Assembly: GCF_002944405.1 (NCBI RefSeq)
Contig: NZ_CP024307.1
Span: forward strand, 3,515,001-3,579,000
Source: Sinorhizobium fredii
GTDB lineage: Bacteria; Pseudomonadota; Alphaproteobacteria; Rhizobiales; Rhizobiaceae
Reading direction: 5' to 3'
DNA: 64,000 nucleotides
Part shown: positions 1 to 64,000 of the stretch, piece after piece
Position numbering within the stretch: the first letter of the stretch is position 1
Layout of the letters: each line of letters opens with the position of its first letter
Program-made: the position numbers and the translations under genes
Notes under the pieces: generated by a model
The model's input: only the letters and a program-made list of their open reading frames with translations
Databases searched by the model: none
Told to the model about the DNA's origin: nothing

Positions 1-1271
1 ACCAGACCACCGGGCTTTTTTCACCGACCGCCCGCTTCGGCGAGCCGGAGGGCTTTGCCCGTTTCGTCAATGGCTGCCACAAGGTCGGCATCGGTGTCAT
101 CCTCGACTGGGTGCCGGCACATTTTCCGACCGACGAGCATGGCCTGCGCTGGTTCGACGGCACGGCGCTCTACGAGCACGAGGATCCGCGCCAGGGCTTC
201 CACCCCGACTGGAACACGGCGATCTACAATTTCGGCCGCGAGGAGGTCGCCGCCTATCTCATCAACAACGCCCTCTACTGGGCCGAGAAGTTCCATGTCG
301 ACGGCCTGCGCGTCGATGCGGTCGCCTCGATGCTCTATCTCGACTATTCGCGCAAGCATGGCGAATGGGTGCCGAACGAGTATGGCGGCAATGAAAATCT
401 CGAGGCGGTCCGCTTTCTGCAGACGATGAACTCCCGTCTCTACGGCATTCATCAGGGCGTGATGACGATCGCCGAGGAGTCGACCTCCTGGCCGAAAGTC
501 TCCCATCCTGTCCACACCGGCGGGCTCGGCTTCGGCTTCAAGTGGAACATGGGCTTCATGCACGACACGCTTCAATATCTGTCGCGCGAGCCGGTGCACC
601 GCAAGTTCCACCACAACGACATGACCTTCGGGCTGCTCTACGCCTTCAGCGAGAATTTCGTCCTGCCGCTGTCGCATGACGAGGTCGTGCACGGCAAGGG
701 ATCGCTGATCGCCAAGATGGCCGGCGACGATTGGCAGAAGTTCGCCAATCTCAGGGCCTATTACGGTTTCATGTGGGGCTATCCGGGCAAGAAGCTGCTG
801 TTCATGGGGCAGGAATTCGCGCAATGGCGCGAATGGTCGGAAGAGCGCCAGCTCGACTGGAACCTGCTTGAATACCACCTGCACGAAGGCATGCGGCGGC
901 TGGTCCGCGACTTGAACGGCACCTATCGTGCGAAGCCGGCGCTGCATGCGCGCGACTGCGAGGGCGAGGGTTTCGAGTGGCTGATTGCCGACGACCGGGG
1001 CAATTCGGTCTTCGCCTGGCTGAGAAAAGCACCGGGCGAGAAGCTGGTCGCCGTCGTCACCAATTTCACCCCCGTCTATCGCGAGGGCTATGACGTGCCG
1101 CTGCCGGTGGCAGGACGCTGGAAGGAAATCCTCAACACCGACGCAGAGATCTACGGAGGAAGCGGCAAGGGCAACGGTGGCGCCGTTCTCGCGGAAAAGA
1201 AATCGAACGGCAGGACGATGGCCACCATCACGCTGCCGCCCTTGGCGACACTGATGCTGGAGCAGGATTGA
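1..1271 (+). CDS. glgB: 1,4-alpha-glucan branching enzyme GlgB (5' end outside window)
   Basis: Partial gene read in frame from base 3 to the TGA at 1271; about 422 residues of an enzyme usually near 730 aa, so the N-terminal CBM48 part and the start lie outside the window. GlgB is a GH13 enzyme that makes the alpha-1,6 branches of glycogen in the cytoplasm. Visible motifs are DWVPAHFP near the left edge, [10 protein letters not shown] (GH13 region II with the nucleophile Asp), MTIAEEST (region III Glu) and [14 protein letters not shown] (region IV), followed by a C-terminal all-beta domain ending in LATLMLEQD. The glycogen genes glgC, glgA, pgm and glgX follow on the same strand, the usual rhizobial order. 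Identification is secure. Confidence 0.97.
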
Positions 1272-1385
1272 GGAATGGGTCTCGTCGGCACCGCCGGCGG
1301 ACGGATAGAAAGAAATCATGGGGCCCGCGAGGCGTCGCAGAATGCCGCCGGGCGGTCCTCGAAGAACTGATCTTGGGGAGGACAA

Positions 1386-2648
1386 ATGGTGGAAAAGCGT
1401 ACTCAACCCCTGGCCCGTGATGCCATGGCCTATGTTCTCGCCGGCGGCCGCGGCAGCCGACTGAAGGAACTAACCGACCGGCGCGCCAAGCCTGCCGTTT
1501 ATTTCGGCGGCAAGGCGCGCATCATCGATTTCGCGCTTTCCAACGCGCTGAATTCCGGTATCCGCCGCATCGGCGTGGCGACGCAGTACAAGGCCCACTC
1601 GCTGATCCGGCACCTGCAGCGCGGCTGGAACTTCTTCCGCCCCGAGCGCAACGAGAGCTTCGACATCCTGCCGGCCAGCCAGCGCGTCTCGGAGACGCAA
1701 TGGTATGAAGGCACCGCCGACGCGGTCTTCCAGAACATCGACATCATCGAGGATCACGGCGTCGAGTACATGGTCATCCTCGCCGGCGACCACATCTACA
1801 AGATGGACTACGAGTTGATGCTGCAGCAGCACGTCGATTCCGGCGCCGATGTGACGATCGGCTGCCTCGAAGTGCCGCGCATGGAGGCGACAGGTTTCGG
1901 CGTCATGCATGTGGATGACAAGGACCGGATCATCGCCTTCGTCGAGAAGCCGGCCGATCCGCCCGGCATTCCGGGCAACCCGGAGATGGCGCTCGCCTCC
2001 ATGGGCATCTACGTCTTCCACACCAAGTTCCTGATGGACATGCTGCGCCGCGACGCGGCCGATCCCAAATCGAGCCGCGACTTCGGCAAGGACATCATTC
2101 CCTATATCGTCGAGCACGGGAAAGCCGTGGCGCACCGCTTCACCCATTCCTGCGTCCGCTCGGACTTCGAACGCGAGGCCTATTGGCGCGACGTCGGCAC
2201 CATCGACGCCTATTGGCAGGCGAACATCGACCTCACCCATATCACGCCGGAGCTCGACATCTACGACAGCACCTGGCCGATCTGGACCTTCTCCGAGATC
2301 AAGCCGCCGGCGAAATTCGTCCATGACGACGACAATCGCCGCGGTTCGGCGACCTCGTCCCTCGTCTCGGGCGATTGCATCATCTCCGGCGCAACGCTCA
2401 ACAAGAGCCTGTTGTTCACCGGCGTCCGCATCAATTCATACTCCCGACTCGAAAATGCCGTAGTTCTCCCCGACGTGACGGTCGGGCGGCATTCGATCCT
2501 GCGCAATGTCGTCATCGACAGCCGGGTGGTCATCCCGGAAGGGTTGATCGTCGGCGATGATCCGGAGCTCGACGCCAAGCGCTTCCGCCGGACCGAGAAC
2601 GGCGTCTGCCTGATCACCCAAACGATGATCGACAAGCTGGGAATGTAG
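1386..2648 (+). CDS. glgC: glucose-1-phosphate adenylyltransferase GlgC
   Basis: 420 aa, normal length. Makes ADP-glucose from ATP and glucose-1-phosphate, the committed step of glycogen synthesis. The nucleotidyltransferase domain opens with [20 protein letters not shown] (residues about 15-34, pyrophosphorylase signature) followed by [25 protein letters not shown]-like FVEKP and the [11 protein letters not shown] motif are present, then a left-handed beta-helix C-terminal domain with hexapeptide-like repeats ([20 protein letters not shown]). ATG at 1386 is preceded by GGGGAGGACAA, a strong ribosome binding site. It lies 114 nt after glgB and 8 nt before glgA. Confidence 0.98.
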
Positions 2649-2656
2649 GCCGCCGT

Positions 2657-5730
<3,074 letters not shown>

Positions 5731-5783
5731 GGAACAGTGCGGCGAGGATCGCGACCCGCGGCCCTTCTCTCTACTGCCCTCAA

Positions 5784-5949
5784 CCCCCTCTGCCCTGCCG
5801 GGCATCTCCCCCACAAGGGGGGAGATCGACTCGCGGCAAGCCCATCGCTCCCGCAGGAAAACCGGCAGCCCGAGTCCGGCGACGGGCACCGGCCGAGCCA
5901 CATCCAATCTCCCCCTTGTGGGGGAGATGCCCGGCAGGGCAGAGGGGGT
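5784..5949. repeat. rhizobial intergenic mosaic (RIME-like) palindrome
   Basis: A large inverted repeat fills most of the pgm-glgX gap. The left arm (5784-5826) holds CTGCCCTGCCGGGCATCTCC followed by a run CCCCACAAGGGG; the right arm (5907-5949) is its near-perfect reverse complement, with GGAGATGCCCGGCAGGGCAG. About 80 nt of unrelated sequence separates the arms. Arm sequence and layout match the RIME-type elements known from Sinorhizobium and Rhizobium intergenic DNA. In RNA it would form a very stable hairpin between pgm and glgX, perhaps ending or processing the upstream transcript. Confidence 0.85.
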
Positions 5950-5995
5950 GGACGGAATACAGAATTCAGTTGTGAATCAAAAAGGACGTGCCGTC

Positions 5996-7960
5996 ATGCC
6001 GACGACCGGAATTCCACCCCTCGGCGTGATGCACACGCCTGGCGGGACACGTTTTGCCGTCTGGTCGCACAATGCCGCCCGTATCGAGCTCTGCCTGTTC
6101 GACAAGCAGGGCGAAAAGGAATTGCGCCGTCTGCCGATGGCGCGCGATGGCGATGTGCACAGCATCACTCTTCCCGACGTGCCGCCTGGCAGTCGCTATG
6201 GCCTACGCGCCGAGGGCGTCTACTCACCCGATCACGGATTGTGGTTCGATCCATCGAAGCTGCTGGTCGATCCCTATGCTATTGAACTCGACCGCCCCTT
6301 TCTCCACGATCCGCGCCTGACCGTCTTCGGCGAGGAGACCGCCGACCTCGTGCCGAAAGCGATCGTGACCGACGTCAAGGCACTCAACCCGAAGCCGCCA
6401 TTGTTCCAGCCTGGCGGGCTGATCTACGAGGTCGCGGTCAAGCCGTTCACTATCCTTCATCCGGAGATTTCGGAAAAGAAGCGCGGCACGCTGGCCGCCC
6501 TCGCCGAGCCGGTCGTCATCGAGCACCTGCACCGCCTCGGCGTCTCCGCCGTCGAACTGATGCCGATCGTCGCCTGGATTGACGAGCGGCACCTGCCGCC
6601 GCTCGGGCTTCACAACGGCTGGGGCTACAACCCGATCGCGCCGATGGCGCTCGATCCGCGCCTGGTTCCAGGCGGCATCAAGGAACTGCGCAAAACCGTC
6701 GAAGCCCTGCACAAGGCCGGCATCGGCGTCATCCTCGATCTCGTCTTCAATCATTCTGGCGAAAGCGACCGCTACGGCGCCACGCTTTCGATGCGCGGGC
6801 TCGACAATCTTACCTATTATCGCCATGTCATCGACCAGCCGGGAGAACTTATCAACGACACCGGCTGCGGCAATACCATCGCTTGCGACCACCCGATGGT
6901 TCAAAGGCTGATCCTCGATAGCCTGCGTCACTTCGTTCTTGCCGCCGGCGTCGACGGATTCCGCTTCGACCTTGCCTCGATCCTCGGCCGGGATATGAGC
7001 GGCTTTCATCGCGACGCAGCACTCTTCTCGGCAATCGCAGCCGATCCCCTGCTGTCGGACCGCGTACTCGTCGCCGAGCCCTGGGACACCGGTCCCGGCG
7101 GCTATCAGCTCGGCAATTTCCCTGAAGGCTTCCTCGAATGGAACGATCGGGCGCGCGACGATATCCGCCGCTATTGGCGCGGCGACCGACATGCTGTGGG
7201 CGCGCTCGCCACAGCGCTTGCCGGCTCCTCCGACACGTTTTCGCGCTGGGGCGAGACGAGAACACGCACCGTCAATTTCATTGCCGCCCATGACGGCTTC
7301 ACGCTTTTCGACCTCGTCTCCTACGCGCGCAAGCACAACGAGGCGAATGGCGAAGGCAATCGCGACGGGCACAACGAGAACTACGCCTGGAACAACGGTG
7401 CCGAAGGCCCGACCGACGATCCGGAGGTCGTGACGGCCCGGCGGAGCGATGCCATGGCGCTCCTCGGCAGCCTCTTCGCCTCGCGCGGAACGATCATGCT
7501 GGCGGCAGGCGACGAAGGCGGCCGCAGCCAGCACGGCAACAACAACGCCTATGCGCAGGACAACGCGATCACCTGGCTCGACTGGGAAAAGCTCGACCAA
7601 AAACTCGTCGACCACACGGCCGCGCTCTCCGCCATGCGCCGCCGCTTCGGCATCTTCGCCGAGACGTCATTCTTCACCGGACAAGGCGACGTCGCCTGGC
7701 TTCGCCTCGACGGTCACCCGATGACGGTCGAGGATTGGGAACATCCGGCAACCGACAACCTGGCCATGGTTTTGGCGACCGAGGATCGGCAGCAGCAGCG
7801 CTCGACCCGGCTCGCCGTCGTCATCAACCGCAGCCATGCGCCCCACCCCTTCAGACCGCCCACCAGCCTCGTCGGCGAATGGCGCGATGCCCTCTCGGGT
7901 GCTAGGCTGCCGGCCTTCGCTCCGGCGCGCTCGGTCAGCTTCTTCGTCGAGGTTTTCTAA
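5996..7960 (+). CDS. glgX: glycogen debranching enzyme GlgX
   Basis: 654 aa, normal length. Cuts alpha-1,6 branches from phosphorylase-limited glycogen. An N-terminal CBM48-like domain (residues about 5-90) is followed by a GH13 barrel with VILDLVFNHSGES (region I), GVDGFRFDLASIL (region II with nucleophile Asp), RVLVAEPWDTG (region III, general acid Glu) and FIAAHDGFTLFDLVSY (region IV), the last being typical of the GlgX/TreX group. The frame is open upstream into the repeat, but ATG 5996 is preceded by AAAGGACG and gives the family N terminus. Confidence 0.96.
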   Translation: MPTTGIPPLGVMHTPGGTRFAVWSHNAARIELCLFDKQGEKELRRLPMARDGDVHSITLPDVPPGSRYGLRAEGVYSPDHGLWFDPSKLLVDPYAIELDRPFLHDPRLTVFGEETADLVPKAIVTDVKALNPKPPLFQPGGLIYEVAVKPFTILHPEISEKKRGTLAALAEPVVIEHLHRLGVSAVELMPIVAWIDERHLPPLGLHNGWGYNPIAPMALDPRLVPGGIKELRKTVEALHKAGIGVILDLVFNHSGESDRYGATLSMRGLDNLTYYRHVIDQPGELINDTGCGNTIACDHPMVQRLILDSLRHFVLAAGVDGFRFDLASILGRDMSGFHRDAALFSAIAADPLLSDRVLVAEPWDTGPGGYQLGNFPEGFLEWNDRARDDIRRYWRGDRHAVGALATALAGSSDTFSRWGETRTRTVNFIAAHDGFTLFDLVSYARKHNEANGEGNRDGHNENYAWNNGAEGPTDDPEVVTARRSDAMALLGSLFASRGTIMLAAGDEGGRSQHGNNNAYAQDNAITWLDWEKLDQKLVDHTAALSAMRRRFGIFAETSFFTGQGDVAWLRLDGHPMTVEDWEHPATDNLAMVLATEDRQQQRSTRLAVVINRSHAPHPFRPPTSLVGEWRDALSGARLPAFAPARSVSFFVEVF

Positions 7961-8037
7961 AGTTTTACCGCCACTTGCTAGAAATTGCCCGGCCGGCCTA
8001 TAGATCGATAGGGGGGCCGCTGGTTCAGGACAAACAA

Positions 8038-8526
8038 ATGCCGCAAGACATTTCACTTTCCGACGTCAAGAATCTGATCGGCAAAGAAATCGGCGTGTCC
8101 GACTGGATCACCGTTTCCCAAAAGACAATCGACAATTTTGCCGAAGCGACGGGCGACTTCCAGTTCATTCACACCGATCCCGAGCGCGCGGCCGCCGAGA
8201 CGCCCTTCGGCGGCACGATCGCGCACGGCTTCCTGTCGCTCTCGCTGCTCTCGGCGATGAACTACAATTGCCTGCCGAAGATCCGCGAGCAGACGATGGG
8301 CATCAACTACGGCTTCGACAAGGTGCGCTTCATGGCGCCGGTCAAGAGCGGCGCGCGGGTGCGCGGCCGCTTCAGCATGGCAGACGCCCGCTTCCGCGGC
8401 GCCGGCATGCTGATGATCACCTATGACGCGACCGTGGAAATCGAGGGCGAGCGCAAGCCGGCGCTGACGGCGGTGTGGCAGACGATCATCCAGTTCGACC
8501 CGAAGGACCGGCCGGCGGATGTCTGA
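8038..8526 (+). CDS. MaoC-like (hot-dog fold) dehydratase
   Basis: 162 aa. The hydratase-2 signature is clear: NFAEATGDFQFIHTDPERAA (catalytic Asp/His pair) followed by TPFGGTIAHGFLSLSLLSAM. Such proteins act as (R)-specific enoyl-CoA hydratases or related dehydratases; the substrate cannot be read from sequence. ATG 8038 follows a weak purine stretch (AGGACAAACAA) and matches the family start MPQDISLSDVKNLIGKE; the frame is open about 20 codons further upstream. It sits alone between glgX and the sox operon, which points toward it. Confidence 0.9.
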   Translation: MPQDISLSDVKNLIGKEIGVSDWITVSQKTIDNFAEATGDFQFIHTDPERAAAETPFGGTIAHGFLSLSLLSAMNYNCLPKIREQTMGINYGFDKVRFMAPVKSGARVRGRFSMADARFRGAGMLMITYDATVEIEGERKPALTAVWQTIIQFDPKDRPADV

Positions 8527-8568
8527 CGAGCCAACTTTATGCGCCAATGACGAGGAACGCCGCAAGTT

Positions 8569-8699
8569 GCCCCTCTCCTCGGGTTTAACCCGGGGACTAG
8601 CCCTCTGCCCGTAGCGACGGGGAGACGGGACTGGCGCCGGCGCGGAACAGTCCTTCGCCCCGCCTGCGGGGAGAAGGTGGCGGCAGCCGGATGAGGGGC
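8569..8699. repeat. second intergenic mosaic repeat with terminal inverted repeats
   Basis: A GC-rich intergenic element bounded by perfect 7-nt inverted repeats GCCCCTC (8569-8575) and GAGGGGC (8693-8699). Inside are smaller palindromes: CGGGTT/AACCCG around 8580-8592 and GGACTG/CAGTCC around 8629-8654, then a stretch resembling the common Sinorhizobium intergenic motif ending GGATGAGGGGC. It lies between the convergent MaoC and soxG genes. It is a different element class from the repeat at 5784-5949. Confidence 0.75.
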
Positions 8700-8705
8700 G
8701 AACAT

Positions 8706-8741
8706 CGGAAAAAGAAAAAGCGGCAGATCGCTCCGCCGCTT
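8706..8741 (-). terminator. Rho-independent terminator of the sox operon
   Basis: On the minus strand just after soxG, arms AAGCGGC and GCCGCTT (8719-8725 and 8735-8741) are followed by a T-rich tail TTTTTCTTTTT. This is a textbook terminator for the minus-strand sox transcript. Confidence 0.85.
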
Positions 8742-8753
8742 CCGATGCTCTTT

Positions 8754-9302
8754 TCAATGCGCCGCGTCTTCAGCGCCTTCCGAAAGCAGGCCGAAGACGA
8801 AGGGGGCGAACGACCGCCAGCACTCGAGGCGGAACGTATCCTCCGCCGTGCGGAGGAGAACGATCTCGGCCTTGCCGAAGATGGTGCGCGAGCAGGCGCC
8901 GACCGGGAAGAGGCCGAGCGACAGGTCCTGCGGGCAACCGCTGTTGATGGCCACTTCCGCGCCTGGTCCGCTGACGATGACCGCCGTGTTGCGGTGCGAC
9001 ACGTCGACCGCGGAATGCAGGGTACCGCTCTGGGCGGCAGCGCCCATCAGGTCGGCGCCGTCCTCGTCGATCACCAGCCACTCGTCCGGACCGAGCCAGA
9101 GCGCGTGGCGCTTGGCCGTCGATGCCGAGGTCTTCGGCCGCGTCGGGAGCGTCACCCCGAGAGCGGCCGAGAGGGCCGGCACCGCGTCCTTGCCGGCGCG
9201 CAGGGATATCCGCGAGGCGGGTGCCGCCGGCGTGAGGATCGCCGCGTGCGAGCCGCCCCTGAGGCCGGCGAGCGGAGCTTTGCGAATTGCCTGGTCAGCC
9301 AT
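8754..9302 (-). CDS. soxG: sarcosine oxidase gamma subunit SoxG
   Basis: 182 aa, typical for the gamma chain of heterotetrameric sarcosine oxidase. The family region KRHALWLGPDEWLVIDEDG and the following DVSHRNTAVIVSGPGAEVAI are easy to see. The ATG at 9302 (MADQAIRKAPLAGLRGG) follows GGAGGTCGCC and overlaps the soxA stop by 8 nt, pointing to translational coupling. The complex oxidises sarcosine to glycine and formaldehyde, passing the latter to tetrahydrofolate. Last gene of the soxBDAG operon. Confidence 0.94.
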   Translation of the reverse strand: MADQAIRKAPLAGLRGGSHAAILTPAAPASRISLRAGKDAVPALSAALGVTLPTRPKTSASTAKRHALWLGPDEWLVIDEDGADLMGAAAQSGTLHSAVDVSHRNTAVIVSGPGAEVAINSGCPQDLSLGLFPVGACSRTIFGKAEIVLLRTAEDTFRLECWRSFAPFVFGLLSEGAEDAAH

Positions 9303-12288
9303 GGAGGCGACCTCCTTCCTTGTCAAAGAACACCGTGTCGCTCACTTCGACCGCAATCGTCCGGTCGGCCATCGGCACGTAGAGCGTCTGGCCGAGGCGC
9401 GCCTGTCCGCCGGCGACGACGGCCAGCGCGATCGAGCGGCCGCAATTCGACGACCAGTAGGACGAGGTCACATGACCGAGCATGGTCATGGGTTTCGGCT
9501 CGTTCGGATCGGCGACGATCTGCGCGCCTTCCTCCAGCACCACCTTCGGATCCTTGGTGAGCAGGCCGACGAGCTGCTTGCGGCCATCCTTGACGAGATC
9601 GGGCCGCTTCAGGCCGCGAATACCGATGAAGTCCGGCTTCTTCTTCGACACCGCCCAGGAAACACCGGCGTCATGCGGCGTGAGGGTGCCGTCGGTGTCC
9701 TGGCCGACGATGATGTAGCCCTTCTCGGCGCGCAGAACGTGCATCGTCTCCGTCCCGTAGGCGCAGGCGCCCATCGGCTCGGCCCGGGCCCAGATCGCCT
9801 CCCAAACCGCCTGGCCGTAATCCGCCGGGACGTTGACCTCGAAGCCGAGCTCGCCGGTGAACGACATGCGGAAGAGCCTGGTCGGAACACCGCAGATCCG
9901 CCCTTCGGCGACGCTCATATGCGGGAAGGCTTCGTTCGAAAGATCGATGCCCTCGACGAGCGGCGCGATGATCTCGCGCGCCTTCGGTCCCTGCACGGCG
10001 ATGACGGCCCATTGCTCCGTCGTCGAGGTCAGCCACACCTTGAGATGCGGGAACTCCGTCTGGAGATAGTCTTCCATGTGCTGCAGGACGCGCGGCGCGC
10101 CGCCGGTCGTCGTCGTCACGTGGAAGCGATCCTCGGCGAGCCGGCCCACCACGCCGTCGTCATAGACGAAGCCATCGTCGCGCAGCATGATGCCGTAGCG
10201 GCACCGGCCGGGCTTCAGGTTGTCCCACGCGTTGGTATACATCAGGTTCAGGAACTGGGCTGCATCGGGGCCGACGACCTCGATCTTGCCGAGCGTCGAG
10301 GCGTCGAAGACGCCGGCAACGTCGCGGACGGTCTTGCACTCGCGGGCGACGGCGTCATGCATGCTCTCACCGGCTTTCGGATAGAACCAGGCGCGCTTCC
10401 AGTTGCCGACATCCTCGAACTCGGCGCCCTGCGCCTCCTCCCAGGCATGCATCGGCGTCTTGCGGGCCGGATCGAACAGGCTGCCGCGCGAATGGTTTAC
10501 GATCGCGCCGAAGGTAACCGGCGTATAGGGCTGGCGGAAGGTCGTCAGCCCCACCTCGGGGATCCCCTTGCCGAGCGCTTCCGCGGCGATCGCGAGCCCG
10601 TGCATGTTGGAGAGCTTGCCCTGGTCGGAGGCCATGCCGTTCGTGGTGAAGCGCTTGATATGCTCGACAGAGTGCATGCCCTCGCGCACGGCCAGGCGAA
10701 TGTCCTTGGCGCAGACGTCGTGCTGGAAATCGATGAAGGCCTTGACCGTCGTATCGGGCCCCGCCCCTTCGGCCGCCCCGATCATGCCACCGGTCCATTC
10801 GAAGGCGTTCTGACCGGTGAGCGTTACCTGCGCACCACCTTCTGCGCCGGAGGCCCGCGCCGCCAGCTCGCCGGCGGCAAGCGCCTCGTCGATCGTCGCC
10901 TGGAGATCGTCGGTGCCGTTGCATGCGCCGATCGACAGGCAGTCCTGCGCATAAGTGCCCGGCAGGAAGCGCTCGGTCTCCGCATCAAACTTCACCTTGC
11001 CGCGCGACTGCGAGAAGAGGTGCACCGAGGGTGTCCAGCCGGCCGAGACGAGCAGCGCATCGACGGCGATCTTGCGTGCCCCGCTGCCGCCATTGCGGGC
11101 GACGGTGATCGAGGCGATCCGCAGCTTCCCCGTCGTGTTGACGACGGAGTGCCCCTTGAGCACCTCGATGCCGAGCTCTCTCGCCTTTTCCAGCACCGCT
11201 TCGCCCGGTTTTTCGCGGCAATCGACGAGGACCGGAACCGCGACGCCGGCCTTCTTGAGGTCGAAGGCGGCCTCGTAGGCGGAATCATGCGCGGTGTAAA
11301 TGCCGACCTTCTTGCCGACGGCAACGCCGAAATGGTTGAGGAAGGTGCGGCCGGCCGAGGCCAGCAGGATGCCCGGCCGGTCATTGTTGGCGAACACCAT
11401 GTGGCGCTCGATCGCGCCGTTGGCGAGGATCACCTTCTTGGCGCGCACCTGCCAGAGCCGCTCCCGCGGCAGCGCCTTGTCAGGCGAGGCGAGATGGTCG
11501 GTCACCCGCTCGACCAGTCCGACGAAATTGTGGTTGTAGTAACCGAAGGCCGTCGTGCGCGCCAGCACGGTGACGTTGTCCATGCCGCCAAGCGCCCTGC
11601 CGGTCTCCTGGGCCCAGTCGTAACCGGGTTTGCCGTCGATGGTCGTGCCGCTGTCATAACGTAGCGCGCCGCCTACATCCGGCTGCTCGTCGCAGAGGAT
11701 CACCTTCGCCCCCGCCTTTGCCGCGGCGAGCGCGGCCGCGAGACCGGCAACGCCGGCGCCGACCACCAGCACGTCGCAATGGGCATAGCGGCTCGCATAA
11801 TGATCCGGATCGGGCTCGGTCGGCGCCACGCCGAGGCCGGCTGCCCGGCGGATGAAGGGCTCGTAGAGCGCGTGCCACGCCGCCTTCGGCCACATGAAGG
11901 TCTTGTAGTAGAAGCCGGCGGCGAAGAAGGGCGACAGGAGATCGTTGAAGCCGCCGACGTCGAAGGCAAGAGACGGCCAGCGGTTCTGCGACGCGACCTT
12001 CATGCCGTCGAACACTTCCTGGACGGTGGCGCGCACGTTCGGCTGGCGGCGGGCCGCATCGCGCGAGACGTCGAGAAGCGCATTCGGCTCCTCGGCGCCG
12101 GCCGAAAGGATGCCGCGCGGGCGGTGATACTTGAACGAACGGCCGACGAGATGGATGTCGTTGGCGATCAGCGCCGAGGCGACCGTATCGCCCTCTAGCG
12201 CCGTCAGCGTGCGGCCGTCGAAGCTGAAGCGTGCGGTGCGGGCCGGCGTCAGGCGCCCCGCACCGGAAATGCGATTGACCCCGCTCAT
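9295..12288 (-). CDS. soxA: sarcosine oxidase alpha subunit SoxA
   Basis: 997 aa, normal for the alpha chain. Order of domains: an N-terminal 2Fe-2S-like ubiquitin-type fold (residues about 1-95, LTALEGDTVASALIANDIH), an NAD-binding Rossmann domain with CDVLVVGAGVAGLAAALAAA, and a C-terminal aminomethyltransferase (GcvT-like) folate domain including GELGFEVNVPADYGQAVWEA. The C-terminal domain captures formaldehyde as methylene-tetrahydrofolate. The start at 12288 overlaps soxD by 4 nt (ATGA); the frame is open upstream, but that part is the soxD region in another frame. Confidence 0.97.
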   Translation of the reverse strand: MSGVNRISGAGRLTPARTARFSFDGRTLTALEGDTVASALIANDIHLVGRSFKYHRPRGILSAGAEEPNALLDVSRDAARRQPNVRATVQEVFDGMKVASQNRWPSLAFDVGGFNDLLSPFFAAGFYYKTFMWPKAAWHALYEPFIRRAAGLGVAPTEPDPDHYASRYAHCDVLVVGAGVAGLAAALAAAKAGAKVILCDEQPDVGGALRYDSGTTIDGKPGYDWAQETGRALGGMDNVTVLARTTAFGYYNHNFVGLVERVTDHLASPDKALPRERLWQVRAKKVILANGAIERHMVFANNDRPGILLASAGRTFLNHFGVAVGKKVGIYTAHDSAYEAAFDLKKAGVAVPVLVDCREKPGEAVLEKARELGIEVLKGHSVVNTTGKLRIASITVARNGGSGARKIAVDALLVSAGWTPSVHLFSQSRGKVKFDAETERFLPGTYAQDCLSIGACNGTDDLQATIDEALAAGELAARASGAEGGAQVTLTGQNAFEWTGGMIGAAEGAGPDTTVKAFIDFQHDVCAKDIRLAVREGMHSVEHIKRFTTNGMASDQGKLSNMHGLAIAAEALGKGIPEVGLTTFRQPYTPVTFGAIVNHSRGSLFDPARKTPMHAWEEAQGAEFEDVGNWKRAWFYPKAGESMHDAVARECKTVRDVAGVFDASTLGKIEVVGPDAAQFLNLMYTNAWDNLKPGRCRYGIMLRDDGFVYDDGVVGRLAEDRFHVTTTTGGAPRVLQHMEDYLQTEFPHLKVWLTSTTEQWAVIAVQGPKAREIIAPLVEGIDLSNEAFPHMSVAEGRICGVPTRLFRMSFTGELGFEVNVPADYGQAVWEAIWARAEPMGACAYGTETMHVLRAEKGYIIVGQDTDGTLTPHDAGVSWAVSKKKPDFIGIRGLKRPDLVKDGRKQLVGLLTKDPKVVLEEGAQIVADPNEPKPMTMLGHVTSSYWSSNCGRSIALAVVAGGQARLGQTLYVPMADRTIAVEVSDTVFFDKEGGRLHG

Positions 12289-12626
12289 TGGGCTGCTCCT
12301 TCCAGGGCCTCGTAGGTTTCGACCGTCGCGCTCGTCTCGGGCGCCGCGTCGAGATTGGGCTTCGGCTCGCCGGCCTTGTAGGTCGTCAGGAACCGGTCGC
12401 TGACCGTATCGCGGGCGGCGTTGAAAAACCGGCCGCAGCCGTGGATGTGGCGCCATCTCTCGAAGATCACGCCCTTCGGGTTGTCGCGCAGGAAGAAATA
12501 GGCCTCGAATTCTTCGTCGCTGATCTCGGCGATGTTGGTCGGACGGGCGATGTGGGCATCACCGCCGTTGCGGAATTCGAGCTCCGAGCGCTCTTCCTCG
12601 CAATAGGGGCAGTAAATCAGAAGCAT
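12285..12626 (-). CDS. soxD: sarcosine oxidase delta subunit SoxD
   Basis: 113 aa, typical size. The zinc-binding start MLLIYCPYCEEERSELEF has a CPYC pair, with HIHGCGRFFNAARDT further on, as in all SoxD proteins. The ATG at 12626 gives the conserved N terminus. It lies 69 nt downstream of soxB and overlaps soxA by 4 nt. Confidence 0.96.
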   Translation of the reverse strand: MLLIYCPYCEEERSELEFRNGGDAHIARPTNIAEISDEEFEAYFFLRDNPKGVIFERWRHIHGCGRFFNAARDTVSDRFLTTYKAGEPKPNLDAAPETSATVETYEALEGAAQ

Positions 12627-12695
12627 CTGGTAATTCCTCGCGTTAGAGCGCCGCGTCTTCCCCGGAAGGCGCAAAGGTCGCTCTATCCTTCAACT

Positions 12696-13949
12696 CTAGT
12701 GCGCAACGGCGGCGGCAGCCGCCTCGTCGATGAGCCGCCCGGTGCGGAAGCGCTCGAGCGTCAGCCCGGCGGCGAGCCGGTGCGGCTCCCCGCGTGCGAT
12801 CAGATGGGCGAAGAGATTGGCCGAACCCGGCGTCGCTTTGAAGCCGCCCGTGCCCCAGCCGGCATTGAGGTAAAGCCCCGGCACCGGCGTCACCCCCTGA
12901 ATCGGCGAGCGGTCCTGGGTCACGTCGACGATGCCGCCCCATTGCCGCATCATCTTGACGCGGCGGAACATCGGGAAGAGCTCGCAGATCGCGTCGAGCG
13001 TATGGGTGATGATCTGCAGGCCGCCGGTCTGCGAATAGGAATTGTACTGGTCGGTACCGGCGCCGATGACGAACTCGCCCTTGTCGGACTGCGAAATATA
13101 GGCATGCACCGAGTTCGACATCACCACGCAGGGGAAGATCGGCTTCAGCGGCTCGGAGACCAGCGCCTGCAGCGGCTGGCTCTGCAGCGGCACGCGCACA
13201 TCCGCCATCTGCATCAGCACCGAACTGTGGCCGGCGGCGGAAATGCCGATCTTCTTCGCGCCGATGAAGCCGCGATTGGTGTCGACGCCGGTAACGCGGC
13301 CGGTTTCGTCGCGGCGGATGCCGGTCACTTCGCAATTCTGGATGATGTGCACGCCCCGGTCGGACGCTCCACGCGCATAGCCCCAGGCGACCGCATCGTG
13401 ACGCGCCGTGCCTCCGCGGCGCTGCAGTGCCGCACCGTTGATCGGGTAGCGGGCGGTCTTGGCAATATCGAGCGGCGGACAATAGGCCTTTGCCTGTTCC
13501 GGCGTCAGCCACTCGTTGTCGATGCCGTAGAGCCGGTTGGCATTGATATGCCGCTTGAAGGACTGCTGGTCGTGGATGTTGTGCGACAGCATCATCACGC
13601 CGCGCGGCGAGTACATGACGTTATAGTTCAGGTCCTGCGACAGGTTCTCCCAGAGCTTCAACGAATGCTCGTAGATATCCATGCTCTCTTCATAGAGATA
13701 GTTGGACCGGATGATCGTCGTGTTGCGGCCGGTATTGCCGCCGCCGATCCATCCCTTTTCAAGCACGGCGACATTGGTGATGCCGTGCTCCTTGGCGAGA
13801 TAATAGGCTGCCCCAAGGCCATGCCCCCCGCCGCCGATGATGATCACATCATAGTGCGGGCGTGGCTCCGGCGAGGCCCAGTGGGGGCCCCAGCCCTTGT
13901 GGCCGCGCAGTGCCTCACGCGCCACGGCGAAAACAGAATATTTGCGCAT
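12696..13949 (-). CDS. soxB: sarcosine oxidase beta subunit SoxB
   Basis: 417 aa, normal for the beta chain, a DAO-family flavoprotein that binds FAD and the covalent FMN. The dinucleotide-binding motif is YDVIIIGGGGHGLGAAYYLA (residues about 34-53). HDAVAWGYARGASDRGV and GWGTGGFKATPGSANLFAHL are typical of the group. ATG 13949 gives the usual start MRKYSVFAVAREALRGHKGW. It is the first gene of the minus-strand operon; no recognisable operator was seen upstream. Confidence 0.96.
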   Translation of the reverse strand: MRKYSVFAVAREALRGHKGWGPHWASPEPRPHYDVIIIGGGGHGLGAAYYLAKEHGITNVAVLEKGWIGGGNTGRNTTIIRSNYLYEESMDIYEHSLKLWENLSQDLNYNVMYSPRGVMMLSHNIHDQQSFKRHINANRLYGIDNEWLTPEQAKAYCPPLDIAKTARYPINGAALQRRGGTARHDAVAWGYARGASDRGVHIIQNCEVTGIRRDETGRVTGVDTNRGFIGAKKIGISAAGHSSVLMQMADVRVPLQSQPLQALVSEPLKPIFPCVVMSNSVHAYISQSDKGEFVIGAGTDQYNSYSQTGGLQIITHTLDAICELFPMFRRVKMMRQWGGIVDVTQDRSPIQGVTPVPGLYLNAGWGTGGFKATPGSANLFAHLIARGEPHRLAAGLTLERFRTGRLIDEAAAAAVAH

Positions 13950-14277
13950 CCGCCTGCTACTCCATGAACCCCGAAAATACGTTCTGTCGGCGTTAGAAAT
14001 CGCAAATCCGGTGACGGCGCAACGTTTCTTTTGCGACGCGATCCGGCGGACTTGGTCGGACTTGCGACATGGGCGACAAGCATTCGAGGCGTAAGCCCTC
14101 CTTCTGTCCCGCTGTGGCGCATTTTTGCCGGCAGCGATGCTCTCGCCGCTGGACTTTCGGCCCGTCATCTGGTATCCGCTCCTCTAATCGTAGAGCTTTC
14201 GGCTCGGCGAACGTAGACTTATTGCCTCCCAAACCTGATGGTGAGGCTGCCAACTCGAACAAAGGAACGGGATTCAC
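13950..14277. other. intergenic region between divergent soxB and rpsU
   Basis: 328 nt between two divergent genes. It must carry the promoters of soxBDAG (minus) and rpsU (plus). I saw no coding signal, no riboswitch-like block and no strong palindrome; short open frames on both strands have no family resemblance. Confidence 0.6.
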
Positions 14278-14490
14278 GTGCAGGTACTTGTCCGCGATAA
14301 CAATGTCGATCAGGCGCTTCGCGCACTCAAGAAGAAGATGCAGCGCGAAGGCATTTTCCGCGAAATGAAGATGCGTGACTTCTACGAAAAGCCGTCCCAG
14401 AAGCGTGCGCGCGAAAAGGCCGAGGCTGTCCGCCGCGTTCGCAAGCTGGCTCGCAAGCGCGCGCAGCGTGAAGGCCTCCTGGCCCGCTGA
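14278..14490 (+). CDS. rpsU: 30S ribosomal protein S21
   Basis: 70 aa, highly basic. The N terminus [20 protein letters not shown] and the helical tail [20 protein letters not shown] are characteristic of alphaproteobacterial S21. Translation starts at a GTG (14278) after AAAGGAACGG. A strong hairpin with a T run lies about 35 nt downstream, so it is probably a single-gene transcript. Confidence 0.97.
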
Positions 14491-14525
14491 TTGGTCGTTT
14501 TTTCGACGCTTTCCAATGTAAATCG

Positions 14526-14557
14526 TGGCGGGGGCGAGGCATCGCCGCCGCCATTTT
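14526..14557 (+). terminator. terminator after rpsU
   Basis: Nested inverted repeat with outer arms TGGCGG (14526-14531) and CCGCCA (14548-14553) and inner arms GGCGA/TCGCC, followed by TTTT (14554-14557). Confidence 0.8.
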
Positions 14558-14750
14558 GATATGGACACCCTGTCCGTCGGCAGTTTAGCGTGACTGCCGC
14601 ATCAGTTGGCGACGGTCAGCCGCCCGGAAATAGGCCGGTCGGTTCATCCGAGGCGCTCATTGAGCCCCGGAGCCCCGCGCCTTCGCCGCTCTCCGTAAAG
14701 GAAAGCACTGGGACCTGTCGCTTGAGGGATCGACTTTGACACTTGCTGCC

Positions 14751-15626
14751 ATGACTGCGGACGTCTCCGGTTTCACCTTTCAAGAGGCGCACCGCCGCCG
14801 CCAGCGCAATCCGAAGCTTGCTGCCATGCTGATACTCGGCTCGGCTCTGCTGCTTGCCGGATGCCAGACCGACAACGCCTCCGAATCGATGATCCGCGTC
14901 GAGCGGAAGCAGGGCTCGGAAGAAAACATCGCGTCGCTGTCGAGCGTCATCGCCTCCAATCCGAGCGACCCGGAAGCCTATAATGTGCGTGGTTCGGCCT
15001 ATGGCCGCGCCGGCGAATTCCGCCGGGCGCTTGCCGATTTCGACCAGGCGATCAAGCTCAACCCGAGCTTCTACCAGGCCTATGCCAACCGCGGGCTCGT
15101 CCATCGCAACATGGGCGACCAGCAGGCGGCGCTTGCCGACTACAATGCGGCGCTCCAGCTCAATCCGAATTACGACGTCGCCTATATCGGCCGCGGCAAT
15201 CTCTATCGCCAGGCCAACCAGTTGGACCCTGCCCTCAACGATTTCAGCAAGGCGATCCAGCTCGACACCACCGATCCCCGCGCCTACCACAATCGCGGCC
15301 TGATCTATCAGGCGCGCAATGATCACGCCAAGGCGATCGAGGATTTCTCGACGGCGATCTCGCTGTCGCCGAGCTCGGCCGAGCCCTATAACGGCCGCGG
15401 CATTTCCTATGCGGCGCAAGGCGACGACGACAACGCCTTCTCGGATTTCAACACAGCCATCAACCTCAACGGCAAGCTCGCAGAATCCTGGGCAAACCAG
15501 GCGCTGATCTACGAGCGTCGCGGCGAGAAGGCCAAGGCGCAGAAGTCCTATTCGCACGCGCTGCAGCTCGATCCGAAATATGAGCCGGCCCGCGCCGGGC
15601 TGGAGCGCGTCAAGGCAATGTCCTGA
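14751..15626 (+). CDS. TPR-repeat lipoprotein
   Basis: 291 aa from ATG 14751 (a TTG at 14736 would add 5 residues). A basic N region and hydrophobic stretch end in a lipobox, SALLLAGC, with the lipidated Cys at residue 38; the n-region is unusually long, so a later start at 14826 (MLILGSALLL) is also possible. The mature part is six tandem 34-residue TPR units (from about residue 66 to 280), each with the G-x-x-Y and A-x-x-D-F pattern. Probably an outer-membrane or periplasmic protein scaffold similar in build to NlpI; partner unknown. Confidence 0.88.
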   Translation: MTADVSGFTFQEAHRRRQRNPKLAAMLILGSALLLAGCQTDNASESMIRVERKQGSEENIASLSSVIASNPSDPEAYNVRGSAYGRAGEFRRALADFDQAIKLNPSFYQAYANRGLVHRNMGDQQAALADYNAALQLNPNYDVAYIGRGNLYRQANQLDPALNDFSKAIQLDTTDPRAYHNRGLIYQARNDHAKAIEDFSTAISLSPSSAEPYNGRGISYAAQGDDDNAFSDFNTAINLNGKLAESWANQALIYERRGEKAKAQKSYSHALQLDPKYEPARAGLERVKAMS

Positions 15627-15650
15627 GGTCGCTCCCTCGCTAATTTCAGA

Positions 15651-15680
15651 CGCCCGTGGCGATGCCGCGGGCGTTTTCTT
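15651..15680 (+). terminator. terminator after the TPR lipoprotein gene
   Basis: Inverted repeat CGCCCG...CGGGCG (15651-15673, with inner GGC/GCC) followed by TTTTCTTTG. Confidence 0.85.
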
Positions 15681-15771
15681 TGTGGAATGCCGATCTGGTA
15701 GCACCGGCAGATTGCGGAACCATCAGGGGTTCTATCCGTTTGACCAGAGCTTCCAAACGGAGATCTGAGCC

Positions 15772-16245
15772 ATGATCAGACACATTGTCATCGCGGCGGC
15801 CGCCCTTGCGGCCCTTTCAGGAACGGCGCCCGCCCAGAACTATATGGCGCTCGGTCGCCTGACCTGCGGCTCCGAGGGCGGCACGGGGCTCATCGTCACC
15901 TCCACTAAAAACCTGATGTGCACCTTCAAGCCTGCGGATGGATCGCCAGGAGCCGTCTATGCCGGCAGGATCACCAAGATCGGCATCGACATTGGCTCGA
16001 CCGGCAAGACCGTCATGGTCTGGGACGTGCTGGCGAAGACCGGCACGCCTTTCACCGAGTATGCGCTGGCCGGCGAATATACCGGTCTCGGTGCCGATGC
16101 GAGCTTCGCCGTCGGCGGCGGCGCAAAGGTTATCGCCGGCGGCACCAACAAGGCCTTCATGCTGCAGCCGATCAATGTCCAGGTCCAGGAGGGCCTGAAC
16201 GTCGCGCTTGGCATTGATCATCTGATTTTGGCGCCGGCGGGCTGA
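15772..16245 (+). CDS. DUF992 family secreted protein
   Basis: 157 aa. A clear Sec signal peptide (MIRHIVIAAAALAALSGTAPAQ, cleavage after residue 22 or so) precedes a DUF992 domain: LTCGSEGGTGLIVTSTKNLM, two conserved cysteines (CGSEGG and MCTF) and a Gly-rich middle AVGGGAKVIAGG. The family is common in Rhizobiales; no function is known. ATG 15772 is preceded by GGAGATCTGAGCC. Confidence 0.85.
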   Translation: MIRHIVIAAAALAALSGTAPAQNYMALGRLTCGSEGGTGLIVTSTKNLMCTFKPADGSPGAVYAGRITKIGIDIGSTGKTVMVWDVLAKTGTPFTEYALAGEYTGLGADASFAVGGGAKVIAGGTNKAFMLQPINVQVQEGLNVALGIDHLILAPAG

Positions 16246-16260
16246 CCGAACACTCAGATA

Positions 16261-16291
16261 CTGCTGGGGGCCCGTCGCGGGCCCCCAGCAG
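16261..16291 (+). terminator. hairpin after the DUF992 gene
   Basis: Perfect 14-nt inverted repeat: arms CTGCTGGGGGCCCG and CGGGCCCCCAGCAG around a TCG loop, 15 nt after the stop codon. No T run follows, so it could act as a terminator only weakly, or as an mRNA 3'-end stabiliser. Confidence 0.65.
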
Positions 16292-16411
16292 GTTCACGCC
16301 TCCCGCAGCCCCCTCGACTGAAACCCCGCCGACTTGCGCGCGACGGCAAGGCGCGCCACTGTGCTGCTGATCGCCGGGCGAAACCGGCGCGACAGTACGA
16401 CGGGATAGAGG

Positions 16412-17644
16412 ATGAAGGACCAGGCAATCCGCGACATCGTTCTATGGATGTCGGACGAGGCAATTCGCGGGCTCAAGGAACAGGACCTTCTTGCGGGCTT
16501 CTGCGACCGTTGCCATGCTGCCGGCGTTCACGTCGACCGCGCGCTCGGGCTGATCGACACGCTCCACCCGGAATTCGAGGGCCGCGCCTTCCAGTGGAAC
16601 AGAGAAAGCGATGAAGTGCCGGACGTTCTGCACTACGGCTCGACGACCAGCGGCGAGGCACTGGCGAACTGGCAGCGCTCTCTCTTCTTCCACATGCTCC
16701 AGGCAGACGAAACAGAACGCCGCATTCGCCTTGCGCAGGAGCGAGACATCCCCTTCACCACCCTCGACACGCTCAAGTCCGAGGGACACACCGACTGTGT
16801 CGGCTTCATCCACCGCTTCACCGACCGCGGCCGGGTAGGCCAGATGGATTGCTTTTACTCCCACTGGGCGACGAAGAGACGTGCAGGCTTCAGCGACGAG
16901 GACCTTGACGTGCTCCGGACGCTGGTGCCGACGCTTGCGCTCGCCGTGAAGGCGGCCTCCTGCGTCCGCATCATCGGCACGCTCGCAGACGTCTATCTCG
17001 GCCAGGACGCCGGGCGGCGCGTGGTCGAGGGCAGCATCGAACGGGGGGCGGCCGAGCGCATCGAGGCGGTCATGTGGTTCTCGGACCTGCGCAACTACAC
17101 GCGCATCGCCGAGAGCATTGCGCCGGAGGAGGTCATTCCCTTCCTCAACGACTATTCCGGTACGGTGATCACGGCAATCGAGGAGCATGGCGGCAGCGTA
17201 CTGAAACTGATCGGCGACGGCGTCCTCGCGATTTTCAACGGCCGCCAGCCGGCCGATGCCTGCAATGCGGCGATCGCCGCCGAGCGGCAACTGCGCGTCA
17301 TGCTCGCCGAGCTGAACGAGCAACGGCTCGGGGAAGGAAAGCCGACCACCGACGTGTATCTCGGCCTGCATATCGGCGAGGTCTTCTACGGAAACATCGG
17401 CAGCCGGAACAGGCTCGACTTCACCGTGGTCGGCCCGGCCGTCAACGAGGTGAGCCGCATTGTTTCGATGTGTCGCTCGGTGGAACGGCACCTCATCATG
17501 TCTTCGGAGTTCATCGAGGCCTCTCCGGCCGCCCATCGCGCCAACGCCGTTTCGCTCGGCCGCTTCGCGCTTCGCGGCGTCGCAAGAGCGAAGGAACTGT
17601 TCACCTGGGATCCGGAGATCGCCGGCGCGCCAGAGCCGGACTGA
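16412..17644 (+). CDS. class III adenylate cyclase
   Basis: 410 aa. The C-terminal half (residues about 215-395) is a class III nucleotide cyclase domain: VMWFSDLRNYTRIAES with the first metal Asp, LIGDGVLAIFNG with the second metal Asp, and LDFTVVGPAVNEVSRIVSMC carrying the adenine-contacting Asp and transition-state Asn/Arg. The N-terminal 200 residues lack a recognised domain and no membrane segment is visible, so the enzyme is probably cytosolic. Sinorhizobium genomes carry many such cyclases. An alternative start is ATG 16448. Confidence 0.92.
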   Translation: MKDQAIRDIVLWMSDEAIRGLKEQDLLAGFCDRCHAAGVHVDRALGLIDTLHPEFEGRAFQWNRESDEVPDVLHYGSTTSGEALANWQRSLFFHMLQADETERRIRLAQERDIPFTTLDTLKSEGHTDCVGFIHRFTDRGRVGQMDCFYSHWATKRRAGFSDEDLDVLRTLVPTLALAVKAASCVRIIGTLADVYLGQDAGRRVVEGSIERGAAERIEAVMWFSDLRNYTRIAESIAPEEVIPFLNDYSGTVITAIEEHGGSVLKLIGDGVLAIFNGRQPADACNAAIAAERQLRVMLAELNEQRLGEGKPTTDVYLGLHIGEVFYGNIGSRNRLDFTVVGPAVNEVSRIVSMCRSVERHLIMSSEFIEASPAAHRANAVSLGRFALRGVARAKELFTWDPEIAGAPEPD

Positions 17645-17871
17645 CCATTTCGAGCCGGAGCATCGCCCTTGCCTACAAGTGGCAAGGCTTCGGCACTTGC
17701 TGCGGAAAGCGTTTAAATCCTGGAGATCGAAGGTTTTTTGGAAGACCTGCAGCTCGTGACGGCGACACGGCGCCGCCTGCACCCTTGCCTGCTCCGAGAG
17801 GTAGAAATCCACGCGTCGGCGGGGCTTGTGCCGGCTTCAGCGGGGGTTGCGCGGGGAGGCGAACGCAAAAA

Positions 17872-17895
17872 GGCCCGCGCTTGGCGGGCCGTTTT
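17872..17895. terminator. bidirectional terminator
   Basis: Arms GGCCCGC (17872-17878) and GCGGGCC (17884-17890). On the plus strand GTTTT follows; on the minus strand the tail is CCTTTTTGCG, which is the better terminator and would serve a minus-strand gene ending at 17901. Confidence 0.75.
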
Positions 17896-17900
17896 GAGGA

Positions 17901-18056
17901 CTATTTGGTTGCGGGGGCCTGAAGCCACGGAGACTTGTAAATTTCCAAGCCTCGGGGTGGCTTTACGGCGAGAATTTCTGCTTCGCCCCCAGGAGCAGCC
18001 GCCGTTGCATCGCCGCGCTCACGACCGCTGTCGACCCTGGTGAGACCTACAGAGCA
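17901..18056 (-). CDS. possible small minus-strand gene, function unknown
   Basis: An open frame ends at a TAG (17901-17903) placed 10 nt before a good minus-strand terminator, which is the main reason to take it seriously. The C-terminal part reads LAVKPPRGLEIYKSPWLQ then APATK. The start is uncertain: the frame stays open to about 18128 and no good ribosome binding site was found, so the 5' end given is a guess. It could also be the 3' remnant of a longer gene or the end of a non-coding RNA. I recognise no family. Confidence 0.3.
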   Translation of the reverse strand, partial: CSVGLTRVDSGRERGDATAAAPGGEAEILAVKPPRGLEIYKSPWLQAPATK

Positions 18057-18208
18057 GCATCGAGCCTTTATTGTCCTTGATCGGCCTGTTCGGGAACAGC
18101 GGCTTTGTATGGAGAAACCCGCCGTCACCTGCCGTTGCCCAGATTTGCCCCACTCAGGAACGCCATCCGGGATGGCTCATGTTCCCATAGCGGGATGAGG
18201 GAAGCACT

Positions 18209-19018
18209 TTACCCTTTGGCTGTCGCCAGATTGGTGCTGAGCTCGAAAGCGAGTCCCGATCCATCGCTGTATGGCTGCAGCGCGGACGCACTCTCGCTCA
18301 CGATCTCGTCCACGATGCGCTTGCGTTCCTGATTGCCCATCTCCTTGGCTAGAGAACTCATCCCAACCAGCGCCATCGTATTCAATCGCAGGAAGGGTGC
18401 ACCTTCTTCGAAACGGATGGTGCGCGAAACGATCCTTGATCGGACCTCATGGAAACCTGCGTCTCGCAGCAGCGCCTCAAGCGGGGCAGCATCCCCTAGG
18501 CTGTACCGCTGATCGACGATGGCGCCCAGGTGGCGCTCCGCGACGCGGCGCAGCTCCCGAAAGAACGGGATTTCATCGTCTGGGCGCCACGTGGCCAGCG
18601 CCAGCCTGCCACCCTTTGCCAGCGCGCCACGCATCTGCGCTGCCGCCGCCGGCTTGTCAGGAAAAAACTGCAGTCCTTGCTGGCAGACGAGCACGTCGAA
18701 CTGCTCTCCGTCGCGAAGAGGCAGTGCGCTGGCATTGCCTTCGCGCCAGTCTATGGCTGGTTCCACAGCGCGCGCCACGGCAAGCATATCCGGACTGATG
18801 TCGATGCCGACGACATATGCGGCGTGACCGAGTCGCTCTCTTGCAACGCGCGCCGCTACTCCTGTTCCGCAAGCGATATCGAGGACACGGTCGCCTGGAG
18901 ATAGTGCCAGCTCTTCGAGAGTCATTTCGGCCCATGGGCGGAAAAGAGGACCGACTAGCCACCGCTCGTACATCTCCGGGAAACTTGCCTGGTTCATTGC
19001 GTAGCTGGGTAGCGTCAT
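18209..19018 (-). CDS. class I SAM-dependent methyltransferase
   Basis: About 269 aa from ATG 19018 (a further upstream start at 19042 adds 8 residues). The SAM-binding motif I is DRVLDIACGTGVAARVARER, followed by motif II VVGIDISPDMLAVARA and FDVLVCQQGLQFFPDKPAAA, as in UbiE/Methyltransf_11 proteins. The substrate cannot be told. Flanked by unrelated genes; its codon use is slightly less GC-rich than the glg/sox region, consistent with accessory DNA. Confidence 0.88.
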   Translation of the reverse strand: MTLPSYAMNQASFPEMYERWLVGPLFRPWAEMTLEELALSPGDRVLDIACGTGVAARVARERLGHAAYVVGIDISPDMLAVARAVEPAIDWREGNASALPLRDGEQFDVLVCQQGLQFFPDKPAAAAQMRGALAKGGRLALATWRPDDEIPFFRELRRVAERHLGAIVDQRYSLGDAAPLEALLRDAGFHEVRSRIVSRTIRFEEGAPFLRLNTMALVGMSSLAKEMGNQERKRIVDEIVSESASALQPYSDGSGLAFELSTNLATAKG

Positions 19019-19251
19019 GATTATCCTCCACGAAGTTGCCACCGGTCATTATTGGAGACAGGGCCAACGTCCGTTCCATCAGCATGCTGGTCATTCTGGC
19101 ACCGAAGCTCGTATGGCGACAATCCACCCGACGCCGACGGATCGAACCGGAAAGATCGACCCCTTGCGGTCGTTGGCGAAAAGCACCACGAATGGCTCGA
19201 TTGAGCCAGAAGCGGTCATTCCTCTGTTGGTGGCGACGTTTGAGAACTGAC

Positions 19252-20235
19252 TCAGAATAGGCGACCGACAAATCGCTCAGTCTCCCATGTCCTGAGAAAA
19301 GTGACCTCCCGTGCTATCCAACCGACACTGTTGCTCCCCCACTCTCGTGCGCGGCTCGCGTACTCACCCATCAGCCAAAAGTGGCGGACGATCACAAACC
19401 GAATAGCTGCTTCGAAGTCGTCAGGAGTTATTGGTCGGATTGACTGATATCCGTCAACGAAGGCAGCCCACATAGCAGTCAACGACCGGCCGAAAGAGAC
19501 TTGTGCCCACAAAAAAACGGCCAAGTCGTACGCAAGGTATCCCGGACCTCCGTCATCGAAATCGAAAAACACGGCTTCTCCAGCCCCATTGATACGCGAA
19601 TTGAAGCCGTGGCAGTCCCCGTGGCAATACGTCCATGTTAGGTTTCTGAACGCCTTGATAGCCGCCGCAGTCCGCTCGGCGATCTGTCCAAGGTCGCTGA
19701 GGACAAGTGCATCTTCCACAATTCCGCTATCGCGGATTCGGGCAAGAGGCCGATGCAGCAAATGTTCCAGATCAAGCTGGTACAGCGCACCGTCAGCCGG
19801 AAATGTCTCGGCCGCGTTATGCAGTAGAGCAAGGGTCTTTCCGTTGGCCCAAGCATCACCGGTGCCAGTTGCAAGCGGTTCTCGGCCATCGATCGCCTGA
19901 AAAAGCACACCATCGCGTGCACCCTCTGGTGCGTGCCCTTGAAGGAAGAACGTGCCATCGCGTGTCGGAATGGGCGCGGCGACCGGAACTCCCAATTTAG
20001 AGAGGTGGGTCAAAAATGCAGTTTCGCTCCTGACGTTGGCTGGCCCACGCGCGCGATGGTGAGAAAGCCGAAACACATAACGCTCGCTGCTCGTCACGCT
20101 GGCCAGGTAAACGTCATTCAAGCCGCGTTGAAGCAACTGGCAAGAAACCGGCGCTCCCAACGCGTAGTGCTTATCGATAAAGCGTTCGATCGCCTCAGTC
20201 TGAGAGGTCGAATATAGCGGATCAAAGTCATACAT
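19252..20235 (-). CDS. APH-fold phosphotransferase (SrkA/homoserine-kinase-like)
   Basis: 327 aa from ATG 20235. Aminoglycoside-phosphotransferase fold: the catalytic loop is TYCHGDCHGFNSRIN (Brenner motif with the catalytic Asp) and the metal motif is VFFDFDDGGPGYLAYDLAVF. The FDDGGPG form resembles the stress-response kinase SrkA/YihE and homoserine-kinase-like groups more than antibiotic-resistance enzymes, so a resistance role is unlikely. The frame is open to 20427, but the ATG at 20235 fits the group best. Confidence 0.82.
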   Translation of the reverse strand: MYDFDPLYSTSQTEAIERFIDKHYALGAPVSCQLLQRGLNDVYLASVTSSERYVFRLSHHRARGPANVRSETAFLTHLSKLGVPVAAPIPTRDGTFFLQGHAPEGARDGVLFQAIDGREPLATGTGDAWANGKTLALLHNAAETFPADGALYQLDLEHLLHRPLARIRDSGIVEDALVLSDLGQIAERTAAAIKAFRNLTWTYCHGDCHGFNSRINGAGEAVFFDFDDGGPGYLAYDLAVFLWAQVSFGRSLTAMWAAFVDGYQSIRPITPDDFEAAIRFVIVRHFWLMGEYASRAREWGSNSVGWIAREVTFLRTWETERFVGRLF

Positions 20236-20535
20236 GGCCGGTGTTCCGTAGGTGCCGTAAAAGCAATCAGCTTTGCAAACTACGGAGTTCCACAACGACC
20301 GCAATGCCCGCTGTTGGCGCACCACGGCCGTCGCAGCCGAGTTGATCGGGCGACCGCGTTCAACCACTGCAATCACTCGCGGAAACACCGGAACTCCGGT
20401 CCTGGCCCCGAACCAACCATCCTGCACATTTCGGCAAACGGTGATTATAGGCCGCAGGAGGATGCTCGCCTGCGCACGAACTGCCCGCTTTGCCGCACGT
20501 ATTCCTGACGACCTGGGAGGGGCTTCAGAGTCGTT

Positions 20536-22395
20536 TCACGTCGCTTCGACCGTATCGGCAATGTAGCCACCCGTCTGCCGCTTCCATAGCCGCGCGTAGA
20601 GCCCGTCTCGTTCGAGCAGCGCCGACGGTGTTCCTTGCTCGACGATGCGGCCTTTATCGAGCACGACGATCCGGTCCATGCTGGCGATGGTGGAGAGGCG
20701 ATGCGCGATAGCAATTACCGTCTTTCCCGCCATCAATAGGGCGAGCTTGTCCTGCACCGCAGCCTCGGCTTCGCTATCTAGTGCTGACGTCGCCTCGTCG
20801 AGCACAAGGATCGGCGCGTCCTTGAGCAGGACTCGTGCGATAGCGACGCGCTGGCGCTGGCCCCCGGACAGCTTTACGCCGCGGTCGCCGACGAAGGCGT
20901 CATAACCGGTGCGGCCTTCGCTGTCCTTGAGATTGGCGATGAAGCCGTCCGCCTCAGCTAGCCTCGCGGCATGTTCCACCTCTTCCCGCGAGGCACTTGG
21001 CCGGCCGTAGCGGATATTGTCGCCTACCGAGCGATGCAGCAGCGATACGTCCTGGGTGACCACGCCGATGCTCTGACGCAGGCTCGCCTGCGTGACGTTG
21101 CGTATATCCTGCCCGTCTATGTAAATGGCGCCGCCCTTCAGATCGAAGAAGCGGAGGAGCAGGCTGACCAGGGTCGACTTGCCGGCGCCGGAGAGGCCGA
21201 CCAGCCCCACCTTCTCGCCGGCACGCACAGTGAGCGACAGGCCTTCGATCACCCCTTGTCCCTGCCGGTATTCAAACTGCACGTTCCTGAACTCGACCTG
21301 GCCGGCCCTCACGGTGAGCGAGCTGGCGTTCGGCGCGTCGATGATCGTCGGAGGCGTGGTCACGACGGGCATGGCGTCGCGGATCGTTCCCACCGCCTGA
21401 AAAATCTGCTGCCCCATCTGCAGGAAGGCACGGGAGTTCGCGTTGAGCCGCAGCACGATAGCAACCGAGGCGACGAACTGGCCGATGGTGACGAAGCCGC
21501 CCACAAGTCCCCAGAAGCCTACGGCGGAATTGGCGAGTATGAGGACGGTATTGAGCAGGATGACGCTCGTGTCGGTGGTCAGGTGGATGCGCCTTTCGCG
21601 CTGCTGGCTCTCGATAGCGTTCGCCATGATCTTGCGCATCGTCCCCGCTTCACTGTCCTCCGCCGCGAACAGCTTCACCATCTGGATGTTGCTGTAGAGG
21701 TCGGTCATGGCGCCGACGACAAGGCTGCGGGCGCGGGCGGTCTTGCGCGAACGCTCGGAAAAATGCGGCACGGCTACCGACGCAAGCGCGATGTTGGCCG
21801 CGATCCAGACGAAGACGGGGAGCGCCAGCGGCCAGGAGAGCGCGCTGAGCAGAACGAGCGAGCCGACAAACTGCACGAGGAAGAGCGGTCCTTGGTAGAA
21901 GGCCACGACGATCTGCTGCTGCACGGCAGACGCGACCTGGGAAATGCGCGCAGCCACCTGGCCGGCGAAGAGATCGTGGAAGAAGGCGAGGTCTTGGCGC
22001 TCCACCGCCTTGTGGCCTTGCCATTGCATCGCGGCCGGCATGCAGACTGCCACGGCCTGCGAGTTCAGCGTGTTGCCGAGGAAGATCAGCAGCGGCAGCA
22101 CCGGGAAAACCAGCACGCCGAGAACGGCCAGCGTAGGCCAATTCTCTTGGAGGAAAGCGGCCGCGCCCTTGGCGGTCACCCCGTCCACGACAAAGGAAAT
22201 GCCCCAGATCGTCGCGAGATTGATGCCTTCGATAGCGATCATCAGCATGGCGACGGCCGCGAGCGCGCCGCGGAACATCGAGGCGAAATGCATGAGAAGC
22301 GCGAACGGCCCCCGTGAGGGCAGCGGCGTGTAAGGAATGTCAAGCGGACGAATGAGCGTCTCGAACGGGCGATAGATGAGATCCGAAAACGACAT
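20536..22395 (-). CDS. ABC exporter, fused permease-ATPase
   Basis: 619 aa half-transporter. An N-terminal six-helix exporter domain (residues about 40-330) is followed by an ATPase domain with Walker [14 protein letters not shown], signature KLSGGQRQRVAIAR, Walker B ILVLDEATSALDSE and H-loop IAIAHRLSTI. Such homodimers export lipids, peptides or drugs; the substrate is not evident. The frame continues open far upstream, across the divergent methyltransferase gene, but ATG 22395 (MSFSDLIYRPFETLIRPLDI) is the sensible start. Confidence 0.93.
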   Translation of the reverse strand: MSFSDLIYRPFETLIRPLDIPYTPLPSRGPFALLMHFASMFRGALAAVAMLMIAIEGINLATIWGISFVVDGVTAKGAAAFLQENWPTLAVLGVLVFPVLPLLIFLGNTLNSQAVAVCMPAAMQWQGHKAVERQDLAFFHDLFAGQVAARISQVASAVQQQIVVAFYQGPLFLVQFVGSLVLLSALSWPLALPVFVWIAANIALASVAVPHFSERSRKTARARSLVVGAMTDLYSNIQMVKLFAAEDSEAGTMRKIMANAIESQQRERRIHLTTDTSVILLNTVLILANSAVGFWGLVGGFVTIGQFVASVAIVLRLNANSRAFLQMGQQIFQAVGTIRDAMPVVTTPPTIIDAPNASSLTVRAGQVEFRNVQFEYRQGQGVIEGLSLTVRAGEKVGLVGLSGAGKSTLVSLLLRFFDLKGGAIYIDGQDIRNVTQASLRQSIGVVTQDVSLLHRSVGDNIRYGRPSASREEVEHAARLAEADGFIANLKDSEGRTGYDAFVGDRGVKLSGGQRQRVAIARVLLKDAPILVLDEATSALDSEAEAAVQDKLALLMAGKTVIAIAHRLSTIASMDRIVVLDKGRIVEQGTPSALLERDGLYARLWKRQTGGYIADTVEAT

Positions 22396-22620
22396 GGCGG
22401 CTCCGGCTAAGGACGAGAAGGGGGCAAAGGGACTCATTGCGACTAGAGCACGGATCCTACCTGCCGCGCCGATCCGGACAGAATGCGAACGAAGCGGCCG
22501 CATTGCAACTCCTGATGACAGGAGATCTAAGCTTTTCATCTGATGGCTGTCTGCTATAGCCTGTGCCGACCGGGAGTGGACAGGCGGTCGAAAATATTTG
22601 CCGACGGACGGAGGGAGGTA

Positions 22621-23478
22621 ATGACTAGAAATCGCCGTGCCAGTTTGAATGAGATACGCGCATTCCACGCGAGGATGATGGCGGTTGCCAGCAACTCGGC
22701 AGACGAACGGCTTGAGCGGATATTTGAGCTTGTCCCGCGCGAGGCCTTCCTGGGTTCCGGGCCGTGGCAGATCAAAGTCAATCGACGCTACATAGAGACG
22801 CCCAGCGTCGATCCCTGCTACGTCTACCAGAATGTCCTTGTCGCACTGGATGTCACGAAAGGCATCAACAATGGCGAACCGTTCCTCCATGCAGCCTTGA
22901 TCGGCGCGGCGGCCCCCAAGCCTGGTGAGATGGTCATCCATGTCGGCGCGGGAACGGGCTACTATACCGCGCTGCTGGCGATGCTGGTGCTGCCAAACGG
23001 GTATGTTCAAGCTTTTGAGATTGATCGACGGCTGGCCGACCGTGCGCGGGAAAACCTCGAGCCGTTTGAGGGCGTTGCGGTCACCAATGATGATGCGACC
23101 GCTCTGCCCATGCAGAGCGCCAACCTCGTCTATGTGAGTGCCGGCGTCGTCGCGCTTCCAGCGCACTGGCTGGAAGCACTGCTCCCCGGCGGCCGCATAA
23201 TCTTTCCTTGGCAGGCAAACAGGAGGACCGGTCTCGCAGTGCTGATCACACGAACAGCCGCAGGCTACGAAGCGAGGCCACTGATGCCAGCTTGGTTCAT
23301 TCCCTGCGTCGGTGCATCAGATGGTGCCAAATGCAGCAAGTTGCCAAGTTCGGCCGATGCATGGTCGACACGCTCGGTCTGGCTGACACGGGATCGCTCG
23401 CCAGACGAGACGGCCGTTGCAATCTACAAAGACCTTTGGTTTTCAACCGCCGACGCAAGACCGCCCAGGTCGAGCTGA
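22621..23478 (+). CDS. protein-L-isoaspartate O-methyltransferase-like protein
   Basis: 285 aa. The SAM motif region GEMVIHVGAGTGYYTALLAM and the later IFPWQ resemble the PCMT family, but the sequence is divergent and about 70 residues longer than E. coli Pcm, so repair of isoaspartyl residues is not assured. ATG 22621 is chosen because it follows GGAGGGAGGTA directly; the frame is open 26 codons upstream. Divergent from the ABC exporter, with which it shares a 225-nt promoter region. Confidence 0.78.
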   Translation: MTRNRRASLNEIRAFHARMMAVASNSADERLERIFELVPREAFLGSGPWQIKVNRRYIETPSVDPCYVYQNVLVALDVTKGINNGEPFLHAALIGAAAPKPGEMVIHVGAGTGYYTALLAMLVLPNGYVQAFEIDRRLADRARENLEPFEGVAVTNDDATALPMQSANLVYVSAGVVALPAHWLEALLPGGRIIFPWQANRRTGLAVLITRTAAGYEARPLMPAWFIPCVGASDGAKCSKLPSSADAWSTRSVWLTRDRSPDETAVAIYKDLWFSTADARPPRSS

Positions 23479-23883
23479 TATGGGTTCGCGACCTTTGATG
23501 CCGATCAATCCTTTCAGCGACTCGGCCGCGGCAGCTTTCGTCACCAGCGGACTCAACGCCGCTAACCGGCACCAGACGCCGGCTAGTCACGCCTTCGACC
23601 CGTTGCGGACATACGCCGGGAGCGCATTGAAAATCCGGTAATGAGTGCAATGCGGTCTTTAACGCGCCCAGCGAAAGGGTCCCTGCAGCAGATAGTCGTC
23701 CCACGCGGCCATTGAATATTAGCATGAGCAGCGACGACAACGCTGACCCAGCAGACCGAGTTCGCGAGCGGTCGCGAACTTAATTGCATCGAAGTCCGCG
23801 GGCGCCAGCGTTCTACCCTTCATGGCCGAAGGGGAGAACGCGCGGTCGATGGGTTTGACGAGTGGCGGGTCAAAGATGCGCCT
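23479..23883. other. non-coding gap with an inverted repeat
   Basis: 405 nt between convergent genes. No convincing gene. It contains a perfect 8-nt inverted repeat, GTTCGCGA (23760-23767) and TCGCGAAC (23772-23779) around a GCGG loop, without a T run on either strand. The short frames on either strand show no family resemblance. Confidence 0.5.
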
Positions 23884-24657
23884 TCAAGCCCGGCGTTCGG
23901 ATGCGCTCGGACGCCACTTGATCAAGCGTCTCTCTGCCATGTCCAGGATGCTGTCGATGATCAGGACGAAGATCGCGAGGATAAAGATACCTGCAAAGAC
24001 GCCCACTGCATCGAAATTGCCTTCGGCCTGTGCGATGAGGTAGCCGAGGCCGGCGGAAGAACCGAGATACTCGCCGATGATCGCCCCGACGACGGCAAAG
24101 CCGACCGATGTACGCAGGGAGGATAGGATCCAACTCGCTGCTGCCGGGAAGTAGACATGGCGGAGCAGGTCCGACCGCTTGGCCCCCAAAATGCGAGCGT
24201 TCGACAGCACCACCGGGTTCACTTCGCGGACGCCTTGCATGGCGTTGAAGAAGGTGACAAAAAACACGAGCGTCACGGCCAGCGCCACCTTGGACCACAG
24301 ACCGAGGCCGAGCCAAAGCACGAAGATTGGCGCCAGTACGACGCGAGGGATCGCGTTCAAGCCCTTGATAAAAGGGTCCAGGATCCGCGCCGCCGAGCGG
24401 CTGAGGCCGAGCCAAACGCCTGCCGCCACGCCAAGTGCCGTTCCGACCAGATAGCCGAGCACGGTTTCCGTCAAGGTGATCGCCACATGGCTATAAAAGC
24501 TGGTGTCCATCACCCAGGAAACAACCTGGTTGAAGATGTCGACCGGCGCCGGGAAAAAGAAGACGTCGATAACGCCTGCCGTGACACCGAGCTGCCAGCC
24601 GCCGACAATTACCACCAGCAGCACGACCTGGATTAAGCGTTCAGTCATGGCGTTCAT
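23884..24657 (-). CDS. NitT/TauT-type ABC transporter permease
   Basis: 257 aa inner-membrane protein with about six helices and the BPD permease loop (EAA-like) around NARILGAKRSDLLRHVYFPA. SsuC/TauC-like by length and by the motif GLNAIPRVVLAPIFVLWLGL. It overlaps the upstream ATPase gene by 17 nt. Works with the ATPase at 24641 and the binding protein at 25484. Confidence 0.92.
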   Translation of the reverse strand: MNAMTERLIQVVLLVVIVGGWQLGVTAGVIDVFFFPAPVDIFNQVVSWVMDTSFYSHVAITLTETVLGYLVGTALGVAAGVWLGLSRSAARILDPFIKGLNAIPRVVLAPIFVLWLGLGLWSKVALAVTLVFFVTFFNAMQGVREVNPVVLSNARILGAKRSDLLRHVYFPAAASWILSSLRTSVGFAVVGAIIGEYLGSSAGLGYLIAQAEGNFDAVGVFAGIFILAIFVLIIDSILDMAERRLIKWRPSASERRA

Positions 24658-25471
24658 AGCTTTTCTCCACTTCGCCGCGCAGCGACGACCAGATGTTGCG
24701 ATAAAGATCCATGAAGCGTGGATCGAGCTTGATTTCGGCGACGTCGCGCGGGCGTTCGAGATCGACGGGGAAGCTGTCGATCACCCGCGATCGCGGTCCG
24801 GCGGCAAGCACCACGACTCGATCACCGAGGGCAATTGCCTCCTCAAGGTCGTGTGTGATCATCACAACGGCGCGCCTTTCTTCCTGCCAAAGCCGCAACA
24901 GCTCGTTCTGCATCAGATGGCGGGTATGGATATCGAGCGCCGAGAAGGGCTCGTCCATCAGGATGACCTTGGGGCCAGTAATCAGCGCCTGGGCCATCTG
25001 CACGCGCTTGCGCTGACCGCCGGATAGCTGATGGGGATAGCGATGCTCGAACCCCTTCAGTCCGACTTTCGCCAACCATCTCATCGACTGCTCGCGACGT
25101 TCGGCAGCGCCGACACCCTTGAACATGGGACCGAGTTCCACGTTCTCGATCGCGGTCTTCCACGGTAGCAATGCGTCCTGCTGGAAGAGATAACCGATGT
25201 CGTTCTGGATCGCACGCACCGGCTGACCATCGATCGATACGGTGCCACTCGCAGGTTTCAGCAGGCCGGCAGTCGCATTCAGTATTGTGCTCTTGCCGCA
25301 GCCCGTAGGGCCTACGATGGCGAGGAACTCGCCATCGGCAACACTCAGGTTCACATCTTGCACGGCCACGTAGGCGCCGAATGCCATGGTGACCGAGTCG
25401 AGGGAAACCATCGACTTTGCTTGATGAGGGTTGTCCGTCGGGGGTGCGGTTTTAACTACGGCCAATGCCAT
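24641..25471 (-). CDS. NitT/TauT-type ABC transporter ATP-binding protein
   Basis: 276 aa. Walker A IVGPTGCGKSTILNATAG, signature QLSGGQRKRVQMAQAL, Walker B VILMDEPFSALD, H-loop MITHDLEEA, in the SsuB/TauB class. It starts 12 nt after the binding-protein gene and powers uptake by the permease at 23884. Confidence 0.94.
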   Translation of the reverse strand: MALAVVKTAPPTDNPHQAKSMVSLDSVTMAFGAYVAVQDVNLSVADGEFLAIVGPTGCGKSTILNATAGLLKPASGTVSIDGQPVRAIQNDIGYLFQQDALLPWKTAIENVELGPMFKGVGAAERREQSMRWLAKVGLKGFEHRYPHQLSGGQRKRVQMAQALITGPKVILMDEPFSALDIHTRHLMQNELLRLWQEERRAVVMITHDLEEAIALGDRVVVLAAGPRSRVIDSFPVDLERPRDVAEIKLDPRFMDLYRNIWSSLRGEVEKSYERHD

Positions 25472-25483
25472 GACCTCCTCCTG

Positions 25484-26485
25484 TCAGTTGGCAGCGACGG
25501 TCGGGACCTTGCCGACGAACTCGTTCGTGTAGGTTTTCGTAAGGTCGATTTCAGCCGCGGCGACTTTTTCGTTGAAGCTCTTCAGGACGGCGAGCGGAGT
25601 CTTGATATCTTCCTCGTCGATGCGCCCGTCCCTTGAAAAGATCGCCTTCGCGTTCTCGACCGCCTTGATGTAGGTGTCACGATCGCCGGAGATGAACTCC
25701 TTCGGAAGCTTGTCGACGATCTCTTCCGCGGAGTGGCTATTCATCCACTCGAGCGCTTTGACCGTCGCATTCGTGACCTTCTGGATGGTTTCCGGATTTT
25801 CCTCGATATAGCTCTGTGTGGCATAGAGGACGGAGGTGGGGTAAATCCCGCCATAGATCGCCTTGGCACCGTCGTCGCTGCGCCCGTCGATCAGGATCTT
25901 CCCAACACCCTTGGCTTCGATGAAGGTTGCCGCCGGGTCGTAGTTGACGAGCAGGTCGACCTTGCCCTGTTCGAGCGCTGCAACGGCGGCAGATCCGGAG
26001 CCAACGCCGATCAGCGAGACGTCGTCGGCGGACAAGCCGTTGCGCTGCAGATAATAGCGGACGAAGAAATCGGAAGACGAGCCTGGCGAGGTGATCCCGA
26101 TTTTCGCCCCTTTGATCGTTTCAGGCTTTGCCGGGTCGAATGTGCTTTCCTTCCCGCCTGCCAGCACCAGGCCGGAATTGCGAGCGAGTTGCACGAAGGC
26201 CACGACGGCCTTGTTCTGAGACTGCATCTGGATGGTGTGGTCGTAGAAGCCGACGGCGATATCCGTCGAGCCGGCAACGAGCGCCTGGAGAGTCTTCGAG
26301 CCGCCCGACGCGAAGTTCTCTACCGTCACCTCCAGGCCTTCCTTCTCATAAAGGCCGAGCCCTTGGGCGACCGGAAAGGGAAGATTATTAAGATTATAAG
26401 AACCGACGCTGATGCGGACCGGATCCGCCAACGCGGGACCGGTAAAGGCGACGGTTGCCGCGAGGGCGAGCATGAGCTTGTGCAT
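25484..26485 (-). CDS. NitT/TauT-type ABC transporter substrate-binding protein
   Basis: 333 aa with a Sec signal peptide (MHKLMLALAATVAFTGPALA, residues 1-20). The mature protein is of the NMT1/SsuA-like fold, with the entry motif VAQGLGLYEKEGLEVTVENF and ASGGSKTLQALVAGSTDIAVG. Located directly downstream of a GalD/PrpF-like tautomerase, so the ligand may be an aromatic acid or a tricarboxylic acid (inference) rather than a sulfonate. Confidence 0.9.
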   Translation of the reverse strand: MHKLMLALAATVAFTGPALADPVRISVGSYNLNNLPFPVAQGLGLYEKEGLEVTVENFASGGSKTLQALVAGSTDIAVGFYDHTIQMQSQNKAVVAFVQLARNSGLVLAGGKESTFDPAKPETIKGAKIGITSPGSSSDFFVRYYLQRNGLSADDVSLIGVGSGSAAVAALEQGKVDLLVNYDPAATFIEAKGVGKILIDGRSDDGAKAIYGGIYPTSVLYATQSYIEENPETIQKVTNATVKALEWMNSHSAEEIVDKLPKEFISGDRDTYIKAVENAKAIFSRDGRIDEEDIKTPLAVLKSFNEKVAAAEIDLTKTYTNEFVGKVPTVAAN

Positions 26486-26530
26486 GATATTCTCCTCCTG
26501 TTGATGGCGCCCTCCCGGCGGCCACGATCA

Positions 26531-27613
26531 TTATGCCGCGCAACCCAGTTGCGTGACAGGTTTTGCGAAGACATGTCCTTCGAACAGCCGGCGGGCGGTG
26601 CGAAGGATGCCGGCAACGACCTTGCCGTCCCTTCCATAGAGCTTGACGTCCAGGTGGCCGCTCGGGTGCTCAATCGAAAGCACCACCGGCGGTTTGCGCG
26701 TGCCGACGAGAAGGGAAGCTACGGTGCCTTCATTGATGCAGGCGGTGGCAATCCCCACGGCCCCGGTCGTCGCCAGCGAAGGGTGACATTGATGCGGCAT
26801 GAAATAGCGCACGTTGACGTCCCCTCCTGACTTTGCCCTGGAAATGAGCACGGGCTTCGGAGTCACCTGGTTGCGCACGTCGCCAAGGCCCATCCGTTCT
26901 CCGGCAGCGATGCGCAGCTTTTCCAGCCGTCCTTGCAGTTCCTTATCAGCATTGAGTTCAGCCGTTGACTCGAAGCCTGTTGCGCCGATCGAGTGTGCCT
27001 CGACCAACACCATCGGCATGGCGCAATCGATGCATGTGACAGCCACACCGTCGATCCAATCGATAGGCTTGCCGGTTGGGAAGAGCTGTCCGGTACGCGC
27101 GCCGGCTGCGTCCATGAAGGTCAGCGCGATCGGCGCTGCGCTGCCCGGTACACCGTCGATCGCCGCTTCGCCGAGATATGAGACGTTGCCATTCGGCGTC
27201 GGAACGTCGGCTTCGATCATCTTGCCAGTGTTGACGTTATGGATTCGGACGAGCGTCGTTTCGCCTCGGACCGGAACCAGACCCGCCTCGATGGCGAAAG
27301 GGCCGACCGCAGCAAGCATGTTGCCGCAGTTCGGAGAGGTGTCGACCATCTGTTGGTCGACCCGCACCTGGGCAAAGAGGTAATCCACGTCAGCACCAGC
27401 GATGGTGGCAGGTCCGACGATGGCCACCTTGCTCGTGACCGGGTTGCCGCCGCCGATGCCATCGATCTGCAGCGGGTGACCCGAGCCCATGACGGACAGC
27501 AGGATCTTGTCCCGCTCGCTGGGCTCCGCAGGAAGATCGGCTGCCAGGAAGAACGGACCTTTCGAGGTGCCGCCTCTCATCAGCACGCAAGGGATCGCCA
27601 AGAGGTCGTTCAT
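26531..27613 (-). CDS. galD: PrpF-family protein, probable 4-oxalomesaconate tautomerase
   Basis: 360 aa from ATG 27613 (GGAAG about 9 nt upstream); an ATG at 27628 would add 5 residues. The start IPCVLMRGGTSKGPFFLAAD is the hallmark of the PrpF/GalD isomerase group, with a second diagnostic stretch MVDTSPNCGNMLAAVGPFAI. GalD converts the keto and enol forms of oxalomesaconate in gallate and protocatechuate 4,5-cleavage pathways; PrpF isomerises aconitate in the 2-methylcitrate route. GalD is favoured because no prpC/acnD neighbours are seen, but none of the other gal/lig genes are here either. Divergent from a LysR regulator. Confidence 0.75.
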   Translation of the reverse strand: MNDLLAIPCVLMRGGTSKGPFFLAADLPAEPSERDKILLSVMGSGHPLQIDGIGGGNPVTSKVAIVGPATIAGADVDYLFAQVRVDQQMVDTSPNCGNMLAAVGPFAIEAGLVPVRGETTLVRIHNVNTGKMIEADVPTPNGNVSYLGEAAIDGVPGSAAPIALTFMDAAGARTGQLFPTGKPIDWIDGVAVTCIDCAMPMVLVEAHSIGATGFESTAELNADKELQGRLEKLRIAAGERMGLGDVRNQVTPKPVLISRAKSGGDVNVRYFMPHQCHPSLATTGAVGIATACINEGTVASLLVGTRKPPVVLSIEHPSGHLDVKLYGRDGKVVAGILRTARRLFEGHVFAKPVTQLGCAA

Positions 27614-27648
27614 CGCTTGTGCTTCCATTGGAATTATGTCATCGCCGT

Positions 27649-27667
27649 ATCAATCGGCCTGTTTGAT
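27649..27667. promoter_or_regulatory. candidate LysR operator
   Basis: Between the divergent galD-like gene and the lysR gene lies an interrupted palindrome ATCAA-N9-TTGAT. LysR regulators usually bind such weak dyads in the divergent promoter they control. Placement supports this; sequence match alone would not. Confidence 0.35.
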
Positions 27668-27726
27668 CCAATTATCGGAAGTACGGTTGATTTGTGAAAT
27701 GCTAAGAATCGGGAAATTGATGCAAG

Positions 27727-28626
27727 ATGAGCATTAATTGCGAGATCCTTGATCTTCGGGCGTTCTTGAGCGTGGTCGAGCTGGAGAGCTTTCATCGTGC
27801 TGCCGATGCGTTGCACCTGTCGCAGCCCGCCCTGAGCCGCCGGATTCAAAAACTCGAGCAGGCGATTGGAGCGCCCCTACTGGAGCGAACGACCAGGCAT
27901 GTGTCGGCGACGGCGCTCGGAACAGAACTCATTCCGCTTGTGCGGCGCATGTTGGAGGAATTCGACGGTTCCTTGTTCGCCGTACGCGACGTTGGCGCCA
28001 ATCGAGGCGGATTGGTAACGATCGCATGCCTCCCTACCGCAGCATTCTACTTCCTACCGACCGTCATTCGCGAGTTCAACGAGAAGTATCCCAACATTCG
28101 CTTTCGTATCCTCGACCTGCCCGCGACCGACGGCCTCCAAGCTGTGGCACGCGGTGAGGTGGAGTTCGGCATAAATATCATGGGCACGTCGGACCCGGAC
28201 TTGATCTTCGACCGGCTGGTGGAAGACCCTTTCGTGCTGGCAGCGCGCAGAGATCATCCCCTCGCCGCCAAGGCCGCGGTCGGCTGGGCAGAGCTCGAGC
28301 CCTACCACCTGATAACCGTTCATCGATCAAGCGGCAACCGAACCTTGCTCGACGCGGCCCTGGCAAAATCGAATATCAAGCTACGTTGGTTCTACGAGGT
28401 GACCCATCTGTCCACTTCCCTCGGTCTGGTGGAGGCGGGCCTCGGAATCTCGGTCCTGCCGCGCATGGCGACCCCGCAGGATGACCATCCGTTCTTGATC
28501 ACGCGCCCGATTGGCGATCCCGAGATATCGCGTACCATCGGCGTGGTCCGCCGCCGGGGCGGCACCTTGTCGCCGGCAGCGGAGAGATTTCTCAAGATGC
28601 TGATGGGCGCATGGGGAAGTGCTTGA
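27727..28626 (+). CDS. LysR-family transcriptional regulator
   Basis: 299 aa. N-terminal winged HTH: FLSVVELESFHRAADALHLS followed by QPALSRRIQKLEQAIGAPLL; the rest is a periplasmic-binding-like effector domain with VEAGLGISVLPRM. Divergent from the galD-like gene and its importer, which it probably controls in response to a substrate or intermediate. Confidence 0.92.
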   Translation: MSINCEILDLRAFLSVVELESFHRAADALHLSQPALSRRIQKLEQAIGAPLLERTTRHVSATALGTELIPLVRRMLEEFDGSLFAVRDVGANRGGLVTIACLPTAAFYFLPTVIREFNEKYPNIRFRILDLPATDGLQAVARGEVEFGINIMGTSDPDLIFDRLVEDPFVLAARRDHPLAAKAAVGWAELEPYHLITVHRSSGNRTLLDAALAKSNIKLRWFYEVTHLSTSLGLVEAGLGISVLPRMATPQDDHPFLITRPIGDPEISRTIGVVRRRGGTLSPAAERFLKMLMGAWGSA

Positions 28627-29050
28627 AGGGACCTTCATGAGGATGGCTCGACAAACCCTGTTAGCGTGTCTGGGCTCACCGAAGTGCCTTGGGTCTGGCC
28701 GCATTCGCCGAGGCTGCCCGCGGCCGGCTGTCTCGAGGTTTGCGGGTTCGAGGTCTGCCTGGTGCTATCGAGGCCTGCCTGGTGCTATTAAGCCGTTCGG
28801 CCGCACCGCGCCAAATGGCTGTTTTCCACCCTGCTGCGACGTAATATGAACCGGAACGATCGACCCATTGCTGCCGCTCGTATACACGCATCCGAATTTC
28901 CGGTTCCGGCCGAATTAAAGCCGTTCACCAGCAGACCCCACTCCCGCTTACTCTTTGCAAGGGGTCCGCTCAGGGAACCATCGAACGGAACAAATGCGCT
29001 TTGATCGATGATCTCTGATGCCTCCGCGAGCGTCTCCCCGACGTCCGATA
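28627..29050. other. non-coding gap with a 20-nt tandem repeat
   Basis: About 420 nt without a convincing gene. It holds two adjacent 20-nt copies differing by one base, starting TCGAGGTCTG (28748-28767) and TCGAGGCCTG (28768-28787). An 88-codon minus-strand frame (28788-29054) has no recognisable family. Start of the decayed stretch that runs to about 31.25 kb. Confidence 0.5.
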
Positions 29051-29553
29051 TCATTGAGGATTAATTCTGAAGATCGGTCGGTCCAACAGGACATCAGGGT
29101 TGGAGAATGACTGCAGGACCATCATCACCTCGGTTCTCGAGCGGGCGTTGCGAATCCCTTGTAGAACCTGGCTCGATCTGAACGGACGGCAAAGTTTGGC
29201 AAGTACCGGCAAAAAGCCTTCCTGGTGGTCCTGCGGCCAGGCCGTCGCCAGAAGAATGTCTACCGGTTCGTCGTCAGGTGCGTCAAAATCGATACCCTGC
29301 CGAAGGGTCATCAGTGTACCTTTGCGGGTGCGCGAAGCTTCGGCACGAGGGCATGAGGCAGGGCAAATCCTCCGCCAAAAGCGGTCGATCCCAACGCCTC
29401 ACGCTCCACAAGAGGATCAAATATGGAGTCGGCCTCGAGACCAGTTCGCTCTGATATATCTGACGCGATCGCTTGAAGAGCGGATCGTCTGTCCTGGCAA
29501 GGAGCCTTGATTAACAGTTCCCGTTGCCAGTGGAACTCATGTGGACGCATCAC
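29051..29553 (-). pseudogene. frameshifted PTS EIIA (PtsN-like) gene
   Basis: Two minus-strand frames together give one EIIA-Ntr/fructose-type domain. The first (29553-29311) carries EREALGSTAFGGGFALPHAL with the phosphorylatable His and stops at AKVH; the second (29311-29051) begins in another frame with TLRQGIDFDAPDDEPVDILL and continues to the end. In PtsN proteins these segments join with only one or two residues between them, so a small indel near 29311-29314 has broken the gene. The ATGA overlap might allow separate translation, but two half-domains are unlikely to work. Confidence 0.7.
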
Positions 29554-29974
29554 AACCCCTGACTCGATCGCGGTGAAGAAGTCATTACGCGAACTTCCTG
29601 CGACGACCGGTCATATTCCGGACGGTATGTCCTGACAGGGATCTGGGGGTTTTCGAGCGAGAATCAAGGTCGCAATGCAGTCAACTCCGTTCACGTCTCG
29701 TCGTCCGCCGATCAATTTATCATCTGATTGAGCGTGCGACTGCCATGTCCGTCAAACGACTGCTTGCCACCGAATGCGCCAGAACCGGGACAAGCACGCG
29801 GCGAGCGGCGCGGTAGTTGAATGCCCGGACAGCACCAGCGGCGCCTGACGGATATCGCCGACCTCGATCAACAATCCGCTGAACTCCTTTGCAAGCACAC
29901 GCCGTTCGCGTATGCTGAGGGCCTCCCCAAGGCTCGGCTGTTCACAACATCGGCTCTCGAAACCGGTAGTCAAC
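29554..29974. other. gap without recognisable gene
   Basis: About 420 nt. Short frames exist on both strands (for example 29821-30027 plus and 29752-29976 minus), but none resembles a family I know and none has a good ribosome binding site. It must hold the promoter of the GAF-PAS gene if that gene is expressed. Confidence 0.4.
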
Positions 29975-30733
29975 ATGAAGGACCAGCATGCTCGTACCGC
30001 GAACGAGTTCGCGCGGCGAGCCTATGAGCAAAGTGTGCTGTATCGCTTTACCGACCGCCTCTATCGAGCGCGTTCAGTGGATGACGTCTATCAGGCGTCT
30101 CTCGATGCAATCGTCGACGGACTGGGATGCGGCCGCGCCTCGATCCTGCGCTTCGACGCCAAAGGGGTCATGCGGTTCGTCGCGTGGCGGGACTTGTCTG
30201 AAGCCTATCGGCAGGCGGTCGACGGACATTCGCCGTGGCGCCAGGGCGATCAAAATGCACAGCCGATCTTCATCATCGACATCGTTACGGCCGACATACC
30301 GGCAGGACTGAAGACGACGATCCGGAAGGAAGGTATTGGTGCCCTCGCCTTCGTGCCGCTGGCGATCGACGACAAGGTCATTGGCAAGTTCATGGCCTAT
30401 TTCGCAAGGCCTCACGACTTCACGACGGACGAACTCCAACTGTCACTGACGATTGCCCGGCAACTGGGTTTCAGCATCAGCCGCCATTTGGCTGACGAGA
30501 ACGCCCGGCGATGGAGCGCCGTGGTGGAATCCTCGAATGATGCCATCTTCACCAGTGACCTGGGCGGCATCGTCACCAGTTGGAATACCGGCGCCGAACG
30601 GCTGCTCGGCTATACGCAAGCTGAGGTCCTGGGGACGCCGGCGGCGGTCCTCATCCCGGACGATAGCCTCGACGCTGCTGCGGGTCGCGGCAGCGGGCTG
30701 TTTTCCAGGCTCACTGGTCGACCCGTATTCTGA
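29975..30733 (+). pseudogene. truncated GAF-PAS sensor gene
   Basis: 252 aa from ATG 29975. Residues about 20-175 form a GAF domain (YRFTDRLYRARSVDDVYQAS through LQLSLTIARQLGFSISRHLA). A PAS domain begins at RWSAVVESSNDAIFTSDLGG and runs to EVLGTPAAVLIPDD, where it breaks off: the next residues do not fit PAS, and no histidine-kinase part follows. From about 30665 the DNA belongs to a PIN-domain gene in other frames. The product would be a sensor fragment without output. Confidence 0.75.
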
Positions 30734-31223
30734 GGAAATGACCCGCAATCTTGTCAGCGATTACGGCATGGAACCATCCAGGGCCGAAGCTTTGCGCACC
30801 ATAATGGAGGAGGCGTTCCCTGAAGCGACCGCGGAGGGATGGGAAGAGATGGAGCCAGAGATGCGCAATGATCCGAAGGATCGCCATGTCGTCGCGGCAG
30901 CCGTCGCGGTCGAAGCGACGATCATTGTCACCTCGAACATCCGCGACTTCGGCAACCTACCCGAGGGCATCATTGCCTTGACCCCTGACGAATTTCTCTC
31001 GAAGATCTTCGCGCGACATCCAAAGGAGGTACTTGAGGCCCTGACGATACAAGGGGCCGCCTACCGGCGACCAGAGCTGACCGCCGGCGATCAACCTGAT
31101 AAAGTTCGGTTGAAGTTCTTTCGGTCGGAGGGTTGGCTCCGGCCGAGTTGTTTCCAACCCGCTGAGACCGAACGGCATTGTGGCGCCAGCAGTTACCCTC
31201 ATAATACATTCATGCGATCTTAA
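30665..31223 (+). pseudogene. PIN-domain (VapC-like toxin) remnant
   Basis: The frame from ATG 30738 encodes EPSRAEALRTIMEEAFPEAT and the PIN core MRNDPKDRHVVAAAVAVEAT followed by IIVTSNIRDFGNLP, with the conserved acidic and DRH residues. The upstream part is scrambled across frames: one reads TLLRVAAAG, another reads VFQAHWSTRIL, which is the usual PIN segment just before EEM; a missing base near 30730 explains the last shift. The N-terminal first Asp and the C terminus (after about 31067) are lost. A dead toxin gene fused behind the GAF-PAS fragment. Confidence 0.65.
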
Positions 31224-31258
31224 AAGCACAGGCCGAGGCGCCCAGGTGAAATATCCGA

Positions 31259-32254
31259 TCAGCTTCCCCAGCGCAGCGCCGCGGTGTCAACTGGTGCGTC
31301 CCACAAGGAAAGCTCTCGTTCGTCGAGGCGCGCAACGGTGATTGAGAGGCCCGCCATGTCCAGGGAGGTGACATAGGTTCCGACCAGCGAGCGGGCAACT
31401 GTGACGCCCAGGCGCGCAAACCGCGCGCGGGCGGAATTGTAGGCGAGATAGAGCTCCGATACCGGGGTGCCACCGAAGCCATTGATGAAGAGGAGCAACT
31501 GGTCGCTCCGGTCCGGCGCCAGATCGCTCAAGATCGCCTCGAGCATCGTTTCCACGATCTCGTCGCCGGTCGCGATTTTGACCCGTGCACGTCCCGGCTC
31601 TCCGTGAATTCCGACGCCCATCTCCATTTCGTCTTCGCTGAGCACGAAGGTCTTCCGCTCGGTGTCGGGTACTGTCACGCCGCTAAGCGCCACGCCCATC
31701 GTGCGGATGCGGCCGTTCAGGTCCTCGCCAAGCGCACTCAGTTCTTCGAGCCGCCAGCCGGCCTCCGCCGCCGCTCCAAGCAGCTTCTCGACCACGAGTG
31801 TTCCCGCAACACCTCTCCTGCCCTGGCTGCGCTTCGACCCGCTGGGATTTACGTCATCGCGCACGATCAGGGTGGCGATCCGGTGCTCGGCCGCCGCGAG
31901 CTCGGCGGCCATCTCGAAATTCATGACGTCGCCGTCATAATTCTTGACGATCAGCAGACACCCCTCGCCGCCGTCGGTTTCCCGGATCGCGGCAATGATC
32001 TGGTCCGGCGTCGGGGAGGTGAAGACATGTCCGGTGCAGGCCGCGTCCAGCATACCTTTGCCGACAAAACCGACGTGCATCGGCTCGTGTCCGGCGCCGC
32101 CGCCCGAAATGAGCGCGATCTTGTCCGGACGAAGACTGAGTCGGCGAACGAACCTCCTGTTCGCTCCGAAGGTCACCAGCCGTTCGTGGGCCGTAACGAA
32201 TCCCGCGAGGCTTTCGGCCACCAGCGTCTCGGCTCGATTCATGAATTTCTTCAT
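31259..32254 (-). CDS. dhaK: dihydroxyacetone kinase subunit DhaK (PEP-dependent)
   Basis: 331 aa. DhaK binds dihydroxyacetone covalently through a His; the motif region MGVGIHGEPGRARVK carries that His, and the substrate pocket segment is ISGGGAGHEPMHVGFVGKGM. LLIVKNYDGDVMNFEMA is also typical. ATG 32254 (MKKFMNRAETLVAE) is the family start; the frame is open 22 codons upstream. Last gene of the minus-strand dha operon; works with DhaL and DhaM encoded upstream. Confidence 0.95.
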   Translation of the reverse strand: MKKFMNRAETLVAESLAGFVTAHERLVTFGANRRFVRRLSLRPDKIALISGGGAGHEPMHVGFVGKGMLDAACTGHVFTSPTPDQIIAAIRETDGGEGCLLIVKNYDGDVMNFEMAAELAAAEHRIATLIVRDDVNPSGSKRSQGRRGVAGTLVVEKLLGAAAEAGWRLEELSALGEDLNGRIRTMGVALSGVTVPDTERKTFVLSEDEMEMGVGIHGEPGRARVKIATGDEIVETMLEAILSDLAPDRSDQLLLFINGFGGTPVSELYLAYNSARARFARLGVTVARSLVGTYVTSLDMAGLSITVARLDERELSLWDAPVDTAALRWGS

Positions 32255-32378
32255 CGTGCCCCTCCCCACGACGCCGTGCTCTCCTGCCCCGCAAATCGCC
32301 GCAACGCTCCAACTTGGCACCGGGTGCTCGAACAGGGCCCTGACGGAGCAGCGATGTACTGAAACACATCACGACCCT

Positions 32379-32789
32379 CTAATCCATCGTTCCGACCAGT
32401 TTCGCCATGTTCCGGACGAGTTCCTCGATCGCTTCGTCGAAGAGGCGGTTCTTCTTTTCGTCGCCGAGATCGGGAACGATCAGCGAGAGCTGGCGCAGCT
32501 TTTCCGCGCTCCCGAAATCTGGCAGCTTGCCGGGGTGCGCGGATTGATAGGCCTGAAGGAAGCGCTCCTGCTCGCCCGGGCTGAAGTGACAGACACGGAA
32601 GATCGTCGCGAGATGACGCGCCGGCAGCGGGGTCGAATAGGCTGGACTCGTCACCTGTGTCACGAAGCTGCGATGCTTGCCGAGTGCCGCGGCGAGCCGC
32701 TGGCGGGTTCCCGATGGCCGATTGTCGATGATTTGCGCCAGGACCGTCTTGTAGGCGATGATCGCGTCTTCAACTGTCTCGCGCGACAT
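32379..32789 (-). CDS. small HTH-like protein in the dha operon
   Basis: 136 aa. Residues about 25-70 (RQRLAAALGKHRSFVTQVTS and the following PARHLATIFRVCHFSP) have the spacing of an Xre-like helix-turn-helix; the C-terminal half is helical and charged. The start codon abuts the stop of the Enzyme I gene, so it is translated from the same message. I recall proteins of this type beside rhizobial dha genes but know no function. It may control the operon or sense its phosphorylation state (inference). Confidence 0.7.
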   Translation of the reverse strand: MSRETVEDAIIAYKTVLAQIIDNRPSGTRQRLAAALGKHRSFVTQVTSPAYSTPLPARHLATIFRVCHFSPGEQERFLQAYQSAHPGKLPDFGSAEKLRQLSLIVPDLGDEKKNRLFDEAIEELVRNMAKLVGTMD

Positions 32790-34394
32790 TCATTTCATCT
32801 CCGCCGCGGCCCGGCCGTCCGAGCACATGCCGCCGATTATAGTTCTGATGTCCGCCAAGCGATTGGGCGCCACCGAGAAATGGCGAAGGCCCGCAGCCAT
32901 GAGCGCCGGTATATGCCGCGGGTCGGAGGCCATCTCGCCGCAGATCCCGATTGGTTTTTTCATCGCCTCGGCAAACGCCACGCCCTGCGCGATTACCCTT
33001 AAGACCGCCGGCGTGGCGGCGTCGTAAAGTGCGGCGACACTTTGATCGTCCCTTGCCGCCGCCGCAAGATATTGCGCCAGATCGTTTGTCCCGAAAGAGA
33101 AGAAGTCCGACCGCGAAAAACGATCGAGCATCAGCCCCGCCACCGGGACCTCCACCATCATGCCGATCTCCGGCATGCGCGTTTGCACGCCCCTCCTGCC
33201 AAGCGCGGTCGATTCCTCTTCGAAGATCGCCCGCATAGCTTCGAGTTCATCCGGGACCGTCACCATCGGCAAGAGGACGCCGAGATTGCCATGTACGGCG
33301 GCCCGCAGCAGCGCGCGCGCCTGGGCGCGGGCCAGCTTCGGCCGCGCCAGGAGCAACCGGATGCCCCTGAGGCCCATGAAGGATTCACTCCTCCTCGCTC
33401 CGGGCAATGTCTTGTCGCCGCCGAGATCGAGCATGCGCACGATCGCCGGCGATTCGCCGGCCCAGTCCAATGCATGCCGATATATGTCGTAATGCTTTTC
33501 CTCATCGACGGCATCCGCGGGCGAAGTCACCAGAAATTCGGTCCGCATCAGACCGATGCCCGCGAAGGAGGCTGGATCAACGGCCCTGAGCTCGAGCGGA
33601 TCGTTGATGATGGCGGACAGCCGGATCGCGACGCCGTCGGCGGTTTCGATCGCTCCGCCGGCGCGCGAGGCGGTCGGCCTTGCTGCAGGCTTCCTCGATT
33701 TCGCCTCGCGAACATGCTCATCGTCGGGCGCGATAACGGCTCGGCCGTCATTCCCATCGACAAGAACGCGCGCGCCGGGTGCGATTTCGAACCGTCCCGT
33801 CGCCACCAGCATGGGTACCGAACGGCTGCGAGCGAGCATTGCCACATGGCTGGAGACGCTGCCTTCGAAGAGGACGATGCCGCCGCCCGTGGTCCAGTCA
33901 TGCGCGAGGAAGAGGCTGGGCTCGAGGTCCTTGCCGACGAAGACCGAACCGGGCGCAAAATCTTCCAGGGGGCGGCCCGTGAGCGCACTGAGGACGCGAT
34001 TGCGGATGTCGACGATGTCGACCGCGCGGGCGCCGAGCTGCTCATCGGGCGCCGCCTCGATACCGGCGATATAGTCGTCGAGCGCGCCGAACCAGGCGAG
34101 TGCGGCGCCATCGCCGGCCAGCATCCGTTCCTCGGCCATTTCGACGAGAGCCGGATCGAGCAGCATCTCGATCTGGAAGTCGAGAATGCCGGCGCTCTCC
34201 TCGTCCGACCGATACGCCAGAGCCTCGAGCTCCGCAACGGCGGTGGTGACGGCCCGTCGCAGCTTGTCGCCTTCAGCGGCCACGGTGTCGCCGGGCGCGG
34301 GCGCCTCCGCCGTAAATTCGGCGGCGAGATGGACGGGCCCGACCCCCACACCCGGAGAGGCGGATATCCCGAAGATTTCAAGCGTTTCGGCCAT
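32790..34394 (-). CDS. PTS Enzyme I (PEP-protein phosphotransferase), dha-linked
   Basis: 534 aa, about the size of Enzyme I. An N-terminal swivelling domain carries the phosphorylatable His in SSHVAMLARSRSVPMLVATG; the C-terminal TIM barrel has GIGLMRTEFLV, LDLGGDKTLPGARRSE and FFSFGTNDLAQYLAAAARDD, the PEP-binding signatures. ATG 34394 overlaps the HPr gene by 17 nt. It passes phosphate from PEP to the HPr encoded just upstream, then to DhaM. Elsewhere DhaM, HPr and EI are often one chain; here they are separate. Confidence 0.93.
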   Translation of the reverse strand: MAETLEIFGISASPGVGVGPVHLAAEFTAEAPAPGDTVAAEGDKLRRAVTTAVAELEALAYRSDEESAGILDFQIEMLLDPALVEMAEERMLAGDGAALAWFGALDDYIAGIEAAPDEQLGARAVDIVDIRNRVLSALTGRPLEDFAPGSVFVGKDLEPSLFLAHDWTTGGGIVLFEGSVSSHVAMLARSRSVPMLVATGRFEIAPGARVLVDGNDGRAVIAPDDEHVREAKSRKPAARPTASRAGGAIETADGVAIRLSAIINDPLELRAVDPASFAGIGLMRTEFLVTSPADAVDEEKHYDIYRHALDWAGESPAIVRMLDLGGDKTLPGARRSESFMGLRGIRLLLARPKLARAQARALLRAAVHGNLGVLLPMVTVPDELEAMRAIFEEESTALGRRGVQTRMPEIGMMVEVPVAGLMLDRFSRSDFFSFGTNDLAQYLAAAARDDQSVAALYDAATPAVLRVIAQGVAFAEAMKKPIGICGEMASDPRHIPALMAAGLRHFSVAPNRLADIRTIIGGMCSDGRAAAEMK

Positions 34395-34722
34395 GCTTCT
34401 TGTCTTCATCGAAGTCGCGCTCGACGAGCGCTTTAAGGGCATGGATCGCTTCGGCGGCGCGCAATCCTCGGGCTCGGATTTTCAGAATCGAACCCCTTCG
34501 AATCCTCGCCCCCATGATCTTGACAATGCTCTTGCCGTTCAGCCAAACGCTGCTGTCATTGACCTTGATCTCGACGGTGCACGGAAACGACTTCGCTAGC
34601 CGCGTGAAGATGACCGACGGGCGAGCATGCAGCCCGAAGCCGTGCGTCACCTCGATCTCCGCCTGGCAGTAACCCTGCGTCTCGACTGCCTCCGTCGCTT
34701 CTCGTCGCGGCCTGTTGTCCAT
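34378..34722 (-). CDS. HPr phosphocarrier, dha-linked
   Basis: 114 aa, longer than the usual 85-90 because of N- and C-terminal charged extensions. The active-site motif THGFGLHARPSVIFTRLA places the phosphorylated His at residue 32; NGKSIVKIMGARIRRGS is the second HPr signature. The start overlaps the dhaM stop (TGATG) and the end overlaps the Enzyme I gene, so all three are coupled. Confidence 0.92.
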   Translation of the reverse strand: MDNRPRREATEAVETQGYCQAEIEVTHGFGLHARPSVIFTRLAKSFPCTVEIKVNDSSVWLNGKSIVKIMGARIRRGSILKIRARGLRAAEAIHALKALVERDFDEDKKHGRNA

Positions 34723-35120
34723 CACGGTGACAGCTCCTCCGCGGTCGCCACGACGCGCGCGAGTGCCGCTCCGCCCGATGCTTCGGCCGCGGCCATCACC
34801 GCCCCCTCGACGAGTGGCGCGTCGCAGATGATCACTCTTCCCGAACGCGGCTCTCCGAGCATTTCTATCGCCATTTCGCTGTTCGTCTCCGCCCCGCCGA
34901 GATCGACGAAGACGGCGACCCCCGCATCCGACCAGGCCTTTTCGATCGCGGCGCGGATGCCGGCGGCGTGAGTGCCGAGCCCACCCTCCGCATTGCCGCC
35001 CGACCACGCGAGCGGCACGCAATCTCCGACCATCTGGCGCACCATATCGGCGGCACCCTCGGCGACGAGCGGCGAATGCGAGACGATGACGATGCCGACA
35101 TTTGCGGATTTCGGGTTCAT
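34722..35120 (-). CDS. dhaM: DhaM, phosphoryl donor of the dihydroxyacetone kinase (EIIA-Man fold)
   Basis: 132 aa. The EIIA-Man-like fold starts GIVIVSHSPLVAEGAADMVR with the phosphorylatable His at residue 15, and VFVDLGGAETNSEMAIEML is conserved. DhaM rephosphorylates the ADP held in DhaL. It overlaps dhaL by 4 nt and the HPr gene by 1 nt. Confidence 0.92.
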   Translation of the reverse strand: MNPKSANVGIVIVSHSPLVAEGAADMVRQMVGDCVPLAWSGGNAEGGLGTHAAGIRAAIEKAWSDAGVAVFVDLGGAETNSEMAIEMLGEPRSGRVIICDAPLVEGAVMAAAEASGGAALARVVATAEELSP

Positions 35121-35740
35121 GCCGGACGTTGCTCCTCCAAAAAACGACAGATCGCGACCGTCAGCAGCGCGCAGCTCCTGGCCCCCGGATCGACATGTCC
35201 GACCGACCGGTCGCCGAGAAAGGCGGCGCGCCCGCGCATCGCCCTCATGCCGAAGGTCAGGCTTGCCGCCCGTTCCGCCTCTTCGGCGATGCCCGTCAGA
35301 CCCGCGCGCCTTACCACTTCGGCATGCACCGGGTAAAGCACGTCGAGCAGCGTCTTGTCGCCGGGACTCGCCCGCCCGCGACGGGCAACGGCCTCAATGG
35401 CAAGCTCGAGCGCGCGTGCAAACTCGATCTGTCCGTCCGGACCGGCCAATTGACGGCCGGTCTCCATCAGCAGCGTTCCGTAGAGCGGACCGGCCGCACC
35501 GCCGACGCTCATGACGAGAGCCAGGCCAATCTCCTGGAGTGCGTTCGGCAAAGGCAGGTGCGCGAGCCGGTTTCGGTCGGCGTAGACCGCCTCCAGGCCG
35601 CGACGCATGTTGGTGCCATGGTCTCCGTCGCCGATCGCCCTGTCGAGTTCCGACAGATGATCGGCATTGGCGGCAATCACCTCGCGACAGGCTTCGATCA
35701 ACCCGCCTATGAGCGCTGCATGTGCCACCACGACCAACAC
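35117..35740 (-). CDS. dhaL: dihydroxyacetone kinase subunit DhaL
   Basis: 207 aa. DhaL holds the tightly bound ADP/ATP and Mg; the metal motif is RAIGDGDHGTNMRRGL, with MSVGGAAGPLYGTLLM and SPGDKTLLDVLYP as further signatures. The start is a GTG; 35740 or the in-frame GTG codons at 35731 and 35728 are about equally plausible. Follows the one-chain kinase after 59 nt. Confidence 0.93.
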   Translation of the reverse strand: MLVVVAHAALIGGLIEACREVIAANADHLSELDRAIGDGDHGTNMRRGLEAVYADRNRLAHLPLPNALQEIGLALVMSVGGAAGPLYGTLLMETGRQLAGPDGQIEFARALELAIEAVARRGRASPGDKTLLDVLYPVHAEVVRRAGLTGIAEEAERAASLTFGMRAMRGRAAFLGDRSVGHVDPGARSCALLTVAICRFLEEQRPA

Positions 35741-35799
35741 CCTTTTACCAACCTCGCTCGATCATACTCGCGATCGGCCGCCATCGTCAGAGCATGTGC

Positions 35800-37443
35800 T
35801 TAACGAAGCCCTGCTGCGACTTCGAAGACCGCCGCCACCGCGATGGCTCCCGGGTCTGGTACGCCGTCGAGATCCCCTTCGCCGATGTAAGAAGCGCGGC
35901 CGGCCTTCGCCTTCTTCATCGCCCGAGTTGCATCGGCGCCGGCGCGCGCCGCGGACGCCGCAGCGGCAAGGCCGCCCGCCCTAAGCGCGCGCAGCGCCGG
36001 ATCCAGAGCATCCACCATCGTTCGGTCGCCGACGGCCGCCCCGCCGTAGAAGGTCATCCGTTCGAGTCCCGCCAAAAGCGCGCCTGCCATGTCATTCGTG
36101 TCCGAATAGGCCTTGGCCGCCGCCGTGAAGAAGATCGACAGCAGCACGCCGCTCGATCCGCCCATGCTGGTGCTGAGAATGCTGCCGATCGACGACAAAG
36201 TCGCTGCGATGTCCCTCAGCGGCAGCCTTTCGATCTGGGCAAGAACGCTGCGCGAACCCGTCGCCACAGTCGAGCCGGTATCGCCGTCACCGGCCCGGGC
36301 GTCGAGATGGTTGAGCTCCGCTTCGAGCGAGAGCAGATGATCGCAGATCGCCGCGATCAGCCGATCGGCGGCCGGATCGTGACTGGCCGCGACGGCCTCA
36401 GTCGCGGGCAAAGCAATTGCCGGCAGAACGGAGACATCATGCCGCTCGACGGCGGGTATCCAGGCATGTGGGCCGACGGGCGATTTCAATGCCGCCTCAC
36501 GCTCGCCATCAAGCCGGATGAGCGAAAGCGAAAAGCCGTTCATGTTGAGCGCCGTCATCATCGGCGCGGGGCCTATCGTCAGTTTCACACGTGCTGCGAG
36601 TGACGTGGAAAGGACCGTGTGGGCGATCAATCCCATCTCGATCGGCGGCACGGCACCGAGATTGTTGATGAGAAGCGCATAGCCGCCGTCTCGCGGCAAA
36701 GCTCTGGAGAGCCGCTCGGACATGGTGGCAACAATGCTGCGCGCCTCCTGTAGGGCGATCCGTTCGGCGCCGGGTTCGCCGTGGATGCCGAGCCCCAGTT
36801 CCCCCTCGTTCGCCTCGAGCCGTTCCGCATGGGCCTGGCCAGGGATGGAGCAGGAGGAGAGCGACACGCCGAGCGAAACGATGTCGCGCGCGGCCGTGCG
36901 GGCGGCAGCGGCAACGGTCTCGAGATCCGCATCCTGCTCGGCCAAATGCCCCGCAAGCTTGTGGACGAAGAGCGTTCCGGCGACGCCGCGCGGCTGAGCG
37001 ATATCCGGCAGCGCGATGTCGTCGGCAACGATCACCATCTCGACGCGAAAGCCTTCGACGCGCGCCTTTTCCGCCGCGAGTCCGAAATTGAGGCGATCGC
37101 CGGTATAGTTCTTGACGATCAGCAGGCACCCCTTCGGCCCGGTCACCGCGCGGATTGCGGTCAGCACCGCATCGACGCTCGGCGAGGCGAAGATCTCGCC
37201 GGAAACCGCCGCAGTCAACATGCCTTTTCCGACAAAGCCCGCATGCGACGGCTCATGGCCGGCCCCGCCGCCGGAAACGACCGCAACCTTCGCCTTGTCC
37301 CAGTCGCCGCGCAGGACGACTTTGATATCGGGATAGCTGTCGAGGCGCGCGAGGGTGCCAGGTGGCGCGGTCTGGAGCAGGCCGTCCAGCGCCTCGGTGA
37401 CGATGTTTTCCTTGCGGTTGAAAAAGTGCTTCATCGTGCTCAT
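35800..37443 (-). CDS. one-chain dihydroxyacetone-type kinase (DhaK-DhaL fusion)
   Basis: 547 aa. Residues 1-330 are a DhaK domain (SGGGAGHEPSHAGFVGKGML; substrate His in GLGIHGEPGAER) and residues about 355-547 a DhaL domain (DARAGDGDTGSTVATG; SMGGSSGVLLSIFF). Fusions like this use ATP directly, as in Citrobacter and yeast DAK, and relatives phosphorylate D- or L-erythrulose. Beside a PTS-driven DhaKLM it is probably not redundant: a different ketose or a different energy source is likely (inference). Confidence 0.9.
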   Translation of the reverse strand: MSTMKHFFNRKENIVTEALDGLLQTAPPGTLARLDSYPDIKVVLRGDWDKAKVAVVSGGGAGHEPSHAGFVGKGMLTAAVSGEIFASPSVDAVLTAIRAVTGPKGCLLIVKNYTGDRLNFGLAAEKARVEGFRVEMVIVADDIALPDIAQPRGVAGTLFVHKLAGHLAEQDADLETVAAAARTAARDIVSLGVSLSSCSIPGQAHAERLEANEGELGLGIHGEPGAERIALQEARSIVATMSERLSRALPRDGGYALLINNLGAVPPIEMGLIAHTVLSTSLAARVKLTIGPAPMMTALNMNGFSLSLIRLDGEREAALKSPVGPHAWIPAVERHDVSVLPAIALPATEAVAASHDPAADRLIAAICDHLLSLEAELNHLDARAGDGDTGSTVATGSRSVLAQIERLPLRDIAATLSSIGSILSTSMGGSSGVLLSIFFTAAAKAYSDTNDMAGALLAGLERMTFYGGAAVGDRTMVDALDPALRALRAGGLAAAASAARAGADATRAMKKAKAGRASYIGEGDLDGVPDPGAIAVAAVFEVAAGLR

Positions 37444-37474
37444 CCAATTACCTTGTCGATTAATCCCCGCAGCA

Positions 37475-38482
37475 TCAGCGCAGCCGCTCGCCGGCCGACC
37501 CGAAATAAAGGGGCTGTCTCAGCGAAAGGTTGATCCGGTCGCCTGGTTTGATGGAGAGATAAGGGTCAGCAAGCGTCACGAGCTTGTGGCCCTGCACCCG
37601 GATGTGCAGGTGGTTCTGATCGCCGAGGTGCTCGATCCAGTCCACTTCGGCGTTGCCCCGAGCATGTGTGGTGATCTCCAGATGTTCGGTCCGCGCACCG
37701 ATCGTCAGCGCGCCGGAAGGTGGTGCGGCGCCGGGCAGGAGGTCTATGGGAAGCAGGTTTATATGCGGTTGGCCCAGGCGCGCGGCGACGTGCAGATTGG
37801 CCGGGTCCGTGTAGATCTCCCGCGGCGTGCCGATCTGCACGAGCCGGCCTTCCGAAAGGATGCCGATGCGGTCCGCCATCGTCATCGCTTCGACCTGATC
37901 ATGGGTGACGTAAAGCAGCGTGGAACTCAATTCGCCCTGGATCCGCTTCAGCTCCAGCCGAAGCTCGGCGCGGAGTTTGGCGTCAAGCGACGACAGCGGC
38001 TCGTCCATCAGATAGATCGCCGGACGGCGCACGAGCGCGCGGCCGATCGCGACGCGCTGCATCTCGCCGCCCGAAAGCCGGGTCGAGCGATTTTCGAGCT
38101 TGTGATCGATCCGAACCATGCGCGCGACATCGCGCACACGCCGGTCGATCTCCTCGGCACCCAGCTGGCGCGCCGGAGAGCGCAGCGGAAAGGCAAGATT
38201 GTCGTAGACGCTTAAGTGCGGATAGAGCGAATATTGCTGGAAGACAAAGGCGACGTCCCGCTCGGCCGGCGATTGCCCGCCAACATCGCGGCCGGCAATC
38301 GTCACCCGCCCCTTGTCCGGTCTTTCAAGGCCGGCGATCAGGCGCAGCGCCGTGGTCTTGCCGGCCCCCGTCGGCCCGAGGAGGACGACGAACTCCCCGT
38401 CCCTGATCGTGAGCGAAAGATCGTCGACCGCCGCCGTGTCGCCGAACGTCTTACCGATACCGTGAAGAGCGACCTCAGCCAT
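37475..38482 (-). CDS. sugar/polyol ABC importer ATPase 2 (MalK/UgpC class)
   Basis: 335 aa. Walker A LLGPTGAGKTTALRLIAG, signature TRLSGGEMQRVAIGRALV, Walker B IYLMDEPLSSLDAKLR, then a C-terminal TOBE-type domain ending in YFGSAGERLR. It overlaps the upstream ATPase gene by 8 nt. The pair of unlike ATPases recalls GlpS/GlpT of the Rhizobium glycerol importer, where they form a heterodimer. Confidence 0.93.
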   Translation of the reverse strand: MAEVALHGIGKTFGDTAAVDDLSLTIRDGEFVVLLGPTGAGKTTALRLIAGLERPDKGRVTIAGRDVGGQSPAERDVAFVFQQYSLYPHLSVYDNLAFPLRSPARQLGAEEIDRRVRDVARMVRIDHKLENRSTRLSGGEMQRVAIGRALVRRPAIYLMDEPLSSLDAKLRAELRLELKRIQGELSSTLLYVTHDQVEAMTMADRIGILSEGRLVQIGTPREIYTDPANLHVAARLGQPHINLLPIDLLPGAAPPSGALTIGARTEHLEITTHARGNAEVDWIEHLGDQNHLHIRVQGHKLVTLADPYLSIKPGDRINLSLRQPLYFGSAGERLR

Positions 38483-39572
38483 GGCAGGTTCCCGCGTGGA
38501 GGGACGAGGCGATCGCCCTGCCCGAGGCACAGTCGAAGACCGCAAGTTTTGCTGGATCGAATTCGAGCCCGAGGGTCTCGCCGAGCCTGAAGCTTCGGTC
38601 GGCCGAAATGCGGGCCTTGACGATGCCGGAGGCGGTTTCAACGGCGACGATCTGGTTCGTGCCGAGGTACTCGCTGCCATAGACAGCACCGCGAAGACCG
38701 GATTCGTCGTTGAAGCGGATATGTTCGGGACGCACGCCGAGCGCCAGTTCGCCTGGCAAGACATCCTCGCCGATCTCAGGCACGACGACCTCGATGCCGT
38801 CAAGCAGGATCGATCGCGTCCCCCGTTCGAGTCCCGAATGGAAGCGCATGAAGTTCATCGGCGGCGAGCCGATGAAGTCGGCGACGTACATCGAGGCGGG
38901 CCTGTTGTAGATTTCCTGCGGCGTGCCGAACTGCTCGACCACTCCGTGGTTCATGACCGCGATCTTGTCGGCCATCGCCATGGCTTCGTGCTGGTCATGC
39001 GTGACGTAGACCGTGGTCGCATGAATGCGATTGTGCAGTTCGCGCAACTCATGGACCATGACCTCGCGGAATTCCGCATCGAGCGTGCCGAGCGGCTCGT
39101 CCATCAGGAAGCATTTCGGCCGCCGGACGATCGCCCGTCCAAGCGCCACGCGCTGACGATCGCCGCCAGCCAGGCCCGAGACCGACCGGTCGAGGATGTG
39201 GTCGATCCGCAAGAGCTTCGCGGTCTCTTCGACGCGGGCGCGGATTTCCGTCTTGGGCACGCCCTGCGACAGGAGCGGGAAACCGATATTCCTGCGCACA
39301 TTCATGTGCGGATAGAGAGCAAAGAGCTGAAACACGAAGGCGATGTCGCGGGCGCTCGCCCGATTGAAGGTGACGTCCTCGCCGTCGAGATGGATCTTGC
39401 CGCTGGTCGGAAGCTCAAGCCCGGCGATCATCCGGAGCGTCGTCGTCTTGCCGCATCCGGATGGCCCAAGCAGCGCCAGGAACTCGCCGTCATTGACGGT
39501 GAAGCTTGAATCCTCGACGGCGATGAAATTGCCGAACTGCTTGCGGAGGTTTATGATCTTGATCTCGGACAT
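38475..39572 (-). CDS. sugar/polyol ABC importer ATPase 1 with variant signature
   Basis: 365 aa. Walker A LLGPSGCGKTTTLRMIAG and Walker B FLMDEPLGTLDAEFR are normal, but the ABC signature reads SGLAGGDRQRVALGRA instead of LSGGQ. A C-terminal regulatory domain is present. With the partner at 37475 it would give one canonical and one altered ATP site. It follows the small membrane protein gene after 3 nt. Confidence 0.92.
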   Translation of the reverse strand: MSEIKIINLRKQFGNFIAVEDSSFTVNDGEFLALLGPSGCGKTTTLRMIAGLELPTSGKIHLDGEDVTFNRASARDIAFVFQLFALYPHMNVRRNIGFPLLSQGVPKTEIRARVEETAKLLRIDHILDRSVSGLAGGDRQRVALGRAIVRRPKCFLMDEPLGTLDAEFREVMVHELRELHNRIHATTVYVTHDQHEAMAMADKIAVMNHGVVEQFGTPQEIYNRPASMYVADFIGSPPMNFMRFHSGLERGTRSILLDGIEVVVPEIGEDVLPGELALGVRPEHIRFNDESGLRGAVYGSEYLGTNQIVAVETASGIVKARISADRSFRLGETLGLEFDPAKLAVFDCASGRAIASSLHAGTCHG

Positions 39573-39575
39573 CGC

Positions 39576-39788
39576 TTACTCCGGAAATTTCGAGACGACG
39601 ATGAACATGAAGGTGCCGGCCAGCAGCATCGCGAGCGAATAGGTGTACAGCGTCAGCAGGAACGGCTGGAACAGCATCAGGAAGCCGGCCGCGATCAGCG
39701 CCGTCGCAATGTTCTCCATCGGGCCGCGCCTGAGGAAGAACAGCCGCCTCTGCCGGGGCGCACGGGTCAGTTCTTGCGGGTTCGTCAT
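39576..39788 (-). CDS. small two-helix membrane protein of the ABC operon
   Basis: 70 aa from ATG 39788, overlapping the permease stop by 4 nt. A basic N terminus (RAPRQRRLFFLRRG) is followed by two hydrophobic segments, roughly residues 27-43 and 48-65. The Rhizobium glycerol importer operon has a small membrane gene in the same place (glpU), which supports it being real; its role is unknown. Confidence 0.8.
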   Translation of the reverse strand: MTNPQELTRAPRQRRLFFLRRGPMENIATALIAAGFLMLFQPFLLTLYTYSLAMLLAGTFMFIVVSKFPE

Positions 39789-40738
39789 TTGCGTACCGCT
39801 CCGAAGGTGATGCCGCGCAGCAATTGCTTGCGCAGGATGATGGTGAAGACGAGGATCGGCACCAGGAAGATCGTCGTGCCGGCGGCGACCGCCGGCCAAT
39901 CCTGCCCGCCCTCGCCGATGATCGTCGGTATGAACGGCGGCGCGGTCTGCGCCGAGCCCGAGGTGAGCAGCACCGCGAAGGCATATTCGTTCCAGGCGAA
40001 GATTAGGCAGAAGATCGCCGTCGCGGCGATCCCGGTGGTGGCCTGCGGCAGCACGACCTTCCAGAAGGCCTGAAGGCGCGTATAGCCGTCGATCATCGCC
40101 GCTTCCTCGTATTCGCGCGGGATCTCGTCGATGAAGCCCTTGAGGAGCCAGACGGCGAGCGAAACGTTGACGGCGGTATAGAGCAGGATCATGCCGAGCG
40201 CCGTGTCGGAAAGGCCGAACTGGCGATACATGAGGTAGATCGGGATCGCGACGGCGATCGGCGGCATCATCCTCGTCGAGAGAATGAAGAACAGGAGATC
40301 GTCGGCAAGCGGCACGCGGAACCGCGAGAAGCCATAGGCCGCAAGCGTGCCGAGCGAGACGGCGAGGAAGGTCGAGCCGAAGGCGATCAGGAGCGAATTG
40401 CCGAAACGCGGCCAGTAATTCGACGGTCCGGCGATGACCATATTGCGGCTGCGGGTGATCTCGTCGCAGGTACCGGTCGGGGAGGGGAGCGACTGGATAT
40501 AGTCCGGCGTCTGCCGCGTGCGCGTTGTGAAGAGATTGCAATAGCCCTCGAGCGTCGGCGTGAAGACGATCTTCGGCGGGTAGCTGATCGAATCCGGCGG
40601 CGACTTTATGCTGGTCAGGAAGATCCAGGCGAGCGGGATCATCGTCACCAGCGCATAAAGGATGACGATCGCACTGGCGATGCGCTTCACGGTCGGCGTC
40701 GGCTCGACCACGGAATGGGCGGTGTTGACCGAACTCAT
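39785..40738 (-). CDS. sugar/polyol ABC importer permease (MalG class)
   Basis: 317 aa, six predicted helices, with the EAA loop EYEEAAMIDGYTRLQAFWKV near residue 205 and a long periplasmic loop after helix 1. It overlaps both neighbours by 4 nt, so the permeases, the small protein and the ATPases are translated as a coupled set. Confidence 0.94.
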   Translation of the reverse strand: MSSVNTAHSVVEPTPTVKRIASAIVILYALVTMIPLAWIFLTSIKSPPDSISYPPKIVFTPTLEGYCNLFTTRTRQTPDYIQSLPSPTGTCDEITRSRNMVIAGPSNYWPRFGNSLLIAFGSTFLAVSLGTLAAYGFSRFRVPLADDLLFFILSTRMMPPIAVAIPIYLMYRQFGLSDTALGMILLYTAVNVSLAVWLLKGFIDEIPREYEEAAMIDGYTRLQAFWKVVLPQATTGIAATAIFCLIFAWNEYAFAVLLTSGSAQTAPPFIPTIIGEGGQDWPAVAAGTTIFLVPILVFTIILRKQLLRGITFGAVRK

Positions 40739-41703
40739 CGTTGCTTCACCTTGTTGAGCGCTTTGACGTAGATGTTGGCGAGGCCGAACACCGCCACGAA
40801 AAGGATGATCGCAAAGGCGGAGGATCGTCCCGTGAGCCAGCTTTCAAAGGCTTCACGTTTCAGGGTGATCGACGCGACCTCGGTGGTCGAGCCGGGCCCG
40901 CCGCCGGTCAAAAGCATCACCATGTCGAACATCTTGAAGTTCTCGATGCCGCGGAAGAGCACCGCGAGCATGATGAAGGGCAAGGCCATCGGAACGGTGA
41001 TCGACCAGAACTGCCGCCAGCCGGAGGCGCGGTCGACCTCCGCCGCCTCGTAGATATAGTCAGGAATGGATCTAAGGCCGGCAAGGCAGATCAGCATGAC
41101 GTAGGGCGTCCACATCCATGTGTCGACGATGATGATCGCCCAGGGTGCGAGCGTCACCGAACCGAGCATCTCGAAGGACGACGGCGGAATCCCTGAGAAG
41201 AACGAGACTATATAATTGAAGAGCCCGATCTGCGGCTGGTAGAGGAAGCGCCAGAAATTGCCGACGACCGCCGGCGACAGCATCATTGGGATGAGGATGA
41301 CCGTCGTCCAGAAGGCATGGCCGCGGAACTTGCGATCGATCAGATAGGCGAGCGCGAAGCCGATGAGCGTCTGCAGAAGGATCGTCCAGAAGACGAAATG
41401 CGCCGTCGTCTGCATGGCGATCCAGATGTCCGGATCGTTCAGCACGCGCTGATAGTTGCGCAAGCCGACGCTTGCGACTTCGGCGTTCGGGCGGTTCGCG
41501 CGGAAATTCGTGAATGACAGATAGACCGCCCAGATCAGCGGAAAGATATTGATCGCAAGTAGCAAGGCGATCGTCGGCGTTATGAACAGCCATGCGATCG
41601 CGCGATCGGAAAGGCCGCGCACTCTCGCAGCCATCGGTACGGGCGTGGCGCGGGCAAGCATCTCGGCGGATCGCTCCGCGATGGTGGAAGGGGCATCGGT
41701 CAC
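40735..41703 (-). CDS. sugar/polyol ABC importer permease (MalF class)
   Basis: 322 aa from GTG 41703, which follows AGGTGA; GTG codons at 41712 and 41760 are alternatives. Six helices, EAA loop IYEAAEVDRASGWRQFWSIT, and LTGGGPGSTTEV typical of the class. Works with the MalG-class partner. Confidence 0.9.
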   Translation of the reverse strand: MTDAPSTIAERSAEMLARATPVPMAARVRGLSDRAIAWLFITPTIALLLAINIFPLIWAVYLSFTNFRANRPNAEVASVGLRNYQRVLNDPDIWIAMQTTAHFVFWTILLQTLIGFALAYLIDRKFRGHAFWTTVILIPMMLSPAVVGNFWRFLYQPQIGLFNYIVSFFSGIPPSSFEMLGSVTLAPWAIIIVDTWMWTPYVMLICLAGLRSIPDYIYEAAEVDRASGWRQFWSITVPMALPFIMLAVLFRGIENFKMFDMVMLLTGGGPGSTTEVASITLKREAFESWLTGRSSAFAIILFVAVFGLANIYVKALNKVKQR

Positions 41704-41742
41704 TGACGTCACCTGGCGTTGAAAAGGACTTCGGGCGGCCGC

Positions 41743-41773
41743 CACGGCCCGGCGCTTCACAACCCGGGCCGTG
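41743..41773 (-). other. hairpin between binding-protein and permease genes
   Basis: Perfect 10-nt arms CACGGCCCGG (41743-41752) and CCGGGCCGTG (41764-41773) with an 11-nt loop and no T run. Such hairpins after binding-protein genes protect the upstream message and let it be made in excess over the permeases. Confidence 0.75.
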
Positions 41774-41784
41774 TTCCAGCAAGT

Positions 41785-43110
41785 CTAGAGCTTGCCTTCG
41801 TCCTCGAAGATTTCCTTCCAGTCGTTCGCGAGAGCGTCGAGCGCCTCCTGCGCCGTCCCCTTATCGGCGACGACGTAGTCGTGCAGGCGCTTCTGCATCG
41901 CCTGCAGCAGGATCGCGTAGGAGGGTTCCTGCCAGAAATCCTGCACCTGGTTCATCGCGACGAGGAAGTCGGCCGCGAAGGGCTGGCTGTCCTTGAAGGA
42001 GGGATCGTTCAAGACGGCATTGTGAACGGCATAGCCGCCAAGCGCCCACCATTTCTTCTGCACGTCGGGCTGGGCGAACCATTTGATATAGGCGAGCGCG
42101 CCGTCCATGTTGTCGGTGTTGGCCACAACCGAAATCCCCTGGCCGCCGAGCGTCGAGGCGGCAACCTTCTGCTTGGGATTGACGAAGAAACCGATCTTGT
42201 CTCCGCCAACCTTCTCGTCCTTGTAGAGGCCCGGGAAGAAGGCGAACCAGTTCATCGCCATCGAGACCTGGCCGGATTTGAAGGCATCGAGCCCCTCGCC
42301 CATATAGCTGTCCGTATAACCGGGCGGCTGGCAGCATTTGTAGAGCGCCTTGTAGGCCTCGAGCCCTGCCACCGCGTCCGCCGAATTGACGGCGCCCTCC
42401 ATGTCGTATTTGCCGCTCGTCTGCTCGTATTTGAAGCCGAAGGGATAAAGCGCCGAGGTCGCGCCCATGGTGATGCCCTCGGAGGCGCGTTCGGTGAAGA
42501 TCGCCGCGCCATAGACCTTCTGGCCGTCGATTTCGCGGCCGGTGAAGAATTCGGCGACCTGCTTCAACTCGTCCCAGGTCTGCGGCGGGCCGAGATCGCG
42601 ACCGTGTTTCTGCTTGAACTCCGCCTGCAACTCCGGCTTGGCGAACCAGTCCTTGCGATAGAACCAGCCATTGGCGTCGCCCATGGCCGGCAGGGCCCAA
42701 TAGTTCGGCGTGCCTTTCGGCCAGGTGGCATACGCGTTGACCGCCGCTTCGGCGAAGTCGCTCATCTTGATTCCTTCTTTATCGAAGAAATCGTTGAGCT
42801 TCACGTAGTAGTCGTTTTCGGCGGAACCGCCAATCCACTGGCTGTCGCCGATCAGCAGGTCACAGAGCTTGCCGCCGGAATTGAGTTCGTTGAGAATACG
42901 GTCGGCGAAGTTCGGCCACGGCACAAACTCGAACTTCATTGCGGTGCCCGTCTGCGCGGTGAAATCCTTGGAGAGCTCCACCAGCGCGTTGGCCGGATCC
43001 CATGCCGCCCAGCACAGGGTCAATTCATCGGCCCTCGCCAGTTCCGGTATCGCCGTCGACAGCACGAGCGCCGACGACATGCCCATCAGGGCCTTCGTCA
43101 TCTTCCGCAT
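41785..43110 (-). CDS. sugar/polyol ABC importer substrate-binding protein
   Basis: 441 aa from ATG 43110 (GGAGGAATAC just upstream); the frame is open to 43236 but the signal peptide MRKMTKALMGMSSALVLSTA starts here. Family 1 extracellular binding protein with WAAWDPANALVELSKDFTAQ and EPSYAILLQAMQKRLHDY. Neighbouring triose/tetrose kinases suggest glycerol, dihydroxyacetone, erythrulose or a related polyol as ligand (inference). Confidence 0.9.
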   Translation of the reverse strand: MRKMTKALMGMSSALVLSTAIPELARADELTLCWAAWDPANALVELSKDFTAQTGTAMKFEFVPWPNFADRILNELNSGGKLCDLLIGDSQWIGGSAENDYYVKLNDFFDKEGIKMSDFAEAAVNAYATWPKGTPNYWALPAMGDANGWFYRKDWFAKPELQAEFKQKHGRDLGPPQTWDELKQVAEFFTGREIDGQKVYGAAIFTERASEGITMGATSALYPFGFKYEQTSGKYDMEGAVNSADAVAGLEAYKALYKCCQPPGYTDSYMGEGLDAFKSGQVSMAMNWFAFFPGLYKDEKVGGDKIGFFVNPKQKVAASTLGGQGISVVANTDNMDGALAYIKWFAQPDVQKKWWALGGYAVHNAVLNDPSFKDSQPFAADFLVAMNQVQDFWQEPSYAILLQAMQKRLHDYVVADKGTAQEALDALANDWKEIFEDEGKL

Positions 43111-43207
43111 GTATTCCTCCCAGATACAGAACCGACCGAAGCCGGCTTCGGAAAAATCTCTCTTGCTCACATGCCCAAACCGTCTCACTCCCTCATGTTG
43201 AGCAATA

Positions 43208-43235
43208 TGTTTAGTGATATACGTTTTACTAAACA
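43208..43235. promoter_or_regulatory. palindromic operator upstream of the ABC/dha operon
   Basis: Perfect 8-nt arms TGTTTAGT (43208-43215) and ACTAAACA (43228-43235) separated by 12 nt, about 100 nt upstream of the binding-protein start and in an AT-rich patch. It is the only strong dyad in this promoter region. No DeoR- or LacI-type regulator gene is adjacent. Confidence 0.6.
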
Positions 43236-43329
43236 CATCAAGTGCAATTCGTCGCTGCGGCGCAGCATGGCCGCCAGGACACTGAAGGAACTGGGGAGAG
43301 AAAGAGAAGGCGTGTCCGCCGCGTCCCGG

Positions 43330-44007
43330 TCAGCCTTTGTTGTCGCTCACGAAAACCGTGCTTGCGTCGCTGACGTTTGAAACATGCCAATAGGCGGCGT
43401 TTCCCGCCTCTTCGGCATCGGCACGAAGGATTGCGGTTACAATGCCCTGATGTTCTTCGTAAGACTTCGCCAGTCGCCCCGGCAGGCGGAACTGGGCACG
43501 GCGGAAGGGCGCAAGTCGTGCCCGCGTCTGCGTCACCAGTTCGAAGATGTGATCGTTGTGGGCGCCGCGATAAAGTCGGGTATGGAATTCGATATTGTGT
43601 GCGGCATAGTCCTCGTCGGCACCCGCATGGACGAGGCGCATCGACTCTCGGTGCATTTTCTCCATCGCGCGGCGCTCCTCGACCGACATGCGCTCGGCGG
43701 AAAGCCTGGCGCAGATCCTCTCGAGTTCAGCCATGGCCTCGAACATCGAGGCGAGATATCCACTGGTCACGTTCGTGACCACTGCGCTGCGATTGGGTTG
43801 CCGGTCGACGAGGCCCATCGCACAGAGTTGCCGCAGCGCTTCGCGCACCGGGGTCCGTGAGACCTCGAAGCGGCCGGCGAGGGAAAATTCGTCGAGTTTC
43901 TCGCCCGGCTGCATCTCGCCGGTGACAATCATGTCCGCGATCGCCCGCACCATCTGTTCGACGGTTGTACCTGCCCGGATGATCTCTCTTCTTCTTGGCT
44001 GTTTCAC
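43330..44007 (-). CDS. GntR-family regulator (FadR/FCD subgroup)
   Basis: About 225 aa from GTG 44007 (VKQPRRREIIRAGTTVEQMV); the frame is open to a GTG at 44058, but that would place an operator-like palindrome inside the coding sequence. The winged HTH reads GEKLDEFSLAGRFEVSRTPV then REALRQLCAMGLVDRQPNRS; the rest is an all-helical FCD effector domain with conserved HNIEFHTRLYRGAHN. Divergent from the BMP-importer/biuret operon, which it most likely controls, together with itself. Confidence 0.9.
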   Translation of the reverse strand: MKQPRRREIIRAGTTVEQMVRAIADMIVTGEMQPGEKLDEFSLAGRFEVSRTPVREALRQLCAMGLVDRQPNRSAVVTNVTSGYLASMFEAMAELERICARLSAERMSVEERRAMEKMHRESMRLVHAGADEDYAAHNIEFHTRLYRGAHNDHIFELVTQTRARLAPFRRAQFRLPGRLAKSYEEHQGIVTAILRADAEEAGNAAYWHVSNVSDASTVFVSDNKG

Positions 44008-44027
44008 GCGCGACTCGATATTCTGGG

Positions 44028-44041
44028 ATCTGCATACAGAT
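44028..44041. promoter_or_regulatory. GntR operator copy 1
   Basis: ATCTGCATACAGAT, arms ATCTG/CAGAT around CATA, about 21 nt upstream of the preferred gntR start. It shares the core CTGCATACAG with copy 2. Size and dyad form fit FCD-type GntR sites. Confidence 0.6.
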
Positions 44042-44200
44042 GCACGCACATGCTTCACAAGTCAAACTGCAGCATAACGCACTGAAACGTCTCCTATTTT
44101 ACCAGACACAAGACCCGGCCTGCGTTTGATTGAGTTCCATGAACGATTATTCGCAGGCCATTTCCTAGGCATGCGTAAAAAAACACCATACACGCCTGTC

Positions 44201-44214
44201 AACTGCATACAGTT
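44201..44214. promoter_or_regulatory. GntR operator copy 2
   Basis: AACTGCATACAGTT, a palindrome with the same 10-nt core as copy 1. It sits about 46 nt upstream of the -24 element of the sigma-54 promoter. Two near-identical dyads in one divergent region argue for a single regulator, the adjacent GntR protein. Confidence 0.65.
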
Positions 44215-44259
44215 TCCTCAGTGCTCATTTAGACGCGGCACAAGAACCAGCAATATCTG

Positions 44260-44276
44260 TTGGCACGCGCATTGCA
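44260..44276 (+). promoter_or_regulatory. sigma-54 (RpoN) promoter of the biuret operon
   Basis: TTGGCACG-CGCA-TTGCA matches the RpoN consensus TTGGCACG-N4-TTGCA at every position, with the GG and GC pairs 12 nt apart. Transcription would start near 44288, leaving about 45 nt before the ATG at 44334. In rhizobia such promoters are usually driven by NtrC under nitrogen limitation; I did not find a clear NtrC box. Confidence 0.85.
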
Positions 44277-44333
44277 TGCACTTTCATGTACTGACTTTCC
44301 AACCAACCTCCGCCGCTCGCAGGGAGCATTCCG

Positions 44334-45476
44334 ATGACCAAGCGACTTCTTTCCTCCCGTCTCCTGTCCCGCCGCGCATTTCTCCAATCGTCCGTGGCAG
44401 GTGCCGCCGTGGCGAGCCTCGCGCCGGACCTGGTCTTTTCGCCCGCCGCGGCCCAGAGCGCACTGACCGTCGGCTTCATCTATGTCGGCCCCAAGGACGA
44501 CTACGGCTACAACCAGGCGCACGCGGAGGGAGCGGCCGCGATCAAGGCTCTGTCGGGCGTTACCGTCGTCGAGGAGGAGAATGTCCCGGAAACAGTCGAC
44601 GTCCAGAAGACGATGGAGTCGATGATCAACCTTGATGGAGCGGCACTGCTCTTCCCCACCTCCTTCGGCTACTTCGATCCCCACATGTTGGAGATGGCGA
44701 AGAAATATCCCGACGCCCAGTTCCGCCATTGCGGCGGCCTATGGCAGGAGGGAACGCATCCGGCGAACACCGGTTCCTATTTCGGCTATATCGGCCAGGG
44801 GCAATATCTCAACGGCATCGCCGCTGGCTATGCGACGAAGAGCAAAAAGATCGGCTTCGTCGCCGCCAAGCCCATTCCGCAGGTGCTGCAGAACATCAAT
44901 TCCTTCCTGCTCGGCGCTCGCTCCATCGATCCGGCAATCACCTGCCAGGTGATCTTTACCGGCGAATGGTCGCTCGCCGTCAAGGAGGCGGAAGCTACCA
45001 ACGCGCTGATCGATCAGGGCGCGGACGTCGTGACCTGCCACGTAGACAGTCCGAAGGTGGTGGTCGAGACGGCCGCCGGTCGTGGCGCATTCATCTGCGG
45101 CTACCACGCCAACCAGAGTCCGCTCGCTCCCGAGAAATATCTCACCGGCGCCGAATGGGCATGGGGCAACGTCTACACGGACTTCGTGAAGAAGGCCCAG
45201 GCCGGCGAAAAGCTCGGCAACTTCGTGCGCGGCGGACTCAAGGAAGGCTTCGTCAAGATGAGCTCGCTCGGCCCGGCGGTCTCGGAAGAGGCGCGCAAGA
45301 AGTTCGAGGCGACGCTCGCCGAAATGATGGCGGGCGGCTTCTCGGTCTTCAGGGGTTCGATCAAGGACAACAAGGGAAATGTCGTCGTGGCCGGAGGGCA
45401 GGCTTTCGCGGAGGACGCCATCGAACTCGAAAGTATGGACTATCTGGTCGAGGGGGTCGTCGGCTCGACCGCTTGA
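44334..45476 (+). CDS. BMP-family ABC transporter substrate-binding protein
   Basis: 380 aa. A twin-arginine-like signal peptide (LLSRRAFLQSSVAGAAVASL) precedes a BMP/PnrA-like domain: FIYVGPKDDYGYNQAHAEGA and LLFPTSFGYFDPHMLEMAKK. The family is known for nucleosides, but in this operon of biuret/allophanate hydrolases the ligand is more likely biuret, triuret or a ureide/purine (inference). First gene after the RpoN promoter. Confidence 0.9.
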   Translation: MTKRLLSSRLLSRRAFLQSSVAGAAVASLAPDLVFSPAAAQSALTVGFIYVGPKDDYGYNQAHAEGAAAIKALSGVTVVEEENVPETVDVQKTMESMINLDGAALLFPTSFGYFDPHMLEMAKKYPDAQFRHCGGLWQEGTHPANTGSYFGYIGQGQYLNGIAAGYATKSKKIGFVAAKPIPQVLQNINSFLLGARSIDPAITCQVIFTGEWSLAVKEAEATNALIDQGADVVTCHVDSPKVVVETAAGRGAFICGYHANQSPLAPEKYLTGAEWAWGNVYTDFVKKAQAGEKLGNFVRGGLKEGFVKMSSLGPAVSEEARKKFEATLAEMMAGGFSVFRGSIKDNKGNVVVAGGQAFAEDAIELESMDYLVEGVVGSTA

Positions 45477-45490
45477 GGAGCGTCGGCGTC

Positions 45491-46621
45491 ATGACCCTCG
45501 AAGCCAACTCTCACCCTGTGCCCGCGCTCGGCGAGCGGGCCGGCACCGTCCGGCCCCTCCTCGAATGGCTGGCAAGGCGCGCAGAACCCCTGGCAATTAC
45601 GATCCTTGCGATCCTCATCGGGCTCGCGCTCTTCGCGATCTTCATCGCGCTGATCGGCAAACCGCCGGTGGCGCTCCTTCAGCTGATGTATGCCGGCGGC
45701 TTCGGTAGCTGGTTCTCGATCCAGAATTCCCTGAGCCGAGCCGCACCGCTCCTCCTGACTGCGCTCTGCGTCGCCCTTCCTGCCAGACTCGGTCTCATCG
45801 TGATCGGCGCGGAGGGCGCCGTCGTTCTCGGCGGACTTGCCGGGGCGGGGATCGCCCTGCCGTTCGTCGGCGGCGCACCCGCATTGCTCGTCTGGCTCAT
45901 CATGGCGCTTGCCGGCATGATCGTCGGCGCCATTTGGATCGGGCTCGCAGGCCTGCTCCGACACTATCGCGGCGTCAACGAGACAATCGCCTCGCTGCTC
46001 CTCGCCTATATCGCGATCGCCCTGATGAACCACCTGATCGAGGGGCCGCTGCGCGATCCCGCCAGCCTCAACAAGCCCTCGACGGCGCCGCTGCCTCCCG
46101 ACTACATACTCGGCAGCATCCCCGGCATGGACGTGCATTGGGGCCTTGTCATCGGCGTGACCGCCTGCGTCGTTTCCTGGGTCCTGATCGAGAAGACGAG
46201 CTTCGGGTTCGCGGCCCGCATCGCGGGCGGCAACGCGCGCGCCGCGCAGATCCAAGGGCTCGCCGTCGGCAAGCTGATCGTCGGCTTCACCGCGCTCGCC
46301 GGCTCCTTTGCCGGTCTTGCCGGCACGATCGAAGTCACCGCCGTGCAGGGCAGCGCCAACGGCTCCCTTGCCGCAGGTTACGGCTACACCGGCATCCTTG
46401 TCGCATTCCTCGCGCGCCACAATCCGCTGGCGATCATCCCCGTCGCCATCCTCCTCGGCGGCATCGATGCCTCCGGCGGCCTGATCCAGCGCCGCATGGG
46501 CCTGCCGGACGCGACCGTCCTCGTCCTTCAGGGCACGCTCTTCATCGTCATCCTGTTTTGCGAGACCTTCTACGGTCGCTTCAGGATCTTCAATCCGGAC
46601 CTCTGGAAAAGGAGCCCATGA
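45491..46621 (+). CDS. BMP-type ABC transporter permease 1
   Basis: 376 aa, BPD_transp_2 class with about nine to ten membrane segments, including RLGLIVIGAEGAVVLGGLAG and NETIASLLLAYIAIALMNHL (residues about 170-189), typical of YufP/NupP-like permeases. It starts 14 nt after the binding-protein gene and overlaps permease 2 by 4 nt. Confidence 0.92.
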   Translation: MTLEANSHPVPALGERAGTVRPLLEWLARRAEPLAITILAILIGLALFAIFIALIGKPPVALLQLMYAGGFGSWFSIQNSLSRAAPLLLTALCVALPARLGLIVIGAEGAVVLGGLAGAGIALPFVGGAPALLVWLIMALAGMIVGAIWIGLAGLLRHYRGVNETIASLLLAYIAIALMNHLIEGPLRDPASLNKPSTAPLPPDYILGSIPGMDVHWGLVIGVTACVVSWVLIEKTSFGFAARIAGGNARAAQIQGLAVGKLIVGFTALAGSFAGLAGTIEVTAVQGSANGSLAAGYGYTGILVAFLARHNPLAIIPVAILLGGIDASGGLIQRRMGLPDATVLVLQGTLFIVILFCETFYGRFRIFNPDLWKRSP

Positions 46622-47547
46622 TGGACGGGATCAGTATCGGCATCTGGGGCGTGCCCCTTGCGGTTTTCGCCGGCGCGATCCGCGTCTCCACGCCCTTCAT
46701 TTTCGTGAGCCTCGGCGAGGCGATCACCGAGCGCTCCGGCCGGATCAATCTTGGTCTCGAAGGCACGTTGGTCTTCGGCGCGATGACGGCCTATGCCGTC
46801 GCGGTGATGACGCGCTCGCCCTGGCTCGGTGTGCTGGCGGCAATGGCGGTGGGTGCCTCTTTCGGCCTCGCCCACGGCTTCATCTGCAAGTTCCCGAAGG
46901 TGAACGACATCGCCATCGGCATCGCGATGATGCAGTTCGGCGTTGGCCTCGCCTTCTTTCTCGGGAAGCCCTTCATCCAACCCGCCGCACCGAAGCTTCC
47001 TTCCATCCCCTTCGGTGGCTGGTCGGACCTGCCGCAGATCCAGGCCGCGCTCAACATCAACGTGCTCTTTCTGATCGGTGCGGCCCTTGCCCTCTTCCTC
47101 TGGTGGGCCTTCCGCAATACCCGCGCCGGCCTCATCCTGCGCGTCGTCGGTGACAGCTCGGACGCCGCCCGCGCGATGGGCCTGAGCCCGGACACGGTGC
47201 GCCTCCTCGCAACGGCCGTCGGCGGAGCGCTGGCGGCGATCGGCGGCGCCTATCTTTCGCTCTACTACCCGGGCTCCTGGAACGAGGGCATCTCGTCCGG
47301 GCAGGGCCTCATGGCCGTGGCGCTCGTCATCTTCGCCCGCTGGAACCCGATCGGATGCTTCCTCGCCGCCCTTCTCTTCGGCGGTGCGGGCGCGCTTGGG
47401 CCGGCACTGCAATCGGTCGGCATCACGAAGGGCTACTACCTCTTCTACGCCGCCCCTTACGTGCTGACCCTCGTCATCATGATCGCCACATCCTCTCCCA
47501 CCCGCTCGCTCGCCGGTGCGCCCGGCGCGCTGTCGATCACCAAATAG
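46618..47547 (+). CDS. BMP-type ABC transporter permease 2
   Basis: 309 aa, second BPD_transp_2 permease: TERSGRINLGLEGTLVFGAM and RAMGLSPDTVRLLATAVGGA are characteristic of the YufQ/NupQ partner. The start ATGATG overlaps permease 1. The first hydrolase gene follows after 12 nt. Confidence 0.92.
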   Translation: MMDGISIGIWGVPLAVFAGAIRVSTPFIFVSLGEAITERSGRINLGLEGTLVFGAMTAYAVAVMTRSPWLGVLAAMAVGASFGLAHGFICKFPKVNDIAIGIAMMQFGVGLAFFLGKPFIQPAAPKLPSIPFGGWSDLPQIQAALNINVLFLIGAALALFLWWAFRNTRAGLILRVVGDSSDAARAMGLSPDTVRLLATAVGGALAAIGGAYLSLYYPGSWNEGISSGQGLMAVALVIFARWNPIGCFLAALLFGGAGALGPALQSVGITKGYYLFYAAPYVLTLVIMIATSSPTRSLAGAPGALSITK

Positions 47548-47559
47548 GAGCGATCCGTC

Positions 47560-48276
47560 ATGAACAGCCTCGCCCCCCTGCCGGTCACGAGCCAGAAGCT
47601 CAGCCATATCGATGCCGATCCCTATCCCTGGCCCTATAACGGCGATCTCCGGCCTGAGAACACGGCGCTGATCGTCATCGACATGCAGACCGATTTCTGC
47701 GGTCCCGGCGGCTATGTAGACCACATGGGCTACGACCTCTCGTTGGTGCGCGCGCCGATCGAGCCGATCAAGACCGTGCTCGCGGCGATGCGGGCAAAGG
47801 GTTACCACATCATCCACACGCGCGAGGGCCACCGGCCGGATCTGGCCGACCTTCCCGCCAACAAGCGCTGGCGTTCCCACCGCATCAAGGCAGGGATCGG
47901 CGATGCCGGCCCATGCGGGCGCATCCTGGTCCGCGGCGAACCGGGCTGGGAGATCATCGACGAGCTGAAGCCGATCGAGGGCGAAACGATCATCGACAAG
48001 CCGGGCAAGGGCTCCTTCTGCGCCACCGACCTCGAGCTGATCCTCAATCAGAAGCGCATCGGGAACATCATCCTGACGGGCATCACTACCGATGTCTGCG
48101 TGCACACGACAATGCGGGAGGCGAATGACCGCGGTTTCGAATGCCTGCTGCTCGAGGATTGCTGCGGGGCGACCGACTACGGCAACCATCTTGCCGCGAT
48201 CAGGATGGTGAAGATGCAGGGCGGCGTCTTCGGCTCCGTCTCCAACTCCGCAACACTCGTGAGCCAACTGCCATGA
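47560..48276 (+). CDS. biuH: biuret hydrolase-like cysteine hydrolase (isochorismatase family)
   Basis: 238 aa. Isochorismatase-like hydrolase with catalytic triad Asp41 ([15 protein letters not shown]), Lys147 ([14 protein letters not shown]) and Cys180 ([18 protein letters not shown]). The N-terminal [11 protein letters not shown] and [20 protein letters not shown] match what I remember of Rhizobium leguminosarum BiuH, and the spacing of the triad is the same. BiuH cuts biuret to allophanate and ammonia. AtzF, needed for the next step, is encoded 2.5 kb downstream in the same operon, which strongly supports this role. It overlaps the ATPase gene by 4 nt. Confidence 0.85.
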
Positions 48277-49817
48277 TCATCGGCGAAATCCATGCCCCAA
48301 AGGCTGTGCCCGCCGTCGGCATCGAGACCGTCGAGATGACGATGCGCTTCGGCTCCTTCACCGCGCTCGACCACGTGTCGATCAAGGTGCCGGCCGGCAC
48401 CTTCCATGCGCTTCTCGGCGAAAACGGTGCCGGCAAGTCAACGCTCGTCAAGTGCATCATGGGCTTCTATCACCCGACCTCCGGACAATTACAGGTCGAT
48501 GACCTCGAAGTGGCGATCGCCTCGCCTCGCGACGCGGCGGCTCACGGCCTGGGCATGGTCTATCAGCATTTCACGCTGGTCCCGTCGCTGACAGGGGCGG
48601 AGAATCTGGCAATCAGCCGCGCGCAGGTGCCGGCGATCATCAACTGGTCGAAGGAGAAGAAAAAGCTCTCCGCCTTCATGGAGACGATGCCCTTCGACAT
48701 CCCGCTCGACCGTCCAGTGAGCGAACTCGCCGCCGGCGAGAAGCAGAAGCTCGAGATCATCAAGCAGCTCTATCTCGGGCGCCGGTTCCTGGTGCTCGAT
48801 GAGCCGACCTCTGTTCTCACTCCGGCGGAGGCCGACGACATGCTGGGCCTCGTGCGCGGCATGACCGAGCGCGGTGAGCTGACGGTCCTGATGATTTCCC
48901 ACAAGTTCCACGAGGTGACGAAGTTCGCCGACGCGGTGTCCGTACTCCGACGCGGTAGACTTTCAGGCACCGGCAGGGTATCCGAGCTCTCCACCGCGGA
49001 TATGGCGGGGATGATGATCGGTGACGTCAAGCTCGCCGAACTGGACACGCGCCTGCCCGTTTCCCCGGACGCCGCTCCGGTGCTCGCGGTCAAGAAGGTC
49101 AAGGCACCGGACCGGACCGGCCTGAAGCCGATCGAGATCGATGATCTGGTCGTTCGCTCCGGGGAGATCGTCGGTATCGCGGGAATTTCCGGCAATGGGC
49201 AGAAGGAGCTCTCCGAGGTTCTCGCCGGCCAGCGCACGGCCGAGGGGGCGGTCATCGTCAAGGGAAAGCGCTACGGCGCAACGCGGCTCGAGACCAGGGC
49301 AAACAACGTCCGCTTCATCCCGGAAGAGCCGCTCAACAATGCCTGCGCCCAGAAGATGACGGTGACGGAGAACCTCGCCTTCCGCACCTTCGACCTTGCA
49401 AAGAACGGCAGCGACGCGATCTGGCTCGACGCACGCGGCATGAAGAAGCGGGCGACGGCGCTGATTTCCGAATTCAAGGTGAAGACCGCCTCACCCGCCT
49501 CGCCGATTGCAGCCCTTTCGGGCGGAAATGTCCAGCGAGCCGTGCTGGCGCGCGAACTGTCGGGCGAGGTCGATCTCCTGATCGTGTCGAATCCCTGTTT
49601 CGGCCTGGACTTCTCAGCGGTCGCGGAAATCCGCACCCGTATCATGAAGGCCCGCAATGCCGGCACTGCGGTGCTGCTGATGTCCGAGGATCTCGATGAA
49701 TTGATGGAAATGTCGGACCGGATCATCGTCATGTCGGACGGCAAGCTCGTCTACGAGACGCCGATCCGCGAGGCGGACGTCGCCATCATCGGCGCGCACA
49801 TGGCGGGGCACCACTGA
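48273..49817 (+). CDS. BMP-type ABC transporter ATPase (two ABC domains)
   Basis: 514 aa with two ATPase domains, as in the sugar/nucleoside importers. Domain 1: Walker [16 protein letters not shown] and Walker [16 protein letters not shown], with signature [16 protein letters not shown]. Domain 2 has degenerate Walker A ([15 protein letters not shown]) and signature [16 protein letters not shown], usual for this class. Its position between two hydrolase genes shows that uptake and hydrolysis share one message. Confidence 0.93.
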
Positions 49818-50485
49818 TGGAGGAGATCAAGGCAGAACCTTTTCCGTTCCGGTTCAACCGAAAGGCCGTCGCCCTTGTCGTAATCGATATGCAGCGAGAC
49901 TTCATGGAGGAAGGCGGCTTCGGCGCCAGCCTCGGCAATGACGTCTCGCAGCTGATGAAGATCGTGCCCGACGTCAAGCGATTGATCGAGGGCTTTCGCG
50001 CCGCCGGCCTGCCCGTGATCCACACCATGGAATGTCACCATCCCGACCTTTCCGATCTGCCGCGTGCCAAGCGCGAGCGCGGCAGCCCGCGCTTGAGGAT
50101 CGGCGACGAGGGTCCGATGGGACGCATCCTGATCGCTGGCGAACCGGGCACCGCGATCCTGCCGGAGCTTGCGCCCATCGATGGGGAGACGGTCATCGAA
50201 AAGCCTGGCAAGGGCGCCTTCCATGCAACTCCGCTCGACGACATCCTCAAGGAGCGGCGTATCGCCCAGCTCGTCTTCGCCGGTGTCACGACGGAAGTCT
50301 GCGTGCAGACGACCATGCGCGAGGCAAACGACCGCGGCTACGAGTGCCTGCTCGTCGAGGAGGCGACGGAAAGCTACTTCCCCGAGTTCAGGGCCGCAAC
50401 CATGGCGATGATCCGCGCCCAGGGCGCCATCGTTGGGTGGACGGCGCACCTTGCGGATGTGCTCAAGGGGGTTGCCCATGCCTGA
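49817..50485 (+). CDS. second isochorismatase-like cysteine hydrolase, candidate triuret hydrolase
   Basis: 222 aa. Triad Asp24 ([17 protein letters not shown]), Lys129 ([15 protein letters not shown]) and Cys162 ([18 protein letters not shown]). Related to the BiuH-like gene but clearly a different subgroup: [17 protein letters not shown] replaces the BiuH segment. A known pathway uses two enzymes of this family, TrtA (triuret) and BiuH (biuret), so this may be the triuret step; another ureide or carbamoyl amide is also possible. Its ATG shares a base with the ATPase stop. Confidence 0.7.
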
Positions 50486-50825
50486 AACGACACGCGAGAG
50501 CCTGACCCAGGGAAGCTGGCGCGAACTCGAATTCGAGCCGTTCCGCGACGGCGTTATGATTCACTGGATCAAGCACTTCGAAGGCGACCAGCCGGCCGTG
50601 GCCCTGCTCCGCTACGAGGTCGGCGCTTCCGTGCCGCGTCACCGGCATGAGGGCCTGGAGACGATCCTGGTGCTTACCGGCACGCAGTCCGACGAAAGCG
50701 GCGACTATGGGGCCGGAACCTACATCGTCAATGCCGCCGGCACGGAACATTCCGTCTGGAGCGATACCGGCTGTGCCGTGCTGATTCAATGGGATCGGCC
50801 GGTAACAATGCTTCAAGGAAAGTGA
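50478..50825 (+). CDS. single-domain cupin
   Basis: 115 aa. A ChrR-type cupin: [20 protein letters not shown] carries the first metal motif (two His and Glu), and [20 protein letters not shown] the second with a His. It overlaps the hydrolase gene by 8 nt and precedes atzF by 4 nt. May bind a metal and an intermediate, or be a small isomerase/decarboxylase; unknown. Known biuret clusters, as I remember them, do not require it. Confidence 0.8.
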
Positions 50826-50829
50826 AACT

Positions 50830-52635
50830 ATGACAGACGGACAGGCTTTCGACATTGCTTCTCTTCACGCCGCCTATCGGTCGGGTTGGGGCGTGGCCGA
50901 GACGATCGAGAGTGTTTTCGCGCGCATCGTGGCCGTCGACGATCCCGGCATCTTTCTATATCTCGCCGATCGCAGCGAACTCCTCGATGAGGCCACCGCT
51001 CTCGGCGCATTCGATCCTGTCGCCAAACCGTTGTGGGGCATTCCCTTCGCCGTCAAGGACAATATCGACGTGGCAGGCATGCCGACGACGGCCGCCTGCC
51101 CGGATTATTCTTACTTGGCCGAAAGGGACGCCACCGTTGTGCGGCTGCTGCGCGAGGCCGGCGCCCTCGTCATCGGCAAGACCAATCTCGACCAGTTCGC
51201 GACCGGTCTCGTTGGCGTGCGGACCCCTTATCCGGTGCCGCGCAACGCCATCGATCCAGGGCTCGTGCCCGGCGGATCGAGCTCCGGATCGGCGGTGGCG
51301 ACTGCCCACGGTATCGTCAGCTTCGCGCTCGGCACCGACACGGCCGGCTCGGGGCGCATCCCGGCCGGACTTAACAATATTGTCGGCCTCAAGCCGAGTA
51401 TCGGTGTCCTGTCGACCACGGGCGTCGTGCCGGCCTGCCGTACTCTCGACTGCGTTTCGATCTTCGCCTTGGCCGTCGCGGACGCCTATCGAGTTTTCCA
51501 AGTCGCCGCGCGACCCGATGCGACCGACTGCTATTCCCGGGACATTGCGCCGAGGGGCGGTCTCTCCTCGCCACCAGTCCTCAAAATCGGCGTTCCGACA
51601 ATGGCGGACCGACGCTTCTTCGGCGATGCACTCATGGAGAGCGCCTATGATGCGGCGCTTGAAACACTGCGCTCAGTGGGGCATCAGACCGTCGAACTCC
51701 CCTTTGCCGATTTCTATGCCACGGCCGCGCTTCTCTACGAGGGTGCCTGGGTGGCCGAACGCTATGCGGCGGTCAAGGACTTCTTCAATGCGAACGAGCC
51801 GAGCTTCCACCCTGTGACGCGAAAGATCTATGGCGCTGCCAAGGCACTATCGGCGGCGGATGCCTTCGAGGGTCTCTATGCTTTGCAGGCGCTGAAACGA
51901 AAGGTCGCGCCGCTCATCGCCTCCGTCGACATGATCTGCGTTCCGACAGCGCCGACGCATTTCACACGTACGGGGGTCGAAGCAGAACCGATCCGTGAAA
52001 ACGCGCGGCTCGGCACCTATACCAATTTCGTCAACCTCCTGGACATGTGCGGCATGGCAGTGCCGACCGGTCTCAGATCCGACGGTCGACCGGCGAGCGT
52101 CACCTTGCTCGCGCCTGCCGGCAAGGATCACCTGACCGCGTCGCTCGCTGCCGAACTGCATCGCCTTAGCTCCCTGCCGCTCGGCGCCACGGGATGGCCG
52201 CAGCCGGCGAACTATCTTCCAGCCGAAACCGACGAGGACGATCTGACAGAACTGGTTGTCGTCGGCGCGCATCTTTCCGGCATGCCCTTGAACGGCCAGT
52301 TGCGAGACCTGGGCGCCAGATTTTCCCGGCGGGCGCTGACGGCCAAATGCTACAGGCTTTATGCTCTTTCGGGCACCGAGCCCGCGAAGCCCGGCCTCGT
52401 GCGTTGTCAGGAGAGTAGAGGTGCCCTGATTGAGGTTGAGGTCTGGAAGCTGGGGGCAGAAGCGTTCGGCCGCTTCGTCGCAGCAATTCCATCGCCACTT
52501 GCGATTGGCACCGTCCAGCTTGCCGACGGAACGGCCTGCAAGGGCTTTTTAGTCGAGCCCGCCGGCCTTGCCGGAGCTGCAGACATCAGCCGCTATGGCG
52601 GATGGCGTGCCTACATCGCCAGCTTGGCGTCTTGA
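50830..52635 (+). CDS. atzF: allophanate hydrolase AtzF
   Basis: 601 aa, the size of AtzF (about 605). The amidase-signature triad is Lys76 (GIPFAVKDNIDVAGMP), cis-Ser150 (VPGGSSSGSAVATAHG) and nucleophile Ser174 (GTDTAGSGRIPAGLNN). After about residue 460 comes the allophanate-hydrolase C-terminal domain (LVVVGAHLSGMPLNGQLRDL), absent from ordinary amidases. It splits allophanate to two ammonia and two CO2 (the C-terminal domain acting on the N-carboxycarbamate). Ends the biuret operon. Confidence 0.94.
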   Translation: MTDGQAFDIASLHAAYRSGWGVAETIESVFARIVAVDDPGIFLYLADRSELLDEATALGAFDPVAKPLWGIPFAVKDNIDVAGMPTTAACPDYSYLAERDATVVRLLREAGALVIGKTNLDQFATGLVGVRTPYPVPRNAIDPGLVPGGSSSGSAVATAHGIVSFALGTDTAGSGRIPAGLNNIVGLKPSIGVLSTTGVVPACRTLDCVSIFALAVADAYRVFQVAARPDATDCYSRDIAPRGGLSSPPVLKIGVPTMADRRFFGDALMESAYDAALETLRSVGHQTVELPFADFYATAALLYEGAWVAERYAAVKDFFNANEPSFHPVTRKIYGAAKALSAADAFEGLYALQALKRKVAPLIASVDMICVPTAPTHFTRTGVEAEPIRENARLGTYTNFVNLLDMCGMAVPTGLRSDGRPASVTLLAPAGKDHLTASLAAELHRLSSLPLGATGWPQPANYLPAETDEDDLTELVVVGAHLSGMPLNGQLRDLGARFSRRALTAKCYRLYALSGTEPAKPGLVRCQESRGALIEVEVWKLGAEAFGRFVAAIPSPLAIGTVQLADGTACKGFLVEPAGLAGAADISRYGGWRAYIASLAS

Positions 52636-52904
52636 AGCTTTCCCCGTGCTGATGGGCGAGTAGTAAGGGAGAGCGGCCTTGAACCTCGATTCTGCTCAAG
52701 ATAACTTTCGGGAGACCCCCGCCGAACTCGCGGCTCGTGACCACGTCTCAACGCACGAAAGCCGAGACGACAAGTTCGCCCCAAATGTTCTCGTAATAAA
52801 TATTGGTCGATTTGCTCAATTTGTAAGCAGTTGACGCGCAAATTAAAGGCATTAATTTGGCAAAACTTCCTCTTTACTTTAGGATGGATGGAACTATACT
52901 GGAC
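52636..52904. other. promoter region of the guanidine operon
   Basis: The gap between atzF and the riboswitch. AT-rich near the right end. A -10-like TATACT lies at 52895-52900, with a poor -35 at about 52872; transcription from it would begin just before the riboswitch. A TTGACG at 52831 is an alternative -35. A 51-codon frame from TTG 52679 is not convincing. Confidence 0.45.
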
Positions 52905-53012
52905 ATGTTTCTAGGGTTCCGATGCCGAAACAGACATGACTGGACCGAGAGAAACCTCCGGTGGGGAGACATCCACCGGGTCCACGGCGGGATAAAAGCC
53001 CGGGAGGCTCAT
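52905..53012 (+). promoter_or_regulatory. guanidine-I (ykkC) riboswitch
   Basis: All conserved blocks of the ykkC aptamer are present in order: TCTAGGGTTCCG (52910-52921), ACTGGACCGAGAG (from 52939), the variable GC-rich stem GGTGGGGAGACATCCACC, GGGTCCACGG pairing back to GGACC, and CGGGATAAAAGCCCGGGAGG (52988-53007). It sits about 90 nt upstream of the binding-protein ATG and binds free guanidinium. The downstream leader lacks a strong terminator; AGCCCC can pair with the GGGG of the ribosome binding site AAGGGGAACAG, so control of translation is plausible. Confidence 0.95.
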
Positions 53013-53101
53013 GCGGCGATGTCGTTGCTTTGGGAATCCCGCCTCGTGATTTCCGAAAATGAGCGCAGCTTGAGCCCCAAGTCGAACAAGGGGAACAGAC
53101 G

Positions 53102-54184
53102 ATGCGTTTCGGAAATGGCAGATTCGGTTTTCGTGCCCTCTCGGCCGCTCTCGGCCTCTCTCTCGCGCTACTCGCGGGCGGGACGCAGGCGCAGCCCAAG
53201 AAGGAATTCAATATCGCCTGGACGATCTATGTCGGCTGGATGCCATGGCCCTACGCGGCGGATGCCGGGATCGTGAAGAAATGGGCCGACAAATACGGCA
53301 TCACCATCAACGTCAAGCAGGTCAACGACTACGTCGAGTCGATCAACCAGTACACCGCCGGCGGCTTCGACGGCGTGACGGCCACGAACATGGATGGCTT
53401 GACCATTCCTGCCGCCGGCGGCATCGACACGACGATCCTGATCATCGGCGATTTCTCCAACGGCAATGACGGCATTGTCTCCAAGACCGCGAAGACGCCC
53501 GCCGATCTCAAGGGTGAGAGCATCAATCTCGTCGAACTGTCGGTCTCGCACTACCTGCTTGCGCGCGCTCTCGAAGCGGCCGGGCTTTCCGAAAAGGACG
53601 TGACGATCATCAACACCTCCGACGCCGACATAGTCGCCGCCTTCAAGTCGCCGGATACCTCGACGGTGGTAACCTGGAACCCGCTGCTCGCCGAGGTCAT
53701 GGCCGAACCCGGCTCCGCAGCGCTGTTCGATTCTATGCAGATCCCCGGCGAGATCATCGACACGCTGATGGTCAACACCGAGGTGCTCAAGGACAACGCC
53801 GACTTCGGCAAGGCCCTCGCCGGCATCTGGTACGAGACGATGTCGGTCCTGACGGACCCGGGCGAGAAGGGCAAGACCGCACGCGCCGCGATGGGCGTGA
53901 TGTCCGGCACCGACCTTGCCGGCTTCGAGACCCAGCTTGCGGCGACCAAGCTGTTCGCGACACCTCAGGAGGCGGTCGCCTTCACCGAGAGCGAGGACCT
54001 CATCAAGACGATGGACCTCGTCAGGACCTTCTCCTTCGACCATGGCCTGCTCGGCGCCGGCGCCGCGGACAAGGACGCCGTCGGCATCGCGTTCCCGGGC
54101 GGGCAGGTTCTCGGCTCGACCGACAACGTGAAGCTGCGCTTCGACGCCAGTTACATGAAGCTCGCTGCCGAAGGCTCCCTCTGA
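53102..54184 (+). CDS. guanidine-operon ABC transporter substrate-binding protein (NitT/TauT class)
   Basis: 360 aa with a Sec signal peptide (ALSAALGLSLALLAGGTQAQ within the first 31 residues). The mature part, AWTIYVGWMPWPYAADAGIV and TAGGFDGVTATNMDGLTIPA, belongs to the urea-amidolyase-associated group of NitT/TauT binding proteins often found under ykkC riboswitches. Ligand very probably guanidinium or a close relative, given the riboswitch and the ureohydrolase in the operon. Confidence 0.9.
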   Translation: MRFGNGRFGFRALSAALGLSLALLAGGTQAQPKKEFNIAWTIYVGWMPWPYAADAGIVKKWADKYGITINVKQVNDYVESINQYTAGGFDGVTATNMDGLTIPAAGGIDTTILIIGDFSNGNDGIVSKTAKTPADLKGESINLVELSVSHYLLARALEAAGLSEKDVTIINTSDADIVAAFKSPDTSTVVTWNPLLAEVMAEPGSAALFDSMQIPGEIIDTLMVNTEVLKDNADFGKALAGIWYETMSVLTDPGEKGKTARAAMGVMSGTDLAGFETQLAATKLFATPQEAVAFTESEDLIKTMDLVRTFSFDHGLLGAGAADKDAVGIAFPGGQVLGSTDNVKLRFDASYMKLAAEGSL

Positions 54185-54192
54185 CGCCGCTG

Positions 54193-54225
54193 CAGGGCAC
54201 GGACTGGCGCTTGCCCCCTGCCCTG
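54193..54225 (+). other. hairpin between binding-protein and permease genes
   Basis: Arms CAGGGCA (54193-54199) and TGCCCTG (54219-54225), 9 nt after the binding-protein stop, no T run. Probably a message-stabilising stem, like the one at 41743-41773. Confidence 0.6.
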
Positions 54226-54267
54226 TCGCCTTCGGCCCGAGATGTTCTCCAGAAGATGGGAAGACTC

Positions 54268-55092
54268 ATGCGACGCGCCATCAATGTCGTTCCGGGATCG
54301 GGAACGCGGATCCTGCTTGCCCTCCTGCCCTTCCTGCTAATCGCCTGCCTCTATGTCGTCGTCTCGGCCGAACGGCGGGCAGCAAATCCGGGCGACAAGC
54401 TGCTGCCGCCGATCACCGAAATGGCGACAAGCATGGACCGGCTGGCGACCGAGCCCGACCGCCGGTCGGGACATTTAACCCTCTGGTCGGATACCACGGC
54501 GAGCCTCCAGCGACTGTTCATCGGCCTCGGTGCGGCTGCCGCTATCGGCTTGGTGCTCGGGCTGACGCTCGGGTTGCTTCCGGTGGCAAGCGCCGGGCTG
54601 TCGCCGCTCGTCGCCGTCGTGTCGATGATCCCGCCGATGGCGATCCTGCCGGTGCTCTTCATCGTCTTCGGTCTTGGTGAACTCTCCAAGGTCGTGCTGA
54701 TCGTAATCGGCATCGCACCGTTCCTCGTTCGCGACCTCGCCATGACCGTCGCCGCCATCCCGAGCGAGCAGATCGTCAAGGCGCAGACGCTTGGCGCATC
54801 CACCTGGCAACTGATGCTGCGCGTAGCACTGCCTCAAGCGATGCCGCGGCTCATCGAGGCCCTCAGGCTATCACTCGGTTCGGCCTTCCTCTTCCTCATC
54901 TCGGCGGAAGCGATCGCCGCCGAGAGCGGCCTCGGCTATCGTATCTTCCTCGTCCGGCGCTATCTAGCCATGGACGTGATCCTGCCCTACGTCGCCTGGA
55001 TCACCCTCATCGCCTATTTTCTCGACTGGCTGCTGGCGCGTCTCTCCCGGCGCGCCTTCCCCTGGGCCTATGTCCGGGAGACGCGTCGATGA
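54268..55092 (+). CDS. guanidine-operon ABC transporter permease
   Basis: About 274 aa from ATG 54268 (GGAAG just upstream); ATG 54256 would add 4 residues. Inner-membrane permease of the NitT/TauT class with one N-terminal helix (ILLALLPFLLIACLYVVVSA), a large periplasmic loop and EAA-type loop AQTLGASTWQLMLRVALPQA. It overlaps the ATPase gene by 4 nt. Confidence 0.9.
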   Translation: MRRAINVVPGSGTRILLALLPFLLIACLYVVVSAERRAANPGDKLLPPITEMATSMDRLATEPDRRSGHLTLWSDTTASLQRLFIGLGAAAAIGLVLGLTLGLLPVASAGLSPLVAVVSMIPPMAILPVLFIVFGLGELSKVVLIVIGIAPFLVRDLAMTVAAIPSEQIVKAQTLGASTWQLMLRVALPQAMPRLIEALRLSLGSAFLFLISAEAIAAESGLGYRIFLVRRYLAMDVILPYVAWITLIAYFLDWLLARLSRRAFPWAYVRETRR

Positions 55093-55895
55093 GCGAGATC
55101 CGCGTCCACAATGTCTGGATGGAATATGGCGACCAGATCGTGCTCGAAAGCATCTCTGTCGACATCGCCTCCGGGGCCTTCGTCTCGGTCGTCGGCCCCT
55201 CGGGCTGTGGCAAATCCACCTTTCTCCGGATGATTCTCGGACAGGAACGGCCGACGCGCGGCGTCATCACGCTCGATGGAGCGGCGCTGCCGGGCGAACC
55301 GGGTCCGGACCGCGGCGTGGTCTTCCAGCGCTATTCGGTTTTTCCGCACCTGAGCGTTCTGCAGAACGTCCTGATGGCCTTCGAATTCGCCGAAAGCCTG
55401 TTCATGGCCAAGCTGTTTGGAGCGAAGCGAAAGGCGGCCACCGAGAGGGCGGAAGCGCTTCTTGAGGGCGTTGGCCTCAGCGAGCACGCTCGGAAGTATC
55501 CAAGTACACTTTCGGGCGGGCAGCAGCAGCGGCTGGCGATCGCCCAGGCGCTCGCCAGGGAGCCGAAGGTTCTGCTGCTCGACGAGCCCTTCGGCGCGCT
55601 CGACCCCGGCACGCGGGCGCAGATGCACGCGCTGATCAAGCCGCTTTGGCGAGAGCGCGGCATGACCGTGATCATGGTCACCCACGATCTCAAGGAAGCC
55701 TTCGGCCTCGGCACGCGAGTGCTTGCCTTCGACAAGCCGCGCATCGATCCGCAAGCGCCGGAGCGCTACGGCGCCCGCATCATCTACGACCTCGATTTGA
55801 GCCGCGACGGCCCCGTCCCGATCCTCGGCTTTTCGCGGCCGATCGAAGCCAACACGACATTCCAGGAAACAAAAAGGAGCATGCCCGATGCGTGA
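55089..55895 (+). CDS. guanidine-operon ABC transporter ATPase
   Basis: 268 aa. Walker A VVGPSGCGKSTFLRMILG, signature TLSGGQQQRLAIAQALAR, Walker B VLLLDEPFGALDPGTR, H-loop VTHDLKEAFGLG. Normal NitT/TauT ATPase; the C-terminal 50 residues (YGARIIYDLDLSRDGP and beyond) are typical of the ykkC-linked subgroup. It overlaps the ureohydrolase gene by 8 nt. Confidence 0.93.
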   Translation: MSEIRVHNVWMEYGDQIVLESISVDIASGAFVSVVGPSGCGKSTFLRMILGQERPTRGVITLDGAALPGEPGPDRGVVFQRYSVFPHLSVLQNVLMAFEFAESLFMAKLFGAKRKAATERAEALLEGVGLSEHARKYPSTLSGGQQQRLAIAQALAREPKVLLLDEPFGALDPGTRAQMHALIKPLWRERGMTVIMVTHDLKEAFGLGTRVLAFDKPRIDPQAPERYGARIIYDLDLSRDGPVPILGFSRPIEANTTFQETKRSMPDA

Positions 55896-57093
55896 ACCCC
55901 CAAGCCGCCAGTCCCGCTGCGCTGGCCCAATAGCGACGCCAGTTCGCGAGCGCCGCCACCACCCGGATTTCAACATCCTCGACAGCCAGGGATGGAAGGC
56001 GCTCGAGGCGGAGGCGACGCTTTCCGGCAAGGGCTGGGGACGGGAAAAGAAATGGGCGCTCGACATGGGCTTGCCGGGCTCTGAAAGCCTGACGGACAAG
56101 TCGATCCCGACGTTTGCGCGAGGCGAGCTGCCGCATTTTGCCGGGATCAATACGTTCCTGAAGGCGCCCTATGTCGAGAATGTCCGTGACGTCGGCAAGT
56201 ATGACGCCGCCGTGCTCGGCATTCCCTTCGACAGCGGCACCACCTATCGTCCCGGCACGCGCTTCGGACCTCAGGGCATCCGCCGCATCTCCGCACTCTA
56301 TACGCCCTACAACTACGAGATGGGCGTCGACCTGCGCGAGCAGATGACGCTCTGCGATGCCGGCGACGTCTTCACCATTCCGGCCAATCTCGAAAAAAGC
56401 TTCGACCAGATCACCCGCGGCGTCGCCCATGTCTTTTCCTCCGGCGCGCTGCCGATCATGCTCGGCGGCGACCATTCGATCGGCTTTCCCTGCGTGCGCG
56501 GCATTGCTGAATGCACCTCGAAACGCATCGGCATCATCCATTTCGACCGGCATATCGACATCCAGGAAAAGGATCTCGACGAGCGCATGCATACGACGCC
56601 CTGGTACTGGGCGACCAATCTGCCGAATGTCTCGCCGAAGAACCTTGTCCAGCTCGGTATCGGCGGCTGGCAGGTACCCCGCGATGGGGTGAAGGTGGCG
56701 CGCGAGCGCGGCACGAATGTGCTGACGATCGACGACATCGAAAAGCTCGGACCGGAGAAGACCGCGGAGATCGCGCTCGAACTCGCCTGGAAAGACGCCG
56801 ACGCCGTCTACATCTCCTTCGACGTCGACAGCATCGATTGCGGCTTCGTGCCTGGCACCGGGTGGCCGGAACCGGGCGGATTCCTGCCGCGTGAAGCGCT
56901 GAAGATCCTTGGGCTGGTCGCGGCAGAGGGCCTCTGCGGTCTAGAGGTCGTCGAGGTCAGCCCGCCCTACGACACTTCGGACATCACGGCGCTCTTCGGC
57001 GTCCGAGTAGTGGTGGAGGCGCTGGGGTCGATGCTGGCACATGGCAAACTCGGCTCCCATAAGCACCTGATCGACAAGCCGGTGAGCTTCTAA
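55888..57093 (+). CDS. gdmH: ureohydrolase, probable nickel-dependent guanidine hydrolase
   Basis: 401 aa, longer than agmatinase (about 300-320) by an N-terminal extension. Metal ligands: His196 (MLGGDHSIGF), Asp220-His222-Asp224 (HFDRHIDIQEKDLDERMHTT) and Asp312/Asp314 (SFDVDSIDCGFVPGTGWPEP). Agmatinases and arginases read DAHxD; the DRHxD form with QEKDLDERMHTTPW and the GTGWPEPGG segment matches the cyanobacterial guanidinase group as I remember it. GdmH hydrolyses guanidine to urea and ammonia with two Ni ions. The riboswitch and nickel genes in the same operon make agmatinase unlikely. Starts within the end of the ATPase gene. Confidence 0.88.
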   Translation: MREPPSRQSRCAGPIATPVRERRHHPDFNILDSQGWKALEAEATLSGKGWGREKKWALDMGLPGSESLTDKSIPTFARGELPHFAGINTFLKAPYVENVRDVGKYDAAVLGIPFDSGTTYRPGTRFGPQGIRRISALYTPYNYEMGVDLREQMTLCDAGDVFTIPANLEKSFDQITRGVAHVFSSGALPIMLGGDHSIGFPCVRGIAECTSKRIGIIHFDRHIDIQEKDLDERMHTTPWYWATNLPNVSPKNLVQLGIGGWQVPRDGVKVARERGTNVLTIDDIEKLGPEKTAEIALELAWKDADAVYISFDVDSIDCGFVPGTGWPEPGGFLPREALKILGLVAAEGLCGLEVVEVSPPYDTSDITALFGVRVVVEALGSMLAHGKLGSHKHLIDKPVSF

Positions 57094-57103
57094 GGAGACA
57101 GCT

Positions 57104-57643
57104 ATGCACGGTGGACAGCACCATCATGACGACCACCACCATCACGATCACGACCATGAGCATGGTCACGATCATCACCACCACGGCCATCGTCATGCGG
57201 GGCCCGGCCACAATCGGCAGCGCGGCACCGCGCAATGGCAGGTGCCGCACCGCCCGGAAAGTGAGGACATTTCGCCGCCGCGCGAACGCGATCTCGATCT
57301 CGTGGAGGCAAGTTTCGTAGAGAACTTCGCCCGTGCGAGCGATCCGACGAGCTTCCTCAGGCTTGCGGACATCCCCTTCGTTGGGCTCGACGCTTCGGGG
57401 AAACTCCTGCACCTGCTGCGCGTCGAGGCCGCGGATCGCACCGATGTCGGCGCGGTCGTGCCGCTCCTCGGCGGCAATGCCGTGCGCTACGACGTGCTGC
57501 CGGCGCGCATGACCTCGCGCCGCCAAGACCTCAGCTTCCTCTATCACGACGGCCAGGCGGTCGTTCGGTTGCACTTCACAGAGGCGCGCAAACTCAAAGA
57601 CCGGACCGACGCCTCGCATTTCGACATCGAACCGACCGAGTGA
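57104..57643 (+). CDS. protein with extremely His-rich N terminus, candidate nickel chaperone
   Basis: 179 aa. Nineteen of the first 36 residues are His, mixed with Asp/Glu (stretches HHHDDHHHHDHDHEHGHDHH), a metal-binding tail like that of nickel stores such as HypB or UreE N/C termini. The rest (from about residue 55, SPPRERDLDLVEASFVENFA to the end) matches no domain I know. It sits 10 nt after the ureohydrolase gene and 24 nt before hupE. Function inferred: nickel storage or delivery to the guanidinase. It is not HypA or HypB. Confidence 0.85.
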   Translation: MHGGQHHHDDHHHHDHDHEHGHDHHHHGHRHAGPGHNRQRGTAQWQVPHRPESEDISPPRERDLDLVEASFVENFARASDPTSFLRLADIPFVGLDASGKLLHLLRVEAADRTDVGAVVPLLGGNAVRYDVLPARMTSRRQDLSFLYHDGQAVVRLHFTEARKLKDRTDASHFDIEPTE

Positions 57644-57667
57644 ATTTCGCTTTAGAAAGGCAAGGCC

Positions 57668-58252
57668 ATGAACTTCAGGATTCTCACCGCGCTCGCCGCC
57701 CTTCTCGCCACTCTGCCCTGCCAGGCTTTGGCTCATACCGGCGATCATTTCTACGGTGTCGAAAGCGGCTTCCTCCACCCATTTTCGGGTCTTGACCACC
57801 TGCTCGCCATGGTCGCCGTCGGGATGATTGCCGCACGGCTCGGCGGCTCAGCGCTCTGGCGGCTGCCGCTCGCCTTCGTCTCGGCCATGGTTTCGGGCGC
57901 GGTGTATGCCCTGACCGGCGGTACGGTCCCGCTCGTCGAAACGGCGATCATCACCTCCGTCGTCCTCTTGGGCGCGGCGTTGATCGCCAACGCGAACATG
58001 CCTGTTGCGCTCGCTGTCACCGGCGCCGCCACCTTCGGCTTTTTCCATGGCTTTGCCCATGGGACAGAGGGTCCGGCCGCTGCGCCGCTCGGCCATATCC
58101 TCGGCTTCGCCGGCGGCACGGTGATCCTCCACATCACCGGCATCGCCGCCTGCCATGCACTTGCCCGACACGGCACCGGCCCCATGCCGGCGCTTCGCAT
58201 CATCGGCACGGGGATCATAGGCGCCGGTATTGGCTTGGCCTTCATTGCGTGA
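57668..58252 (+). CDS. hupE: HupE/UreJ-family nickel permease
   Basis: 194 aa. A signal-like first helix is followed by AHTGDHFYGVESGFLHPFSG and LDHLLAMVAVGMIAARLGGS, the HupE/UreJ nickel-binding signature (HPxxGxDH form), and later FGFFHGFAHGTEGPAAAPLG. About six membrane helices. Takes up Ni or Co for hydrogenase or urease in other bacteria; no such genes are near, so here it probably supplies the guanidinase. Confidence 0.92.
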   Translation: MNFRILTALAALLATLPCQALAHTGDHFYGVESGFLHPFSGLDHLLAMVAVGMIAARLGGSALWRLPLAFVSAMVSGAVYALTGGTVPLVETAIITSVVLLGAALIANANMPVALAVTGAATFGFFHGFAHGTEGPAAAPLGHILGFAGGTVILHITGIAACHALARHGTGPMPALRIIGTGIIGAGIGLAFIA

Positions 58253-58274
58253 CGCTTCGCGTGAGGAGATGGAT

Positions 58275-58409
58275 ATGCGTGCCATTACCAATATCTTGAT
58301 TTACTGGCGAAAGCTCGTCTTCGCGGGCATGGCTTTCCGCTTTGCTGGTCTTAAGGCCTTGGACCGCGCCTTGCTTCGGCGCACATCCAACACGCGGAAG
58401 GAGCCTTGA
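58275..58409 (+). CDS. 44-residue small protein, unknown
   Basis: A short frame from ATG 58275 (or ATG 58269, two codons earlier) to TGA 58407-58409, 22 nt after hupE, with GTGAGGAG just upstream. The sequence is basic with a hydrophobic first half (MRAITNILIYWRKLVFAGMA) and a charged tail (RRTSNTRKEP). It could be a small membrane-associated protein of the guanidine operon. No family recognised. Confidence 0.5.
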   Translation: MRAITNILIYWRKLVFAGMAFRFAGLKALDRALLRRTSNTRKEP

Positions 58410-58571
58410 AAGCGCGGTGCGTAAACGTCACGCAGAGCTGGGCACGGATTACTTTCAGGGCGGGGGGCACACTCTCTGCATCGCCGTGAAGCCTTATCCG
58501 TTCGTCGATTACCCTTTCGCAAGTTCATTCAGGCGCTATGCTGTAAGCCAATATACCAAGCGCGAGGCCTT

Positions 58572-58892
58572 ATGACGGAGCGACATCAGAGCCACTCCCG
58601 GGAGCGGATGACCATCCTTGGCGATCTTGACGCCGTCTCCTTCGTCCCCTGGATCTGGCGCCATGCCGCCAAGCTCGGGCTCTCGCAGTCCATCTCCCAT
58701 ACCAGTCCCAACCGGATCGAACTCGAGGTCGCCGGACCGGTGGATCTGATCGACATGATGGAGATCGGATGTTCGCTCGGGCCCTTCGACGTCCGGGTCG
58801 AGACGATACACCGCACACCGGTTGACGGCGGTGGCGACCAGGGCCGCGACCGGACTCTTGACCGTCCACAGCTATATCTGCCGCTTATTTAA
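58572..58892 (+). CDS. acylphosphatase-like small protein
   Basis: 106 aa; a second ATG at 58608 would give 94 aa. The core IELEVAGPVDLIDMMEIGCS followed by LGPFDVRVETIHRTPVD has the length and pattern of acylphosphatase-like proteins, but the catalytic Arg/Asn signature of true acylphosphatase is not evident. Located between the nickel genes and the Rieske module, on the same strand; role unknown. Confidence 0.55.
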   Translation: MTERHQSHSRERMTILGDLDAVSFVPWIWRHAAKLGLSQSISHTSPNRIELEVAGPVDLIDMMEIGCSLGPFDVRVETIHRTPVDGGGDQGRDRTLDRPQLYLPLI

Positions 58893-59010
58893 TCAAAGTT
58901 GCAAATGCAGAAAACTTATGCAAGCGTGGCAACACTGAGCCGCAAGTCATCCCGTCGGCTTCGGGTTCTTCGCTAGGCTAAGGTGTTGGTATTATTTGGA
59001 AAGTATATTC

Positions 59011-59664
59011 ATGCTGTCCGGCAAGACGGGCTCTTGGACACCAGTTGCCCTTTCCGCGGATTTGCCAGCGGGAACCGTGATGCCCGCACGGACACCAGCC
59101 GGGTCGATCGCCCTCTGGCGAAGTCAGTCGGGCCGCGCCGCCGCCTCGGCGGACCGGTGTCCCCATCGCGGCATGCGCCTTTCCCATGGCTTCGTGCGTG
59201 GCGAGGCCCTTTCCTGCATCTATCACGGTTGGAGTTACGCCCGGACCGGAAACTGCTTGCGTATCCCGGCCCATCCGGGTCTCACGCCGCCGGAAACAAT
59301 ACGTGTAGAAATGCATGAGGTTGAAGAGTCCGGCGGGGTCATCTGGGTTGCCGTGGGAGTACCCACCGCTCAGCCCCCGCGGCTTGAAGGCGTCATTCCC
59401 CTGCGCTCACTGACAGCACATGCCGGTGTTGCGGCGGTCGAGGCCGCGGCCGGCGCAAAGGCGGGTGCCGACGGCCTTGTCTGGCAAGCGCAGGATACGC
59501 AGAAAATCCGGCTGCTGCTCGTCCCGCAGGGAGACGAACAGACGCTGATCCATGTTCTGTTGGACAATAAAAGCACTCCGCCCCAGCGCATCGCTGCGTC
59601 ACGCGCCGTTGAGACCTTGCGGCGGATAGCCGAAGATCTTCAGACGAAAGGGACCGCGCCATAA
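59011..59664 (+). CDS. stand-alone Rieske 2Fe-2S protein
   Basis: 217 aa from ATG 59011 (GGAAAG 7 nt upstream). Residues about 10-115 form a Rieske domain with both cluster motifs: ADRCPHRGMRLSHG (Cys-x-His) and LSCIYHGWSYARTGNC (Cys-x-x-His). The C-terminal 100 residues (KIRLLLVPQGDEQTLIHVLL, then helical) show no catalytic iron site and no reductase domain. It probably passes electrons to the catalytic subunit at 59676, which lacks its own cluster; a reductase is not seen in the window. Confidence 0.9.
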   Translation: MLSGKTGSWTPVALSADLPAGTVMPARTPAGSIALWRSQSGRAAASADRCPHRGMRLSHGFVRGEALSCIYHGWSYARTGNCLRIPAHPGLTPPETIRVEMHEVEESGGVIWVAVGVPTAQPPRLEGVIPLRSLTAHAGVAAVEAAAGAKAGADGLVWQAQDTQKIRLLLVPQGDEQTLIHVLLDNKSTPPQRIAASRAVETLRRIAEDLQTKGTAP

Positions 59665-59675
59665 TCCAGGACACG

Positions 59676-60503
59676 ATGATCGACGAGTGGTATCCGGTCG
59701 GCCTTTTCAGCCAGCTCGACGTGAACGGACGCAGGACCGCCCTGATGGGAGAGCCCATCGAGGTGGTACGAGCCGAGGGCCACGCGAGGGTGACGTCCGG
59801 CGATGGGCGGACTCTTCCCGTTTGCGTCCGCTACGGCCATGTCTGGTCCTCTCTCGGCAAGCCTCGGAAGGATCTTTTCGCGATTCCCGAGGCTGACCAG
59901 CCCGGCCGCCGGCTCGTCGATGTCGGCGTGGTCCGCGTGCGCTGCTCGCCGCTGCGGGCGGTCGAGAACTTCCTCGACATCGCGCATTTCCCCTTTGTGC
60001 ATACCGACATCCTGGGCGCAGAGCCGCACACGGAAGTGCAGGACTACAAGGTCGAAATCCGGCAGCACGAGGATGAGGTCTGGGCAACACAGGTGAAATT
60101 CTACCAGCCGCAGGCTGCCAAATCGGCAAGCGGCGGCATCACGACGGAATACATGTACCGCGTGCCGGCACCGACCTGCTCCGTTCTCTACAAGACCTGT
60201 CCGGTCCGCCCCGGGGAATGGGACGTCATCACCCTCTTCGTCCAGCCGCTCGCCGAAGACCTGTGCGACGTCTGGCCGTGGATGGCGCTCTTCGACGATG
60301 TCACACCGATGACCGACCTCATCCACTTCCAGCAGACGATCTTCCTGCAGGACCGGTCGATCCTCGAAAACCAGATCCCCCGGCTCCTGCCGCTCGATCC
60401 CGGAATGGAAATCCCCACGAGAGCCGACCTTACCTCGGTCGCCTACAGGCGCTGGCTGAAACGCCACAACTATACCTACGGCGCACAGCTGGTGGCGCAA
60501 TGA
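59676..60503 (+). CDS. Rieske oxygenase catalytic subunit without a cluster-binding segment
   Basis: 275 aa. The mononuclear iron site is present: VENFLDIAHFPFVHTDILG (Asn98, Asp101, His104, His109) and FLQDRSILENQIPRLLPLD with the carboxylate ligand, as in VanA-, PobA- and NdmA-like oxygenases. The N terminus WYPVGLFSQLDVNGRRTALM starts like a Rieske domain and resumes with VRYGHVWSSLGKP, but the part in between that holds both CxH and CxxH pairs is missing. This matches NdmC, the N7-demethylase of caffeine breakdown, which needs an external Rieske domain and the GST-like NdmE. Confidence 0.88.
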   Translation: MIDEWYPVGLFSQLDVNGRRTALMGEPIEVVRAEGHARVTSGDGRTLPVCVRYGHVWSSLGKPRKDLFAIPEADQPGRRLVDVGVVRVRCSPLRAVENFLDIAHFPFVHTDILGAEPHTEVQDYKVEIRQHEDEVWATQVKFYQPQAAKSASGGITTEYMYRVPAPTCSVLYKTCPVRPGEWDVITLFVQPLAEDLCDVWPWMALFDDVTPMTDLIHFQQTIFLQDRSILENQIPRLLPLDPGMEIPTRADLTSVAYRRWLKRHNYTYGAQLVAQ

Positions 60504-61159
60504 AGCTCTACGATTACGTCCTTTCACCGAGCTGCTACAAGGTGCGCCTGATGGCGGCACTGACCGGCGTGAAGCTGGAAATCAGAGCGGTCGACTTTCA
60601 TCCCGGCGCCGAGCATCGCGGCACCGAGCTCATGTCGCTCAATCCGGCGGGATCCATCCCGATCCTCGAGGAGGGTGACCTGATCCTGACTGAATCCGCC
60701 GCCATGCTCGCCTATCTTGCCGCCAAGGCCGCGCCGGAATGGCTCGGCAGCGGCGCACCGGAGGAAGTGGCGCGTATCCAGCAGTGGCTTTCCTTCGCAC
60801 ACCGGCTGACCGCCAGCCTCGGCGGCGCGCGCCTTCACCAAATGCTCCTGCGGTCGGGCGACATCGGCGCGCTCCAGGCGCAGGGCATAGCGGCGCTTCG
60901 CGAGCTGGAGGCGGGGCTGGTCGAACAGCGCCTGCGCGGCATGCGGTTCCTCGCCTCCGACCGGCCGACGGTTGCCGATATCGCATGCTTCCCCTACGTG
61001 GTGCTCGCGCCGGACGGCGGCATCCCGCTCGACCCCTACCCCGCTATAAGGCTATGGTCCCGCGCGATCCGCGGCCTCGACAACTTCATCGAGATGCCCG
61101 GAATCCATCGGCTACACGAGCTGAAGCCCGACCCCCTCGTCGAACCGGACGAGGTGTGA
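60500..61159 (+). CDS. GST-like protein, probable scaffold of the split oxygenase
   Basis: 219 aa. Thioredoxin-fold N domain (MKLYDYVLSPSCYKVRLMAA, SLNPAGSIPILEEGDLILTE with the cis-Pro and SNAIL-like TESAAM) and an all-helical C domain (RPTVADIACFPYVVLAPDGG). It overlaps the catalytic subunit gene by 4 nt. NdmE of the Pseudomonas caffeine pathway is also GST-like and is needed structurally for NdmC, which is the reason to propose a scaffold role over a glutathione transferase. Confidence 0.88.
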   Translation: MKLYDYVLSPSCYKVRLMAALTGVKLEIRAVDFHPGAEHRGTELMSLNPAGSIPILEEGDLILTESAAMLAYLAAKAAPEWLGSGAPEEVARIQQWLSFAHRLTASLGGARLHQMLLRSGDIGALQAQGIAALRELEAGLVEQRLRGMRFLASDRPTVADIACFPYVVLAPDGGIPLDPYPAIRLWSRAIRGLDNFIEMPGIHRLHELKPDPLVEPDEV

Positions 61160-61160
61160 C

Positions 61161-62540
61161 ATGGCCGGTTACCTTCTCAAAAACTGCGCGGCCGTCATCG
61201 TCGACGAGGGCAAGGGTCCGAGCGTCCACCGGAACGTGGATCTCTTGACGAATGGCCCCGCGATAGAGGCAATCGGCGAAAACCTTCACAAAGGACCGCT
61301 ACCGGCCGGGACGATCACGCAGGACGCCGCCGGCTGGTTCGTTTATCCGGGGCTTGTCAACACCCACCACCACTTCTTCCAGTGTTTCGTCCGCAACCGT
61401 GCGGATCTCGATTGGACGAAGCTGTCGGTCATCGAATGGCTCGACCGCATCTATCCGATCTTTTCGCGGCTCAACGAGGACTGTTTCTACCACGCCTCGG
61501 TTACGGCGATGGCCGAGATGATCAAGCACGGCTGCACCACGGCCTTCGACCACCAGTACTGCTTCCCGCGGCACGCCGGCAAACGGCTGATCGACCGTCA
61601 GTTCGAGGCTGCCGACCTTCTGGGCATGCGTTTCCATGCCGGACGTGGCGGCAACACGCTGCCGAAATCCGAAGGCTCAACGATCCCCGATGCCATGCTG
61701 GAAACGACGGACGAGTTCATCGCCGATTGCGCGCGGCTGATCGACACCTACCAGGATGCCAGCCCCTTCAGCATGCGGCAGCTCGTGGTTGCGCCCTGCC
61801 AGCCCGTCAATTGCTACCGCGAGACCTTCGTGGAGTCGGTCGCACTGGCGCGCGATCGCGGCGTGCAGATGCACACGCATGTGGGCGAAGGCGAGAGCCC
61901 GGTCGTTGAGGCCCGGCACGGCATGCGGACGGTCGATTACTGCGCGGAACTCGGATTTGCCGGTCCCGACACCTTCTATGCCCATTGCTGGGAACTCACC
62001 CAGGACGAGTTGCGGACGATGGCGGCGAGCGGCACCGGCGTCTCGCACTGCCCGGAGCCGGTCTATCTGGTCGGCGCCGAGATTACCGACATTCCGGCGA
62101 TGTCGGCCCTTGGTCTGCGCGTGGGTCTCGGCTGCGACGGCGCGGCCTCGAACGACAACTCGAACCTGATGCACTGCGTGCACTCCGCCTACATGCTGCA
62201 GTGCCTGACGGCATCGACGCGCGCGCATCCCGTGCCGCCCCCGGCGGATTTCCTCGGCTATGCGACGACCGGCGGCGCCGCCCTCCTCGGCCGCCGCGAC
62301 ATCGGCCGCCTTGCTCCTGGCATGGCCGCCGATCTTTTTGCGATCGACACGCGGCGCATGGACTACGTCGGCACGCGGCATGATCCGCTGAGCCTGATTG
62401 CCAAGGTCGGCATCGGCATGCCCACTGACATGACAATGATCAACGGCCGCATCGTCTGGGCGAAGGGCGAATTCGTCGGGCTCGACGAGCCGCGGCTGTT
62501 CGCCGAGGCCGAGGCCGCTCTCGCGACGGTGGAATTCTAG
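61161..62540 (+). CDS. amidohydrolase, probable 8-oxoguanine deaminase
   Basis: 459 aa, subtype III amidohydrolase like guanine deaminase/TrzN/8-oxoguanine deaminase. Metal ligands: HxH in YPGLVNTHHHFFQCFVRNRA, His in MHTHVGEGESPVVEARHGMR, His in AHCWELTQDEL and the Asp in GLGCDGAASNDNSNLMH. NTHHHFFQ and DWTKLSVIEWLDRIYPIF are as I remember 8-oxoguanine deaminases, which convert 8-oxoguanine to urate. It starts 1 nt after the GST gene. Atrazine-type or other N-heterocycle deamination cannot be ruled out. Confidence 0.82.
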   Translation: MAGYLLKNCAAVIVDEGKGPSVHRNVDLLTNGPAIEAIGENLHKGPLPAGTITQDAAGWFVYPGLVNTHHHFFQCFVRNRADLDWTKLSVIEWLDRIYPIFSRLNEDCFYHASVTAMAEMIKHGCTTAFDHQYCFPRHAGKRLIDRQFEAADLLGMRFHAGRGGNTLPKSEGSTIPDAMLETTDEFIADCARLIDTYQDASPFSMRQLVVAPCQPVNCYRETFVESVALARDRGVQMHTHVGEGESPVVEARHGMRTVDYCAELGFAGPDTFYAHCWELTQDELRTMAASGTGVSHCPEPVYLVGAEITDIPAMSALGLRVGLGCDGAASNDNSNLMHCVHSAYMLQCLTASTRAHPVPPPADFLGYATTGGAALLGRRDIGRLAPGMAADLFAIDTRRMDYVGTRHDPLSLIAKVGIGMPTDMTMINGRIVWAKGEFVGLDEPRLFAEAEAALATVEF

Positions 62541-62562
62541 AATTCAAAACAGGGGAACTGAC

Positions 62563-63663
62563 ATGCTGAACAATGTAACTCGCAGAACACTGATGAAGGG
62601 CGTTGCCGCCGCCGGTCTCACAGGCATGCTTGGCGGTCGGGCCGCCATGGCCGCCGAAGAGCCGCTCGGAATCACCCTCGTGATCCCCTCGCCGGTCGGC
62701 GACGTCGGCTGGGGTCATGCTCTTGCCGCGGGCCTCGAGCCGGTCAAGGCCGCCTACGGAGACAAGGTGAAGGTCACCGTCATCGAGAACATCCCGGAAG
62801 GTCCCGATGCCGACCGTATCATGAACAAGACGGTCTCCGACGGGAACAACTTCCTGATCGCCGGCTCCTTCGGCTACCAGAACGGCGCCCTGCAGATCGC
62901 TCGCCGCAATCCGGCCGTCACCGTGCTGCACGCGTCCGGCTTCCAGGTGGCTCCGAACTTCTCGCCCTTCGCGGCCAAGTATTTTCAGGGGACCTACCTG
63001 CTCGGCATGGCTGCCGCTGCGCTTTCCAAGACCGGCAAGCTGGGCTCGGTCTCCGCCTTCGCCATCCCGGAGCTGATCACCTCCATCAACGCCTTCACGC
63101 TCGGCGCGCAAGCCGTGAACCCCGATGTCGAGGTGTCGGTCGTATGGGTGAACTCGTGGTTCGATCCGGCCAAGGAGCAGGAGGCCGCCAAGGCTTTGAT
63201 GGCGCAGAAATGCGACGTGATCTTCTCCAACGCACAGGACACGCCGTCCGTTATCTCGGCCTGCGAGGAGGCCGGCGTCTATGCGTTCAATCTCAACTCG
63301 TCGATGAAGAAATACGCGCCCAAGACCTATCTCGGCTGCGTGGCGACGGATTGGTCGCCCTTCTTTAAGGCCTCGGTCGACGCCCATGTCGCCGGCACGT
63401 TCAAGGGCGCCAACGCCTTCCTCGGCGTATCCGACGCGGTCGTTGAGGTCGTCGACTGGAACCCGGATATCCCGGCCGACGTCATGACCAAGATCAAGGC
63501 GATCGAGGCGAAGATTGCCGATGCCAGCTTCTCACCCTTTATCGGGCCGATCACCAAGGCCGCCGGCAACCAAGGGGTGGCCGCCGGTGCAACGCTCACG
63601 GATGGCGAAATCGTCGCGATGGACTGGCACGTCAAGGGCGTCGCCACCCCTCTGCCAAAGTGA
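62563..63663 (+). CDS. BMP-family ABC transporter substrate-binding protein 2
   Basis: 366 aa. Twin-arginine-like signal (NNVTRRTLMKGVAAAGLTGM) and BMP fold (LVIPSPVGDVGWGHALAAGL, IAGSFGYQNGALQIARRNPA). Distinct from the binding protein at 44334. It is downstream of the deaminase gene and directly ahead of an ATPase gene, so a purine or nucleoside such as 8-oxoguanine is the likely ligand (inference). Confidence 0.9.
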   Translation: MLNNVTRRTLMKGVAAAGLTGMLGGRAAMAAEEPLGITLVIPSPVGDVGWGHALAAGLEPVKAAYGDKVKVTVIENIPEGPDADRIMNKTVSDGNNFLIAGSFGYQNGALQIARRNPAVTVLHASGFQVAPNFSPFAAKYFQGTYLLGMAAAALSKTGKLGSVSAFAIPELITSINAFTLGAQAVNPDVEVSVVWVNSWFDPAKEQEAAKALMAQKCDVIFSNAQDTPSVISACEEAGVYAFNLNSSMKKYAPKTYLGCVATDWSPFFKASVDAHVAGTFKGANAFLGVSDAVVEVVDWNPDIPADVMTKIKAIEAKIADASFSPFIGPITKAAGNQGVAAGATLTDGEIVAMDWHVKGVATPLPK

Positions 63664-63666
63664 GCC

Positions 63667-64000
63667 ATGACCGCGCCCTTGCTGTCGCTCCGCGGCATTT
63701 CCAAAAGCTACGGACAGATTAGAGCCAACCAGGATATCGATCTGGATGTGGCCCCGCAGTCGGTCCACGCGATCCTCGGCGAGAACGGGGCGGGGAAATC
63801 GACGCTGATGAAGCTGATCTCCGGCGTCGAGCAGCCAGACGGCGGTACCGTCGTCTGGGCCGGAGAGCCTTTGAGCCTTGCCTCCCCTGCGGAGGCGAGG
63901 CGCCAGGGGATCGGCATGGTCTTCCAGCACTTCTCGCTCTTCGAGACCCTGACCGTCGTGGAGAATATCCGGCTGGTCGTGCCGGGCCGGAAAGCCGATC
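63667..64000 (+). CDS. BMP-type ABC transporter ATPase (3' end outside window)
   Basis: First 111 codons only. Walker [21 protein letters not shown] and the Q-loop region RQGIGMVFQHFSLFETLTVV. Starts 3 nt after the binding-protein stop. The permease genes presumably follow outside the window. Confidence 0.93.
   Translation, partial: MTAPLLSLRGISKSYGQIRANQDIDLDVAPQSVHAILGENGAGKSTLMKLISGVEQPDGGTVVWAGEPLSLASPAEARRQGIGMVFQHFSLFETLTVVENIRLVVPGRKAD

Follow-up and report, generated by a model that had tools for sequence, protein, structure and literature searches.

The division of a Rieske oxygenase between two proteins in soil rhizobia is genuine and widespread. In the textbook view, a Rieske oxygenase holds two metal centres on a single chain; in the proteobacterial family described here, these centres appear to have been shared out between two copies of one enzyme, both degenerate. 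In the window that we analysed, a stretch of 64,000 nucleotides from Sinorhizobium fredii (contig NZ_CP024307.1, positions 3,515,001 to 3,579,000), the [2Fe-2S] ligands lie on one protein (RSK) and the iron site on another (CAT), followed by a GST-like partner, an amidohydrolase (AMH) and a predicted importer (Table 1). Our preferred reading, to which we assign a probability of roughly 0.6, is that they form an operon for the catabolism of methylated guanine bases and that its Rieske oxygenase is an NdmC-like enzyme made of two chains.

Two metal centres on two chains

A preliminary description, made from the sequence alone, had recognised three coupled genes at 59011..61159; these coordinates are right, 61159 being the end of the GST stop codon, but the unit is larger, with AMH, a BMP binding protein and ABC genes following. 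The gap between RSK and CAT is 11 bases, CAT and the GST-like gene overlap by 4 bases (the overlap had been described), and a single base separates the GST-like gene from AMH. Beyond the window, in a locus from the same genome (L004), two permease ORFs lie downstream of the ABC ATPase, and an identical eight-gene order is found in the annotation of Rhizobium johnstonii 3841 plasmid pRL10, with RL_RS29070-29080 as the counterparts of RSK, CAT and GST. The acylphosphatase-like gene, 118 bases from RSK in the window, stands upstream of RSK in 79/80 loci (exception: L049); the Arg motif that we take to be the usual catalytic one of acylphosphatases is, by eye, not retained in its product. An Rfam search of 57500-64000 gave no match at E<=1 and no riboswitch. 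A few kb downstream of the operon, an ORF resembling a serine recombinase by eye was observed (L004, 7174-8181), with a masked N stretch further on.

Table 1. Features at the end of the window, all read on the given strand
Feature	Coordinates	Strand	Basis or remark
Acylphosphatase-like small protein, 106 aa	58572..58892	+	Pfam Acylphosphatase 21.7 bits, cut-off 22.5; membership uncertain
RSK, Rieske [2Fe-2S] protein with rudimentary helix-grip-like tail, 217 aa	59011..59664	+	PF00355, 69.8 bits
CAT, NdmC-like catalytic chain without Rieske cluster, 275 aa	59676..60503	+	VanA_C PF19112, sole Pfam match
GST-like partner, NdmE counterpart, 219 aa	60500..61159	+	Pfam GST_N/GST_C
AMH, NdmH-type amidohydrolase, likely methylguanine aminohydrolase, 459 aa	61161..62540	+	poNdmH active-site residues
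BMP/PnrA-like ABC substrate-binding protein, purine-type importer by family	62563..63663	+	PF02608, 139.6 bits
ABC importer ATPase, start; runs past window end	63667..64000	+	Open frame, Walker A by eye

CAT retains the N-terminal WYPV strand region and RYGHVW of a Rieske domain and lacks CxH/CxxH, in agreement with the preliminary description. It has the 2-His-1-carboxylate site (H104, H109 and D226) and the bridging Asp (D101) of a Rieske oxygenase terminal component, with the cluster ligands sitting on RSK and not in the chain of the iron site; in the predicted structure, residues 109-114 have pLDDT < 50. In a wider, diverse set of split chains, N98, D101, H104, H109 and D226 were present in 83/83, and the motif CxH..CxxH in 0/83. 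Had homologous catalytic chains carried the Rieske motifs, the preliminary description argued, the loss would be a local deletion only; the motif was found in 0/240 homologues among the matches listed (120 from each of two database searches), and this result, the 0/83 count and a gene order conserved in 80/80 loci together rule out a local deletion or pseudogene. Among the loci examined, homologues at least 43% identical to CAT are split, and ten loci at 32-42% identity (L132-L140, L164) hold whole oxygenases with the cluster motif. The unsplit oxygenases of L132-L138 and L164, at 38-42% identity the nearest full-length relatives found, likewise adjoin genes for BMP-type binding proteins and differ in having both centres on one chain; the L164 neighbourhood also holds an ABC system and a guanine-deaminase-like gene.

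RSK had been described as a separate, complete Rieske domain. Both cluster motifs (CxH/CxxH) are present, but the protein is more than a domain: sequence and models agree that the [2Fe-2S] ligands are there and the mononuclear-iron motif is not, and structural alignment matched its model to whole Rieske oxygenases across 214/217 residues, with a second folded part predicted at residues 128-215. This second part and the whole-length alignment rule out a plain Rieske ferredoxin, a single domain of ~100 residues, and, as modelled, RSK resembles a complete oxygenase that has been reduced in size, its catalytic domain being rudimentary and without iron. Profile comparison of the tail with hhalign gave a local match of 24 columns only (62%) and a weak global match (4.4%; P 0.0029). 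The AF2 alignment for RSK was shallow (65-89% identity), and the RSK and CAT models are monomers. Since the RSK model, like the CAT model, aligns with whole Rieske oxygenases, the two proteins appear to derive from a single ancestral enzyme by complementary degeneration. By structure (for CAT, with VIA-align 2) and by PDB sequence, both match best to the SxtT/GxtA group, which differs in carrying both centres on one chain and in acting on saxitoxin-type substrates.

The order RSK-CAT-GST, on one strand, was found in 80/80 fetched genome loci, which are the best 80 of 192 confirmed matches and therefore close relatives. AMH was present in 79/80 of these, as was the BMP gene, the sequence of L039 stopping short of the BMP position; in the exception for AMH, Neorhizobium alkalisoli (L080), RSK-CAT-GST and BMP are kept with AMH missing between. 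CAT homologues occur in 66/397 genomes of the order (E<=1e-20) and in 24/398 genomes of the phylum, the two samples overlapping. On a 13-kb plasmid locus (L090), CAT is present, with RSK and GST not within those 13 kb, and in L131 the CAT frame match begins at residue 57 or 88 only. Neighbourhood calls in the 3.8-kb loci (L093-L144) are bounded by locus length.

Free and reductase-fused Rieske modules

The NdmC/NdmE-type relationship put forward in the preliminary description was borne out: authentic NdmC (P0256, M1EY73_PSEPU) is 44% identical to CAT over CAT residues 1-270, with 5 gap positions in 275 columns, and a GST-like partner gene accompanies CAT as in NdmCDE-type systems. The GST-like protein is 38-41% identical (tblastn) to GSTs beside NdmD fusions (L085-L089, L091). 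Its positions E65 and S66, presumably the usual GSH-binding pair, are each kept in 19/43 rows; since they are not conserved and a GST also occurs beside NdmD, we dropped the idea that it supplies a glutathione-based reductant. RSK is 31% identical to the Klebsiella NdmD-type protein over RSK residues 9-184, and on this sequence evidence is the free, homologous counterpart of the N-terminal part of NdmD.

The N7-demethylase NdmCDE of Pseudomonas putida CBB5 likewise has a cluster-less catalytic chain, a GST-like partner and a Rieske module on another chain (PMC4408171). Solubility and activity of that system depend on the GST-like protein, and its reaction is the N7-demethylation of 7-methylxanthine. 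In the window, unlike in NdmCDE, the Rieske module stands alone as a protein of 217 aa rather than being part of an NADH reductase, as had been proposed from the sequence, and the operon has no reductase and is accompanied by an NdmH-type hydrolase and a BMP importer; judged from the genes, the free-Rieske wiring is what sets the window system apart from the known NdmCDE kind. Homologues of ndmCDE in Sinorhizobium and Mesorhizobium were already noted in the literature (PMC4408171). We found the order CAT, Rieske-reductase (585-588 aa), GST, equivalent to ndmC-ndmD-ndmE, on plasmids of Klebsiella, Pseudomonas, Sinorhizobium and Mesorhizobium, with CAT relatives at 43-46%. Three loci (L131, L148, L163) contain all four pieces, namely RSK, CAT, GST and a separate NdmD-type reductase. 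On a conjugative plasmid of Klebsiella pneumoniae (L085, 6731-13385), an ndmCDE-like cluster lies between insertion sequences and also contains genes for an additional oxygenase, a 2-oxoglutarate oxygenase and a TIM-barrel protein.

We built a CAT tree from 93/104 rows; the 11 dropped were fragments (L131_0, L147_11, L147_21) and rows of overlapping loci (L122, L142-L144), and a row was called free-Rieske when RSK lies beside CAT (34 rows) or farther off or at another genomic site (12 rows). A single clade with long branches (support 93/84) held all 46 free-Rieske rows together with four of unknown context, one of them L090; its support rose to 99/94 without the basal long branch, L163. NdmC, whose placement in such a tree had been suggested as a check on the relationship, falls in the same tree among the fused rows and outside the free-Rieske clade; the fused rows do not group as a single clade. 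In a Rieske-domain tree of RSK and NdmD rows, which has few columns and from which 4/61 rows were dropped (L122, L142-L144), a branch (95/87) sets the 38 free rows apart, and 18/19 fused rows form one clade (99/98). The two forms thus separate in both trees, indicating that free versus NdmD-fused wiring follows descent. With the two wirings in separate lineages, the position of the cluster, the GST partner and the choice of reductase appear open to part-swapping.

NdmCDE had been considered the one described split of this kind. In Micromonas, however, chlorophyllide a oxygenase reportedly has its Rieske centre on one chain and its iron on the other (as attributed to Kunugi, 2013). It is described as a Rieske oxygenase in two polypeptide chains (PMC9615114), and by that description resembles the RSK-CAT pair; it differs in being algal, in its chlorophyllide substrate and in that the relevant passages of the paper mention no GST partner. 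For the free-Rieske split form, titles, abstract starts and a few passages of the open-access literature gave no report, with work on caffeine and NdmCDE present; in the passages covered, a 2025 review (PMC12445004) mentions NdmD four times and NdmC not at all.

The downstream amidohydrolase and the predicted substrate

The preliminary description had left the substrate open. It is not wholly so: the NdmH-type amidohydrolase and BMP importer downstream point to methylated guanines. N2,N2-dimethylguanine hydrolases (NdmH), which convert their substrate to xanthine, were described in 2026, with 13 active-site residues named for poNdmH: Q74, W85, W93, Y98, Y133, N165, C213, Q214, N217, E243, H275, P300 and D326 (PMC13054789). 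AMH carries all 13 at identical numbers, and hydrolysis by AMH is predicted from this likeness; with the register offset by 1-8 residues, at most one of them still matched. All 13 are kept in 80/80 AMH-bearing loci (L092 and L017 being the same strain), and 8 or 4 of them remain in amidohydrolases of greater divergence that lie close to other split systems. At E<=1e-120 (79-100% identity), AMH was found in 12/397 genomes, directly downstream of CAT in 12/12. Among genomes with CAT at 82% or more, AMH occurs in 12/14; it was not found in G087 and G393 and is missing in L080, and therefore the trio exists without AMH.

The operon probably imports and breaks down methylated purine bases. Because the NdmH-type AMH, the BMP-type importer and the NdmC-type demethylase occur together, the gene content points to methylated guanines as substrate, with xanthine as the common product. 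A methylated purine would be imported by the BMP-type ABC system; AMH would hydrolyse the N2 amine, with dimethylamine or ammonia leaving, and CAT would oxidatively remove a ring N-methyl as formaldehyde, the N7 methyl being the likely one by analogy with NdmC, so that both reactions would lead to xanthine. The predicted substrate and the N7 position take their support from the 44% identity to NdmC and from a neighbouring gene. Candidate substrates are RNA-derived 7-methylguanine or 7-methylxanthine, and 2,2,7-trimethylguanine, which would use both enzymes. Caffeine is an unlikely substrate, since RSK-like matches at E<=1e-10 in the window's genome comprised RSK itself and a 195-residue frame, with no NdmA/NdmB-like enzymes seen. 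Searches of the open-access literature for 7-methylguanine with Rieske found no paper, and those for bacterial 7-methylguanine deaminase catabolism no relevant one by title and abstract start.

The operon suggests that soil bacteria may eat methylated RNA bases, and it offers a concrete physiological setting for NdmH, whose physiological context is, according to its authors, still being investigated (PMC13054789). We tentatively take the proposal further: the physiological home of NdmH may be a pathway by which rhizobia use methylguanines from RNA (7-methylguanine and, from snRNA caps, 2,2,7-trimethylguanine), in which the hydrolase would take the N2 dimethylamine and the two-chain oxygenase, born of complementary degeneration of a duplicated enzyme, would take the N7 methyl, with a free Rieske chain that would be an interchangeable subunit for electron delivery and, in other genomes, common to two catalytic chains of different specificity.

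We consider it unlikely that the same split enzyme instead hydroxylates a purine ring carbon, with HpxD-like oxidation at C8 and AMH deaminating the resulting 8-oxopurine. Distant plasmid relatives of CAT, at 25-30% identity, are annotated as HpxD, 'molybdenum cofactor-independent xanthine hydroxylase', and in both NCBIfam and the PDB the top-ranking name for AMH is 8-oxoguanine deaminase. Among characterised proteins, however, NdmC is the one most closely related to CAT, and HpxD is a single-chain oxygenase with its own Rieske cluster, which CAT lacks. Moreover, AMH scored 365.3 bits against the 8-oxoguanine deaminase family NF006055, below the curated cut-off of 532, and W85, Q214 and N217 of its NdmH residue set are unmatched in the aligned 8-oxoguanine deaminase 7ww2. 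The low score and the full residue set led us to replace the 8-oxoguanine deaminase assignment with an NdmH-type one.

Pairing of the two chains and electron supply

For the methylguanine oxygenase that we favour, RSK and CAT would assemble with the GST-like protein as scaffold, as postulated for NdmE, and the RSK cluster would be placed next to CAT D101, at the position that in a normal alpha3 trimer is taken by the cluster of the adjacent subunit. Electrons would come from an unlinked NAD(P)H reductase. No reductase gene was found within the operon, and at E<=1e-15 the window's genome has two NdmD-type reductase matches, neither of which we assign as the dedicated partner because they lie in other clusters, one adjoining a Rieske ferredoxin (L215) and the other a GbcA-like oxygenase (L216). 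At the same threshold, 9/29 free-type genomes searched had no match; together with the operon's lack of a reductase, this indicates that the donor is probably borrowed and not always of the NdmD type. Such borrowing is plausible, since the Micromonas enzyme works in vitro with the non-native reductase VanB (PMC9615114).

Seven free-type genomes (G099, G237, G278, G293, G334, G347, G738) hold two split catalytic chains and only one gene of RSK grade (E<=1e-25), often with kilobases between them, which suggests that one Rieske chain serves two enzymes. This would also suit a general electron carrier for several oxygenases, pairing loosely with CAT and forming no fixed complex, a reading that we regard as quite improbable: since CAT itself carries no cluster, docking of RSK at the catalytic site is required; the modelled fold of RSK is that of a whole oxygenase and not of a ferredoxin; and RSK and CAT are adjacent in 80/80 loci of the window-type operon. 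That CAT is a decayed, inactive oxygenase beside an unrelated Rieske protein would account for its missing motifs but is highly improbable, given metal ligands and bridging Asp that are invariant across the split chains, stronger conservation of CAT than of RSK over the 80 loci (88-95% vs 63-90% identity), and the activity of NdmC, with the same loss, within the NdmCDE complex (PMC4408171).

Another split-oxygenase operon was observed in L155 (7183-14609), with similar ones, by similarity or by eye, in L151 and L161. It combines CAT with an aldehyde dehydrogenase and with two proteins whose family scores fall below cut-off: an amidohydrolase, matched best in NCBIfam by 5'-deoxyadenosine deaminase, and a pucD-like molybdenum hydroxylase. 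A search by title and abstract start for a link between Rieske enzymes and isopentenyladenine or cytokinin degradation found nothing relevant; purines bearing a side chain at N6, e.g., cytokinins, are possible substrates of the L155-type operon. In L151, a GMC oxidoreductase gene lies near CAT.
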